Below, piece after piece: positions 1 to 64,000 of a stretch of DNA of 64,000 nt; the stretch's first letter is position 1; each line of letters starts with the position of its first letter. The notes under the pieces were generated by a model. The model did not search any database, was not told where the DNA came from, and was given only the letters and a program-made list of their open reading frames with translations. The stretch lies in assembly GCF_016774335.1 (NCBI RefSeq), contig NZ_JAETWA010000047.1:1-64000 (forward strand), given 5' to 3'. A program made the position numbers and the translations under genes. The stretch comes from Luteimonas saliphila. Lineage in GTDB: Bacteria; Pseudomonadota; Gammaproteobacteria; Xanthomonadales; Xanthomonadaceae.

Positions 1-1912
1 TGGCCTGCAGTCCATCGGCCGTGGCCGCCGCACCGCTGGCGGTGCTGAACGCGCCGTTGGCCTGCGCGCCCGCGCCGAACGCGCTCGCCCCCACCGCCGA
101 GGCGGTCGTGGTCTGGTCCAGCAGCACCTCGCCCGTGGTCGGGTCCTCGTAGTACAGGCTCCCGCCCACCGCCGTCGCACCGTCCGCCGTCGCCGTCGCG
201 TTGAACCCCGACGCCGTCGCGTTCTGGCCTTCGGCGTACGCGCCGCTGCCGTAGGCCGACGCACCGTCGCCATACGCGTTCGCCGCCTCGCCCGACGCCG
301 TCGCATACGCCCCTTCGGCATACGCACCCACGTCGTCGCTCTGGTCGTCGTCGTTGCCCGTGGCCTGGAAGTAGCGGTTGTCCGCCGTCGCCTCCTCCAG
401 CTGGTCCAGGTTCACCGCATCGGTGCCTTCCGTCCCCGCCGCCACGTTCGTGATCTGCCGCTCTTCGCCGACATCGCCCACGGACACCGTGTTGTCGCGA
501 TCGGCGTAGGAACCCTGTCCCAGCGCCACGCTGCCTTCGCCGACGGCCGCGCTGTCCGATCCCAGCGCCAGGCTGTTGTCGCCCTCGGCGGCGCTGAAGT
601 TGCCGACCGCGGTGCTGTTGAAGCCGCCGGCGTAGGCCGCCCCACCCACCGCGGTCGAGTAATCGCCCGACGCCTCGGTCGGGATCAGTCCCCAGAACGC
701 GCCACCGACCGCAACCGCGTTGTCGCCGCTGGCAATCGCATATTCGCCTACCGCCACCGAATCGAAGTTGCCGGCGAAGGCCCCGAAGCCCACCGCCGTG
801 GCGCCATCGAACGTGGCCTCGGCGCCATAACCGAAGGCGCTCGCGCCGAAGCCGCTGGCCACGCTGTAGCCGCCGTACGCGGCCGAGGCGTCGCCCGACG
901 CATCGCTGCGGAAGCCAGCCGCCGTCGCCTGCAGGCCGGAGGCGGAGGCCTCGCTGCCCACCGCAGTCGCGTAGGCGTCGGTCGCCTGCGCGCCGGCACC
1001 CAGCGCGGTCGCGCCGTCGCCATCGGCGACCGCGCCCGCGCCCGCCGCGACCGCGCCATCGCCGTTGATGCTGGCGTCGTCGCTGCCGTCGTCGGCGCCG
1101 TCCGCCTTGAAGTAGCGGTCGGTGTGCTCGGCCATCTCGGCTACGGCTTCCACCGCGCCCGCCACTTCGTCGACCTGGCCGACCGTCGCCGCGTCGCTGT
1201 CCGCGACGCCGTCGCTGACGTTGGTGATCCTGCGCGTGGCCGGTCCGACCGTGCCGGCGCCGCCGCCGTTGCCGACCGAGAACACGCCGGCCTCGGTGGC
1301 GCGCGCGCCGTAGCCCAGCGCCACGCTGCCGCTGGCGGCCGGGGCGACGTAGGCGTTGAAGCCCATCGCCACCGCGCCTTCCGAATGCGCCTGCGCCGCC
1401 TGGCCGACCGCGGTGCTGCGCAGCCCCATCGCCTGTGACGAACTCCCCAGCGCGGTCGAGGCCGAACCGTTGGCGAGCGCGTTCGATCCCACCGCGGTGG
1501 TGTTGGACTGCAGCGCGCGCGCATTGTTTCCGAGCGCCGTGCCATTGGCGTGGGTCGCCCTGGCCGCGTTGCCCACCGCGGTCGAGCCCGCCCCGCTGGC
1601 GTTGGCATCGTTGCCGCAGGCCGTCGAGCCGGTGCCCGAGGCGACTGCGCTGCCGCAGGCGTCCGCGAGCTTCGCCGGCGCAGCCTTGCCCTGGTCATGC
1701 GCCTTCGCCGAGTGCTGTCCCTTCCCCGTCGGCTTCCCGCCATGGACCTGACCCTGGGCGCCGGCGACGCCGGCGACGGCGATCACGCCGGTCGCGACGA
1801 CCGCCTGCAGCATCCGCACCCCCTTCCCCTTGCCCTTCGCCGTGGCCAGCTCGGAGGCGACGGTCACCTGACCGGTGGACGGGTTCCAGATCTTGGAATA
1901 GATGCGGTTCAT
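1..1912 (-). CDS. Trimeric autotransporter adhesin (YadA-like), N-terminal part, truncated by window edge
   Basis: Outer-membrane adhesin of the type V secretion class. The frame is open from the ATG at 1912 to base 2 (637 codons), so the C-terminal anchor is outside the window. Residues 1-25 are an ESPR extended signal (MNRIYSKIWNPSTGQ, then ASELA), followed by a Lys/Gly patch and a hydrophobic stretch at about 34-52 ending in AGA. The rest is a chain of YadA head repeats of about 14 residues (pattern A-x-A-x-G-x-x-A). It is interrupted by two neck-like segments: about 228-248 (SDAATVGQV) and about 486-505 (TDAVNLDQL). Each is followed by an Asp-rich link with the same RYF core. An AGAGGG-type ribosome site lies 8-9 bases before the ATG. 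ESPR marks inner-membrane targeting of very large autotransporters; the ligand cannot be told. Confidence 0.93.
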   Translation of the reverse strand, partial: MNRIYSKIWNPSTGQVTVASELATAKGKGKGVRMLQAVVATGVIAVAGVAGAQGQVHGGKPTGKGQHSAKAHDQGKAAPAKLADACGSAVASGTGSTACGNDANASGAGSTAVGNAARATHANGTALGNNARALQSNTTAVGSNALANGSASTALGSSSQAMGLRSTAVGQAAQAHSEGAVAMGFNAYVAPAASGSVALGYGARATEAGVFSVGNGGGAGTVGPATRRITNVSDGVADSDAATVGQVDEVAGAVEAVAEMAEHTDRYFKADGADDGSDDASINGDGAVAAGAGAVADGDGATALGAGAQATDAYATAVGSEASASGLQATAAGFRSDASGDASAAYGGYSVASGFGASAFGYGAEATFDGATAVGFGAFAGNFDSVAVGEYAIASGDNAVAVGGAFWGLIPTEASGDYSTAVGGAAYAGGFNSTAVGNFSAAEGDNSLALGSDSAAVGEGSVALGQGSYADRDNTVSVGDVGEERQITNVAAGTEGTDAVNLDQLEEATADNRYFQATGNDDDQSDDVGAYAEGAYATASGEAANAYGDGASAYGSGAYAEGQNATASGFNATATADGATAVGGSLYYEDPTTGEVLLDQTTTASAVGASAFGAGAQANGAFSTASGAAATADGLQA

Positions 1913-2117
1913 CGAGTTGGCCCTCTTGAGAGTGGGATTGATGCGGAAGACATCTGGAAAAATCAGGGCACGGCCGCGCGGGGCGTCCGATACGTGAAAG
2001 GCGGGAGGGAGTCAGGGGCGTGTCGCGGATCGCAGCGAGATCAGGCATCGAAGCCATCCATGTGCGGGCCGCCAGCGCTTCCTGAACGCTCCTCAAACTG
2101 CGGAAGGACTGTGACGA

Positions 2118-2179
2118 TACTCACCGCGGCGGGCAATTTTCGTCAAGCGATTGGACGCCTCGCGTCACAAAATGACGCG
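2118..2179 (-). promoter_or_regulatory. Possible adhesin promoter with an upstream palindrome
   Basis: On the minus strand a good -35 hexamer TTGACG lies at 2146-2141, but the matching -10 is poor (TGAGTA or GAGTAT at 17-18 bases). Just upstream is a perfect inverted repeat, CGCGTCA (2161-2167) and TGACGCG (2173-2179), with a 5-base centre CAAAA. The location suggests a regulator binding site, but I cannot name the protein. It could also be only a small hairpin. Confidence 0.35.
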
Positions 2180-2696
2180 TTCGAGCGAATTACTCCCCGT
2201 TTTCATCGACTTGCCGCCTGGTCCTGCCGCCGCTTGGGATGTTTCCGCTGAAACCAACTGAGCCTGCTGGAAAACCAGCCTGGACGATCAGGGGCGACGC
2301 CCGGCGCCCGACCGTAAAACCGGTCGGGATCGGGTCAGCTGTCCTGTTCGCGCCCGCAATCCCGTTTTGGCGGCGTTCCGCTGCACCGCAGCATCGGTCT
2401 CCGCGGCGCTGCCTGAAGGCCGCTTCCCCGGGGGCGCGTCCGGACACGTCGGCCAGCCCGCGCCGCTGCCCTGCCGGAACGGGCGAACAGCGGCGAACAG
2501 CGACTGGCAGGAGCGGACGGCGGGGCGCATGTCCGCGCCGAACCCGCACCGGCCCCGGCGACGCCTGCCGGCGCCTGCCCAGCCACGGGCCAGGACACCA
2601 CGAGCGGGCCACCGGTCGGCGAAAACCGCAGGCTCCGCAGACGGCCTCGCGGGCGCTCGCTCGCGCGGTGTTGCCCAAGGCCCCGCTCAGGGATGC

Positions 2697-2720
2697 GCGT
2701 CGCCCGGACACGGGCGACGC
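2697..2720 (-). terminator. Strong hairpin just after purL
   Basis: A perfect 10-bp stem (GCGTCGCCCG, 2697-2706, with CGGGCGACGC, 2711-2720) and a 4-base loop start 10 bases past the purL stop. There is no T-tract, so this is a terminator-like or mRNA-protecting hairpin and not a canonical intrinsic terminator. Confidence 0.55.
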
Positions 2721-2730
2721 CTGGCGGCTC

Positions 2731-6747
<4,017 letters not shown>

Positions 6748-6776
6748 GTCCGGAGAACGTTGGGAGCGGGCCGCCT

Positions 6777-6782
6777 ATTGTA
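6777..6782 (-). promoter_or_regulatory. purL: Candidate -10 of purL
   Basis: TACAAT on the minus strand, 29 bases before the purL ATG, in an otherwise GC-rich spacer. No good -35 is seen 16-18 bases upstream, so this is a weak call. Confidence 0.35.
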
Positions 6783-6850
6783 AGGGCGTTTGCCCTGGCC
6801 GGCCGGCGGAACGCCGTTTCGACGCACCGGCCGCGTGGGGCGCCCGCGGA

Positions 6851-7672
6851 TCAGCCGCCGGCGGCCGCGTCCGCGTCGACCTGCTTGAGCGCCGACAAAA
6901 GGGCGTCGGGCGGCAGGTAGCCCGGCATCTGCACGCCGCTTTCGGTGACGATCATCGGGGTGCCGGTCAGGCCGACGCGCTGGCCGAGCTGGTACTGGCT
7001 GGCCACCGGGTTCTCGCACTTGCGCGACGGCACACGGCGGCCTTCCTTGGCGTCGGTGAGGGCCTTGCGCCGGTCCGGCGAGCACCACACCGACACCATC
7101 AGCTCGTAGTCGGGCGTGTCGAGTCCCATCCGCGGGAACGCCAGGTACTCGATCGCGATGCCGCGCTTGTTGTACTCGGCGATGTCCTGGTGCAGCTTGC
7201 GGCAGTAGCCGCATTCGACGTCGGTGAACACGCTGACCGTGTACTTCGGGTTGGCCGGTGCGAACACGATGCGGTCGCTGGCGGGCACCGCGGCCAGCAG
7301 CTTGCGCCGCACCTCCGCGACACCGGCCTGGGTGACGTCCTTCTTCGCCTCGATGTCGAACAGGCTGCCCTGCAGCAGGTACTTGCCATCGTCGCTGACG
7401 TAAAGCGCCTGCCCGCCGACGATCACTTCGCGGAACCCCTCCAGCGGCGCCGCGGCGATGCTGTCGATCCGGATGTCGGGATTGATCGACTCGATCGCCT
7501 TGCGCGCGCGGTCCTCCGGCGTGCCGGGCGCGGTTTCGATCCGGGCCGCGGCGGGGGCGTCGCCTGCTGGAATCGCATCCGGCTCTTCGGAGGCGGACGA
7601 CGGCGACTGCGCGCAGGCCGACAGGCTCGCGGCGCAGAGGAGGGACAGCAGCAGGCTTCGCTTCGGGGACAT
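6851..7672 (-). CDS. dsbC: Thiol:disulfide isomerase DsbC family, predicted lipoprotein
   Basis: Periplasmic disulfide isomerase of 273 residues. It has the DsbC dimerisation domain (about 55-120), then a thioredoxin fold with the active site ECGYCRK. A second cysteine pair (WCSPDRR ... SRKCENP) matches the structural disulfide of E. coli DsbC. The cis-Pro loop TGTPMIV is present. The N-terminus MSPKRSLLLSLLCAASLSAC carries a lipobox (LSAC), so the protein is probably lipid-anchored, unlike soluble E. coli DsbC. I chose the ATG at 7672 because the longer GTG-started frame (7717) adds residues before the signal. DsbG-like function cannot be excluded. Confidence 0.92.
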   Translation of the reverse strand: MSPKRSLLLSLLCAASLSACAQSPSSASEEPDAIPAGDAPAAARIETAPGTPEDRARKAIESINPDIRIDSIAAAPLEGFREVIVGGQALYVSDDGKYLLQGSLFDIEAKKDVTQAGVAEVRRKLLAAVPASDRIVFAPANPKYTVSVFTDVECGYCRKLHQDIAEYNKRGIAIEYLAFPRMGLDTPDYELMVSVWCSPDRRKALTDAKEGRRVPSRKCENPVASQYQLGQRVGLTGTPMIVTESGVQMPGYLPPDALLSALKQVDADAAAGG

Positions 7673-7784
7673 TCGGCCGGGACACGTCGACAGCGGGACA
7701 GGCTCGCATTGTTGCACGCCGCGTCCCGGCGCCCTGCCATGGCAGGCGGCGGGGTCCGGAACCGTTCAAGTCCGTGCGCCCGCC

Positions 7785-9518
7785 TCAGACCGCGGGCACC
7801 GCCTGCGCGTGCACGCCGGCCACCGCGCGCCCGGACGGATCGGCCATTGCCGCGAAACTCGCGTCCCAGGCGATGGCCGTCGGCGACGAGCAGGCGATCG
7901 ACTTGCCGCCCGGCACCGTCTGCGCGCAGGCGGTGCCGGGGTAGAACTGCTCGAACAGCATCCGGTAGTAGTACGCCTCCTTGGTCTGCGGCGGGTTGAC
8001 CGGGAAGCGCCGGTCGGCGGCGGCCAGCTCGCGGTCGCTCACCTGCGCCTGCGCATGCGCCTTGAGGCCGTCGATCCAGCCGTAGCCGACGCCATCGCTG
8101 AACTGCTCCTTCTGCCGCCACAGGATCGGATCGGGCAGCTCGCCCTCGAATGCCTCGCGCAGCACGCCCTTCTCCATCCGCCGCGGACCGCTGTCGTCGC
8201 GGTCGATCATCTTGTACGCCGCGTCCATCCGCATCGCCACGTCGAGGAACTCGCGGTCCAGGAACGGAACGCGCGGCTCCACGCCCCAGGCCATCATCGA
8301 CTTGTTGGCGCGCAGGCAGTCGTAGTTGGCGAGCGCGTCGAGCTTGCGTACCAGTTCCTCGTGGAATTCGCGCGCGTTGGGCGCCTTGTGGAAGTACAGG
8401 TAGCCGCCGAAGATCTCGTCGCTGCCCTCGCCCGAGAGCACCATCTTGACCCCCATCGCCTTGATCCGGCGCGCCAGCAGGTACATCGGCGTCGAGGCGC
8501 GGATGGTGGTGACGTCATAGGTCTCGATGTGGCGGATCACCTCCGGCAGCGCGTCCAGGCCTTCCTGGAAGGTGTAGGTGAAGCCGTGGTGCACCGTGCC
8601 CAGCGCGGCGGCCGCGACCTCGGCGGCGGCGAGGTCGGGCGAGCCCTCCAGCCCGATCGCGAACGAGTGCAGGCGCGGCCACCAGGCCTCGCTGCGATCG
8701 TCGTCCTCGACGCGGTGGCGCGCATAGCGCGCGGCGACCGCGGCGACCAGCGAGGAGTCCAGGCCGCCCGACAGCAGCACGCCATAGGGCACGTCGGTCA
8801 TCAGTTGCCGGTGCACCGCGGCCTCGAACGCGGCGCGCAGCTCCTCCTTCGGTACCTGCACGCCCTCCACCGCCGCGTAGTCGCGCCACGGACGCTCGTA
8901 ATACTTGCGCAGCACGGGCTTGGACGTCTCCGCGGCGTCGGCCGGGAACTCGTAGTAGTGCCCCGGCGGGAACTGCGCCACGTCGGCGCAGATCGGCGCC
9001 AGAGCCTTCATCTCCGAGGCCACGCACAGGCGCCCGGCGCGGTCGTGGCCCCAGTACAGCGGCACCACGCCGATCGGGTCGCGTGCGATCAGGGCACGTC
9101 CCTTCTCCGCGTCCCACAGCGCGAAGGCGAAGATGCCGTTGAGCCGCTCGAGGAACGCGGCCGCCCCCCCCGCATCCGCCCCGCTCTCGCGGTACAGGGC
9201 ATTGATCACCTCGCAGTCCGACCCGGTCTGGAACGCGTAGTCGCGCACCAGTTCGGCCTTGAGCTCGCGGTGGTTGTAGATCTCGCCGTTGACCGCCAGC
9301 GCGAGCGCGCCGTCGGCCGAACGCAGCGGCTGCGAGCCGCCGGCCGGATCGACGATGGCCAGGCGCTCGTGCACCAGGATCGCGCGCCCGTCGTGGTACA
9401 CGCCGCTCCAGTCCGGGCCGCGGTGGCGCTGCTTCTGCGACAGTTCCAGCGCCTGCCGCCGCAGCGCGGGGACGTCGTCGCCGGGCTGCAGCCCGAACAT
9501 GCCGAAGATGGAACACAT
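7785..9518 (-). CDS. asnB: Asparagine synthetase B, glutamine-hydrolysing
   Basis: Makes asparagine from aspartate, ATP and glutamine. It is 577 residues, close to the E. coli AsnB type. The start MCSIFGMFG gives the nucleophile Cys2 after Met removal. The class II glutaminase domain (RHRGPDWSG, VNGEIYNHRELK) covers about 1-200. The synthetase domain has the PPi loop LLSGGLDSSL and SGEGSDEIFGGYLYF. The ATG at 9518 is preceded by AGGAG at a spacing of 9. The upstream leader holds an Asn-rich small ORF and an intrinsic terminator (separate entries), which argues for attenuation control by Asn supply. Confidence 0.97.
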   Translation of the reverse strand: MCSIFGMFGLQPGDDVPALRRQALELSQKQRHRGPDWSGVYHDGRAILVHERLAIVDPAGGSQPLRSADGALALAVNGEIYNHRELKAELVRDYAFQTGSDCEVINALYRESGADAGGAAAFLERLNGIFAFALWDAEKGRALIARDPIGVVPLYWGHDRAGRLCVASEMKALAPICADVAQFPPGHYYEFPADAAETSKPVLRKYYERPWRDYAAVEGVQVPKEELRAAFEAAVHRQLMTDVPYGVLLSGGLDSSLVAAVAARYARHRVEDDDRSEAWWPRLHSFAIGLEGSPDLAAAEVAAAALGTVHHGFTYTFQEGLDALPEVIRHIETYDVTTIRASTPMYLLARRIKAMGVKMVLSGEGSDEIFGGYLYFHKAPNAREFHEELVRKLDALANYDCLRANKSMMAWGVEPRVPFLDREFLDVAMRMDAAYKMIDRDDSGPRRMEKGVLREAFEGELPDPILWRQKEQFSDGVGYGWIDGLKAHAQAQVSDRELAAADRRFPVNPPQTKEAYYYRMLFEQFYPGTACAQTVPGGKSIACSSPTAIAWDASFAAMADPSGRAVAGVHAQAVPAV

Positions 9519-9564
9519 GGGGCGGAACTCCTGGGTTGCGAACGGTGGCTGGATGCGCGGACAC

Positions 9565-9594
9565 GAAAAAGCCCGCATCTTGCGATGCGGGCTT
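9565..9594 (-). terminator. Intrinsic terminator in the asnB leader (attenuator)
   Basis: Read on the minus strand, an 11-bp perfect stem (AAGCCCGCATC with GATGCGGGCTT) closed by a GCAA tetraloop is followed by TTTTTC. It sits 27 bases after the leader-peptide stop and 46 bases before the asnB ATG, so it would cut off transcription before asnB. Its 5' arm can pair instead with codons 26-28 of the leader ORF (GCGGGCTGCA, about 10 bp with one bulged A), giving an antiterminator. Confidence 0.88.
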
Positions 9595-9621
9595 GCATGG
9601 ACGGCGTGGTCTTTCGGGGAT

Positions 9622-9717
9622 CTACGCCGGGCTGCAGCCCGCTTCGCGCACACGATTGTTCGCCGCGCCGGGATTGCGGCCGGAAGCGTTCGCGTTGCGG
9701 AAGGACTGCGGTGCCAT
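9622..9717 (-). CDS. Asn-rich leader peptide of asnB (31 residues)
   Basis: ATG at 9717, TAG at 9622-9624. The peptide begins MAPQSFRNANASGRN and ends EAGCSPA. Asn is at positions 8, 10, 15, 20 and 21 (5 of 31), including an adjacent pair 11 codons before the stop. A ribosome stalled at that pair would leave codons 26-28 free to pair with the 5' arm of the terminator; one that reaches the stop would cover them and let the terminator form. This is the standard layout of amino-acid leader attenuators, here matching the product of the downstream enzyme. No Shine-Dalgarno is evident, and the predicted promoter would start the transcript at the A of the ATG. Confidence 0.8.
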   Translation of the reverse strand: MAPQSFRNANASGRNPGAANNRVREAGCSPA

Positions 9718-9723
9718 GTCGCG

Positions 9724-9752
9724 AACGTAACCGCCGCCACCGGCATTTGCAA
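9724..9752 (-). promoter_or_regulatory. Candidate promoter of the asn leader and asnB
   Basis: Minus-strand -35 TTGCAA (9752-9747), 17-base spacer, -10 TACGTT (9729-9724). The expected start point falls on or next to the A of the leader ATG (9717), so the leader ORF may be translated from a leaderless transcript. Confidence 0.5.
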
Positions 9753-9838
9753 CAGTTGCAGACACAACCGTCACCGCGGCGCCGGAATACTCGCGGGCGG
9801 GCTGGCCACGGGCCAGCGCAAGACAGGGGGACACGACC

Positions 9839-11512
9839 TTGAACGACACCATGCAGCGAATCTCCCGCACCTCGCAGATCATCGCCATGCTCGCGCGCTA
9901 CCGCAGCTCGGGCATCCTCACCGGGCTGGACCTGGGCGACACCCAGGAAGAGGACGTGGCCGATGCGGAGACCGATGCGCTGGCCGAGCGCTTCGTCTCC
10001 GACCTGGAAGAGATGGGCCCGGCCTTCGTCAAGCTCGGCCAGGCCCTGTCCACCCGACCCGACCTCGTGCCCGCCGCCTGGATCGCCGCGCTCGAGCGCA
10101 CCCAGGACGACGCCACCCCGGCCCCCATCGGCGACATCGAGGTCCTGCTGGAGCGCGAGCTCGGCGTGCGCGCGAGCAAGGTCTTCGCCCAGATCGACCC
10201 GGAGCCGATGGCGGCGGCCTCGCTGGCGCAGGTGCATCGCGCGGTGCTGCACGATGGTCGCGTGGTCGCATTGAAGATCCAGCGTCCCGACGTGGCCGGC
10301 GCGGTGCGCGCCGATCTCGACGTGCTGGCGCGGCTGGCGGGGACCGCGGACGCGCTCACCGACGCCGGCCGCCGCCTGCGCCTGGCCGACTGGATCGCCG
10401 AGTTCCGCAAGGCCATGCTGCACGAACTCGACTACCGGATCGAGGCCGAGAACCTGGACCGCTTCGGCCGCCACCTGGCCGGCTACGAACGGCTGCGCGT
10501 GCCCGTGCCGCTGTGGGACTACGTGACCCCGCACCTGCTGGTGATGGAGTGGATCGACGGCATCAACGTCACCCGAATCAGCGGCCTGCGCCGCACCGAA
10601 CAGGACACCGCGCCGGCCACCGTCGAGCTGCTGCGCGCCTACCTCGACCAGGTGTTCGTGCATGGCGACATCCATGCCGACCCGCACCCGGGCAACGTGC
10701 TGCTGTGCCCGGACGGGCGGATCGCGCTGATCGACCTGGGCATGGTCGCGATCATCCCGCCGCGCCAGCGCGAACGCCTGCTCAAGCTGGTCTTCGCCGC
10801 GGTCGACGGCCGCGGCGAGGACGTCGCGCGCGAACTGGTCGCGCTCGGCACCCGGCTGGAGGACTTCGACGAGAGCGCCTACGTGCGCGAGATCTCGCAG
10901 GTGGTCGCGCGTTACGCCAGCGCCACCCGGCGCGCCTCGGAAGGCCGCATGGTGCTGGACCTGGTCCGCCGCGCCACCGAATGCGGGCTGCGCACGCCGC
11001 CCGAGATCAGCCTGCTGGGCAAGACGCTGCTCAACCTCGAGCGTGTGGTCGACGCGCTCTCGCCCGAGATCGACGTGCGCCGCGAGATCGAGGCGCACCT
11101 GCAGTCGCTGATGCGCGACCGCCTGCGCAAGGCGCTGTCGCCGGCCAACCTCGCCACCGAGGCGATGGAGCTGCAGGAGCTGGTGCGCGAAGCGCCGCGC
11201 AAGCTCTCCGACACGCTGTCGCTGCTGGCGGGAAACCGGATGCAGGTGCGCCTGGCCGGCCTGGACGACTCGCGGCTGATGGAGAACCTGCAGAAGATCG
11301 CCAACCGCATCGCCTCCGCCGTGGTGATCGCGGCGCTGCTGCTGTCGTCGACGCAATTGATGCGGATGCAGGTCGGGCCGACGCTGCTGGGCTACCCGGC
11401 GCTGGCGGTGCTGATGTTCCTGGTCGCGGCGGTGCTGGGCCTGATCCTCGTGATCGGCGCGATGCGCCACGACCGGCATGCGCGGCCAGTGGAGCGCAGC
11501 GGAGCCGAGTAG
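9839..11512 (+). CDS. ubiB: ABC1/UbiB-family atypical kinase
   Basis: Member of the UbiB/AarF family that supports ubiquinone synthesis and lipid handling at the membrane; 557 residues. It has the family KxGQ motif (FVKLGQALSTRPD, about 64-76), an Ala-rich loop (AAASLAQVH), the catalytic-loop motif HGDIHADPHPGN from His275, and the LIDLGM metal-binding motif. Two C-terminal hydrophobic segments (about 495-545) form the usual membrane hairpin. The TTG at 9839 is preferred: AGGGGG lies 8 bases upstream, while the ATG four codons later is 20 bases from it. The gene is divergent from asnB, and other ubi genes are absent here. It could be a paralogue of the true UbiB. Confidence 0.85.
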   Translation: MNDTMQRISRTSQIIAMLARYRSSGILTGLDLGDTQEEDVADAETDALAERFVSDLEEMGPAFVKLGQALSTRPDLVPAAWIAALERTQDDATPAPIGDIEVLLERELGVRASKVFAQIDPEPMAAASLAQVHRAVLHDGRVVALKIQRPDVAGAVRADLDVLARLAGTADALTDAGRRLRLADWIAEFRKAMLHELDYRIEAENLDRFGRHLAGYERLRVPVPLWDYVTPHLLVMEWIDGINVTRISGLRRTEQDTAPATVELLRAYLDQVFVHGDIHADPHPGNVLLCPDGRIALIDLGMVAIIPPRQRERLLKLVFAAVDGRGEDVARELVALGTRLEDFDESAYVREISQVVARYASATRRASEGRMVLDLVRRATECGLRTPPEISLLGKTLLNLERVVDALSPEIDVRREIEAHLQSLMRDRLRKALSPANLATEAMELQELVREAPRKLSDTLSLLAGNRMQVRLAGLDDSRLMENLQKIANRIASAVVIAALLLSSTQLMRMQVGPTLLGYPALAVLMFLVAAVLGLILVIGAMRHDRHARPVERSGAE

Positions 11513-11837
11513 CCGGCGCCACGCCCGTCCCCAGTTCCCGCGCGAGGCGCGGGCACCGGCATCGCAACCGCGAACGCGCGCCGAGCCATCTCCCGCGGAG
11601 GGAAGCGGAACCGCACGGGGAGAACCTCTCGGTTTCCTGCGCGCGAAGCTGGCCTGCACGCGAGGCCGGCGAGAACGGGCGGGGCGTTTCGCCCTTCCTT
11701 CCCCCGCTTGCGGGGGGATCGCACCTTCACGGTTGGAGTGTGCCGAAGGCGGATGGGCGTGCCGCAGGCGCGGGCGGCACCATCGCGGCCATCGCCCCTG
11801 ACCCCGCGCTCCCGGGGCAACGGCCGCCCTGCGGTGG
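11513..11837. other. Convergent intergenic region between ubiB and dapE
   Basis: No gene is seen. It contains a GC hairpin, CCCCCG-CTTG-CGGGGG, at 11701-11716, in a stretch that looks like a worn copy of the two-hairpin repeat at 13109-13143. It may serve as a bidirectional transcription end. Confidence 0.5.
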
Positions 11838-12974
11838 CTACGCGTTCGGCAGCAACAACCGCTCGATCAGGGCCCCGTACAGCGCCGGCAATGCGTCGAG
11901 ATCGGCGACGCGCACGTGCTCGTCGACCTGGTGGATGCTGGCATTGACCGGACCGACCTCGATGCACTGCGTCCCCAGCGGCGCGATGAAGCGCGCGTCC
12001 GAGGTGCCGCCGCCCGTGCTTTCCTCCGGTGCCGCGCCGGCGAACGATGCCAGCACCTCGCGCGCGACGCTGCGCAGTGGACCCTCCGGCGTGTGGAAGG
12101 GTTCGCCGCTGCGGTGCCACTGCAGGCCGTAGTCCAGCCCGTGGCGGTCGAGCAGCGCGACGACCTCGGCCTCCAGCCGCGAAGCATCCCAGTGCGGGTT
12201 GTAGCGCAGGTTGAACAGCGCCCGCAGCTCGCCGGGAATGACGTTGCCGGCGCCGGTCCCGGCGTCGAGGTTGGAGATCTGCAGGCTGGTCGGCGGGAAG
12301 CTCTCGTAGCCCTCGTCCCAGCGCCGCGCGACGAGTTCGGCCAGCGCCGGCGCGAACAGGTGGATCGGGTTGCGCGCTTTGTGCGGATAGGCGACATGGC
12401 CCTGCACCCCGCGCACGGTGAGCGTCGCCGACAGGCTGCCGCGGCGTCCCACGCGCAGCAGGTCGCCGAGGCGTTCGCTCGACGATGGTTCTCCGGTGAT
12501 GCACCAGTCGATGCGGGTGCCGCGCTCGCGGAAGATGTCGGCGACGCGGCGCACGCCGTCGATCGCATCGCCCTCCTCGTCCGAGGTCAGCAGCAGCGCG
12601 ACCGTGCCCGGATGGTCCGGATGCGCGGCGGCGAACCGCTCGAGCGCGACCACGAACGCGGCCACGCTGCCCTTCATGTCGGCCGCGCCGCGGCCGTACA
12701 GCGCGCCGTCGCGCAGCGTCGGCGCGAACGGATCGCTGGCCCAGGCCTCGCGCGGTCCCGGCGGCACCACGTCGGTGTGCCCGAGCAGCGCCAGCACCGG
12801 CGCGCCGCTGCCATGCGTGGCCCAGAGGTTGTCCACCGCGCCATGGCGCAGGGACTCGATCGCGAATCCCGCGCGCGACAGGCGCCCGGCGACCAGCGCC
12901 TGGCAGCCGGCGTCATCCGGCGTCACCGAGGGGCGGGCGATCAGTTCGCAAGCCAGATCCAGAACTTCGCTCAT
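11838..12974 (-). CDS. dapE: Succinyl-diaminopimelate desuccinylase
   Basis: Zn-dependent M20 hydrolase that releases succinate from N-succinyl-L,L-diaminopimelate in lysine and peptidoglycan precursor synthesis. It is 378 residues, normal for DapE. Metal-ligand motifs are visible: [31 protein letters not shown], and the C-terminal [22 protein letters not shown] and the [11 protein letters not shown] stretch are family-typical. The ATG at 12974 follows GGAG at a spacing of 8; the longer frame to 13019 adds a non-homologous Pro-rich tail. yffB and dapD lie upstream on the same strand. Confidence 0.97.
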
Positions 12975-13025
12975 GCTGCCGTCTCCGGGGCCCGGTCGAC
13001 GCGCCGGGCCTTCGGGCAAGTATGT

Positions 13026-13040
13026 CCCGGCAAAGCCGGG
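13026..13040. repeat. Short hairpin repeat, copy 1
   Basis: CCCGGC-AAA-GCCGGG. It is identical to the copy at 13376-13390 and also shares flanking bases (followed by G). Confidence 0.6.
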
Positions 13041-13108
13041 GCTTCAGGGGTGAGTCCCGCGAAGGGGCCCGGCATGGCGTGTGCTGCCTGGAGGCGGCAG
13101 CTTCGATC

Positions 13109-13143
13109 CCTTCTCCCTCGGGGAGAAGGTGGCGCGAAGCGCC
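13109..13143. repeat. Composite two-hairpin intergenic repeat
   Basis: CCTTCTCCC (13109-13117) pairs with GGGAGAAGG (13121-13129). It is followed directly by GGCGC-GAA-GCGCC (13131-13143) and a GGATGGGGG tail. From memory this type of dispersed element is common in intergenic regions of Xanthomonadaceae and other proteobacteria; I cannot verify the copy number here. Confidence 0.65.
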
Positions 13144-13375
13144 GGATGGGGGTCCGCCGGAGCGAGACGGGTTCGGACACCGCGCAAGTCGTGAGCCGAT
13201 GATTCGCGCTCCGCATCATCCCGTCGCTACGTCGCGCCCCACCCGACCCGCGCTCCGCGTCCTGCCTGCGCATGGGTTCGGCCCCTGTGCGCAACGGCGC
13301 ACACGCCATGCGGCATCACCCCGGGGAGAGAGGGCAGACACGCCGAGCGCTGCGGAAGTCGGACATGGCGAGTCA

Positions 13376-13390
13376 CCCGGCAAAGCCGGG
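13376..13390. repeat. Short hairpin repeat, copy 2
   Basis: CCCGGC-AAA-GCCGGG, the second copy of the hairpin at 13026-13040. It is 33 bases downstream of the yffB stop on the yffB strand and may help end that transcript. Confidence 0.6.
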
Positions 13391-13423
13391 GGCCTTCCCT
13401 GGACATGCACCGGTCGCCCCCGG

Positions 13424-13783
13424 CTACTGCCCCACCCCGAAGCGCTTCTTGAATCCGTTGTCGGTGAAGCCCTGCGTGATCTCGCCGTCGTCCGTGACCA
13501 CCACGGGCCGGCGGATCAGCTGCGGATGCTCGCGCAGCAGCAGCTTCCATTCGGCGTCGCCGGCGGCAGCCTTGCGGTTGTCGGGCAACTGCCGCCACGT
13601 GGTCGAGGACTTGTTGACCATCGCCGGGAACCCGCCCAGCCTGCCGGCCCACTCCACCAGCGTCTCGGGTGTGGGCTTGTGGTCGCGATAGTCGACGAAC
13701 GCATACGGCACGCCGAATCGGTCGAGCCACTTGAGCGCCTTCCGGCACGTGTCGCAGTTCTTCAGTCCATAGAGCGTGGTCAT
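13424..13783 (-). CDS. yffB: ArsC/Spx-family protein YffB
   Basis: Thioredoxin-fold protein of 119 residues in the ArsC/Spx/MgsR family. It starts TTLYGLKNCDTCRKA and contains TTWRQLPDNRK and LIRRPVVV, all close to E. coli YffB, which also lies next to dapE. E. coli YffB has one cysteine near the N-terminus; here it is a CxxC (CDTC). The biochemical role is not established; a glutathione-dependent reductase has been suggested for the group. The ATG at 13783 is chosen because AGAAGGA lies 7 bases upstream; the frame also reaches a TTG at 13801. dapD ends 79 bases upstream. Confidence 0.9.
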   Translation of the reverse strand: MTTLYGLKNCDTCRKALKWLDRFGVPYAFVDYRDHKPTPETLVEWAGRLGGFPAMVNKSSTTWRQLPDNRKAAAGDAEWKLLLREHPQLIRRPVVVTDDGEITQGFTDNGFKKRFGVGQ

Positions 13784-13862
13784 GCATCGATCCTTCTTCA
13801 ATCGGGCCTGCGCGCCGGCAGTACCCCGCGGGGGTGGTGGCGGCCACTGATCGAACGAACGG

Positions 13863-14711
13863 TCAGTCGGCCAGTCCTCGCAGCAGGTCGTTGACGCTGG
13901 TCTTGCCGCGGGTCTTCTCGTCGACCTGCTTGACGATCACGGCGCAGTACAGCGAATGCGAACCGTCCTTCGCCGGCAGTTGCCCGGACACCACCACGCT
14001 GCCCGGCGGCACGTAGCCATAACTCACCTCGCCGGTGGCGCGGTCGTAGATGCGGGTCGACTGGCCGAGAAACACGCCCATGCCGATCACGCTGTGGTGA
14101 CCCACGACCACGCCTTCGACCACCTCCGAACGCGCACCGATGAAGCAGTGGTCCTCGATGATCGTGGGCGCGGCCTGCAGCGGTTCGAGCACGCCGCCGA
14201 TGCCGGCGCCGCCGGACAGGTGGACGTGGCGGCCGATCTGCGCGCAGGAGCCCACCGTGGCCCAGGTGTCGACCATCGTGCCCTCGCCCACGTACGCGCC
14301 GATGTTGACGAAGCTCGGCATCAGCACCACGTCGCGGCCGAAATAGGTGCCACGCCGCGCGACCGCGCCCGGCACCACCCGCACGCCCATCCGCTTGAAC
14401 CTGGGCGCGTCGAAGCCGGCGAAGCGCGCCTCGACCTTGTCCCAGAACGGCGCCGGCTGCGCGTCCACCAGCGCCATGTCGTTGGTCCGGAAATACAGCA
14501 GCACGGCCTTCTTCAGCCACTCGTTGACCCGCCAGCCACCCGTGCCGTCGGGCTCGGCCACGCGCAGTTCGCCGCTTTCCAGGCCGAGCATGGCGCCTTC
14601 GACCGCGGGCTTCACCGCATCGGCGGTTTCCCCGGCGCCGAGGTCCGTGCGGCGCTCCCAGGCGTCCTCGATCGTGCGCTGGATATCCGTTGCCCTTGCC
14701 GCTGCGGTCAT
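13863..14711 (-). CDS. dapD: Tetrahydrodipicolinate N-succinyltransferase
   Basis: Uses succinyl-CoA to acylate tetrahydrodipicolinate, the step two reactions before DapE. It is 282 residues (E. coli 274). An N-terminal helical domain contains [14 protein letters not shown], then a left-handed beta helix of hexapeptides ([37 protein letters not shown]). The C-terminus [11 protein letters not shown] is family-like. The ATG overlaps the glnD stop by 4 bases (ATGA), so translation is probably coupled. Confidence 0.97.
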
Positions 14712-17323
14712 GCCTTGTGTTCTCCGTCGATGCCGTGGTGGAGCGCTTCGCGCAGGGCGTCGCACTGGGTGTCGTCGAGCGCGCGGTCGCGCCGGTCGCT
14801 GACCAGGAACACGTCCTCGGCACGCGCGCCGAAGGTGGCGATGCGGGCGTCGTGGACGCGGATGCGCTGCTGGCGCAGGACCGCGGCGATGTCGGCCAGC
14901 AGTCCGGGGCGATCGGTGCAGACCAGGCTCATCACGGTGCGATGGCCATCCCCGGTGGTATCGAAATCGACCTGCGGCGCCACCCGGAAATGACGCAGGT
15001 GGCGCGGCTGGGCGCGCCGCGCCGGGCGCACGTCGAGCGAGCCGGCCAGCACCGTGGCCAGCTTGCGTTCGATCGTAGCGATGTCCGGCGCCTGCCGCTG
15101 GTCCACCGACAGCACCTGGAAGGTATCGAAGATGGTGTGCCCTGGGCCGTCCAGCGCGCGTGCCTGCTGGATCGCGAGCCCGAGCCGGTCGAGGGTGATG
15201 ACGATCGCCGCGAACAGGCCGTCGCGGTCCGGCGCGTGCACGAATACCTCCAGCGCATCGCCCGCGCCGGCCAGCCGGCGCACGCGCGCCACGGTGGCAC
15301 CGGGTGCCGCCCGGCGCAGCGCGAGCGCCTGCCAGACCACCTGGTCGGCGCGCGCGCGCAGGAAACTGGTATCGGGCATACGCGCGAACAGCGTCTCGAT
15401 GTCGTCGACCCCTTCGGCCACCAGCAGGCCGGTGACCTTGTCGCGGGTCTCGGCGATGCGGTCGGCGGCGCCGATGCGGTGCTCGAGCCCGCGTCGCAGC
15501 GCGTAGCGGGTGGCGATGCGCAGGTCGGCGAGCAGGCGGTCCTTCCACGCGTTCCACAGCTTCGGCGAGGTGCCGGCGATGTCGGCACAGGTCAGCAGGT
15601 AGAGGTAGTCGAGCCGCTCGCGGTCCGCCACCTCGACCGCGAAGCGGTGGATCACCGCGGGGTCGGAGATGTCCTGCTTCTGCGCCGTGGTCGACATCAG
15701 CAGGTGCTTGAGCACCAGCCACTCTACCAGGGCGGTGTCGGTCTCGCCGTAGCCGTGCGCCCGGCAGAACGCGCGCGCGTCGACCGCGCCGAGCTCTGAA
15801 TGGTCGCCGCCGCGGCCCTTGGCGATGTCGTGGAACAGGCCGGCGATGAGCAGCAGCTCGGGCTTGCGCAGCAGCGGCCAGACCTCGTGCGCCAACGAGA
15901 AGCGTTCATCGGGAATGCCGGTGGAGAACGAGGCGAGGTTGCGCAGCACCGCGAGCGTGTGCTGGTCGACGGTGTAGACGTGGAACAGGTCGAACTGCAT
16001 GCGCCCGGACACCCGCGCGAACGCAGGAATCCATCGCCCGAGCACGCCCAGCCTGGCCATGCGTTCGAGCGAGCGCACCGGCCCCGGGCCGCGCAGCAGG
16101 GCGACGAAATCCTCTCGCAGCTCCGGCGACGCCGCGTCGTAGGCCGGCAGCGCGTGCAGCGATTCGGCCAGCGCGCGCGCGGTGCGCGAATGCAGCCCCT
16201 TGGCGCCCGGATGGTCGGCCCACAGCGCGAACAGCCAGAACACCCGGGTCATGTCGCCCCCGGGCCAGAACTCGTCGCGCGCCACGAGATATCCGCGCTT
16301 CATCGCGAACTCCGCATCCAGCGGCACCGCCTCCACGTCGCCCTCGATCTGCTCCTCGAAGCGCTGCAGCAGCCGCTCGCCGATGCGTTGCACGATCGCC
16401 GCGCTGCGGTAGAAGTCCTGCATCATCCGCTCGATCGCGGCGTTGTCGGCGTCGTCGATGTGCTGCAGGCGCGCGGCCAGCGCCTTCTGGTAGTCGAAGC
16501 GCAGCCGCTCCTCGCGCTTGCCGGCGACCAGGTGCAGGCCGTAGCGCAGCCGCGCCAGTACCCGCCATTCGCGCTCCAGCGCCGAATACTCGTCCAGGCC
16601 CAGGTGCCCGAGCGGGATCAGCGATTCGATGTCGCGGGTGCCGAACACCCGTCGCGCCATCCAGCGCAGGGTGTGGATGTCGCGCAGACCGCCCGGGCCT
16701 TCCTTGATGTTGGGCTCGAGGTTGTCGGCGGTGTCGCCGAAGCGGGCGTGACGCTGGCGCAGTTCCTCGCGCTTGGCGTTGAAGAACTCGCGCGCCGGCC
16801 AGACCCGGTCCACCGACACCGCCGCCTCCAGCCGCAAGGCCATCTCGGGCGTGGCGACCAGCGGTCGCGCCTCGATCAGCGAGGTCATCACGGTGAGGTC
16901 GTCCTGCGCGGCCTGGGTGCATTCGTCGAGGGAGCGCACCGCGTGCCCCACCGGAAGACCGGCGTCCCACAGCAGGGCGAACAAGCGCGACAGCGCGTCG
17001 GTGTCGCCTGCGCGCACGTCCTCGCCGACCACCACCAGCAGGTCGATGTCCGAACGCGGGAACAGTTCGCCGCGCCCGTAGCCGCCCGTTGCGAACAGGG
17101 TGAGCGCGGCATCGGCCGGGATCGAGCGCGACCATGCCTGCCGCACCAGCCCGTCGACCGCGATCACCCGTGCCATCAGCAGGCGCTCGATGTCGCCGTT
17201 GGCGTCGAAGCGCTGGGCGAAACTCGCGTCCTGTCCGCGCAGCGTCTCGGCGGCGAGCGCCGCCCAGGCCGCATCGTCTCCGGCGCGCGCGGCGGCCTCG
17301 TCGCTGTCCGGGGACCCCGACAC
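14708..17323 (-). CDS. glnD: Bifunctional uridylyltransferase/uridylyl-removing enzyme (PII regulator)
   Basis: Senses glutamine and adds or removes UMP on PII proteins. It is 871 residues (E. coli 890). Domains in order: nucleotidyltransferase with [21 protein letters not shown]; the [17 protein letters not shown] helical part; an HD phosphohydrolase domain with [15 protein letters not shown]; and two C-terminal ACT domains ([26 protein letters not shown]). The start is a GTG at 17323, two bases past the map stop; no earlier start avoids map. Tight packing map-glnD-dapD suggests one transcript. Confidence 0.97.
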
Positions 17324-17325
17324 GG

Positions 17326-18102
17326 TCAGAGGTCGTTGTCGTCGCCGGGCAACCGGGTCAGGATCTCGACCCCGCCGTCGGTCACCAGCACGGTGTGCTC
17401 CCACTGCGCCGACAGCTTGCGGTCCTTGGTGACCACGGTCCAGCCGTCCGGCAGCAGCCGGGTGAAGCGCGTGCCTTCGTTGATCATCGGCTCGATGGTG
17501 AAGGTCATGCCGGGCTGGAACACCAGGCCCTCGCCCGGCCGGCCGTAGTGCAGCACCTGCGGGTCCTCGTGGTAGACCTTGCCGATGCCGTGGCCGCAGT
17601 ACTCGCGCACCACACTGAAGCGCTGGCCTTCGGCGTATTCCTGGATGGCGTGGCCGATGTCGCCGAGAGTGGCGCCGGGCCGGACCGCGCGGATGCCGCG
17701 GAACAGCGCCTCGCGGGTGACCTCCACCAGCCGCCTGGCCATCACCGAGGGCGTGCCGACGTAGTACATGCGGCTGGTGTCGCCGTGCCAGCCGTCCTTG
17801 ATGACGGTGACGTCGATATTGATGATGTCGCCGTCCTTGAGCACCTTGGCCTGGCTCGGGATGCCGTGGCAGATGACGTTGTTGGCCGAGATGCAGGTGG
17901 TCTTCGGGTAGCCCTTGTAGCCCAGGTTCGCCGGGACCGCCTTCTGCACATGGACGATGTGGTCGTGGCAGATGCGGTCGAGCTCTTCGGTGCTGACGCC
18001 GGGCTTCACGTGTTCGGCCACGACCTGCAGCACTTCGGCCGCGAGCCGGCCGGCCACGCGCATCTTCTCGACCTGTTCGGGAGTCTTGGGGATCACGGAC
18101 AT
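17326..18102 (-). CDS. map: Methionine aminopeptidase type I
   Basis: Removes the initiator Met from new proteins. It is 258 residues, typical for type Ia. Metal and active-site signatures are present: NNVICHGIPS, INIDVTVIKDGWHGDTSRM, EYCGHGIGKVYHE, FTIEPMI and WEHTVLVT. The gene is divergent from rpsB, a common arrangement. A -10-like GATAAT lies only 8 bases upstream of the ATG. Confidence 0.98.
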   Translation of the reverse strand: MSVIPKTPEQVEKMRVAGRLAAEVLQVVAEHVKPGVSTEELDRICHDHIVHVQKAVPANLGYKGYPKTTCISANNVICHGIPSQAKVLKDGDIINIDVTVIKDGWHGDTSRMYYVGTPSVMARRLVEVTREALFRGIRAVRPGATLGDIGHAIQEYAEGQRFSVVREYCGHGIGKVYHEDPQVLHYGRPGEGLVFQPGMTFTIEPMINEGTRFTRLLPDGWTVVTKDRKLSAQWEHTVLVTDGGVEILTRLPGDDNDL

Positions 18103-18110
18103 AGGCGGCC

Positions 18111-18116
18111 ATTATC
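18111..18116 (-). promoter_or_regulatory. map: Candidate -10 of map, near-leaderless
   Basis: Minus-strand GATAAT with 8 bases to the A of the map ATG. A start 6-7 bases downstream would leave a 5' leader of 1-2 bases. No good -35 is visible. Confidence 0.45.
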
Positions 18117-18183
18117 CCCGATTCCTGCCGCGGGCCGGAAAACAGCCGGCCGGCGATGGCGAGGGTCTCGCTGGCGACGCTGA

Positions 18184-18224
18184 GGTCCCGTCGCGAACCG
18201 CAGTCTTCGGCCGCGAGCGGGACC
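18184..18224. repeat. Imperfect inverted repeat between map and rpsB
   Basis: GGTCCCG-TCGCG (18184-18195) pairs with CGCGA-GCGGGACC (18212-18224) with one bulge, leaving a 16-base loop. Function is unknown. It lies about 80 bases upstream of the map start and outside the predicted rpsB transcript. Confidence 0.4.
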
Positions 18225-18376
18225 CGCCGCCGGGACATGCCGGCGCTGACGGCAGGTGGGCCCGATGCCCAGCCGACGTCGCGGCCGCCGCCGGCGGCGG
18301 CTGGCGCTGCGGACAGGGCCGGACCGCCGAATCGGCCCGGCGGCCCCGAGCCCGCGCCTGCTCCTGCCCAGGCGGG

Positions 18377-18405
18377 TTTACCTGAGCACCCCGCCACGCT
18401 ATGAT
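18377..18405 (+). promoter_or_regulatory. rpsB: rpsB-tsf promoter
   Basis: TTTACC (18377-18382), exactly 17 bases, then TATGAT (18400-18405). This is the best sigma-70 match in the window, as expected for a ribosomal protein operon. Predicted start near 18412. Confidence 0.7.
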
Positions 18406-18651
18406 TCCGCGGCTGTGCAGGGCCAACACCCGGCCCAGTCGCCCACGCCGGGCGTCGCGTCGGTCTCGACGCAGGCGAATACACACCCGCTGCAAGCACC
18501 CGTGCCGGGGTGTCCCGCGTCCACCAGGACGCAGGATCTGGCCACGGAGGCAGCGGGGAGGCCCAACCCCGGAACCGAGCGCCCTGCCGCGCAGGACGCA
18601 CCGCCCATCCTGTCCCGTGGCGGCCGGTTCCATTCCCAGGAGTTCCGAACC

Positions 18652-19503
18652 ATGCCCCAGATCACCATGCGCCAGATGCTGGAAGCCGGCGTCCATTTCG
18701 GCCACCAGACGCGCTACTGGAACCCGAAGATGGCCCCGTACATCTTCGGCGCCCGCGGCAAGATCCACATCATCAACCTCGAGAAGACGGTTCCGCTGTT
18801 CAACGACGCGATGAACTTCATCTCGGGCATCGCCCAGAAGCGCGGCATCGTGCTGTTCGTCGGTACCAAGCGCAGCGCGCGCGACGCGGTCAAGGAAGAG
18901 GCCGAGCGCTGCGGCATGCCGTACATGACCCAGCGCTGGCTGGGCGGCACGCTGACCAACTTCCGCACCGTCAAGCAGTCGGTCGCGCGCCTGAAGGAAC
19001 TGGAAGCGGCCGAGACCGACGGCACCTTCGACAAGCTGGTCAAGCACGAGGTCCTGGGCCTGCGTCGCGAGCGCGACAAGCTGCTGTCCTCGCTCGGCGG
19101 CCTGAAGGACCTCAACCGCCTGCCCGACGCGCTGTTCGTGATCGACATCGGCCACGAGGACATCGCGGTCAAGGAAGCCAAGAAGCTCGGCATCCCGGTG
19201 GTGGCGGTGGTCGACACCAACTACGACCCGGCGCTGGTGGACTACGCCATCCCCGGCAACGACGATGCGATCCGCGCCGTGCAGCTGTACGCCGGCGCCG
19301 CCGCCGACGCGGTGCTCGAAGGCAAGGCCGCCGCACCGAACGCCGCGAACGTGCGCGAGGAGGAGTTCGTCGAGGGCGACGCCAAGCCGGGCCGTCGCGC
19401 GCCGGCGAAGAAGGCCGACGACGTCGCCGCGGCCGCGAAGGCCGCCGAACCGGCCGAAGCCGCCGAGCCTGCCAAGGCCGACGAGGCCCAGGCCGCCGGG
19501 TAA
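18652..19503 (+). CDS. rpsB: 30S ribosomal protein S2
   Basis: 283 residues. It begins [20 protein letters not shown] and carries [27 protein letters not shown] and [12 protein letters not shown]. The last 45 or so residues are an Ala/Lys/Glu-rich tail ([21 protein letters not shown]) longer than in E. coli S2 (241). The ATG at 18652 has AGGAG at a spacing of 9; the open frame extends upstream into the leader, but those residues are not S2-like. It is transcribed with tsf. Confidence 0.98.
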
Positions 19504-19583
19504 TCCTGCGGCAATGCAGCCGCGGCACCCTGCCGCGGTTGCGATCGCGGCCGTCGTCCCCACGTCAGCCGTCACGAATCCAG

Positions 19584-19613
19584 CGGCGGGCCCTGCCCGC
19601 CGGTCATTTTTTT
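19584..19613 (+). terminator. Terminator-like hairpin between rpsB and tsf
   Basis: CGGCGGGC (19584-19591), loop CCT, GCCCGCCG (19595-19602), four bases, then seven Ts (19607-19613). It ends 17 bases before the tsf ATG. It may act as a partial terminator that sets the S2 to EF-Ts ratio; the gap before the T-run may weaken it. Confidence 0.65.
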
Positions 19614-19630
19614 AGAATCCGAGGTCCCCG

Positions 19631-20503
<873 letters not shown>

Positions 20504-20530
20504 CTTCGCGCGATCGCAGCCATTGAACGA

Positions 20531-20555
20531 AGCCGCGCGAAAGCGCGGCTTTTTT
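20531..20555 (+). terminator. Intrinsic terminator of rpsB-tsf
   Basis: AGCCGCGC-GAAA-GCGCGGCT followed by a run of Ts. A perfect 8-bp stem with a GAAA tetraloop, 27 bases after the tsf stop. Confidence 0.93.
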
Positions 20556-20591
20556 CATGTCCGCGGGTTTCTCCCGCGCACAGGGCCGGGC

Positions 20592-22199
20592 CTATCGAAG
20601 CAACGGCAACGTGACCACGAACCGGCTGCCCTGTCCGGGCCCGGCGCTGGTCGCGACCACGCTGCCGCCGTGGGCCTCGACCAGTTCGCGCACCACGGTC
20701 AGGCCGATGCCGAGGCCGACGCCGTTGAAGCCGATCGCGTGACCCTCCTGCACGAACGGTTCGAACACGTCCGGCAGGGCCTCGGCACTGATGCCGATCC
20801 CGCTGTCGGCGACGGTGATCGCCACCGTGTCGCCGAGCACCGCGACGGAAAGCCCGATCCGGCCCGCTTCCGGCGTGTACTTGGAGGCGTTGTCGAGCAG
20901 GTTGCTGAGCACCTGCACCAGGCGCACCGGGTCGCCATCCACGGCGACAGCGCGCACGGGCAGTTGCACGGTCAGCTGCTGCAGGCGCATGTCCATCGCC
21001 GGCCGGCAGGCATCGATCGCCGCGTCGACGATCCCGGCCAGGTCCACGGTGCATCGTTCGAGCCGCAGCTTGCCGGTGTTGGCGCGGGAGATGTCGAGCA
21101 GGTCGCTGACCACGCGGGCCATGTGCGTCACCTCGCGCTCGATGATCGCCTGCATCCGCGCCGGATCGCCACCCTCGGACTGCGCGAGCATGGTCGAGGC
21201 GAGGCGGATCGAGGTCAGCGGATTGCGCAGCTCGTGCGCCATCATCGCCAGGAACTCCTTCTGCTGGCGCTGCGACCGTTGCGCCGCGGCCTGCAGATCC
21301 TGGGCGGTCAGCGCCGCCAGCACCAGTTGCTCGTTCGCCTCCCGGAGCTGTTCATAGCGGCGATCGTGCTCGACCAGCGCCAGTTCGTACGGGGTCAGCG
21401 GATGTCTCAACGCGGCGACGCCCGGCGATCGCGCATCCTCCGTTCCGTTCTCGCTGAAGACGCAGTTACCCAGACCGCGACGCTTGGCGCCGTACATCGC
21501 CGCATCCGCATGGTCGATCAGCGTATCGGCATCCTCCCCATGCTCCGGGTAGATGCTGATGCCGATGCTCGCGGTCAGCCGCAGGACGTGTCCGCCGACG
21601 CGGTCGGGCACGCCGAGGGCCGCGGTCAGCTTGTGGGCCACGTCGACCGCATCCGCGGCCTGGGACAGCTCGGTGAGCAGGATCAGGAACTCGTCGCCAC
21701 CGTGGCGCGAGACGGTGTCCACGTCGCGGACCGCCGCCGTCAGGCGGCGGGCGGCCAGCTTCAGCACCTCGTCGCCGACCGGGTGGCCGAAGGTATCGTT
21801 GATCTGCTTGAAGTGGTCGATGTCCAGGAACAGCAGGGCCAGGCGCGTACCGTGCCGGTTCGCATGCGCGATGGCCTGTGCGAACCGGTCGAGCAGGAGC
21901 AACCGGTTGGGCAGTTCGGTCAGGGCATCGTGCCCCTGCGATCGCGACATCTCCTGCAAGGTCTCCTTGCACGTGTCGGCATCGACCCGCGCGGCGAGGG
22001 CCGAGCACAGCAACTGCTCGTTGACTTCGACCAGTTGCGCCTCCCGACGGCTGTCGAGACGGTTTTCGGCTTCGACCACCTGCTGCTGCAGGCGCACCAA
22101 GTCGGCACGGGCCTGCCCGGCCTGCTCCTGCAGTCGCGACAGATCCCGCGCGGCTTCCTCCGTCGCGGACCCATCCTTCTTGTTGCCGGGGACAGCCAT
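20592..22199 (-). CDS. GGDEF-histidine kinase fusion protein
   Basis: 535 residues with no membrane segment. A coiled-coil N-terminus (about 10-65) is followed by a diguanylate cyclase domain (LTELPNR about 93-99; intact GGDEF at 167-171; an RDVD I-site 5 residues before it). Then comes another coiled coil (about 265-315), a HisKA domain with phospho-acceptor His322 (MMAHELRNPL), and an HATPase domain with NLLDNASKY, DSGIGI and GVGLGIGL. No sensor or receiver domain is present, so input may come from the adjacent KaiC-like ATPase, whose stop is 8 bases upstream. Both outputs (c-di-GMP and phosphotransfer) look catalytically complete. Cytosolic; substrate regulator unknown. Confidence 0.9.
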   Translation of the reverse strand: MAVPGNKKDGSATEEAARDLSRLQEQAGQARADLVRLQQQVVEAENRLDSRREAQLVEVNEQLLCSALAARVDADTCKETLQEMSRSQGHDALTELPNRLLLLDRFAQAIAHANRHGTRLALLFLDIDHFKQINDTFGHPVGDEVLKLAARRLTAAVRDVDTVSRHGGDEFLILLTELSQAADAVDVAHKLTAALGVPDRVGGHVLRLTASIGISIYPEHGEDADTLIDHADAAMYGAKRRGLGNCVFSENGTEDARSPGVAALRHPLTPYELALVEHDRRYEQLREANEQLVLAALTAQDLQAAAQRSQRQQKEFLAMMAHELRNPLTSIRLASTMLAQSEGGDPARMQAIIEREVTHMARVVSDLLDISRANTGKLRLERCTVDLAGIVDAAIDACRPAMDMRLQQLTVQLPVRAVAVDGDPVRLVQVLSNLLDNASKYTPEAGRIGLSVAVLGDTVAITVADSGIGISAEALPDVFEPFVQEGHAIGFNGVGLGIGLTVVRELVEAHGGSVVATSAGPGQGSRFVVTLPLLR

Positions 22200-22207
22200 C
22201 GTGCCGC

Positions 22208-23689
22208 CTAGCCGTCGTCGCCGGCCGCGGCAGACCGATCGTGTGCGCGTTTGCTCGTCGGCCTGCCGCCGAGCAGCCCTTCCTGTTCGGCGAGCTTCTC
22301 GCCGATGCGAAGGCCGCTTCCGTCGATGGTGTACTCGCGCAGCTCATCCGAGTGCCCGCTCGAACGCACCTTGACCACCGCCATCACCCGCCGCAGCCGG
22401 CTCTCCACCTCGATGTAACGCTGGACGATGATCGCGTCGGTCAGGAACGCGGTGCCATAGGGACTGAAGCGCAGGTCGGTGTAGCGATCCTCGAGTTCGG
22501 AGGTCATCAGCACGGTGAGGCCGGCGGCGGCGAGCGCGGCGACCATGCGCGAGAGGTTCTCGCGGAAGTCGTGGCGGAAGGTCGGTGCCACCGCGAGCTC
22601 GAAACCCGAGAGCGAATCGATGACCACGCGGCTGGCCTTGCGCCGGCGCACCTCGTCCAGGATCAGCAGCACGATCTCGTCGATCGACAGGTCGGGCGCG
22701 CGGGTGTCCACCAGGCCGACCTGGTCGGCTGCGATCAGCTCGGCCAGCTGGCGGTTGCGCAGCCGGTCCGGGCGCTGCTCGAAGACCGCGATGACGCCCG
22801 CATCGCCAGCGCGCACGCCCTCGGCCAGGAAGGAAGCGGCGAGGATGCTCTTGCCCGAGCCCGAGGGCCCGGCCACCAGCAACGAGTAGCCGCGGGGCAG
22901 GCCGCCGCCGAGCATGTCGTCCAGCCGCGGCACGCCCATCCGCAGTCGCACGTCGTCGCGCGCCGGAAGCTTGTCGATCGCGTCCACCGGAACGCGTGCC
23001 GGCGCGAACACCTTGATGCCGGCCCCGCCGATGCGGAAGGTGTGCAGCCCCGGCAGCGTCGGCTGTCCGCGCATCTTCATGATCTCCATCTTGCGCACCA
23101 TCGAATTGCGCTCGACGCTCTGGCGCAGCCAGATCAGCCCGTCGGCGATGGTGAAGATCGGGTTGGGGCCGGTCTCGGTGAAGTACTCGCCGATCAGGAA
23201 GGTCGTGGCCTGCCAGCTGGTCATCAGCATCCCGAGCTGCTGCACGAACTGCTGCAACTGGTTGTGCCCGGTACCGGCGGAGCCGCTGGCGAGCACCACG
23301 GAGCGGAACGAATCCACGAACACCAGCGCCGGGGCATGCGCCTCCATCGCCTCGACGATCCGGGCCAGCACGCGGTCCAGGTCGCCGGTACCGGTCTCCT
23401 CGGAGAGGTTGATCATGCGGATCGACCGGTTGATCGCCGCACTGTCGAAGTACGCGAACTGCTGCTGGTAACGCAGCATCTTCAACGGCGGCTCACCGAG
23501 CACGGTGAAGTACAGCGCCGGGCGCTCCGGCGTCGCCAGCGCGAACATCATCTGGTGCGCCAGCGTGGTCTTGCCGCTGCCCGGCGGCCCGGCGATCAGG
23601 TTGAACGAGTATTCCGGCAGGCCGCCGCCCAGCACGTCGTCCAGGCCGGGGACGCCGGTGGCCAGGCGGTTGATGGTGACAGAGGTCAT
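22208..23689 (-). CDS. Double-domain KaiC-like RecA-family ATPase
   Basis: 493 residues with two KaiC/RadA domains. Domain 1 has Walker A GPPGSGKTT (34-42) and VFVDSFRSV as Walker B. Domain 2 has Walker A GPSGSGKSI and RVVIDSLSG. The architecture matches cyanobacterial KaiC, but the catalytic Glu pairs are altered (VLGEPP in domain 1, VFEQRP in domain 2). The Ser/Thr autophosphorylation pair before the conserved TD is replaced by Ala/Phe (GTAFLTD). It is therefore probably a signalling ATPase and not a clock phosphorylator. Its ATG overlaps the stop of the upstream 143-residue protein (ATGA), and it precedes the GGDEF-kinase. No kaiA or kaiB is present. Confidence 0.92.
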   Translation of the reverse strand: MTSVTINRLATGVPGLDDVLGGGLPEYSFNLIAGPPGSGKTTLAHQMMFALATPERPALYFTVLGEPPLKMLRYQQQFAYFDSAAINRSIRMINLSEETGTGDLDRVLARIVEAMEAHAPALVFVDSFRSVVLASGSAGTGHNQLQQFVQQLGMLMTSWQATTFLIGEYFTETGPNPIFTIADGLIWLRQSVERNSMVRKMEIMKMRGQPTLPGLHTFRIGGAGIKVFAPARVPVDAIDKLPARDDVRLRMGVPRLDDMLGGGLPRGYSLLVAGPSGSGKSILAASFLAEGVRAGDAGVIAVFEQRPDRLRNRQLAELIAADQVGLVDTRAPDLSIDEIVLLILDEVRRRKASRVVIDSLSGFELAVAPTFRHDFRENLSRMVAALAAAGLTVLMTSELEDRYTDLRFSPYGTAFLTDAIIVQRYIEVESRLRRVMAVVKVRSSGHSDELREYTIDGSGLRIGEKLAEQEGLLGGRPTSKRAHDRSAAAGDDG

Positions 23690-24117
23690 GGCGCTGGATC
23701 CTGGGCGGGCAAGCCGCTGGAAGGGGAAGGGGGCGTCCAGACGGCGTCGAGCAGCCGCCGGGTGAGCGAAGGGCCGATCAGGCTGGTCAGCACACTCTGG
23801 AAAGCCTGCAGCAGGGCGACTGCGCCGGCGGTGGCCTCGGCGGGGTGGTCCTGGCGCGAGATCGCCGACTTGAGGGCCACGAGGTCCGCGGGCGCCTGGG
23901 CGTCCTCCCGCAACTCCAGCCAGGGATGCGCCGCGGCGGCGAGATGCAGGCTGCGCCTGTAGAGCGCGGCCACGCCGCGCTGGCCGATGACCGGCGCCAG
24001 CGCGACATCGATCCCATCCCATATCTCGCCGATCGCCTCGGCGATCCGCGCCGCGTCCGCACCTTCCCCGGCCCGCTGCGCCACGGCAAGAGCGATCCGG
24101 TCATCCTGACTGTCCAC
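23686..24117 (-). CDS. Small unknown protein of the KaiC-like operon
   Basis: 143 residues, GTG start at 24117 with AGAGGGG just upstream. I recognise no family. It is Ala-rich and looks mainly helical, with an acidic first half and a Pro/Ser tail (TPPSPSSGLPAQDPAP). No signal, membrane segment or metal motif is seen. The 4-base overlap with the KaiC-like gene implies coupled synthesis, so a partner or adaptor role (in place of KaiB) is plausible but unproven. Confidence 0.75.
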   Translation of the reverse strand: MDSQDDRIALAVAQRAGEGADAARIAEAIGEIWDGIDVALAPVIGQRGVAALYRRSLHLAAAAHPWLELREDAQAPADLVALKSAISRQDHPAEATAGAVALLQAFQSVLTSLIGPSLTRRLLDAVWTPPSPSSGLPAQDPAP

Positions 24118-24469
24118 GAAACCCCTCTGCCGACCGCGGCGGACGGCATCGAACCGATACTACGCCCCCGGGTGTGAGGACGATGGCGGGGCCACGCCTC
24201 GCAGGCCCCGCCCTGCCGCCGCCGGGGTGTCTCGCGCGCGACCCTCGCGCCGACTCCGCAAGCAAGCGCCAGCGCACGTGCCCGGGCCGCCATCTGAAGC
24301 ATGGCGCCGGCAACCCGGCGCCATGAGCGCGGCGGACGCTGCGACGCTTTCCGCGGTGGCCATCGCCATCCACTTCAGCTGTCCCACGTCCGGCCGATAA
24401 CGAAGGCGCCCACCCCCGCCCCCGGAACGTCCAGGCGGTCGGCCCAGTCCGCACGGAGCCAGCAGTTCG
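24118..24469. other. Divergent region between the KaiC-like operon and the HDOD-GGDEF gene
   Basis: About 350 bases. No gene is seen; it must hold the promoters of both directions. No strong -35/-10 pair was found. It includes a small palindrome-rich stretch (GGCGCCATG near 24320). Confidence 0.45.
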
Positions 24470-25957
24470 ATGCACCCGGAGTTCGAAATCCTGCTCGACC
24501 GCTGCGGCGACCTGCCGACTCCGCCCGGTGTCGCCCTGCGGGTCATCGCGCTCGCCCAGGACCCCGCCGCCCACCTGGCCGCCACCGCCGAGGTGATCAA
24601 CCTCGACGCCGCGCTCAGCGCCAGGATCCTGCGCATCGCCAACTCGCCGCTGTTCGCCAGCGCCACCCGGCGTCCGTCGGCGACGGTCTCGCGGGCGCTC
24701 GCCCTGCTCGGCCTGAACGCGGCGATCACCCTGGCGCTCGGGTTCTCGCTGGCGGCCACGATGCGCGGTGGCGGCCCGATCGCGGCGGCGCGGGAGCACT
24801 TCTGGCGCCGGAGCGTGCTGAGCGCCATGGCCAGCCGCCTGCTCGGCGAGCGTGCCGGCCTGGAGCGGCTGGAAGAACTGATGCTCGGCGGACTGCTGCA
24901 GGACATCGGGGCGCTGGCCCTGATCCAGGTCCTGCCGGACCGCTACGCCGAGCTCGGCAACGTACCCGCCGGCATCCTGCCGTTGGAGCGCGAACGCGAG
25001 CTGTTCGGCAGCGACCATGCCGAGGTCGGCGCCTGGCTGGCGGCGCGCTGGAACCTGCCCGCCTACCTGCAGCGGATCATCGCCCGCCACGAATGCGGGC
25101 ACTACGAGGGCGATCCCGAACTCGCCTGCGTCGCGGGCTCCGGCCTGCTCGCGGACCTCTGGCTGCAGGCGGGCACGCCGGAGCAACTGCGGGCGATCGC
25201 CGCCGAACTGGAGCGCCGCACCGGGCTGACGGGACTGGAAATCGCGCGCCTGCTCGAACGCCTGTCGGCGTCCGCACCGGAACTGGCCACCCTGTTCGAT
25301 GTCCGCCTGGAGCACCCGCGCGAGCTGCGCGCGCTCCACGGCCGGGTGCAGGAACTGATGGTGGTGCGCAACCTGATCGAGATCCGCAACGCGGCCGACG
25401 CCAGGCGCGAGATCGAGGTCCTCAAGGCCCGGACGCGCGACCTGTCCGAACAGGTACGACGCGATCCGCTCACCGGCGCCTACAACCGCCTGCAACTGGA
25501 GGAGGTGCTGGAGCGCGAGTTCGAGGAAGCGCTGCGCCACGACCGGCCGCTGTCGATCGCCTTCATCGACCTGGACGACTTCAAACGCATCAACGATCGC
25601 CACGGCCACCTGGTCGGCGACCAGGTGCTGCAGGAATTCACCCGCTGCCTGGCCGCTCAGCTGCGGCAGAGCGACCTGCTCGCGCGCTACGGCGGCGAGG
25701 AATTCCTGATCGTGCTCGGCAATTGCGACGCGATCGACGCGCGTGCCACGCTCGAGCGGATCCTGGCGGAGATCTCGCGCACGCCGATGGCGCTGATCGA
25801 CGGCGTTCCCCTGTACATCACCTTCTCCGCGGGACTGGCCTGCCAGGGCGGCAGCGACCAGTTCGCCAGTGCCGACGAGCTGCTGCGGGCCGCGGACGAG
25901 GCGCTCTACGGCGCCAAGCGCGATGGCCGCAACCAGGTCGCCGCGCAGGGGGGGTGA
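24470..25957 (+). CDS. HDOD-GGDEF diguanylate cyclase
   Basis: 495 residues, cytosolic. The N-terminal HDOD domain (about 5-210: [47 protein letters not shown]) lacks the HD pair needed for hydrolysis. A linker helix leads to a GGDEF domain with [19 protein letters not shown] and an active GGEEF at 408-412, with an RQSD I-site 5 residues before it. It should make c-di-GMP under product inhibition. It is divergent from the KaiC-like/GGDEF-kinase operon, so two cyclases stand back to back. Start ATG at 24470. Confidence 0.93.
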
Positions 25958-26003
25958 ATCGGGCGGGAGGCCCGACGCGGAACCGGCATCGACGGCGATC
26001 GGC

Positions 26004-26009
26004 TAGAAT
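26004..26009 (+). promoter_or_regulatory. pyrH: Candidate -10 of pyrH
   Basis: TAGAAT, 28 bases before the pyrH ATG. The -35 region is not recognisable. Confidence 0.4.
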
Positions 26010-26037
26010 CCCCGCGCCCCCCAGCCCCGAGGTCCGG

Positions 26038-26760
26038 ATGTCCCAGCTCGCCTATCGCCGCGTCCTGCTGAAGCTGTCCGGCGAGGCGCTGATGGGCGAC
26101 GAGGACTACGGGATCGACCCGAAGGTCATCGGCCGGCTGGCGCGCGAGGTGATCGAGGCGCAACAGGCGGGCGCCGAGATCGGCGTGGTGGTCGGTGGCG
26201 GCAACATCTTCCGCGGCGCGGGACTCGCGGCCGGCGGCATGGACCGGGTGACCGGAGACCAGATGGGCATGCTGGCCACGGTGATCAACGCGCTGGCGCT
26301 GCAGGACGCGCTGGAAAAGCTGGGCGCACGCGCCCGGGTGATGAGCGCGATCAAGATCAACGACGTCTGCGAGGACTACATCCGCCGGCGCGCGATCCGC
26401 CATCTCGAGAAGGGCCGGATCGCGATCTTCGCCGCCGGCACCGGCAATCCGTTCTTCACCACCGATTCGGGCGCTGCGCTGCGCGCGATCGAGATCGGCG
26501 CCGACCTGCTGCTCAAGGCGACCAAGGTCGACGGCGTGTACGACAAGGACCCGAAGAAGCACGCCGATGCGGTGCGCTTCGATTCGCTGAGCTACGACGA
26601 GGTCCTGTCGCGCGACCTGCAGGTGATGGACACCGCGGCGTTCGCGCTGTGCCGCGACAGCGACCTGCCACTGCGCATCTTCGACATGGGCCAGCCGGGC
26701 GTGCTGCTGCGCATCCTGCAGGGCGAGCCGATCGGCACCCTGGTGCGCGGACGGGCCTGA
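26038..26760 (+). CDS. pyrH: Uridylate kinase
   Basis: UMP to UDP kinase of the amino-acid kinase fold; 240 residues, hexameric in the family. Motifs: [47 protein letters not shown] and [17 protein letters not shown] lies before the ATG at 26038. First gene of the conserved pyrH-frr-uppS series. Confidence 0.98.
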
Positions 26761-27156
26761 CGCCCCTCCCTGGCGGAACCTTCCGGACCTCGGCCCAGCG
26801 CGGCCTGCGGCCGCCATGCACCGGGGCGGGTCCACGCCATGCGGCATCGCAACCACCCTTCGCCGCAGCGGGCCGGGCATGCAGCCTTGCCGGCAGCCCG
26901 GATGCGGCGGGGCGCCACGTCGCGCCGATCGCTCCGATGCCTCGCCCGCATCCTCGTCCGCACGGGCCGACCTGCCGGACTCCGCGCGACCCGGCCAGCG
27001 ATCCATGCGCGTGCAGGGGCGCCCGGCCGCTCCGCGGGCCGCGGGAAGCGGGACTTCGCTGCACGAAACCCGCCGCCGGCCGGGAAGCCCGGACTCGTGC
27101 CGACGCCGCACCGCCTATAATCCCGCAGCTCAGCCCAGAGGACACCGGAGCCGGCG
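26761..27156 (+). other. pyrH-frr spacer with frr promoter
   Basis: About 395 bases, longer than usual for this pair, with no supportable gene. A perfect -10, TATAAT, is at 27116-27121, 35 bases before the frr ATG; the -35 is weak. The GC-rich rest shows only short palindromes. Confidence 0.55.
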
Positions 27157-27714
27157 ATGCTCAACGAGATCAAGAAAGACGCCCAGACCCGCATGGCCAA
27201 GAGCGTCGAGGCGCTGCGCCACACCCTGGTGAAGATCCGCACCGGCCGGGCCTCGACCGCGCTGGTCGAGCACCTGAAGGTGAACTACTACGGGTCGGAC
27301 ATGCCGCTGAGCCAGGTGGCCAGCGTGGCGATCAGCGACGCGCGTTCGCTGACGATCACCCCCTGGGAGAAGCAGATGGTCGGACCCGTCGAGAAGGCGA
27401 TCCTCGCGTCCGACCTCGGCCTGACCCCCACCACCGCCGGCACCACCATCCGCCTGAACCTGCCGGCGCTTACCGAGGAGCGCCGCAGGGAGCTGTCGAA
27501 GGTGGTGCATGCGGAGGGCGAGGACGCCAAGGTCGCGATCCGCAACATCCGCCGCGACGCGATCCAGCAGGTCAAGGAACTGCTCAAGGAAAAGCAGATC
27601 TCCGAGGACGACGAGCGTCGCGGCGAGGACGAGATCCAGAAGATCACCGACAAGGCGATCAAGGACGTCGACGAGGTGGTCAAGGGCAAGGAACAGGAAC
27701 TGATGGCGGTCTGA
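27157..27714 (+). CDS. frr: Ribosome recycling factor
   Basis: 185 residues, same length as E. coli [43 protein letters not shown], and the C-terminal helix [25 protein letters not shown] are diagnostic. With EF-G it splits ribosomes after termination. A heptad repeat element begins 9 bases after the stop. Confidence 0.98.
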
Positions 27715-27722
27715 AGAGGGCC

Positions 27723-27834
27723 GTGATTGGCGATTCGTGATTGGTGAAAGCCGAAGCTTGGGAAAGGCCATCGCATTGACTGAGATCCAGGATTCGCGAG
27801 ACCGCGCTCTTCCGAATCACCAATCAACCATCGC
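27723..27834. repeat. Diverged heptad palindromic element between frr and uppS
   Basis: Left arm of 7-base units GTGATTG, GCGATTC, GTGATTG, GTGAAAG (27723-27750); spacer; inverted arm GAATCAC, CAATCAA, CCATCGC (27814-27834). The 7-base period and arm-spacer-arm layout match the GGGAATN elements in purL, dnaE and yjgA, but the unit sequence differs. The open uppS frame runs through it. Confidence 0.7.
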
Positions 27835-28591
27835 CCCTCACCGCGACGTGCCCAGGCACGTCGCGATCATCATGGACGGCAACGGCCGCTGGGCGACGCG
27901 CCGCCGGCGGCCGCGCGCGATCGGGCACCGCGCCGGGGCGCGCGCGGTCAACGTCTGCATCGACTTCTGCCTCGACCAGGGGATCCGGGCGCTGACCCTG
28001 TTCGCGTTTTCCAGCGAGAACTGGGGCCGGCCGGAGGAGGAGGTGGGCGCGCTGATGAAGCTGTTCCTGGCCGCGCTCGACCGCGAGGTGGAGGAGTTGC
28101 ACCGCCGCGGCGTGGAAGTGCGCTTCATCGGCGACCGCGCGCGCTTCCCGGCCGACATCCGCGCGCGCATGCAGGCCGCCGAAACGCTCACCCGCAACAA
28201 CACCCGCCTGACCCTGGCGATCGCCGCCAGCTACGGCGGGCGCCAGGACATCGCCTCGGCAGCACGTGCGCTCGCCGAGGATGTCGCCGCCGGGCGGCTG
28301 CGGCCGGACCAGATCGACGAAGCCGCGGTCGCGGCGCGCGTCGCCCTGGCAGACCTGCCGCCGCCGGACCTGTTCATCCGCACCGGCGGCGACTGCCGGA
28401 TCAGCAATTTCCTGCTCTGGCAGCTCGCCTACACCGAACTCTGGTTCACCGAAACGCTGTGGCCGGACCTCGATGCGGCCACACTGCACGAGGCGCTCCG
28501 CGACTTCGGCGCCCGCGAGCGCCGCTACGGGCTGACCGGGGAACAGGTCTCCGGCGTCCGATCCTCCACGCACGGGAGTGCCCCCCCTTGA
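27737..28591 (+). CDS. uppS: Isoprenyl (undecaprenyl) diphosphate synthase
   Basis: Cis-prenyltransferase making the C55 carrier for peptidoglycan and O-antigen. Motifs: [71 protein letters not shown]. The core starts at about residue 40, so the 284-residue longest frame (GTG at 27737, inside the repeat element) has an N-terminus made of repeat sequence. A TTG at 27776 with GGGAAAGG 8 bases upstream (about 271 residues) or the GTG at 27848 (247 residues) are alternatives closer to family length. The end overlaps the cdsA start. Confidence 0.93.
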
Positions 28592-29466
28592 CCCGGACCC
28601 GCGTATTCGCCGCCCTGCTGATGGCGCCACTGGCCATTGCCGGGGTGCTCCTGCTGCCGACCCCGTGGCTGGTCGCGCTGGCGGCGATCGTGTTCCTCGC
28701 CGCCCTGTGGGAATGGTTCCGCCTCTCGGACATCGACGACACCCTGCAGCGCACGCTCCTGCTGCTGGCCAACCTGCTGCTGATGGCGGCCCTGGTCTGG
28801 GCCTCGCCCACCGACAGCGGCGGTTCGCTGGTGCTGTTCAAGCTGGTCAGCATGTTCGGCGTGGTCTGGTGGCTGGTGGCGATGCTGTGGCTGCGACGCT
28901 ACGACTTCGCCTCCGACCACGACACCCATGCGCGGGTGTTCAAGCTGGCCGCCGGCACCCTGGCGGTGGTGCCGGCCTGGTGCGCGCTGGCGGCGATCCA
29001 TGCCGGCGATCCCGCACCCACCGCCTGGCCGCTGGTGCCGCAGGGACACGTCTGGCTGCTGACCGCGCTGATGATCGTCTGGGCGACCGACACCGGTGCG
29101 TATTTCGCCGGCCGCAAGTTCGGCGGCAAGTGGTTCGGCGGCCGCAGGCTGGCGCCGCGGATCAGCCCGAACAAGACCATCGAAGGCCTCGTCGGCGGCG
29201 TCGCGGCCGGCGTACTGGTGGCGCTGGCGATGGCGCCGCTGGCCGGTGCGGCCCCGGGCCAGTTGCCGCTGGTGGCGCTGGCGGCGGCGGCGACGGTGCT
29301 GTTCTCGGTGGTCGGCGACCTGTTCGAAAGCCTGCTCAAGCGCCATGTCGGCGCCAAGGATTCGGGCACCCTGATCCCCGGCCACGGCGGCGTGCTCGAC
29401 CGGGTCGACAGCGTGCTCGCCGCGCTGCCGGTGTTCGCCGTGGCGAAGATCTGGCTCGGGTTCTGA
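28588..29466 (+). CDS. cdsA: Phosphatidate cytidylyltransferase
   Basis: Makes CDP-diacylglycerol from phosphatidate and CTP; integral inner-membrane enzyme. 292 residues, with about eight hydrophobic helices. The C-terminal signature is clear: [12 protein letters not shown] and [36 protein letters not shown]. The TTG at 28588 overlaps the uppS stop (TTGA) and has GGGAG upstream; no ATG fits the family N-terminus. Confidence 0.96.
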
Positions 29467-30638
29467 TGCAGCGCGTCGCAGTCCTCGGCGCGACCGGCTC
29501 GATCGGCGGTTCGGCGCTCGACGTCATCGCCCGTCATCCCGAGACCATACGCGCCAGCGTGCTCGCGGCCGGCGGCAACGTGGCGGCGCTGGTCGCGCTG
29601 TGCGCGACGCATCGACCCGAGCACGCCGTGGTCGGCGACACGTCGGGCCTGGCGACGCTGCGCGAGGGCCTGCGACACGCAGGCCTGTCCACGCAGGCGC
29701 ACGCCGGGCCGGAAGCGCTGACGGCGCTGGTCGCCAGCGAAGCCTGCGACACCGTGGTCGCGGCGATCGTCGGCGCGGCGGGCCTCGACTCGACCCTCGC
29801 CGCCGCCCGCGCCGGCAAGCGCCTGCTGCTGGCCAACAAGGAATCGCTGGTGCTGGCCGGCGAACTGCTGATCGCTGCGGCGCGCGAGGCCGGTTCGACC
29901 ATCGTGCCGATCGACAGCGAGCACAACGCCATCTTCCAGTGCCTGCATGGAAGGCCGGCCGGGACCGAAGTGCAGCGCATCACCCTGACCGCATCGGGCG
30001 GCCCGTTCCGCGGCCGCAGCCGCGCGCAACTGGCCGGGGTCACCCCGCAGCAAGCGGTGGCGCACCCGAAGTGGTCGATGGGCCCGAAGATCTCGGTGGA
30101 CTCGGCGACGCTGATGAACAAGGGCCTGGAACTGATCGAGGCCCGCCACCTGTTCGGCCTGCCCGACGAGCGCCTGGACGTGCTGGTGCACCCGCAGAGC
30201 CTGGTCCATTCGCTGGTCGAATTCGTCGACGGCTCGACCCTGGCCCAGCTCGGGCTGCCGGACATGCGCACCTCGCTGGCGGTGGGCCTGGGCTGGCCGG
30301 CGCGCATCGCCTCGGGGGTCGGCGCGCTCGATCTCGCCGCGCACGGCCGGCTCGAGTTCGAGCCACCGGACCTTGCCACCTTCCCCTGCCTGCGCCTCGC
30401 CCGGGAGGCGCTGCGGACAGGCGGAACCGCCCCGGCGATCCTGAATGCAGTGAACGAGGTCGCGGTTTCAGCCTTTCTTCAGGGGCGGATCGGTTTCCTG
30501 TCCATTGCCGCGCTGGTCGAGGATGCCCTCGCGGCGATCGCGGCGGAACCGGCGTCGTCGCTGGCGGCGCTCGGCGATGCCGATGCCCGCGCGCGGCGTC
30601 ATGCCGAACACGCCATTGCCACGGGTACCCTGCGATGA
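29466..30638 (+). CDS. dxr: 1-deoxy-D-xylulose 5-phosphate reductoisomerase
   Basis: MEP-pathway enzyme converting DXP to MEP. 390 residues (E. coli 398). NADPH site [16 protein letters not shown]; metal and substrate motifs [57 protein letters not shown]. The ATG shares one base with the cdsA stop (TGATG), implying coupling. Confidence 0.98.
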
Positions 30639-30647
30639 AGCGCCGCC

Positions 30648-32009
30648 ATGACTGAGTTCCTCGGCTCCGCCTGGTGGCTGATCGTGAGCCTCGGCATCCT
30701 CGTGACCATCCACGAATTCGGGCACTTCTGGGTCGCGCGCCGCTGCGGGGTCCGGGTGCTGCGCTTCTCGATCGGCTTCGGCGGCGCGCTGTGGAAGCGT
30801 TTCGCGAAGGACGGCACCGAATACCGGATCGCGGCGATTCCGCTCGGCGGCTACGTGAAGATGCTCGACGAGCGCGAGGCCGACGTGCCCGCGGCCGAGG
30901 CGGCGCAGGCCTTCAACCGCCAGTCGGTCTGGAAGCGCATCGCGATCGTCGCCGCCGGACCCGCCGCCAACCTGATCCTGTGCTACGCCCTGCTGTGGGC
31001 GATGTTCGTGATCGGCCGGCCCGACTACGCCCCGGTGCTCGGTCCCTCGACCGGGATCGCCGCCGAATCCGGCCTGCGCGGCGAGGACCGCGTGCTGGCG
31101 GTGGGCGGGCGCGAGACCCCGACCTGGATGGAACTGCAGATGGCCCTGCTGCCGGCCGCGCTCGACCGCGCCGACGTGCCGCTGCGGGTCGCCGACGCCC
31201 AGGGCAGCGAGCGCCAGGTGTCGCTGCGCCTGTCTGCGCTGCCGGAGGACTTCGACCAGCGCCAGGTCGTCCGCAGCATCGGGCTGATGCCGCGGCACTT
31301 CACCATTCCCGCCGAGATCGGCCGGGTCCTGCCGGATGGCGCCGCCTGGGGCACGCTGGCCGAGGGCGACCGGATCACCGCGATCGACGGCCGTCCGGTC
31401 GAACGTTTCGAGGACATCGGCCCGCTGCTGCAGGCGCTGGGCGAGCGTGGTGGCGACGCGATGGTCGAGGTGACCCGCGACGGCGAGCGTCTGGCCTTCC
31501 CGCTGCAGCCGCGCGAATTCACCGACGAACGCGGCCACCGGCGCTGGGTCCTGGGGATCGAAGCGCCGGCCAGCATCGAGCTGCCGCCCAAGGACGCCCT
31601 GCAGCAGTACGGGCCGGTCGCCGCGATCCCGGTCGCCGCACGCGAGATCGGACACCTCTCCGGCCAGTTGCTGGGCATGGTCCAGCGTGCCTTCTCCGGC
31701 CGCCTGGCGCTGGAGAACACCGTGGCCGGGCCGCTGACCATCGCCCGCGCCACCAATGCCTACGCCAGCCAGGGCGTGGCCTGGTACCTGACCATCCTGG
31801 CCCTGCTGTCGCTGAGCATCGCCATTCTCAACCTGCTGCCGATCCCGCTCTTGGACGGCGGACACCTGTTGTATTACCTTATCGAGTTGGTCAAGGGCAG
31901 TCCGTTAAGCGAACGTGCGATGGCCGCCGGGCAGTATGTCGGCCTGGTGCTGTTGGCTAGCTTGATGGGCCTGGCGTTCTACAACGACATCCTGCAGCTG
32001 GTGCGCTGA
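30648..32009 (+). CDS. rseP: RIP metalloprotease RseP
   Basis: Site-2 inner-membrane zinc protease that cuts RseA-type anti-sigma factors and remnant signal peptides. 453 residues. Active site HEFGH at 22-26 in the first membrane helix, third ligand in NLLPIPLLDGG, membrane-reentrant IPLGGYVKML, and two PDZ domains in the middle (GLRGEDRVLAVGG; GTLAEGDRITAIDGRPV). Follows dxr by 9 bases. Confidence 0.97.
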   Translation: MTEFLGSAWWLIVSLGILVTIHEFGHFWVARRCGVRVLRFSIGFGGALWKRFAKDGTEYRIAAIPLGGYVKMLDEREADVPAAEAAQAFNRQSVWKRIAIVAAGPAANLILCYALLWAMFVIGRPDYAPVLGPSTGIAAESGLRGEDRVLAVGGRETPTWMELQMALLPAALDRADVPLRVADAQGSERQVSLRLSALPEDFDQRQVVRSIGLMPRHFTIPAEIGRVLPDGAAWGTLAEGDRITAIDGRPVERFEDIGPLLQALGERGGDAMVEVTRDGERLAFPLQPREFTDERGHRRWVLGIEAPASIELPPKDALQQYGPVAAIPVAAREIGHLSGQLLGMVQRAFSGRLALENTVAGPLTIARATNAYASQGVAWYLTILALLSLSIAILNLLPIPLLDGGHLLYYLIELVKGSPLSERAMAAGQYVGLVLLASLMGLAFYNDILQLVR

Positions 32010-32071
32010 TGCCCCGCCCTCCGACCGCCGCTGCGTCAGCAGCGGAGCTCTTCCCCAATCCGGACCGATCG

Positions 32072-34627
32072 ATGACGCGTACTCCTGCCCGCCACCTGCT
32101 TGCTCTCGCCCTCGCGACGGCCATCGCACCCGCCTGGGCCCAGCAGGCCGTCGACCCGCAGGCTGCGTTCGCGGTCCCGCAACCCGCCGCCCCCGCGCCG
32201 CAGTTCGCGCCCGGCACCGCCAGCTTCACCGTCGCCGATATCCGCATCGACGGGCTTCAGCGCATCGGCGCGGGCACGGTCTTCACCTACCTGCCGATCG
32301 AGCGCGGCGACACGATCAACCAGAACCGGATCGGCGAGGCGGTGCGTGCGCTCTACCGCACCGGCTTCTTCGAGGACATCCAGGTCGGCCGCCAGGGCGA
32401 CATCCTCGTGGTCACCGTCACCGAACGCCCCGCGATCAACAAGCTGACCCTGACCGGCAACAAGGACATCAAGACCGAAGACCTGACCAAGGGCCTGAAG
32501 GACATCGGCCTGTCCGAGGGCGAGACCTTCGACCGGCTCGCACTCGACCGCGTCACCCAGGAACTCACCCGCCAGTACAACAACCGCGGCAAGTACAACG
32601 TCCAGATCGCCCCCACGGTCTCGCGCCTGGACCGCAACCGGGTCGACGTCACCATCGCGGTCACCGAGGGCAAGGCGGCCAAGATCCGTCACATCAACCT
32701 GATCGGCAATGAAGTCTTCGAACAGGACGACCTCACCGACAGCTGGGAATCCGGCGAAAGCAACTGGCTCAGCTGGTATCGCCGCGACGACCAGTACTCC
32801 AAGGAAAAGCTCTCGGGCGACCTCGAGAAGCTGCACAACTACTACCTAGACCGCGGCTATGTCGACTTCAGCATCGACAGCACCCAGGTGTCGATCAGTC
32901 CCGACAAGCGCGACATGTACATCGGCGCCGGGCTCACCGAGGGCGAGATCTACACCGTCTCGTCGGTCGAGGTCACCGGCGACACGGTGTTGCCCAAGGA
33001 GGATATCGAGGCCCTGGTGCTCACCCGGGATGGCCAGGTCTTCTCGCGCGCACTGCTCGAGCTGTCCTCGGACGCGATCACCGCGACGCTCGGCAACATC
33101 GGCTATGCGTTCGCACAGGTGAACACGATCCCGGAAGTGAACCGGGAGAACCGTACGGTCGGCATCCAGTTGCAGGTCGTGCCCGGGCCGCGCGTGAACG
33201 TGCGCCGGCTGGTGTTCAAGGGCAACACCCGCACTTCCGACGAGGTGATGCGCCGCGAGATGCGCCAGTTCGAGGGCGCCTGGTACTCGCAGGCCGCGAT
33301 CGACCGGTCCAAGGTCCGGCTGCAGCGGCTGGGTTATTTCGAATCGGGCAGCGTCAACGTCGAGACGCAACCGGTTCCCGGCAGCAACGACGAGGTCGAC
33401 GTGGTGTTCAGCGTGACCGAGACCACGTCCGGCAGCTTCGTGTTCGGCATCGGCTACTCGCAGCTGGCCGGGCTGACCACGTCGGTCCAGCTGTCGCAGA
33501 ACAACTTCCTCGGCAGCGGCAACCGGGTCTCGATCGAGGCGCAGCGCAACGTCTACCTGCAGCGCTACGCGTTCTCGTTCATGAATCCCTACTTCACCGA
33601 CGAGGGCATGTCGCTCGGCTACAACCTGTGGTGGCGCGAATTCGACAACTCCGAGTTCAACACCGCGCAGTACTCCTCCACCAACGCCGCAGGCCAGATG
33701 GTCATCGGCCTGCCGATCACCGAGTCGGACACGATCTCCGCGCTGTTCGGCATCGATCGCAACCAGATCTTCGCCTTCCGCGGCTCGTCGCCGGAATCGA
33801 TCGTCGATTACATCGACGCCGTGGGCAACCGCACGTTCCACGCCTGGCGCACGGAGCTGGCCTGGGCGCGCGACTCGCGCAACGACTACCTGCAGCCTAC
33901 CCGCGGGACCCTGCAGCGGGTGTCGCTGGAAACCACGCTTCCCGGCTCGACCGTCGAGTACTACAAGCTCAACTACGAGTTCTCCAAGTACTGGCACATC
34001 AACCGCGCGCTGGTGCTCAATACCCGTTTCGAGATCGGCTACGGCGACAGCTACGGCGACGACACCTACCGCGTGTTCTGCCGCGGGCTCGGTGGGCAGC
34101 CGCTGCCGCCGCCGGGCAGCGCCGCGCCCGATCCGAGCGACGTGCCCGGCAGCGGGGATTGCGCCGATGGCACCGTCTACAACAAGACCCTGGTCGCGTC
34201 GGGATTGCCGTTCTTCGAGAACTTCTACGCCGGTGGCGCGCGCTCGGTGCGCGGCTTCCGCGACAACACCCTCGGCCCGCGCGAGAGCGCCCTCAACAGC
34301 AGCTACCTGCAGCCGATCGGCGGCGCGTTGAAGACGGTCGGCTCGGTGGAGATGTTCTTCCCGCAACTGATCAAGTCGCCGGCCGCCCGGGTTTCCGCGT
34401 TCGTCGACGTCGGCAACGTGTTCCGCAATGTCGATGCCTTCGAGAGCAGCGAGCTGCGGGCTTCGGCGGGCGTCGCGCTGATGTGGCGGGCGCCGGTCGG
34501 CCCGATCTCGATCAGCTACGCGTATCCGCTCCGCAGCCAGGACGAGATCCGCGGCGAGAACGGCGCGCTGATCCAGCAGGGCGACGAGCTCGAGCGCCTG
34601 CAGTTCACCTTCGGCGGCGCGTTCTAG
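32072..34627 (+). CDS. bamA: Outer membrane protein assembly factor BamA
   Basis: Central Omp85 component of the BAM complex. 851 residues: signal peptide to about 23 (LLALALATAIAPAWA), five POTRA domains (about 30-430; FTVADIRIDGLQRI, INKLTLTGNKDIK, KIRHINLIGNEVF), then a 16-strand barrel with the lid loop ARSVRGFRDNTLGPR. The C-terminus ends in Phe (QFTFGGAF), as in outer-membrane barrels. A long extracellular insert contains two Cys and a Pro-rich segment (CRGLGGQPLPPPG ... GDC). The frame also opens at ATG 32009, overlapping the rseP stop, but that adds 21 residues before the signal; I use 32072. skp is absent downstream. Confidence 0.96.
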   Translation: MTRTPARHLLALALATAIAPAWAQQAVDPQAAFAVPQPAAPAPQFAPGTASFTVADIRIDGLQRIGAGTVFTYLPIERGDTINQNRIGEAVRALYRTGFFEDIQVGRQGDILVVTVTERPAINKLTLTGNKDIKTEDLTKGLKDIGLSEGETFDRLALDRVTQELTRQYNNRGKYNVQIAPTVSRLDRNRVDVTIAVTEGKAAKIRHINLIGNEVFEQDDLTDSWESGESNWLSWYRRDDQYSKEKLSGDLEKLHNYYLDRGYVDFSIDSTQVSISPDKRDMYIGAGLTEGEIYTVSSVEVTGDTVLPKEDIEALVLTRDGQVFSRALLELSSDAITATLGNIGYAFAQVNTIPEVNRENRTVGIQLQVVPGPRVNVRRLVFKGNTRTSDEVMRREMRQFEGAWYSQAAIDRSKVRLQRLGYFESGSVNVETQPVPGSNDEVDVVFSVTETTSGSFVFGIGYSQLAGLTTSVQLSQNNFLGSGNRVSIEAQRNVYLQRYAFSFMNPYFTDEGMSLGYNLWWREFDNSEFNTAQYSSTNAAGQMVIGLPITESDTISALFGIDRNQIFAFRGSSPESIVDYIDAVGNRTFHAWRTELAWARDSRNDYLQPTRGTLQRVSLETTLPGSTVEYYKLNYEFSKYWHINRALVLNTRFEIGYGDSYGDDTYRVFCRGLGGQPLPPPGSAAPDPSDVPGSGDCADGTVYNKTLVASGLPFFENFYAGGARSVRGFRDNTLGPRESALNSSYLQPIGGALKTVGSVEMFFPQLIKSPAARVSAFVDVGNVFRNVDAFESSELRASAGVALMWRAPVGPISISYAYPLRSQDEIRGENGALIQQGDELERLQFTFGGAF

Positions 34628-34641
34628 CCGCCTCCGGGTCG

Positions 34642-35682
34642 ATGCCGCGCCACGCTGTCCAGGTGTCCGCGGGGGAGATCGCCGAACGCTTCGGCCTGTC
34701 CCTGCGCGGCGACGCCACTCGCATGATCGATGGCGTCGGTACGCTCGGCGGGGCCGGCCCGACGCAGCTTTCGTTCCTCGCCAACCCGAAGTACCGCGGC
34801 CAGCTGCCTGCTTCGCGGGCGGGCCTGGTGGTCGTGCGCGCGGGCGATGCCGACGCCCATGCCGGCGACGTGCTGGTCGCCGCCGATCCCTACGTCGCCT
34901 ACGCGCGTATCGCGGCGCTGTTCGAACCGGCGGCGGCCGCGACACCCGGCACCCATCCCACCGCGGTCGTGCATCCCGACGCGCGGGTCGATCCGCGCGC
35001 GGCGGTCGGCCCGCTCGCCTGCATCGGCGCCCGCAGCCGGATCGCCGCGGGCGCCAGCATCGGCCCCGGCTGCGTGATCGGCGAGGACTGCGTGGTCGGT
35101 CCCGGCTGCACCCTGGTCGCGCGCGTCACTCTGGTCCGGCGCGTGGTGCTCGGCGAACGGGTGCTGGTCCATCCCGGTGCGGTGCTCGGCGCCGACGGCT
35201 TCGGCATCGCGCTGGATCGCAGCGGCGACGAGCCGCACTGGATCAAGGTGCCGCAGCTCGGCGGCGTGCGCATCGGCGACGACTGCGAGATCGGCGCCAA
35301 CACCACGATCGACCGCGGCGCGCTCGAGGACACGGTGCTGGAGCACGATGTCCGTCTCGACAACCAGATCCAGATCGCCCACAACGTCCGCATCGGCGCC
35401 CACACCGCCATGGCCGGTTGCGTCGCCGTGGCCGGCAGCGCCTCGATCGGGCGATACTGCATGATCGGCGGCGCCGCGGGGATCGCCGGGCATCTCGAGA
35501 TCTGCGACCGGGTGGTCGTCACCGCCATGACCCTGGTGACGCATTCGATCCGCGAACCCGGGGAGTATTCTTCCGGAACCCCGTTGATGGACAGTCGCAG
35601 CTGGCGCAGGAACGCGGTCCGCTTCAAGCAGCTCGACGCACTGGCCCGGCGCGTGGGGACGCCTCCAAAGGAAACCGAATGA
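34642..35682 (+). CDS. lpxD: UDP-3-O-acylglucosamine N-acyltransferase
   Basis: Third enzyme of lipid A synthesis. 346 residues. N-terminal uridine-binding domain (GVGTLGGAGPTQLSFLANPKY), then a hexapeptide-repeat beta helix with GADGFGIALD and the catalytic-His segment LDNQIQIAHNVRIG. Starts 15 bases after bamA; skp, which sits here in E. coli, is missing. Confidence 0.97.
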   Translation: MPRHAVQVSAGEIAERFGLSLRGDATRMIDGVGTLGGAGPTQLSFLANPKYRGQLPASRAGLVVVRAGDADAHAGDVLVAADPYVAYARIAALFEPAAAATPGTHPTAVVHPDARVDPRAAVGPLACIGARSRIAAGASIGPGCVIGEDCVVGPGCTLVARVTLVRRVVLGERVLVHPGAVLGADGFGIALDRSGDEPHWIKVPQLGGVRIGDDCEIGANTTIDRGALEDTVLEHDVRLDNQIQIAHNVRIGAHTAMAGCVAVAGSASIGRYCMIGGAAGIAGHLEICDRVVVTAMTLVTHSIREPGEYSSGTPLMDSRSWRRNAVRFKQLDALARRVGTPPKETE

Positions 35683-36134
35683 CACTGCAGGTCACGCTTC
35701 CCATCGACAGCATCGGCATTCGCGCCCTGCTGCCGCATCGCTATCCGTTCCTCCTGATCGATCGCGTGGTCGAGGCGGAGCCGGGCAAGCGCGTGCTCTG
35801 CTACAAGAACGTTTCCGGCAACGAACCGTTCTTCCAGGGCCACTTCCCCGATCGCCCGGTGATGCCCGGCGTCATGGTGATCGAGGCGCTGGCACAGGCC
35901 GGCGGCGTCCTCACCCAGCTCACCCACGGCGGTGGCCTCGAGGGCCGGCTGTCGTACCTGGTGAAGGTGGACAATGCGAAGTTCTCGCGCATGGTCGTGC
36001 CCGGCGACCGGCTGGACCTGGAGGTGGAGATCAAGCGCGAGATCCGCAACATGACCATGTACGTCGGCACCGCCCGCGTCGACGGCGAACAGGTCGCGTG
36101 CGCCGAGATCCTGTGCGCCGAGGTGCGCGGCTGA
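35679..36134 (+). CDS. fabZ: 3-hydroxyacyl-ACP dehydratase FabZ
   Basis: 151-residue hot-dog fold dehydratase of fatty acid elongation. [14 protein letters not shown] and the active-site stretch [22 protein letters not shown] are intact. The ATG overlaps the lpxD stop (ATGA). It competes with LpxA for the hydroxyacyl-ACP pool, which suits co-transcription. Confidence 0.98.
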
Positions 36135-36135
36135 C

Positions 36136-36921
36136 ATGGCATCCGCCGGCATCCACCCCACGGCGTTCGTCGACCCGGGAGCCCGGATCGGCGAGGGGGT
36201 GTCGGTCGGCGCGTTCACCTGCGTCGGCCCGGAGGTCGAGATCGGCGACGGCACGCGAATCGGGCCGCATTGCAGCGTGCACGGACCGACCCGGATCGGG
36301 CGCGACAACCGCATCATCGGCCACGCCGCGATCGGCGGCGAGCCGCAGGACAAGAAGTACCGCGGCGAAAGCGTGGAACTGGAGATCGGCGACCGCAACC
36401 TGGTCCGCGAATTCGTCACCCTCAATCGCGGCACCGGAGACGGCGGCGGCCGCACCCGGATCGGCGACGACAACTGGTTCCTGGCCTATGCCCATGTCGC
36501 GCACGATTGCGTGATCGGCAACCACTGCGTGTTCTCCAACAACGCCACCCTCGCCGGGCACGTCGTGATCGGCGACCACGTGATCCTGAGCGGCTTCGCC
36601 GGCGTGCACCAGTTCTGCCGCATCGGCGCCCATGCCTTCATCGGCATGGGGGCATTGGTCAACGGCGACGTGCCGCCGTTCCTGATGGTGGCGCAGGAAG
36701 GCTACGGGCGCCCGCGCGGTATCAACGCCGAGGGGCTCAAGCGACGCGGCTTCGATGCCGAGCGCACCGCGGCGATCAAGCGCGCGTATCGGGCGGTCTA
36801 CGTGTCGGGCGCGAGCCTGGCGGAGGCGAAGGCGCAACTCGCCGGACTCGCCGACGAAAGCGATGACGTGCGCGAGTTCCTCGCCTTCATCGAGAGCGGT
36901 GAACGGCCGCTGTTGCGTTGA
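36136..36921 (+). CDS. lpxA: UDP-N-acetylglucosamine acyltransferase
   Basis: First enzyme of lipid A synthesis. 261 residues (E. coli 262). Hexapeptide beta helix beginning [20 protein letters not shown]; catalytic His in [33 protein letters not shown] and [15 protein letters not shown] in the C-terminal part. One base after fabZ. Confidence 0.98.
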
Positions 36922-38186
36922 TGTCGGCAACTCAGGCCCCCGCCCCCGGAACCGGCGCCGCGCGCGACGCCACGTCCGCCTCACCGTACCCGGCCGCCGT
37001 CCAGGCCGACCTGCCCTCCGCCGACCCCGCGCGGGCGTTGCGCGTGGGGCTGTGCGCGGGCGAGGCCTCCGGCGATCTGCTCGGCGCCGGGCTGGTCCAG
37101 CAGTTGCGTGCACGCTTTCCCGGCGCGGAATTCGCCGGCATCGGCGGCGCGGCGATGCGTGCGGCAGGGGTCGATACCTGGCACGACGCCTCGGAACTGG
37201 CGGTGATGGGCCTGAGCGAAGTGCTGCGGCACCTTCCGCGGCTGCTGTCGCTGCGCCGGCGCTTGCGTCGGCGCCTGCTCGACTGGCGGCCCGACGTCTT
37301 CATCGGCATCGACGCCCCCGACTTCAACCTGGGCCTCGAGCGAGCCCTCAAGCGCCGTGGCGTGCCCACCGTGCACTACGTCAGCCCGTCGGTCTGGGCC
37401 TGGCGCGAGGGGCGCGCGGCGAAGATCGGGCGCAGCGCAGACCGCGTGCTGTGCCTGTTCCCGATGGAACCGGCGATCTACGCCCGCCACGGCATCGACG
37501 CGCGCTTCGTCGGCCATCCGATGGCCGACGCCATGCCGCTGAACCCGGACCGCCGGCGTGCCCGGGCCGAACTCGGCCTCGACGACGGGGCGCCGGTGCT
37601 CGCCGTGCTGCCCGGATCGCGGCTGGGCGAAATCGCGCGGCTGGGCGCGATCTTCCTGGAGGCCGCCGCGCACGTCGCGGCGCGGCTTCCCGCGCTGCGG
37701 ATCGTGGTTCCCGCCGCCACGCCGGAATGCGGCGATGCGATCCGCGCATTGCTGTCGCGGTCCGCGCTGCCCGTCGATCGCGTGCGACTGCTCGACGGGC
37801 AGGCGCGCGAGGCGATGACGGCGGCCGACGTGGTCCTGCTCGCTTCCGGAACCGCGACGCTGGAGGCGATGCTGGCCAAGCGTCCGATGGTGGTCGGCTA
37901 CCGGATCGCACCGAGCACCTATCGCATCGTCAAGGCGCTCGGGATGCTGAAGGTCGACCGCTACGCGCTGCCCAACGTGCTGGCTGGCGAGACCATCGCC
38001 CCGGAGCTGATGCAGGACGAGTGCACGCCCACGCGCCTGGCCGAGGCGGTGCTCGCCTGGTTCGCCGATCCCGCCGCCGCCACCGCGCTGGAACCGGTGT
38101 ACCGCGACCTGCACCTCGCGCTGCGGCGCGACGCCTCCGCCTCCGCGGCCGACGCGGTCGCCGGCCTGCTGGGACCGGCGCCGTGA
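36921..38186 (+). CDS. lpxB: Lipid A disaccharide synthase
   Basis: GT19 glycosyltransferase joining UDP-2,3-diacylglucosamine and lipid X. 421 residues, with about 40 extra Ala/Pro-rich residues before the core [49 protein letters not shown] and [20 protein letters not shown] are family motifs. The ATG shares a base with the lpxA stop. Confidence 0.97.
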
Positions 38187-38758
38187 CGCCGCTCGTCGCC
38201 GGCGTGGACGAGGCCGGACGCGGGCCGCTCGCCGGCCCGGTGGTGGTCGCCGCGGTCGTGTTCGACCCGGCGCGGCCGCGCATCAACGGGCTCGACGATT
38301 CCAAGCGGCTGGCTCCCGCGCGGCGCGAGTTCCTGTACGAACGCATCGTCGAGCGCGCGCTGGCGTACAGCGTGGTGTTCGTGGAGGTCGAGGAGATCGA
38401 CCGGATCAACATCTTCCAGGCCACGATGGTGGGCATGCAGCGCGCGATCGCCGGCGTGGTCCACGTCGCGGGGCTGGCGCGCATCGACGGCAATGCGCTG
38501 CCGCGCGGACTGCCCTGCCCGGCGGAGGCGCTGGTGGGTGGAGACGCGCGCGACCGCTCGATCATGGCCGCCTCGATCTTGGCCAAGGTCTCGCGCGACC
38601 GCGTCATGACGGCCCTGCACGCCGAGCACCCGCTCTACGGATTCGACGCGCACAAGGGCTATTCGACGCCCTACCACCTCAACGCATTGCGGGCGCACGG
38701 GCCCTGCGCGCACCACCGGCGCAGTTTCGCACCGGTCGCGCAGGGCGCGCTGTTCTGA
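38183..38758 (+). CDS. rnhB: Ribonuclease HII
   Basis: Cleaves the RNA strand of RNA-DNA hybrids, including single ribonucleotides. 191 residues. Catalytic motifs [31 protein letters not shown] and [14 protein letters not shown]. The GTG at 38183 overlaps the lpxB stop (GTGA). Last gene of the envelope run on this strand; dnaE, its usual neighbour, is 8 kb further on. Confidence 0.97.
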
Positions 38759-38801
38759 TCCACGCGTCGCGGCCGTGAAGGCCCGGCCCGCGCCCTCGTG
38801 C

Positions 38802-39308
38802 TCACTCGAGCAGCAGCAATGCCTGTTCGAGCATGCGCGCAGGCGCGACGTCGATGTCCAGCGCGAACACGTCGGCCTCCCCGCGCGGCGGCTCCAGCGC
38901 CGTGAACTGGCTGTCGAGCAGGCTGACCGGCATGTAGTGGCCGCTGCGTGCGCGCATGCGCTCCGCGATCAGTTCGCGTTCGCCGTGCAGGAACAGGAAG
39001 CGCAGCGGCAGGCCGGCCTGGCGCAACATCTCGCGATGGCGACGGCGCAGGCCGGAGAAGGCGAGCGACACGCGCTCGCCGGCGGCGACCCGGCGTTGCA
39101 GTTCGCCGACGATGCGGTCCACCCAGGGTTGGCGCATCGCATCGGTCAGCGCCTGGCCACTCGCCATGTGCGCCCTCGCCTCTTCGCTGTGGAAATCGTC
39201 GGCATCGAGGAAGGTGGCGGGCCAAGCCGCGGCCAGCGCGCGCGCGAGGGTGGTCTTGCCGCTGCCGGACACGCCCATTACCACCACCACGCGCACGTCG
39301 TGGCTCAT
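38802..39308 (-). CDS. gntK: Gluconokinase
   Basis: Phosphorylates D-gluconate to 6-phosphogluconate. 168 residues of the P-loop shikimate kinase-like family. Walker [10 protein letters not shown] at 12-20; [32 protein letters not shown] and LKR-type [11 protein letters not shown] and [22 protein letters not shown] are typical of GntK. The ATG overlaps the stop of the GH94 gene. If that enzyme acts on cellobionate, gluconate is its product, which explains the pairing. Confidence 0.95.
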
Positions 39309-41692
39309 GTCGGCTCCATGGCGACCGGAAGTTCCACGCGCACCTCGTAGCGATGGCCGACGCGGAGGGGCGCGATCCTGCCATCCGGACACGGTTCGCC
39401 GTCGACGTGGACGCGGGTGCGTTCGATCCCGCCCACGCGCTCGATCGCGACGTCGAACTCCGCGCCGCGGAACCGGCGCGATGCGCGCGCGCGCGGCCAG
39501 TGCGCGGGCAGTTGCGGGGCGATCCGCAAGCCGTCGCCGTCGCCACGCAGGCCGAACAGCGATTCCACCAGGCAGCGGTACAGCCAGGCGGCGGTACCGG
39601 TGTTGAACAACTGGCTGGAACGGCCCGCGGTGCGGGGGTGCAGGCGCCACGCGCCCCGATAATAGTTGGGCACGAAGACCGGCAATTGGCCGCGCTGCAG
39701 GCAGTCCCGCGGCTCGGGGCCGGACAGCATCGCCCGCAGCGTCCGCCACGCGCGATCGGATTCCCCCACCGCATACAGGGCATGCAGCCAGAACGCGGCC
39801 GCATGGTTGTAGACGGCGCCGTTCTCCGCCGAGCCCGGGAATTTCTGGGTCAGGCGGCCCACGTCCTCGCGCATGCCGGTGTAGGGTGGTTCGAGCATCG
39901 CCACGCCCCAGGGCGACACCAGCTCCGCATCCACCGCGTCGAGCAGGCGTTCGCGGCGCGCCTCGTCGGCCGCGCCGCTGAGCATCGCCCAGCTCTGCGG
40001 ATTGAGGTAGATGCGGCCTTCGGCATCCGCGCGCACGCCGAACACCACGTCGTCGTCGGTGATGCCGCGTGCGTACCAGTCGCCATCCCACAGCTGCGTA
40101 TTGACCGCGGCGTTGAATTCGGCGGCACCGTCGCGGAACAGCTTCGCCTGCGCCTGGCGACCCACGCGCACGCAGATGTCCGCCCACAGCTGCAGCGCAT
40201 GCGCGCTGGCCAGCGACAGCCAGCCGGACACGCCCTGGCCCTTCCAGCCGACCATGTTCATGGGGTCGCACCAGTCGCCCTGCGCGATGTAGCTCAGGCC
40301 GCGCGGGTCGCGCTGGTCGAGCAGCCACTGCATCGCGCGGTCGATGCGCTCGGCCACGCTGCGCGTGGTGCCGTCGCCGCCCGCCACGGGCACGTCGAGC
40401 AGCGCGTCGTCGCCGGTTTCGTCCAGGTAGGCGCGCAGGCACACGGGCAGCCATACGCAGTGGTCGGTGTGCGGCACCTGGTTGATGTACTTGAGCTCCG
40501 CGCCCTCGGCGAGCAGGATGCCGTCGGGCATCGCGCCCGTGGCCTCCTGCTGCGACAGCGCCTGCAGGAAGGCCGCGCGCGACGTCTCCGGTCGCACGTA
40601 GGCCATGCCCATGTGGTCCTGGAGGAAATTGCGCGTCTGCGGGTCGGTGGTCAGCCGGTTGGAGTCGCCGTGGTAGTAGACCTGGCGCGGCAGCCAGTGG
40701 TTGGCGAAGTCGTCCAGCCACGGGTCCGGGGTTTCGATGCGGATGCAGCCGCGGCCTCGCTCCAGGTATTCGCGGGTGCCCGCGCCGGCGTCGGCGAAGC
40801 CGCCCGCGGACAGGTAGCGTTCGCGCAGCGCGGCGATTTCGGCCTCGTCGCGTGCCGGGGCGAACAGGAAACGGAACTCCTCCACCGCATCGGGCACCAG
40901 TGCGAGCCGGTACTGCAGCGCCGCCGTAGGCGTTTCGTACAGGGCATCGCCGCAGGCCAGCTGCTCGCGCTGCGTGATCGACGAGGGCGCCTGCAACCCA
41001 CCCTCGCCCTCGAACGCGGTCTGGTTGGCCTCCCACGCATCGGGCGCGCGCTCGTGCAGCAGCACGGTGCGGTCCTTGAAGTCGCGCTGGCGGAAGTAGT
41101 CGGCGACCTTCTGGTAGGGCGCCACGCTGTCGCAGACGATCCCGCCCAGGTCCGCCCGGTAGCGGCCGGACTGGTTCATCCACGACATGTAGCCGACCGG
41201 GAAGTACGGATACACGCTGACGCGGCGCACGCGCCCGGACACGTTGCGCACGCGCAGCGTCCACAGTTCGGCCACCTCGTCCGCCGGCAGCGACACGGCC
41301 AGTTCCACTTCGATCCCGTCGCAGCGCACGGTCCAGGCCACGTCGCCCTGGCCGACGTCGAACGCGAACCCGTCGGGCGCGCGGTTCACCGGCGCATGCG
41401 GCGCCGAGAACAGCCCGCCCTCTTCCTCGTCCCTGATGTAGCAGAAGCGCCCGGGATGGTGCGCGTAGTAGGGCTGCTCCGGCTGCATGAAGGTCTTCGC
41501 CTCCAGCGTGGGCGCGTGCGCGTATTTCGCGGGCTCGGGCTGCATGAACTGCGCCGTCGCGTAGCCACGCACGTTGAGCTGCAGCAGCATCCGCCGGTTC
41601 CACAGGAAGCTCGACGCCTGCGGCATCGCCACCGGGCTGCGCAGGACGAAGCGCTGGCCCTGCTCGCGGAACCCGTACAGGTCCTCGCTCAT
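39305..41692 (-). CDS. GH94 phosphorylase, probable cellobionic acid phosphorylase
   Basis: 795 residues of the cellobiose/chitobiose phosphorylase family. N-terminal beta-sandwich domain, then an (alpha/alpha)6 barrel. The general-acid region is [15 protein letters not shown] (Asp473 and Asp476), and TDHCVWLP and [23 protein letters not shown] are recognisable. The specificity call is inference: Xanthomonas campestris has a characterised GH94 enzyme that splits cellobionate into glucose 1-phosphate and gluconate, and here the gene is overlapped on both sides by a gluconokinase gene and a sugar symporter gene. Cellobiose or another beta-glucoside acid remains possible. Confidence 0.88.
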
Positions 41693-43092
41693 GCGATCTG
41701 GTCCCGACGCGCCTGCAGGTCGCGCTGCACGCCTGCGAGCGCGGCATCGTCGAGCGGGTAGAAATGCATCACGCCCGCCGCGAGCAGCGCGACGATGCCG
41801 GGGATCACCGTCAGCAGCAGCGCGATGCCCTGCTGCGACGCGTCCGACTGCGCCTCGTTGGCGACATAGCCCAGCGCCGCCAGCATCCAGGCGATGGCCG
41901 CCGTCGCCAGCGCGCCGCCCAGCTTCTGCGAAAACGTGGCCGCGGCGAAGGTCATCGCGGTGGCGCGCCGGCCGGTCTTCCACTCGGTGTAGTCGGCGCA
42001 GTCGGCGTACATCGAGAACGCCAGCGGCGACTTCGGGCCCAGCAGCAGGCCGATCGCGGTGTTGATGACGAACAGCAGCCAGATCGCGTCGGGCGGCACG
42101 AAGTACATCGCGCAGCTCAGCACGCCCACCCCCGCCATCAGCCACATCATCAGCCGGCGCTTGTCGACGAAACGGGTCATCACCGGCGTCAGCGCCGCGC
42201 CCACCGCCAGCGCCACCGAGTACACGCCCAGGAAGGTGCCGGTGAGCTCCGGGCGCACCAGGTAGTACTTCATGTAGTACACCAGCGAGCCGCTGCGCAT
42301 CACGATCGTCACCATGATCACCAGCGCGAGCACGAACAGCACCAGCCACGGGCGGTTGTGCAGCAGGTCGGCCACGTCCTGCCTCACCGCGCTGCGCTGC
42401 AGCGGCGGCGGCGAGATGCGCTCGCGCGTGGTCAGGAAGACGGTGGCGAAGGTGGCGGCGGCGATCACGCCGTACAGGCCCAGCGTGAGCTGCCAGCCCA
42501 GTGCCTCGTCGCCGCGGCCCAGCCATCCGACCAGGTCGAGCGTCAGCCAGTTCACGACGGTGGTGCCGGTGAACGCGGCGATGAAGCGGAAACTGATCAG
42601 GGTGGTGCGCTGCTGGCTGTCGGCGGTCATCACTCCGCTCAGCGCCGAATACGGCATCGCCAGCACGGTGTAGGCCAGCATCATCAGGGTGAAGGTGGCA
42701 TAGGCCCACAGCAGCTTGCCGTCCGGGTCGAGGTCGGGCACGGTCCAGGTCAGCACGCCGCACAACGCAAGCGGCACCGCGCCGAACAGCAGGTAGGGGC
42801 GGAACCGGCCCCAGCGCGTGCGGGTGCGGTCGGCGAGTGCGCCCACAAGCGGATCGGTGATCGCGTCGACCACCTTGGTCACCAGCATCATGGTGCCGAC
42901 CGCGGCCGCGGCCAGGCCCATCACGTCGGTGTAGAAGATCAGCAGGAAGGCGGAGATGTTCGCCCAGTACAGGTTGAAGCCGAAGTCGCCGAGCCCGTAG
43001 CCGACCTTTTCCCGGAGCGGCAGGAGCTCGCCTACACCGTTGCCGCGTGTCCGCCTCGTGGCCCGATCGTCGCCCATGCGCCTCCCCGGCAT
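41689..43092 (-). CDS. GPH-family (MelB-type) sugar/cation symporter
   Basis: 467 residues with about twelve membrane helices. GPH signatures: [18 protein letters not shown] at the start, [27 protein letters not shown], and [15 protein letters not shown] later. Probably imports the substrate of the GH94 enzyme; the stop overlaps its ATG. I chose the ATG at 43092 because GGAAGGG lies 6 bases upstream. An ATG at 43128 also exists, but it lies within a palindromic operator, and the ATG at 43077 has a ribosome site that is too close. Confidence 0.9.
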
Positions 43093-43126
43093 GGCCTGCC
43101 CTTCCGACGAGCGGCCGAATCCAGCC

Positions 43127-43142
43127 ATGATAGCGTTATCAT
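43127..43142 (-). promoter_or_regulatory. LacI-type operator over the sugar operon -10
   Basis: ATGATAGC-GTTATCAT is a 16-bp palindrome with one mismatched pair and a central CG, the shape of LacI-family operators. On the minus strand its last six bases form TATCAT, a 5/6 match to the -10 consensus, 34 bases before the chosen start. Binding here would block the promoter. No LacI-family gene lies in the window. Confidence 0.6.
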
Positions 43143-43470
43143 CGATCCCGCGTGGCCGCCGAACCGTGATGCCGCCGGTTGAGCTGGTGAGCCGGGTGCA
43201 CTGCGGACACGAAGCCCGGCGACCGTCTTGGCGCGCTGCGACAGGCGTCGCGCAAGCGCCGGGGCTCCGCGACCCGTGGCCCGCGGCAGAATGGGACCGG
43301 CGCTGGGCAGTTCACGCGGCCCAGCGGGATGCCGCCCCACCAAGCGCGGTTCGCGCCCCGCATTCGAACGTCGTGAGCGTCGGGCCCGCTTCCTGCAACT
43401 GGATTCCTGGCCGCAACGCCGGCGAAAGGACCTGCGCGATGGCACGTTCGCCGACCAGGCGAGATGTTGG
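43143..43470. other. Spacer between the small ORF and the sugar operon
   Basis: About 330 bases. No gene is supported. It must hold the -35 side of the sugar operon promoter and the end of the CadC-type transcript. No clear terminator is seen. Confidence 0.5.
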
Positions 43471-43728
43471 TCAGGGCGGAGCCCGCCCGGTGCCGATCGC
43501 CGGCGCGGTCGCGAGGTTCGGCAGCAGTTCACCGGAAAAACTCAGTACATCGTGGTCGCCAACCCCAAGAAACAGGACGATTTCACCGCTCTTCGGTCTC
43601 GGACCGGACCCGATCGCCGGCGCCGAGCCAAGGGCCATCCTCAGATGGAGAATCCGTCCATCGCTCAGCGGGAACTGAAGCGCGGTTGCCTCCGGGGCAT
43701 GCTGGAATTGCGGGTCTTTCGATGACAT
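43471..43728 (-). CDS. Small unknown protein downstream of the CadC-type regulator
   Basis: 85 residues, starting MSSKDPQFQHAPEATALQF. The ATG at 43728 has AGGAG about 8-10 bases upstream, one of the better ribosome sites of the region, and begins 23 bases after the stop of the TPR regulator on the same strand. No known domain is recognised. The middle (DGRILHLRMALG, EIVLFLGVGDHDVLSF) looks like a small beta-rich fold. Spacing and ribosome site support a real gene; it may be co-expressed with the regulator. Confidence 0.7.
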   Translation of the reverse strand: MSSKDPQFQHAPEATALQFPLSDGRILHLRMALGSAPAIGSGPRPKSGEIVLFLGVGDHDVLSFSGELLPNLATAPAIGTGRAPP

Positions 43729-43751
43729 GGCTCGTTCTCCTGCTGCTTGCC

Positions 43752-45935
43752 TTACGGCGGTGAGCGGACGGTGTCGCCTTCGGCTGCATCCGTCCGCGGG
43801 GGTACCCCATCGATTCCGCTGAGCGCGGGATTGCCGTGGATCCGGTAGCCAGCCATTCCCGCGGCAAGCGCGTTCTCCACCTGCGCGCGCGCGGCGACCA
43901 ACTCGCCGAGGGCTACCAGCGTCTGGGCATTGAACAGTGCGACTTCCGACGGCTCGCTTCCCAGTTCGGTGGAGCGCCGCACCAGCTCGTGGACCTCCTC
44001 GACGGCGCGTCCGAGGTTGACCCGGTACCAGCCCAGCGCCGCCAGCGCCTTGGCGTCTTCGGGCTTCAGCTCCAGGTAGCGCGACGACAACCGTTCTGCC
44101 TGCCTGAACGCTTCGCGGGCCTGCACCCGCGCATCGGGGAGGGCGAGCAAGGCTTGTCCGAGGTTTCCCCAGACCAGGTAATCGGATGCGTCCAGCTTCA
44201 GCGCGTCCCGATGCAGGCGTGCGGCCGCCACGTAGTCGCCTTCGAAGTACCGGATCTCGCCCAGGTTGGTCAGCGCGGAATACGTGGGACTGATCTCGAT
44301 CGACCTGGACAGGGCCCGCGATGCCTCGTCGGCTCGACCGGAAACGAGGTAGATGGCACCGAGGTAACTCCACATCGGCGCATTGTCCGGCTGCAGCTCG
44401 ACGGCCTTGCGATACGATGCGATCGCAGCCGGGAAATCGCCATCGAGGTAATTCCGGTATCCGATCTGGGAATGGATCCGTGGGTCGTCCGGGCGCAGCG
44501 ACAGTGCCCGGTCGAAGTATTCCCTGGCTTTCTCGCGCCGCCCCATCTGCGCATGCGTGTTGGCCAATCCAACGTAGACGGCGACCCGGCGGGCAGGGTC
44601 CGCTTCGGCCTTCGAGTAGTACTCGATCGCCTCGGCATGCTCGCCACGCGCCAGGTGCAACTCCGCCTGTGCGACCATCGCTTCGCCGAGCAATGGATCC
44701 ATCTCCAGCGCGCGCGCGCAAGCCGCGTCGGCGCGGTCGTACGCCTCCGCGTCGTTCCTGTCGAGGAACATCGCGACTTCCGCCCGGCAGATGCCCGCCT
44801 GCGCCCGCGCGAAGTTCGCGTCCTGCGCGAGCGCCTGATCGAAGTACCGCACTGCATCGCCTGCGTCCAGCCCGTGCAGGAACGACTGCAGGCCATGCAG
44901 GTACGCGTCGAACGCCATGACGCTGCGGGTGGGCGCAAGGCGCTTCTCGAGGGCCTCGCGCTGGCCGGAGATCACGCCCACCAGCGATCGCACGACCTCG
45001 TCGGCGATCTCTGACTGGATCGCGAACACGTCCTCGGGTTCGCGGTCGTAGCGCCGGCTCCACAACGTGAAGCCCGTCGCGGTGTCCGTCAACCTGGCAT
45101 TGATGCGCATGCGCCCTCCCTCCCGGCGTACGCTGGCATCGAGCAGGGTCGCTACGCCCAAGCGCCTGCCCACGGACTTCGGATCCTGGTCGCGAATGGA
45201 AACGGCCTCCGGCGAGAGCTGCGCCGCAACCTTGAGGCCCGGCACGCTCGCCAGGGCGTCGTGCATTTCCAGGGCGAGCCCCTGTGCGAAGTAGTCGTCG
45301 TCGCCGATGCCGCCGAGGTTCGCGAACGGCAAGACCGCGACCGACGCCTCTGCGGCTCTCGGTACCGCCTGGCGTGTCTGCCACCAGGTCATCGAGACGA
45401 TCGCCGCGACCAGCGTCGATGCGATCACCCAGTGCCGTAGTCGCCAAGCAGGCGGCCGCTGCGATCGCGCGTCGTGCGCATGCTCGGCAACATCCGACGG
45501 CGGCGATGGCGCCGGCGCGATCAGCGGTACGGCGTCCTGCATGGAAGCGGCCATCGTCGGACCCGCCGCGGGGTCCGGCGGCTTGGCGTGGTCGCGCGCA
45601 TCGAGCAGCGCGCCCACGAAGCGGTACCCGAGCGCATGCCGCGTCTGGATGTACCTGGGATGCTGCGGGTCGTCGTCAAGGGCTGCACGCAATTGCGCGA
45701 TGGCCCGCGTCAGTACGCCCGGCGTGACGTGGCGATGGCCCCAGACCTGGTCCAGCAGGTCGTCGCGGGCGACCAGCTCGCCAGGTCGCCGCAGCAGGGC
45801 CAGCAGCACCGCGAAGGCTTTCGGCTCGACCGGCTGCGCGACGCCATCGCGCAACAGCGTGTGCGCGGCTTCGTCGACGACGATGTCGCCGAATCGGTAA
45901 TGCCCCGGATCGGGGGATTCGTCCGCGGTGGCCAC
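43752..45935 (-). CDS. CadC/ToxR-type transmembrane regulator with TPR repeats
   Basis: 727 residues. The N-terminal OmpR-type winged helix (about 12-108: YRFGDIVVDEAAHTLLRDG, EPKAFAVLLALLRRPGELV, HALGYRFVG) is cytosolic. A single membrane helix lies at about 168-187 (HWVIASTLVAAIVSMTWW). The periplasmic part opens with a TolB-like domain (ASVAVLPFANLGGIGDDDYFAQGL) and continues as about seven TPR repeats. It presumably binds DNA from the membrane in response to a periplasmic partner; the target is unknown. GTG start at 45935, with GAGGAAGG directly before it. GC is somewhat lower than in neighbours. It is divergent from the DUF1232 gene. Confidence 0.9.
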   Translation of the reverse strand: MATADESPDPGHYRFGDIVVDEAAHTLLRDGVAQPVEPKAFAVLLALLRRPGELVARDDLLDQVWGHRHVTPGVLTRAIAQLRAALDDDPQHPRYIQTRHALGYRFVGALLDARDHAKPPDPAAGPTMAASMQDAVPLIAPAPSPPSDVAEHAHDARSQRPPAWRLRHWVIASTLVAAIVSMTWWQTRQAVPRAAEASVAVLPFANLGGIGDDDYFAQGLALEMHDALASVPGLKVAAQLSPEAVSIRDQDPKSVGRRLGVATLLDASVRREGGRMRINARLTDTATGFTLWSRRYDREPEDVFAIQSEIADEVVRSLVGVISGQREALEKRLAPTRSVMAFDAYLHGLQSFLHGLDAGDAVRYFDQALAQDANFARAQAGICRAEVAMFLDRNDAEAYDRADAACARALEMDPLLGEAMVAQAELHLARGEHAEAIEYYSKAEADPARRVAVYVGLANTHAQMGRREKAREYFDRALSLRPDDPRIHSQIGYRNYLDGDFPAAIASYRKAVELQPDNAPMWSYLGAIYLVSGRADEASRALSRSIEISPTYSALTNLGEIRYFEGDYVAAARLHRDALKLDASDYLVWGNLGQALLALPDARVQAREAFRQAERLSSRYLELKPEDAKALAALGWYRVNLGRAVEEVHELVRRSTELGSEPSEVALFNAQTLVALGELVAARAQVENALAAGMAGYRIHGNPALSGIDGVPPRTDAAEGDTVRSPP

Positions 45936-46080
45936 CCTTCCTCGTCCCGCCCTCGCAACCTCACAGTTCCCTCGGCGTCGGATCGCAGAAACATCGCGCC
46001 CTCGTCATGACCCAACGCGGGCAGGTCGGGAATCTGGTCACACGCGCCGCATTCCGCGACGCATGACCCGGAGCACCGCC

Positions 46081-46719
46081 ATGAACGTCTTCGTCGACAC
46101 CCCGGACACCGTCCCCGCCCAGCCGCTGGCGCCATTCGAGCCCCAGTTCCACCAGATCGGCACACACCCTGCCGGCCCGGATGCGTTCGATCGGTTCAAC
46201 CGGGTCCTGTCCCGGGTGGGTGGGGCGCCCCTGGAACCGGCCGACCTGGCCTCCGCCGCTCGCCGGCTGGCCCGCCCCGCGCGCACCGGGCGGCCTTCGG
46301 ACTGGATCGTGCGCCGCCTGCGCCGCGGGCTGGCCGCCGGCCTGATGCTCGCAGACCCGTCATGGGAGCCGGCGCCGCAGTGCGGGCAGGTCGCCAGCAC
46401 CGTCGTCGCCTACCTGCAGAGCGTCGACGACCTGATCCCCGACGATGTCCCGGTGTACGGCCGCCTCGACGATGCCCTGGTGGTCGAAGTCGCCTGGCCC
46501 GCGCTCGCCGCGGAGATGCGCAGCTATCTCGACTTCTGCCGTGTGCGCAGGATGGAGGCCGCTCTCCGCGGCTGCGGCGAAGCGGACTTCGTCTTCGGCC
46601 GCCGGGAATGGGACCTGGCCCGCAATGCCGAAGCGGGGCTGCTGGTCCATCGCCGCGAGGCGGGCCTGCGCAGCTATCTCCCGTCGCCATCGCCGATGCC
46701 GTACTTCCGCGTGTGCTGA
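46081..46719 (+). CDS. DUF1232 domain protein
   Basis: 212 residues. The central stretch AYLQSVDDLIPDDVPVYGRLDDALVVE matches the DUF1232 (YkvA-like) pattern, in which a short helix pair ends in DLIPDxxPxxGxxDD. The flanks are not recognised; the C-terminus carries FGRREWDLARNAEAGLLVHRREAGLRSYLPSP. Function unknown. I use the ATG at 46081; upstream codons of the open frame overlap the CadC promoter region and look non-coding. A terminator follows. Confidence 0.75.
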   Translation: MNVFVDTPDTVPAQPLAPFEPQFHQIGTHPAGPDAFDRFNRVLSRVGGAPLEPADLASAARRLARPARTGRPSDWIVRRLRRGLAAGLMLADPSWEPAPQCGQVASTVVAYLQSVDDLIPDDVPVYGRLDDALVVEVAWPALAAEMRSYLDFCRVRRMEAALRGCGEADFVFGRREWDLARNAEAGLLVHRREAGLRSYLPSPSPMPYFRVC

Positions 46720-46758
46720 CGGACTCCGGATGACGTGATCCTGCGCCGGCAGGACCCT

Positions 46759-46782
46759 GGCCGCCCCCCGGGGCGGCCTTTC
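46759..46782 (+). terminator. Probable terminator after the DUF1232 gene
   Basis: GGCCGCCC (46759-46766), loop CCCG, GGGCGGCC (46771-46778), followed by TTTCGTT. A strong stem with a short, imperfect T-tract. It separates the accessory block from dnaE. Confidence 0.7.
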
Positions 46783-46878
46783 GTTGCAATGCGCAGCCGA
46801 AGACCCGCCCCCTGGATGTCAAGCCTTGTTCCACCGGGGGCTGGCCCCTAACCTGCCTGCCGTACGACCTGGATTCCG

Positions 46879-50460
<3,582 letters not shown>

Positions 50461-50580
50461 ACGCATGCGCCCGCCCCGCCGCGCCCGCCGGGCCGCCGGA
50501 TTCCGCCGTCCGGACGGCCGGGTACGGTCTCCGGGGACGCGGTCGGCTAGACTTCGCGCTTTCCCGAAGCAGTCCCGGGC

Positions 50581-51540
50581 ATGAATCCGAACTACCTCGA
50601 CTTCGAGCAGCCGATCGCGGACCTCGAGGCCAAGATCCATGAACTGCGCCAGGCCAGCAGCGGCCCGGCGGTGAACATCGACGCCGAGATCCACGCATTG
50701 CAGGACAAGCTGCGCAAGCGTACCGCGCACATCTTCCGCGATCTCAGCTCCTGGCAGGTGTCGCAACTGGCGCGGCACCCGATGCGCCCGTACACGCTCG
50801 ACTACATCAAGGTGATGTGCGACGAGTTCGAAGAACTGGCCGGCGACCGCGCCTACGCCGACGATCCGGCGATCGTCGGCGGCCTCGGCCGCATCGACGG
50901 GCGCCCGGTCGTGATCATCGGCCACCAGAAGGGCCGCGACACCAAGTCCAAGGTGCGCCGCAACTTCGGCATGCCACGCCCCGAGGGTTATCGCAAGGCG
51001 TTGCGGCTGATGAAGCTGGCCGAGCGCTTCTCGCTGCCCTTGCTGACCTTCATCGACACGCCGGGCGCCTATCCGGGCATCGGCGCCGAGGAACGCGGCC
51101 AGTCCGAGGCCATCGCCCGCAACCTGATGGAGATGGCCCAGCTCGGCACGCCGGTGATCTGCACCGTGATCGGCGAAGGCGGCTCGGGAGGCGCGCTGGC
51201 GATCGGCGTCGGCGACCGCACGGTCATGCTCGAATACAGCACCTATTCGGTGATCTCGCCCGAAGGCTGCGCCTCGATCCTGTGGAAGGACGCCGGCAAG
51301 GCCCGCGATGCCGCCGAGCAGCTGGGTCTGACCGCGCGGCGCCTGCACGGCCTGGGGCTGGTGGACAAGGTGGTGCGCGAGCCGATCGGCGGCGCCCATC
51401 GCAACCCGCGCCAGACCGCGATCCGGCTCAAGACCATCCTGATGAACGAACTCGACGCGCTGCAGCAGGTGCCCGTCCCGGAGCTGCTGGAACGACGCTA
51501 CCGTCGCCTGCGCGGCTACGGCGCGTACGAGAACGCCTGA
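50581..51540 (+). CDS. accA: Acetyl-CoA carboxylase carboxyltransferase alpha subunit
   Basis: Transfers carboxyl from carboxybiotin to acetyl-CoA together with AccD. 319 residues, same as E. coli. [70 protein letters not shown] and [15 protein letters not shown] are diagnostic. A TAGACT -10-like hexamer at 50548-50553 lies 27 bases upstream. Confidence 0.98.
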
Positions 51541-51556
51541 GCGGGCGCCGCACGAG

Positions 51557-52294
51557 ATGAGTCCCGTCCTGCTGCTCTCGATCGCGCTCCAGATCGGCTG
51601 CGCGGTGCACGTCGTGCGCACCGGCCGGCCGTTGTACTGGGTGTTCATCCTGCTGATCGGCTCCTACCTGGCGGTCGCGATCTACCTGATCGCCGAAGTG
51701 CTGCCGGAGATGCGTCACCATCGCGCCGCGCGCAACCTGGCACGCGGCGTGCAGCGCACGCTGGATCCCGGCCGCGGCCAGCGCGAGGCCAGCCGCCGGC
51801 TCGACCTCGCCGACACCATCGAGAACCGCCGCACGCTGGCCGAGCAGAGCCTGCAGGCCGGCGACCACGCGCGGGCCGCCGAGCTGTACCAGGCCTCGCT
51901 CAACGGCCTGTACGCGACCGACCCGCACCTGATGCTCGGCCTGGCGCAGGCGCAGTTCGGCTTGAACCGTCCGGCCGAGGCGCGGGCGACGCTCGAAGCG
52001 CTGATCGCCGCCAATCCCGGTTTCCGCTCCAGCGACGGCCATCTGCTGTACGCACGTGCGGTGGAGGCAACCGGCGACATCGAAGCGGCCAGGCACGAGT
52101 ACGAGGCCCTGGTGCAGGGTTATCCCGGCGAGGAGGCGCGCGCCCGCTACGCACTGCTGCTCGGTCGCGAGGGCGACGAGGCCGGCGCCCAACGCCTGTT
52201 CCGGGAAATCCTCAAGCGCGCAGATGCGCTGCCGCGCTACTACCGCAACGAACAGCGCGAATGGATCGACCTGGCGAAGCGTGCCCTGAAGTAG
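51557..52294 (+). CDS. Membrane-anchored TPR protein
   Basis: 245 residues. Two hydrophobic segments in the first 50 residues (LLLSIALQIGCAVHVV; YWVFILLIGSYLAVAIYLIAEVLP) resemble the N-terminal PLDc_N-type membrane hairpin. The rest is soluble and contains about four TPR-like helix pairs (AEQSLQAGDHARAAELYQASL, LGLAQAQFGLNRPAEARATLEAL). It starts 16 bases after accA and may be co-transcribed. Function unknown. Confidence 0.85.
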   Translation: MSPVLLLSIALQIGCAVHVVRTGRPLYWVFILLIGSYLAVAIYLIAEVLPEMRHHRAARNLARGVQRTLDPGRGQREASRRLDLADTIENRRTLAEQSLQAGDHARAAELYQASLNGLYATDPHLMLGLAQAQFGLNRPAEARATLEALIAANPGFRSSDGHLLYARAVEATGDIEAARHEYEALVQGYPGEEARARYALLLGREGDEAGAQRLFREILKRADALPRYYRNEQREWIDLAKRALK

Positions 52295-52419
52295 CCTGGG
52301 CCACGCCGTTTCGGCAACCACCCCACGCGTCTGCGCCCGGGCGCGCTGCGCGAGGTGCCTCGACCCGCGACCGCGGCGGTGGACTTCCGCGCCGGCGATG
52401 GCGTCGTCGGCTCCAGGTC

Positions 52420-52425
52420 TAGAAT
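52420..52425 (+). promoter_or_regulatory. Candidate -10 upstream of the small ORF and tilS
   Basis: TAGAAT, the same hexamer as upstream of pyrH, 41 bases before the ATG of the 46-codon ORF. No clear -35. Confidence 0.35.
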
Positions 52426-52466
52426 CCTCCCTGTCCGCAGCCGGCGGACCCAGGGGGAGACGGACC

Positions 52467-52607
52467 ATGATCATCGAGCAACACGACATGCCCTGGGTGG
52501 GGAAGATCACCGGCATCGTCGCAGCCGCGTCCGGTGGCCTGCTCCAGGCGTCGATCCACAGGTTCGCGCCAGGCGCGAACGGCGACGTCCGTACCGGGAC
52601 CCGATGA
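52467..52607 (+). CDS. Small ORF (46 residues) upstream of tilS
   Basis: MIIEQHDMPWVGKITGIVAAA is followed by a short hydrophobic/Gly stretch and a basic tail (DVRTGTR). GGGGGAG lies 7 bases before the ATG, and a TAGAAT -10 is present upstream. The ribosome site is better than that of tilS, which starts 31 bases after this stop. It could be a real small protein or a translated leader that feeds ribosomes to tilS. No homologue is recognised. Confidence 0.5.
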   Translation: MIIEQHDMPWVGKITGIVAAASGGLLQASIHRFAPGANGDVRTGTR

Positions 52608-52638
52608 ACCGCCCGGTCTCCACTCTCGCGCCGCCGCC

Positions 52639-53991
52639 ATGACGCTTGCGCTCGCGTGGCCGGCCGACATGCCGGCCGCGGCCGATGCCCCGCTGCTGGT
52701 GGGCTTCAGCGGCGGGCTCGATTCCACCGTGCTGCTGCATCGTCTGGCGCGCGACGGCGAGTGGCGCGCGCGCGGCCTGCGTGCGATCCATGTCCACCAT
52801 GGGCTGCACGCCGGGGCCGAGACCTGGGCCGCGCACTGCGCACGCATGTGCGCGCAGCTCGAGGTGCCGCTCGACATCGCCCGCGTCCGCGTCGAGCGCG
52901 ACAGCGGCGACGGCCTCGAGGCGGCGGCCCGCCGCGCGCGATACGCGGCGTTCGCCGCCGCGCTCGGCAGCGGCGGGATCCTGGTGCTGGCGCACCACCG
53001 CGACGACCAGGCGGAAACCTTCCTGCTGCGCGCGCTGCGCGGCTCCGGCATCGAAGGACTGGCTGCGATGCGCACCTGGCGCCGCTTCGAAGACGGCTGG
53101 CTGTGGCGTCCGCTGCTCGAGCTCCCGCGCCAGGCGCTGTGCGGATACGCGCGCGCGCATGCGCTGCACTGGATCGAGGATCCCTCCAACCGCGACGAGG
53201 CGCACGACCGCAGCTTCCTGCGCCGGCAGGTGATGCCGGCGCTGCGGGCACGCTGGCCGCACGCGGATGCGGCCTTCGCCCGCGCCGCGGAGTTGCAGCG
53301 CGGGGCGTCCACCCTGCTGGCCGACGCGGACGCGCAGGCGCTCGCGACGGCGCGCTGCGCCGACCCGCGCTGCCTGCGGGTCGCGGCGCTCGCCTCGCTT
53401 CCCGGGGCGCGACGGGCACGGGTGCTCCGCCGCTGGGTGGACGAAACCGGGCTGCCGCCGCTGCCGGCGGAAGGCGTCGCCCAGGTCGACCACCTGGTGC
53501 TCGCCACAGCGCCGACGGATGCCGCGGCGTTCGCCTGGCGCGGGGCGATCGTCCGTCGCTGGCGAGATCTGCTCTGGGCCGGTCCGGCGTTGCCTGCGGC
53601 GCCGTCCATGGTCTGCCTGCACTGGGACGGCACGGGGTCGCTGGCCTGGCCGGGGGGTGGTGCGCTGGTCCTGGAAGCCGCGCCGCCAGGCTTCGCGACG
53701 TCAAAGTCCGCGCATCCCGTTGCGCCGGATGCGCCCGACCCGCCGTTCGTCGCGCACGCGCGCGCCGGCGGCGAGCGCATCGCGCTGCCGGGCCGCAGGC
53801 ACTCGCACGCACTCAAGCACGTGCTGCAGGATCTCGGCGTCCCGCCCTGGATCCGCACGCGTCTGCCGCTGCTGTCCGACCGCGACGGCAACCTGCTGGC
53901 CGCGGCCGATCTCGTCTACTCCGCACGCTTCGATGCCTGGCTGCGGTCGACCGGACGGCGCCTGACCTGGTCTGGCGTGGACATGATGTGA
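52639..53991 (+). CDS. tilS: tRNA(Ile)-lysidine synthase
   Basis: Modifies C34 of tRNA-Ile(CAU) to lysidine, changing its codon from AUG to AUA. 450 residues. PP-loop GFSGGLDSTVLLHRLA, VHHGLHAGAETWAAHCARMC, AHHRDDQAETFLLRALRGSG and EDPSNRDEAHDRSFLRRQVMP. The C-terminal domain ends ALKHVLQDLGVPPWIRTRLPLL. The start MTLALAWPADM at 52639 is preferred over upstream in-frame codons that overlap the small ORF. Confidence 0.96.
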   Translation: MTLALAWPADMPAAADAPLLVGFSGGLDSTVLLHRLARDGEWRARGLRAIHVHHGLHAGAETWAAHCARMCAQLEVPLDIARVRVERDSGDGLEAAARRARYAAFAAALGSGGILVLAHHRDDQAETFLLRALRGSGIEGLAAMRTWRRFEDGWLWRPLLELPRQALCGYARAHALHWIEDPSNRDEAHDRSFLRRQVMPALRARWPHADAAFARAAELQRGASTLLADADAQALATARCADPRCLRVAALASLPGARRARVLRRWVDETGLPPLPAEGVAQVDHLVLATAPTDAAAFAWRGAIVRRWRDLLWAGPALPAAPSMVCLHWDGTGSLAWPGGGALVLEAAPPGFATSKSAHPVAPDAPDPPFVAHARAGGERIALPGRRHSHALKHVLQDLGVPPWIRTRLPLLSDRDGNLLAAADLVYSARFDAWLRSTGRRLTWSGVDMM

Positions 53992-54025
53992 CCGCGGCGC
54001 ATAGGCCGCCCGGCACGCGCTGGCT

Positions 54026-54031
54026 TACACT
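54026..54031 (+). promoter_or_regulatory. xseB: Candidate -10 of xseB, leaderless spacing
   Basis: TACACT with 6 bases to the xseB ATG (54038). A start 7 bases downstream would coincide with the ATG. Confidence 0.4.
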
Positions 54032-54037
54032 TCACGC

Positions 54038-54301
54038 ATGGTCAAGAAGCCCGCCGCCGAACCCTCCGCCGTCGCCGATTTCGAGACCTCGCTCGACCAG
54101 CTCGAGCAACTGGTCGAGAAGATGGAGCACGGCGAGATGAGCCTGGAGGAATCGCTCGCTGCCTACGAGCGCGGCGTGGGGCTGTATCGCCGCTGCCAGC
54201 AGGCGCTGGAGCAGGCGGAACTGCGCGTGCGCCTGCTCACCGATCCCGACGCGCCCGACAGGTCCGAGCCGTTCCCGGGCACCGTCGATGGCGACGGTTG
54301 A
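54038..54301 (+). CDS. xseB: Exodeoxyribonuclease VII small subunit
   Basis: 87-residue helical subunit. [49 protein letters not shown] is the full family signature. xseA is not nearby. Its last 14 bases overlap ispA. Confidence 0.97.
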
Positions 54302-55241
54302 TCCGCGCCACGCCGGGGCGATCGCAACGCAGCTGGACCAGTGGCGCCTGCGCGCGGACGCCGCGCTCGCGGCCGCGCTCGACAGCGTGGACGACACCGA
54401 ACCGCGACTGCTCGCGGCGATGCGACACGCGGTCCTGCTCGGCGGCAAGCGCATGCGGCCGCTGCTGGTGCACGCGGCGGGTCACGCCTGCGACGCCCGC
54501 GAGGAAGCGCTCGATGCGCCGGCCGCCGCGGTCGAGCTGGTGCACGCCTATTCGCTGGTGCACGACGACCTGCCGGCGATGGACGACGACGCGCTGCGCC
54601 GCGGCCGTCCGACCGTCCACGTTGCGTTCGACGAGGCGACCGCGATCCTCGCCGGCGATGCGCTGCAGACACTCGCGTTCTCGATCCTCGCCGAAGCGGC
54701 GCTGCCCGATCCGCTGCGCGTGGCCATGCTGGCCGAACTCGCCTCCGCCTCGGGCGCACGCGGAATGTGCGGCGGTCAGGCGCTGGACATCGCCTCGTCC
54801 GGAACGCGTTCGTTGCTCGCATCGAATGCGGATCCCGACGCGGGCGCCGACCCTGCCCCCGGGCTCGCGTTGCTCGAACGCCTGCACGCGATGAAGACCG
54901 GCGCGCTGCTGCGCGCCGCGGTCCGCCTGGGCGCGATCGCCGCCGGTGCCGACCCGGCGACGCGGCGCGCGCTCGACGATTTCGCCGACGCGCTGGGCCT
55001 GGCCTTCCAGATCCGCGACGACCTGCTCGATGTCGAAGCCGACAGCGCCACGCTCGGCAAGACCGCCGGCAAGGACGCCGCCCAGGACAAGATCACCTTC
55101 CCCGCCCTGATCGGTGTGGACGCCTCGCGCGAACGGCTGCGCCAGCTCGCGGCGCGCATGACCGACGCGCTCGCCACGCTGCCGGGCGATACGGCACCGC
55201 TGGCGGAACTGGGCCGCCGCACGATCGAGCGCGCTTACTAG
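54288..55241 (+). CDS. ispA: Farnesyl diphosphate synthase
   Basis: Trans-prenyltransferase making FPP from IPP and DMAPP, the substrate extended by UppS. 317 residues. GGKRMRPLL, first Asp-rich motif DDLPAMDDD from Asp93, second DDLLD from Asp244, and [11 protein letters not shown] loop of about 20 residues ([21 protein letters not shown]) is longer than in E. coli IspA. dxs, its frequent downstream neighbour, is not present. Confidence 0.96.
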
Positions 55242-55275
55242 ACGCCTCCGGCTCGATATCCCCCAAGCATCCGGC

Positions 55276-55300
55276 TGTCATCTCGAGCGCAGCGAGAGAT
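55276..55300. repeat. Dispersed-type repeat after ispA
   Basis: The motif TGTCATCTCGAGCGCAGCGA plus GAGATCC contains the palindrome TCTCG-N-CGAGA. From memory this motif recurs in many proteobacterial intergenic regions. The rest of 55242-55515 shows further small stems but no gene. Confidence 0.4.
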
Positions 55301-55515
55301 CCGGCTCGTGGTCCGGCCTGATCGAGCAGCTTCGCTCCAGTGACGCGCCTGTCGTCACGTTCGGAGCGACAGGCCGGGTTATCCGGAAGGCCCCCCGGAC
55401 GGGCATGGGCCGCGCGGGGGGCGTCACGGATCACCTGCTGCCGCGCCCGCCTCGAACACACGAGGCTGGCGAACGCACCCTGGACGAGGTTACGTGTCGC
55501 CAGGCGCGATGTCCG

Positions 55516-55953
55516 TTACAGCAGCCGCAGGGTCAGCGGATAGCGGTAATGCTCGCCGTTCCATGCCCTGATCGCGGCGACGATGCTGCACACCAGCCAC
55601 ATCACCGCGATCGCCGCGACTGCCACCAGCAGCATCAGGCCCGCCGGCAGGGTGACGATCAGGCCGATGCCGAGCGTCAGCACGGTGGCGCCGAGCAGCA
55701 GGAAGCCGAGCACGCACACGCCGCAGGCGTAGAGGAACATGCTCAGGTTGAAGTTGAACGCCTCGCGCGCGTGCTCCGCGGCGAACGGCGCGTCGTCGCG
55801 CTTGAGCAGGTACACCACGCCCGCGGCCAGCATGCCGGCGAAGCCGGCGGTCCAGCTGGTCAGCAGCGCCAGCGCCAGCGCGGCGACATGGGCACCGGCC
55901 GCCCACTGGCGATCGGCGAGGGTGGCGTCTTCGCGATGCAGCGTCGCATTCAT
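55516..55953 (-). CDS. DUF4870 membrane protein, copy 1
   Basis: 145 residues. After a short polar N-terminus, hydrophobic segments follow (HVAALALALLTSWTAGF, MFLYACGVCVLGFLLLGATVLTLGIGLIVTLPAGLMLLVAVAAIAVMWLVCSIVAA in shorter pieces), with the family signature HAREAFNFNLS and the C-terminal GEHYRYPLTLRLL. The ATG at 55953 has GGGAG at a spacing of about 9. Paralogue of the next gene; function unknown. Confidence 0.88.
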   Translation of the reverse strand: MNATLHREDATLADRQWAAGAHVAALALALLTSWTAGFAGMLAAGVVYLLKRDDAPFAAEHAREAFNFNLSMFLYACGVCVLGFLLLGATVLTLGIGLIVTLPAGLMLLVAVAAIAVMWLVCSIVAAIRAWNGEHYRYPLTLRLL

Positions 55954-56226
55954 GGTTCTGCTCCCGCCGGGAATCTTCCGGCGCAGGAACGATGATGCGC
56001 CCGCCGCGCGGAAACTCAACCCAACTCATGCCCTAGGGCCGTCGACGCTCATGGCGCATGCCGCGCATGCGCGCGCGTACGCCCTCGAGGCAGCACGGAA
56101 GCCGGACGGACGCACGGCAGCGCTCCCCTCGGCGATGGAATGCGGACCTGCCGCGACGCGCCCCGCAGGACCGGGACCCGGAGGGCGCTTCGCGCATCCG
56201 GGTCCCGTGAGGACATCCCTGCTCGC

Positions 56227-56592
56227 CTACTTGATCAGCCGGATCGCGACCGGATAGCGGTAGCGTTCGCCCTTGTTGGCCGCCAGCCCGGCAAGGATGA
56301 AGAAGACGATCGACGCGAGCCAGAGCAGGAACGTCAGCGGGCTCGCCAGCCCCAGCGTGACCACCGTCAGGATGAACAACGCGATGTAGACCATCAGCAG
56401 CGTGAGATTGAAGTTCAACGCTTCCTTCGACTGATCGATCAGGAACCCCTTGTCCGCCTTGTCCTTGTTGATCAGCCACACCACGAGGGGCACGATGAAG
56501 CCCAGGATGATCCCCGACAGGTGCGTCAGCATCGCGACCGTGCGGTCGTCCTGTCCGGCGTCTCCGCCCGGGATGGGATTGGTATCGTTCAT
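56227..56592 (-). CDS. DUF4870 membrane protein, copy 2
   Basis: 121 residues. RTVAMLTHLSGIILGFIVPLVVWLI, the signature DQSKEALNFNLT, two further membrane helices, and the ending GERYRYPVAIRLIK, parallel to copy 1. Precedes copy 1 by about 270 bases on the same strand, consistent with a tandem duplication that has diverged. Some homologues in other bacteria lie near stress or Tic20-like genes; role unknown. Confidence 0.92.
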   Translation of the reverse strand: MNDTNPIPGGDAGQDDRTVAMLTHLSGIILGFIVPLVVWLINKDKADKGFLIDQSKEALNFNLTLLMVYIALFILTVVTLGLASPLTFLLWLASIVFFILAGLAANKGERYRYPVAIRLIK

Positions 56593-56669
56593 TTCATTCC
56601 CCGAAGGTTGTTGGAGCCACGGTTTACACGTGCGGCTCCCTCCGCCGCACGGCCGCGCCTAGCATACCG

Positions 56670-58043
56670 TCAATCCGTGCCAGCCACCGTCATCGCGCCG
56701 ACCAGGATCGAACCGGTGCGGATGTGCGAACGCGGATCGACATCGCGGCCCACCGCCTCGATGCCGAGGAACATGTCGCGCAGGTTGCCGGCCACGGTGA
56801 TGCCGTCCACCGCGTGCGCGATCGCACCGCCCTCGACCCAGAAACCTGCCGCGCCGCGCGAGTAGTCGCCGGTCACCTGGTTCACGCCCTGCCCCATCAG
56901 TTCGGTGACCACCAGCCCGCGCCCCATGCCGCGGACCAGCTCATCGAAACCGTCGGCGTTCGGCGACAGCGCGAGGTTGTGCACGCCACCGGCGTTGCCG
57001 GTGGTCTGCAGCCCGAGCTTGCGCGCCGAATAGCTGCCCAGCACGTAACGCCGCAGCACGCCGCACTCGACCAGGGACGAAGCGCGCGTGGCCACGCCCT
57101 CGCTGTCCCAGGCCCCGGAGCGCAGGCCGCGACGCAGGAACGGATCCTCGAGGATCGACAGCCATTGCGGGAACAGCCGGGTGCCCACGCTGTCGACCAG
57201 GAAGCTCGCGCCCCGGTACAGCGCACCGCCGGACACCGCGCCGAGCAGGTGCCCGACCAGCGAGCGCGCGACATCGGCACTGAACAGGACCGGGTACGTC
57301 CCGGTCGCCAACCGGCGCGGCTGCAGCCGCGCCAATGCGCGCTGCGCGGCCCTGCGGCCGATCGCGACGGGCGCCTCCAGGTCCGACTCGGCCAGCGCGT
57401 AGCTGTACCAGCCATCGCGCTGCATGTCCTCGCCCTGGCCCACGATCAGCGCGCAGTCGATGCTGTGGTGGGTGCCGCGTTCGGCGCCGACGAAGCCGTG
57501 CGAGTTCGCGTACACGCCGAGCGATGCGCTGCTGCTGACCGACGCGCCGTCGGAATTGGCGATGCGCGCGTCGGCGTCGCGGCCGGCCGCCTCACAGGCG
57601 AGCGCGATGTCGACCGCGCGGTCGGCCTCCAGCGCCCAGGGATGCCAGTCGTCGAAATCGGGCCAGCCGTCGGGGCCGGGCCGCGCCATCAGTTCGGCAT
57701 CTGCCAGCCCGGCCGCGGGATCGGCCTCGGTGAACTTCGCGATCGCGCAGGCCTGCGCCACGGTGGCGTCGAGGCTGGCATCGCGCAGGTCGGCGGTGCT
57801 GGCGCTGCCCTTGCGCCGGCCGAAGTACACGGTCACGCCGATGCCGCGGTCGCGGGTGGCCTCCACCGTCTCGACCTCGCCCATGCGCACGTTCACGCTC
57901 AGGCCGCGTTCTTCCGAACACGAGACCTCGGCCTGGTCGGCGCCCTGCGCGCTGCACGCCTCGAGCAGGCGCGCGGCCAGGCCCTGCAGGCGGTCGAGCC
58001 GTTCGAGGCTGTCGTCGGTGGCGGGCACGGCAACGCTGTTCAA
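56670..58043 (-). CDS. pmbA: TldE/PmbA metalloprotease-complex subunit
   Basis: Partner of TldD in a periplasm-independent protease that matures ribosomally made peptides and degrades CcdA. 457 residues (E. coli 450). [89 protein letters not shown]. It lacks the HExxxH found in TldD, as expected. TTG start at 58043 with CAGGA 8 bases upstream. Divergent from yjgA as in E. coli; TldD is encoded nearby. Confidence 0.96.
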
Positions 58044-58060
58044 TGGCTTATCCTGATGCG

Positions 58061-58603
58061 ATGAGAGGGAAGGACGAAGACACCGGCGAGTTCCTGTCGC
58101 CCAGCCGCAGCCAGCAGCGCCGCGAAGCGCTGGACGTGCTGGCGCTGGCCACCCAGCTCGCGGAACTGGAACCGGGCCGGCTGGCGAAACTGCCGCTGCC
58201 CGAACACCTGCAGCCGCACATCGCCGAAGCGCGCCGAATCACCTCGCACATCGCGCGCAAACGCCAGTTGGCGTTCCTGGCCAAGCAGATGCGGCGCGAA
58301 GACGATGAAGTCCTCGATGCGATCCGCGATGCGCTGGATGCCGGCGGCGAGGCGGCGAAGCAGGAAACCGCGCTGCTGCACCGGGTGGAGCGCTGGCGCG
58401 AGCGCCTGCTCGAAGACGGCGACGCGGCGCTGGCCGACCTGCTGGACGAGTTCCCGCAGGCCGATCGCCAGCAGCTGCGGCAGCTGTCGCGCAACGCGAT
58501 CGACGAACGCGCCCGCAACAAGCCGCCGCGCGCGTTCCGGGAGCTGTTCCGGCTCCTGCGCGAGACGCTCGCGCAGGAGCCGGGAATAGGGAATAGGGAA
58601 TAG
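58061..58603 (+). CDS. yjgA: Ribosome-associated protein YjgA (DUF615), tail supplied by a repeat
   Basis: Binds 50S precursors. 180 residues from the ATG at 58061 (186 from an earlier ATG at 58043 that overlaps pmbA). [46 protein letters not shown]-type [38 protein letters not shown] match the family. The last residues GIGNRE and the TAG stop are read from the first heptads of a GGGAATA array, so the native C-terminus and stop have been overwritten. Confidence 0.93.
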
Positions 58604-58722
58604 GGAATAGGGAATAGGGAATAGGGAATAGGGAATAGGGAATAGGGAATAGGGAATGGAGGAAACGGGCATCGCGTCGAACTTCGCGTTTGCGATTCCC
58701 CATTCCCGATTCCCCATTCCCG
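58582..58722. repeat. Expanded heptad palindromic element between yjgA and tldD
   Basis: Ten GGGAATA units plus one GGGAATG (58582-58658), a spacer, then ATTCCCC, ATTCCCG, ATTCCCC, ATTCCCG (58695-58722). The left arm is expanded from the usual four units and has A in the variable position; the right arm keeps four units of C/G type. Eleven evenly spaced GGG runs with 4-base loops meet the simple G-quadruplex pattern. It spans the 3' ends of two convergent genes; its right edge is 7 bases from the tldD stop. Confidence 0.95.
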
Positions 58723-58729
58723 CGCGCCA

Positions 58730-60181
58730 TCAGGCGCGCGTCCCGCCCACCGTGATCTGCGACACCAGCAGCGACGGCTGGCCGACGCCCACCGGCACGC
58801 TCTGGCCGTCCTTGCCGCAGGTGCCCACGCCCTCGTCGAGCGCGAGGTCGTCGCCGACCATGGTCACGCGCTGCATCGTTTCCGGGCCGTTTCCGATCAA
58901 GGTCGCGCCCTTCACCGGCGCGGTGATCCTGCCGTCCTCGATCAGGTAGGCCTCGGTGGCCGAGAACACGTACTTGCCGCTGGTGATGTCGACCTGTCCG
59001 CCGCCGAAGTTGACCGCGTACAGGCCCTTCTTCACCGAGCGGATCATCTCCTCGCGCGTGCGCGTGCCGGCGAGCATGTATGTGTTGGTCATGCGCGGCA
59101 TCACCATGTGCGCGAAGGACTCGCGGCGGCCGTTGCCGGTCGCCGGCACGCCCATCAGCCGGGCGTTGAGCGTGTCCTGCATGTAGCCGGTGAGCACGCC
59201 GTCCTCGATCAGGGTGGTGCACTGCGTGGGCGTGCCCTCGTCGTCGATGTCGAGCGAGCCTCGGCGCGAGGCCAGGGTGCCGTCGTCGACGATGGTCACG
59301 CCCGGGGCGGCCACGCGCTGGCCCATGCGCCCGGCGTAGGTGCTGGTGCCCTTGCGGTTGAAGTCGCCCTCCAGGCCGTGGCCCACCGCCTCGTGCAGCA
59401 GCACGCCGGGCCAGCCGCTGCCCAGCACCACCGGCATGTTGCCGGCAGGTGCATCGATCGCCTCCAGGTTCACCAGCGCCTGGCGCAGGGCCTCGCGCGC
59501 AGTCGCCTCGGGCCGTCCCTCGCCGAGCAGTTCCTCGTAGGTGTAGCGACCGCCATGGCCGGCATAGCCGCTTTCGCGGCGGCCGTCCTGCGCCACGATC
59601 ACCTGCACGTTGAGCCGTACCAGCGGCCGCACGTCGCCGCCGAGCACGCCGTCGCTGCGCGCCACCAGTACGGTGTCGACGCCGCCCATCAGCCCCACCA
59701 TCACCTGCTGCACCCGCGGATCGGCGGCGCGCAGCATGCGGTCGATGCGTTGCAGCGCCTCGACCTTGGCGGCGCTGCCGAGCGCATCGACCGGATCGTG
59801 CGCCGGATACAGGCTGCGGCCCTGGCCCACCGCGAGCGCACGCGGCGCGCGCGAATCGCCGTCGCGCGCGATCGCACGCGCGGAGCGCGCGGCTTCGAGC
59901 AACGCGTCGCCGTTGATGTCGTCGGAATAGGCGAAGCCCGTCTTCTCGCCGCTGATCGCGCGCACGCCCACGCCCTGCTCGATCGAATGCGCGCCGTCCT
60001 TGACGATGCCGTCCTCCATGCTCCAGCTCTCGCGGCGCGAATGCTGGAAATACAGGTCGCCGAAATCGATGCCGGGCCCGAGCAAGGTGCCGAACATGCG
60101 ATCGAGCTGGGAAGCGTCGAGCCCGGCGGGGAGCAACAGGCGGGATTCGGCGACGGCGAGCGGAGTCTGTGCTGTATCCAT
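58730..60181 (-). CDS. tldD: TldD zinc metalloprotease
   Basis: Catalytic subunit of TldD/TldE. 483 residues (E. coli 481). Metal motif HEAVGHGLEGDFNRKGTS, SWSMEDGIVKDG, GVRAISGEKTGFAYSDD, and FGGGQVDITSGKYVFSATEAYLI plus the conserved C-terminal GTCGKDGQSVPVGVGQPSLL. ATG at 60181. yhdP lies 59 bases upstream on the same strand, the common yhdP-tldD order. Confidence 0.97.
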   Translation of the reverse strand: MDTAQTPLAVAESRLLLPAGLDASQLDRMFGTLLGPGIDFGDLYFQHSRRESWSMEDGIVKDGAHSIEQGVGVRAISGEKTGFAYSDDINGDALLEAARSARAIARDGDSRAPRALAVGQGRSLYPAHDPVDALGSAAKVEALQRIDRMLRAADPRVQQVMVGLMGGVDTVLVARSDGVLGGDVRPLVRLNVQVIVAQDGRRESGYAGHGGRYTYEELLGEGRPEATAREALRQALVNLEAIDAPAGNMPVVLGSGWPGVLLHEAVGHGLEGDFNRKGTSTYAGRMGQRVAAPGVTIVDDGTLASRRGSLDIDDEGTPTQCTTLIEDGVLTGYMQDTLNARLMGVPATGNGRRESFAHMVMPRMTNTYMLAGTRTREEMIRSVKKGLYAVNFGGGQVDITSGKYVFSATEAYLIEDGRITAPVKGATLIGNGPETMQRVTMVGDDLALDEGVGTCGKDGQSVPVGVGQPSLLVSQITVGGTRA

Positions 60182-60240
60182 GCGGCGCAGTCTGGGGCCT
60201 GGCGCGAGGATCGCAAGTCCATCGACGCCAGCAGCCGGCG

Positions 60241-63200
60241 TCACTGCTCTCGCGGCGGCGTCGCTGAACGGCGTGCGGCGGCGGCCTGCGGCGCATTGGC
60301 CTGCTCGACCACCTCGACCCGCGGGTCCTTCCACGGCCCGGTCACGCGATAGGTGCGCGCGCCCATCTCGCCGAGCGGCTTGCGCAACACGGCGTTGGCG
60401 ACGGCGCCGACCGCGGCGCCGACCGGTCCGCCGGCGATCGCGCCCACCGCCGGCAGCAGGTTGCCGGTCTTGGGCAGCACCTCGATGGTCTGGTCGTGGG
60501 TCTGCGCGCGCAGGTCGCTGCGCCCGCGCATGCGGATTTCCGCCGCCGGCCCGTCGATCACCATGTCGTCGCTGCGGGCGGTACCGGCGGCGAAACGCAC
60601 GCTGCCGCCGATGCGGTCGAAGCTGAACCCCTTGGAGAAGAAGTCCCGGAAATCGAGCATCAGCCGCCGCGGCAGCTGCGCGACGCTGAGCAGCCCCAGC
60701 ACGCGGCCGGCGCCCGGCTCCACCTCCACCAGGCGGCCGTCCTTGATCGTCAGCGACAGTTCGCCCTGCATGTTGGCGAGCGCGAAGTCGGCCGGGCTGC
60801 GCGGCCACTCGGCGGCGAAGCGCAGCGTGCCTTGGCCGCCATCGATGCTCCGGCCGAAGCCCAGGCCCGCCATCAGTTCGCCGAAATCGCGGCTGTCCGC
60901 CTCCAGGCTCAGGCGCGTGCGCGCGCCCGTCCCGCGCCCGGTCCAGCTGCCGCCGGCGTCGATCCGTTGGTGCTGCGAGCGCGCCTGCAGCCGCTCGATC
61001 TCCAGGCCGTTCGCGGTCGCGCGGGTACGCAGCTCGAGCTGCCCCAGGGCAAGCGTGCCGAAACGGAAATCGTCCACGTCCAGCCGCAGCGGCGGCACCT
61101 TCGAGGGATCCATCCCGTCGCGCTCCGCCGCCGGCGTTGCCGCCTGCGCGGCCACCGGCGGCTCCGGCGCAGGCGGCGCCGCGCCCGACAGCGGTGTCGC
61201 GGACTGCCAGTGCAGACGTGCGAACCGGCCGCCGACCGCCGCACCCGGCTCCCGCGGGAGCTGCAGCGTGCCTGCCAGTGCGGCGCCTTCGAAACGCACC
61301 TGGGTGCCATCGCCCACCGGCGCCGCCAGCAGGCGCGTGTCGGCGAAATTCGCGCCCAGCAGGCGCAGTTGCGCCGCGGTGATGTCGATGCCCCGCAGCG
61401 GCATCGCACCACCACCGCCCCCGTCGCCGGACGCGAGCGTGGCCCACGCCAATGCATCCAGCACCGGGGCATGGCCACTGGCGACCAGGCCCGAGGCCGG
61501 CGGCGGCTGCGACACCCGCGAGGCACCGAGCACGGCGCGCACGCCCGTGCCCCCCGGCGTGGTGGTGGCGCGCAGCGCGAGCCGTCCTCCCAGGTCGACG
61601 CTCAGCTCGCCATCGCCCAGCGGCAGCGTGGTCACGATCGTGGTCGGCAGTGCGTCCGCCGCGGGCTTGGCCAGCGGCTCGGGCAGGTCCAGCGCGGTGC
61701 CCATCAGGTTCGAGCGCAATTGCAGCCGCGCCGGGGCCGCGGCCCCCGGCCGCGCTGCCCTCGCAATCACCACGCCCACCCGCCACTGCGAGCGGCCGCG
61801 CACGCGCGGCGCCAGCCAGTCGAGCTGCGGCGCATGCTGGAGCAGGTCGTCGGCGGCCAGCACGCCCTCGAGATCGGCCTCGAACGCGGAAGCGGGATCG
61901 CGCACATGCCCCTGTCCGGCACGCAGCGACAGCCTGCCCGGCCGTCCCTCGCGCACCGCCTGCAGTCCGCCGCCCTCGAAGCCGTGGCGGTCGTAGCCCG
62001 CGCGTCCGCGCACCTGTTCGAAGCCCAGCTTCCAGCGCGCGTCCGCGAGGCGTACGCCCTCCAGATCCACCTCGCCGGCGATCGTCGGCCGCACGCCGTC
62101 GCGCAGCGGCAGCGACATCGAGAACGTCGCCGCCACCGGACCGCTGGCCGACAGGCTGTCGAGGGTCTCCTCGATTCCGTTGCGCAGCGGGCTCTGCCGC
62201 AACAGCGCCAGCAACGCGCCGGCATCGCCCGCGGGGCGCGCGCGGATCAGCAGCGGCGCGTGCCCGTAGTGCGCGAGCGTGGCCTCCACGTCCCGCACCG
62301 CGACGCCAGCCACGGTGCCCGCGCCCCGCACCGCGAAACCGTCGTTGACGAAGTCGACCTCGCCATCGAAGCCCTCGACCGCAGGCCAGTCGCCATGGAA
62401 CTTCACCACCGCATCCTGCAGTCGCGCATCGGCGTGGAACAGCCCGGCGTGCTGCCGGTCTCGACGCGTGCTGAAGGGCCAGTCGTCGAGATCGCCGCTG
62501 ATCAGCGCGCGTCCGCCGCGCACGCGTCCGCCGACCAGCGCATCGTCGAGCCAGCGCTCGGCCGCATCCGGCATCACGTGGCGCACCCAGAACCGCTTGG
62601 CCACCGTCATCTCGGCGTCGTCGACCGAGGCCGCGATATCGAGGAACGGACGGGTGCCGTCGTTCTGGAACCAGATCCCGCCATGCACGTCGGCGGCATA
62701 CCCCTCGCCGGCCACGCGCAGCGACGGCGTGCCCACGCGCAGTCCCGCGCCTTCGCGCCAGCCCGCCACTTCGCCGCGCAGGCTCACCGTGTGCGGCGGC
62801 CCGAACCCCGACGGCCAGTCGAAGCGCACCTGCGCCGCCGGATCCGGCTCGAAGCGGAAGCCCTGGGCGTCGCCCCAGAACGAGCCGGCGAGCCCGGCGA
62901 ACCCGGGCGTGTCGCCGACGCTGGCCATGCGCAGCGCCTCGACCCGCGCGCTCGCGCGCAGGCGACCGTCGGCCTCGCGCTCGAACGCGATCTGGTGCAG
63001 CGTCGCGTCCGGCGCCGCGGCCAGCAGCCAGTTGCGCAGGCCAGGCTCCAGCCGGTCGCCGAGCGCGGCCACGGCCAGCAGCGGCCCCGCATCGATCCGC
63101 GCCGCATGCAGCGCGAACCGCTGCCCGCCCGCGACCGCGAGCCCGTCGAGCACCTGCGCTCCATCGTCGCCCGCGATGCGCAGCCGCGGCGCATCCACGC

Positions 63201-64000
63201 GCCAACCCTGCTCCGCCAGCTGCCAGCGCGCCTTGGCTTCGATCCGCCCGAAACGCTGCCGCGGCGGCTCGCGGCCTGCCGCGACCGCGGTACCGCGCAG
63301 CGCCACGTCCGCCAGCGCCGCGTCGACCGTGACCCGGGTGACGCGCCCCTTCCGCAACTGCAGCCACAGCTGCGCGCTGCCGGTGCCCGATTCGACCCCG
63401 ACCCCGGCGAAACGCAGCAGCGGCGCCCAGGCCCCGAGGTCCGCCCGCATCGCCGCGGCGTACGCACGCCCCTGGCCCTGGCGTCGTTCGAGGTCGATGG
63501 CAAGGTCGAGCGGCTCTGCCGCTTCGCTGATCCACGCCTGCGCCGCGGCCCGCACCCGTTCGCCACCGACCTGCAGGCGCAGGTCGATTCTCGGCAGCGT
63601 GGCCTCGAGGCCCAGCGCCGGCGCGGACACCGTCAGCCGTCCGCCGATCACCTGCAGCTCGCCCAGCGATTCCAGCGCGGCGAACGGATCCTGCGCCGGC
63701 TGCTCCGAGCCCGGGAGCCCGCGCACCTGCCAGCGGCCGTCGTCGGCGCGCTCCAGCGCCAGTTCCAGGCCGCGCAGCCGCAGCTCGGTGAACGAGCGCC
63801 CCGGCAGCAGCCCGGCGTACTGCGAGACCAGGATCTCGGCCTCGCCGATCCGCACCGCACCGGCGCCTTCGCCGATGCGCAAACCGTCCACCCGCAGCAG
63901 CGGCCCGCGTCGGGTCCATTCGGTCTCGAGCCGGTCGAACGCCACCGGCCGTCCCGCACGCTCGCCCAGCCACGCCGCGACGCGGTCGGGATGGCGCTCG
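60241..64000 (-). CDS. yhdP: YhdP family envelope protein, C-terminal part, truncated by window edge
   Basis: AsmA-like bridge protein implicated in phospholipid transport to the outer membrane. The frame is open from the window end to the stop at 60241 (over 1250 residues), so only the N-terminal membrane anchor and start are missing. DUF3971-type repeats (beta-rich, GDLDDWPF, FHGDWPAVEGFDGEVDFVNDGFAV), an Ala/Pro-rich linker near about 940, and the AsmA_2-like end (GRVLGLLSVAQLPRRLMLDFRDFFSKGFSFDRI; MRGRSDLRAQTHDQTIEVLP; YRVTGPWKDPRVEVVE) identify the family. Confidence 0.94.
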   Translation of the reverse strand, partial: ERHPDRVAAWLGERAGRPVAFDRLETEWTRRGPLLRVDGLRIGEGAGAVRIGEAEILVSQYAGLLPGRSFTELRLRGLELALERADDGRWQVRGLPGSEQPAQDPFAALESLGELQVIGGRLTVSAPALGLEATLPRIDLRLQVGGERVRAAAQAWISEAAEPLDLAIDLERRQGQGRAYAAAMRADLGAWAPLLRFAGVGVESGTGSAQLWLQLRKGRVTRVTVDAALADVALRGTAVAAGREPPRQRFGRIEAKARWQLAEQGWRVDAPRLRIAGDDGAQVLDGLAVAGGQRFALHAARIDAGPLLAVAALGDRLEPGLRNWLLAAAPDATLHQIAFEREADGRLRASARVEALRMASVGDTPGFAGLAGSFWGDAQGFRFEPDPAAQVRFDWPSGFGPPHTVSLRGEVAGWREGAGLRVGTPSLRVAGEGYAADVHGGIWFQNDGTRPFLDIAASVDDAEMTVAKRFWVRHVMPDAAERWLDDALVGGRVRGGRALISGDLDDWPFSTRRDRQHAGLFHADARLQDAVVKFHGDWPAVEGFDGEVDFVNDGFAVRGAGTVAGVAVRDVEATLAHYGHAPLLIRARPAGDAGALLALLRQSPLRNGIEETLDSLSASGPVAATFSMSLPLRDGVRPTIAGEVDLEGVRLADARWKLGFEQVRGRAGYDRHGFEGGGLQAVREGRPGRLSLRAGQGHVRDPASAFEADLEGVLAADDLLQHAPQLDWLAPRVRGRSQWRVGVVIARAARPGAAAPARLQLRSNLMGTALDLPEPLAKPAADALPTTIVTTLPLGDGELSVDLGGRLALRATTTPGGTGVRAVLGASRVSQPPPASGLVASGHAPVLDALAWATLASGDGGGGGAMPLRGIDITAAQLRLLGANFADTRLLAAPVGDGTQVRFEGAALAGTLQLPREPGAAVGGRFARLHWQSATPLSGAAPPAPEPPVAAQAATPAAERDGMDPSKVPPLRLDVDDFRFGTLALGQLELRTRATANGLEIERLQARSQHQRIDAGGSWTGRGTGARTRLSLEADSRDFGELMAGLGFGRSIDGGQGTLRFAAEWPRSPADFALANMQGELSLTIKDGRLVEVEPGAGRVLGLLSVAQLPRRLMLDFRDFFSKGFSFDRIGGSVRFAAGTARSDDMVIDGPAAEIRMRGRSDLRAQTHDQTIEVLPKTGNLLPAVGAIAGGPVGAAVGAVANAVLRKPLGEMGARTYRVTGPWKDPRVEVVEQANAPQAAAARRSATPPREQ

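Follow-up and report, generated by a model that had tools for sequence, protein, structure and literature searches.

A putative asparagine-sensing peptide-leader attenuator upstream of asnB in Luteimonas and related bacteria

The window analysed here, a 64,000-nt stretch of DNA from a bacterium of the Xanthomonas group, carries on its minus strand a short leader ORF, an intrinsic terminator and asnB, in this order. Their divergently oriented neighbour codes for an ABC1 atypical kinase domain. The features of the locus are as follows.

9724..9752, minus strand: inferred promoter, with TTGCAA at 9752..9747, a 17-nt spacer and TACGTT at 9729..9724, ending 6 nt before the leader ATG
9622..9717, minus strand: leader ORF of 31 codons plus TAG (ATG at 9717..9715, stop codon TAG at 9624..9622)
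9633..9647, minus strand: antiterminator 5' strand, GCGAAGCGGGCTGCA, within leader codons 24-29, from the fold with a ribosome at Asn20 and from RNA duplex prediction
9569..9594, minus strand: intrinsic terminator with 11 perfect pairs and a 4-nt loop, followed by TTTCG
9594..9584, minus strand: 5' arm of the terminator, which is also the 3' strand of the antiterminator
7788..9518, minus strand: asnB, coding for asparagine synthase B (577 aa), with its stop codon at 7787..7785

The leader peptide, MAPQSFRNANASGRNPGAANNRVREAGCSPA, is encoded with five Asn codons (residues 8, 10, 15, 20 and 21), and the adjacent AAC-AAT at codons 20-21 is the likely control pair. Since only TTTCG follows the 3' arm of the terminator, the U-tract is moderate, the last two T of the arm itself lengthening the run. 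A terminator scan of 601 nt on both strands returned two overlapping sites, compared with a mean of 0.4 in shuffled sequences, and the asnB product scored 852 bits against the NCBIfam model for asparagine synthase B (cut-off 499). An initial annotation of this DNA had described the same arrangement, namely, a 31-codon ORF with five Asn codons including a tandem pair, a perfect 11-bp terminator with a T-tract, and asnB behind it, and all of these elements were found again at the positions given above. An Rfam search of the window gave 0 matches at the gathering score, whether to the T-box or to any other family, and a search of phages with the leader DNA gave no match. A 16-mer, GCCGGGCTGCAGCCCG, occurs twice in the window, early in asnB (9480) and at the end of the leader (9626), perhaps by chance in GC-rich codons.

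For comparison, we assembled a close set of 81 loci, consisting of the window and the best 80 of 533 asnB loci from a scan of named genomes (Luteimonas, Pseudoxanthomonas, Xanthomonas, Stenotrophomonas and others). Leader and terminator were present at all 81, with one leader (L072) partly N-masked. An ATG-initiated ORF of 15 to 38 aa with 3 to 10 Asn lies upstream of asnB at 80 of these loci, and in 77 of the 81 upstream regions such an ORF holds at least five Asn; at the remaining locus, the masked L072, the visible end reads as an Asn leader. L208 (G282:C83:1400-2500), apparently the same locus as L072, shows two leader-terminator units in tandem before asnB with N between them, which may be an assembly artefact. 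Among 4235 random 330-nt stretches of the 80 loci, ATG ORFs of this length with at least three Asn were seen in 26, and with at least five in 3. The 80 scored leaders average 6.85 Asn per 30 residues, a value conditioned on their having been picked for at least three Asn. Asn makes up 23.5% of their post-Met residues versus 2.5% expected from composition; the two remaining sense frames give 0 and 0.2%. As for the terminators of the 80 close loci, 68 were called by program and the other 12 by eye; a second finder called 99 of 101 and missed L050 and L142, both visible by eye. The U-tract, short in the window, is weak in L142. Typically, a leader has a variable N-terminus followed by clustered Asn residues and then an Asn-Asn pair, and it ends in a C-terminus such as RARPMRVCD, the codons of which repeat the terminator 3' arm. 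The check suggested with the initial annotation, conservation of the Asn codons in homologous leaders, thus came out positive: Asn codons, terminator and the pairing C-terminal codons are kept, and the N-terminal half varies.

In the computed fold with a ribosome at Asn20, GCGAAGCGGGCUGCA (9647..9633) pairs with UGCAAGCCCGCAUCGC in a helix of 14 pairs, interrupted by one mismatch and one bulge, that encloses a small GGCGU/ACGCC hairpin. The pairing of codons 26-28 with the terminator 5' arm that had been noticed initially is real, and longer than described, covering codons 24-29. With the ribosome at the stop codon of the window leader, the leader strand is removed and the terminator forms. 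A ribosome at Asn21 yields the antiterminator only until the terminator 3' arm has been transcribed. With the full terminator present, at equilibrium, a stall at Asn20 alone leads to the antiterminator and a stall at Asn21 to the terminator, so the switch would have to be kinetic or act at Asn20. In the ribosome-free state, RNA ending at the terminator loop shows an antiterminator probability of at least 0.5 in 84 of 99 leaders; the window RNA with its whole terminator folds into the terminator, its antiterminator strand being paired with a more upstream part of the leader.

We then scanned these 99 leaders (79 close, 20 distant; L072, L177 and the leaders of L207, L209 and L211 were left out) by halting the ribosome codon by codon and folding the nascent RNA, reading out the pairing of the terminator 5' arm with the leader and assuming a front edge 12 nt past the start of the A-site codon. 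The permissive range of stall codons ended one to two codons past the last Asn in 84 of the 99 leaders, that is, in 75 of the 79 close and 9 of the 20 distant ones; over the 20 distant leaders, the end varied from -2 to +4 relative to the last Asn. Among the distant leaders, the register rule thus holds less well than one would conclude from the 84 of 99, which slightly lowers our confidence in the attenuator reading. The median antiterminator probability was 0.73 for a ribosome at the last Asn and 0.00 for one at the stop codon. The permissive range took in 652 of 657 Asn codons, whereas 200 permutations gave 485 on average and never more than 519. Setting the front edge to 9 or 15 nt shifted the range by one codon either way and kept 655 and 651 of the 657 Asn codons inside. 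L009 was an outlier because of a late Asn. For the window, the stall proposed earlier, at residues 20-21, lies at the edge of the permissive range; the fold gives the antiterminator for Asn20 and, once the whole terminator is present, the terminator for Asn21.

In RNA duplex predictions, 82 of the 99 leaders showed stronger binding of the leader strand to its own arm than, on average, to other-type arms, with mean energies of -20.5 versus -17.4 kcal/mol when relatedness is ignored. We aligned 54 close leaders and measured the pairing of each helix. The terminator helix reached 98.4%, and both partners had changed in 5 of its 12 pairs. The antiterminator reached 88.1%, versus 18-46% when slid, and its inner hairpin 76.7%. 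Three antiterminator pairs changed on both sides, a number matched by 260 of 500 shuffles; the covariation score was matched by 9 of 500. What preserves the antiterminator helix among close leaders is thus mostly sequence conservation, and its covariation is weak.

A covariance model built from the asnB leaders (R1) matched in 240 of 297 genomes of the family, which is no count of Asn leaders, because the weaker matches include leaders of ilvC. Such ilvC leaders were found with this model in the present genome and five relatives (L198, L203-L206 and L210). At L198 (around G000:C45:181739-181831), a branched-chain leader peptide (..SSLLVVVLITSPTGAGRSGA) and a terminator precede ilvC; at this locus, the one of the six for which the downstream gene was checked by family search, that gene is ketol-acid reductoisomerase. 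The geometry of the ilvC leaders is like that of the asnB leader, with Leu/Val/Ile codons in place of Asn and a terminator core of ACCCCGC, and in the stall scan the permissive range of all six ended shortly after the Leu/Val/Ile run. They are an independent comparison for the geometry linking stall and antiterminator.

To see what is conserved in the Asn codons, we counted changes at codon positions 1/2/3 by parsimony on a tree of asnB genes. The three best-kept Asn columns gave 1/6/18, 3/3/12 and 4/3/9, mainly exchanges between AAC and AAT. Over all seven columns with at least 60% Asn, the counts were 59/68/94, a weaker contrast because the Asn codons further upstream are gained and lost. 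Thirteen further leader columns gave 220/197/162, the nine C-terminal leader columns 60/54/40, and nine Asn columns inside asnB 26/5/57. These counts indicate that the last Asn codons are conserved as an amino acid and not as bases. AAT accounts for 257 of 548 Asn codons in 80 leaders versus 114 of 837 in the asnB genes of the 80 loci (Fisher p 5e-42, ignoring relatedness), and for 143 of the 198 last-two Asn codons of the 99 leaders, although it is the rarer Asn codon in asnB. This preference may make decoding slower or prevent the region from pairing, and the rarer codon AAU in the control pair may tune sensitivity.

These data bear on whether Asn is what the leader senses. A translated leader might instead report general translation speed or ribosome supply, its Asn codons being incidental, and in our model the antiterminator is indeed freed by a stall at the majority of codons in the leader's first two thirds. 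We consider this improbable given the retention of Asn identity through synonymous change at the last control columns, the about ninefold excess of Asn over composition, and the Leu/Val/Ile codons at the equivalent place of the ilvC leader in the same genome. Less probable still is a small Asn-rich peptide with a function of its own, behind which the terminator merely ends a small transcript. There is precedent for such a peptide in the trpL leader peptide of S. meliloti, which acts in trans according to passages of PMC7298713; the Asn-rich peptides, however, range from 20 to 45 aa across the 99 modelled leaders, vary freely outside the Asn and C-terminal codons, and have C-terminal codons that repeat the terminator 3' arm.

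How far the arrangement reaches was addressed with a further sample of 59 asnB loci: 15 from family f12 (probably Rhodanobacteraceae), 3 from f2, 7 divergent ones from f1, the family of the window, 22 from f7, 11 from f9, and 1 from another order. An Asn leader with terminator was found at 13/15 loci in f12, 3/3 in f2 and 5/7 in divergent f1, and at 1/22 in f7, 0/11 in f9 and 0/1 in the other order (1/34 in all for these last three groups). The f12 and f2 leaders differ in sequence and have a stem of the GGCCCGC type. No leader precedes two divergent f1 copies and two f12 copies of asnB (65-68% identical), which are perhaps paralogues. The 33 loci without the pair in f7, f9 and the other order include 8 that have an ORF with at least three Asn (any of three start codons) without a terminator and 3 that have a terminator-like hairpin by the second finder (L170 was flagged by the first finder, too), and none of them has both; for L162 and L169, two of the 34 loci, the upstream sequence available was limited to about 95 and 325 nt. 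The one positive in f7, L163 (f7/g94), carries an Asn leader and terminator of its own, located 144 nt upstream of asnB, the pair being absent from the other 21 of the 22 f7 loci. It seems to have a longer untranslated start rather than being leaderless, and its Asn leader is perhaps of independent origin. At the class level, an AsnB match with an E value of 1e-150 or better was obtained in 4 of 274 genomes, three of them in the family. That a chance ORF lies beside an ordinary terminator is scarcely credible: at other-family loci an ORF with at least three Asn does occur without a terminator (8/34), as does a hairpin without such an ORF (3/34), but the conservation of the combined layout before asnB in three families with diverged sequences contradicts chance, as does the rarity of ORFs with at least five Asn in random windows (3/4235).

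Of the 80 close leaders, 76 have a TANNNT box whose end lies 6 or 7 nt upstream of the ATG; we take this box to be a promoter motif, and it was read off the alignment rather than called by a promoter tool. A stricter sigma-70 scan returned no site at the inferred promoter. A Shine-Dalgarno-like word within 20 nt upstream was present in 2 of the 80. Only 3 of 20 other leaders have the box at 5-6 nt, although inspection by eye often shows a TTGC and a TAGT word in them. The position of the promoter suggests that the transcript probably starts at the leader AUG, which would make the leader mRNA leaderless.

The reading we favour, with a probability of roughly 0.9, is that of a ribosome-mediated transcription attenuator that would sense charged tRNA-Asn and control asnB; this interpretation, offered in the initial annotation, is well supported by the comparison of loci. 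The leader is a short ORF with conserved codons for the amino acid product of the gene it would regulate, and an intrinsic terminator stands between it and asnB. In computed folds, a ribosome stalled at the control codons leaves the antiterminator strand free, and one at the stop codon hides it. Leader, Asn codons, terminator, mutually exclusive helices and spacing are all visible in the sequence, its comparison or its computed folds, and from them we infer a start site, stalling and an effect on expression. Transcription would start at or next to the leader AUG, with a ribosome loading on the leaderless end. With ample Asn-tRNA, the ribosome would reach the stop codon and hide codons 24-29, the terminator would form, and RNA polymerase would stop before asnB. 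With scarce Asn-tRNA, the ribosome would stall at codons 20-21. Its front edge would then not quite reach the antiterminator strand, so that this strand would be free to pair with the terminator 5' arm and allow asnB to be transcribed.

Such control would act on what is probably the only source of asparagine in this genome. We found one AsnB match at 1e-100 or better; AsnRS is present, and the GatB and AsnA families gave no match in this genome, so AsnB probably is the sole supplier of Asn for tRNA charging.

A more far-reaching version, put forward tentatively and at somewhat less than even odds, is an Asn-specific attenuator shared by several families of one order, with a leaderless leader mRNA and antitermination as the ribosome-free default, such that asnB would be on unless the leader is fully translated. 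Our estimate for this version is slightly lowered because the ribosome-free window RNA with its complete terminator folds as terminated. In known attenuators, though not in all, a protector (1:2) hairpin causes termination without translation; on such a hairpin in the asnB leaders, the ribosome-free folds point both ways, the nascent RNA up to the terminator loop mostly favouring the antiterminator and the complete window RNA the terminator.

Searches of the literature, confined to open PMC text, found no asparagine leader attenuator; the initial annotation knew of no well-described asparagine version in this group. The main text of PMC2965389 contains 'asparagin' 0 times, and passages of PMC3771888 deal with AsnB2 of Xanthomonas and hold no leader data. 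If the favoured reading is true, asparagine would join the amino acids sensed by leader-peptide attenuation, and the setting of asparagine supply in Xanthomonas, Stenotrophomonas, Luteimonas and Pseudoxanthomonas, where AsnB may be the sole supply (other routes were checked in this genome only), would be explained. The diverged asnB leaders, with their probable leaderless start and a similarly built ilvC attenuator, would also form a natural data set on how stall codon, ribosome footprint and RNA pairing keep register.

The kind of mechanism, peptide-leader attenuation, is known; its Asn specificity is the part that the open PMC text searched did not show. Peptide-leader attenuators control the his, thr, leu, ilv, trp and pheA operons of proteobacteria. 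Like these, the asnB leader combines a short ORF rich in codons for the end product, mutually exclusive antiterminator and terminator helices, and a biosynthetic gene; unlike them, it has Asn as its codon, asnB as its gene and a probable leaderless start. In Firmicutes, asparagine genes are under T-box control, which shares with the proposed attenuator the sensing of tRNA-Asn charging and differs from it in that the tRNA binds the RNA directly, without a leader peptide. A parallel for the probable leaderless start is the trpL attenuator of S. meliloti, the RNA of which, according to passages of PMC7298713, begins at the ATG of the leader ORF, although it differs from the asnB leader in its Trp codons, its 14-aa peptide and its alphaproteobacterial host.
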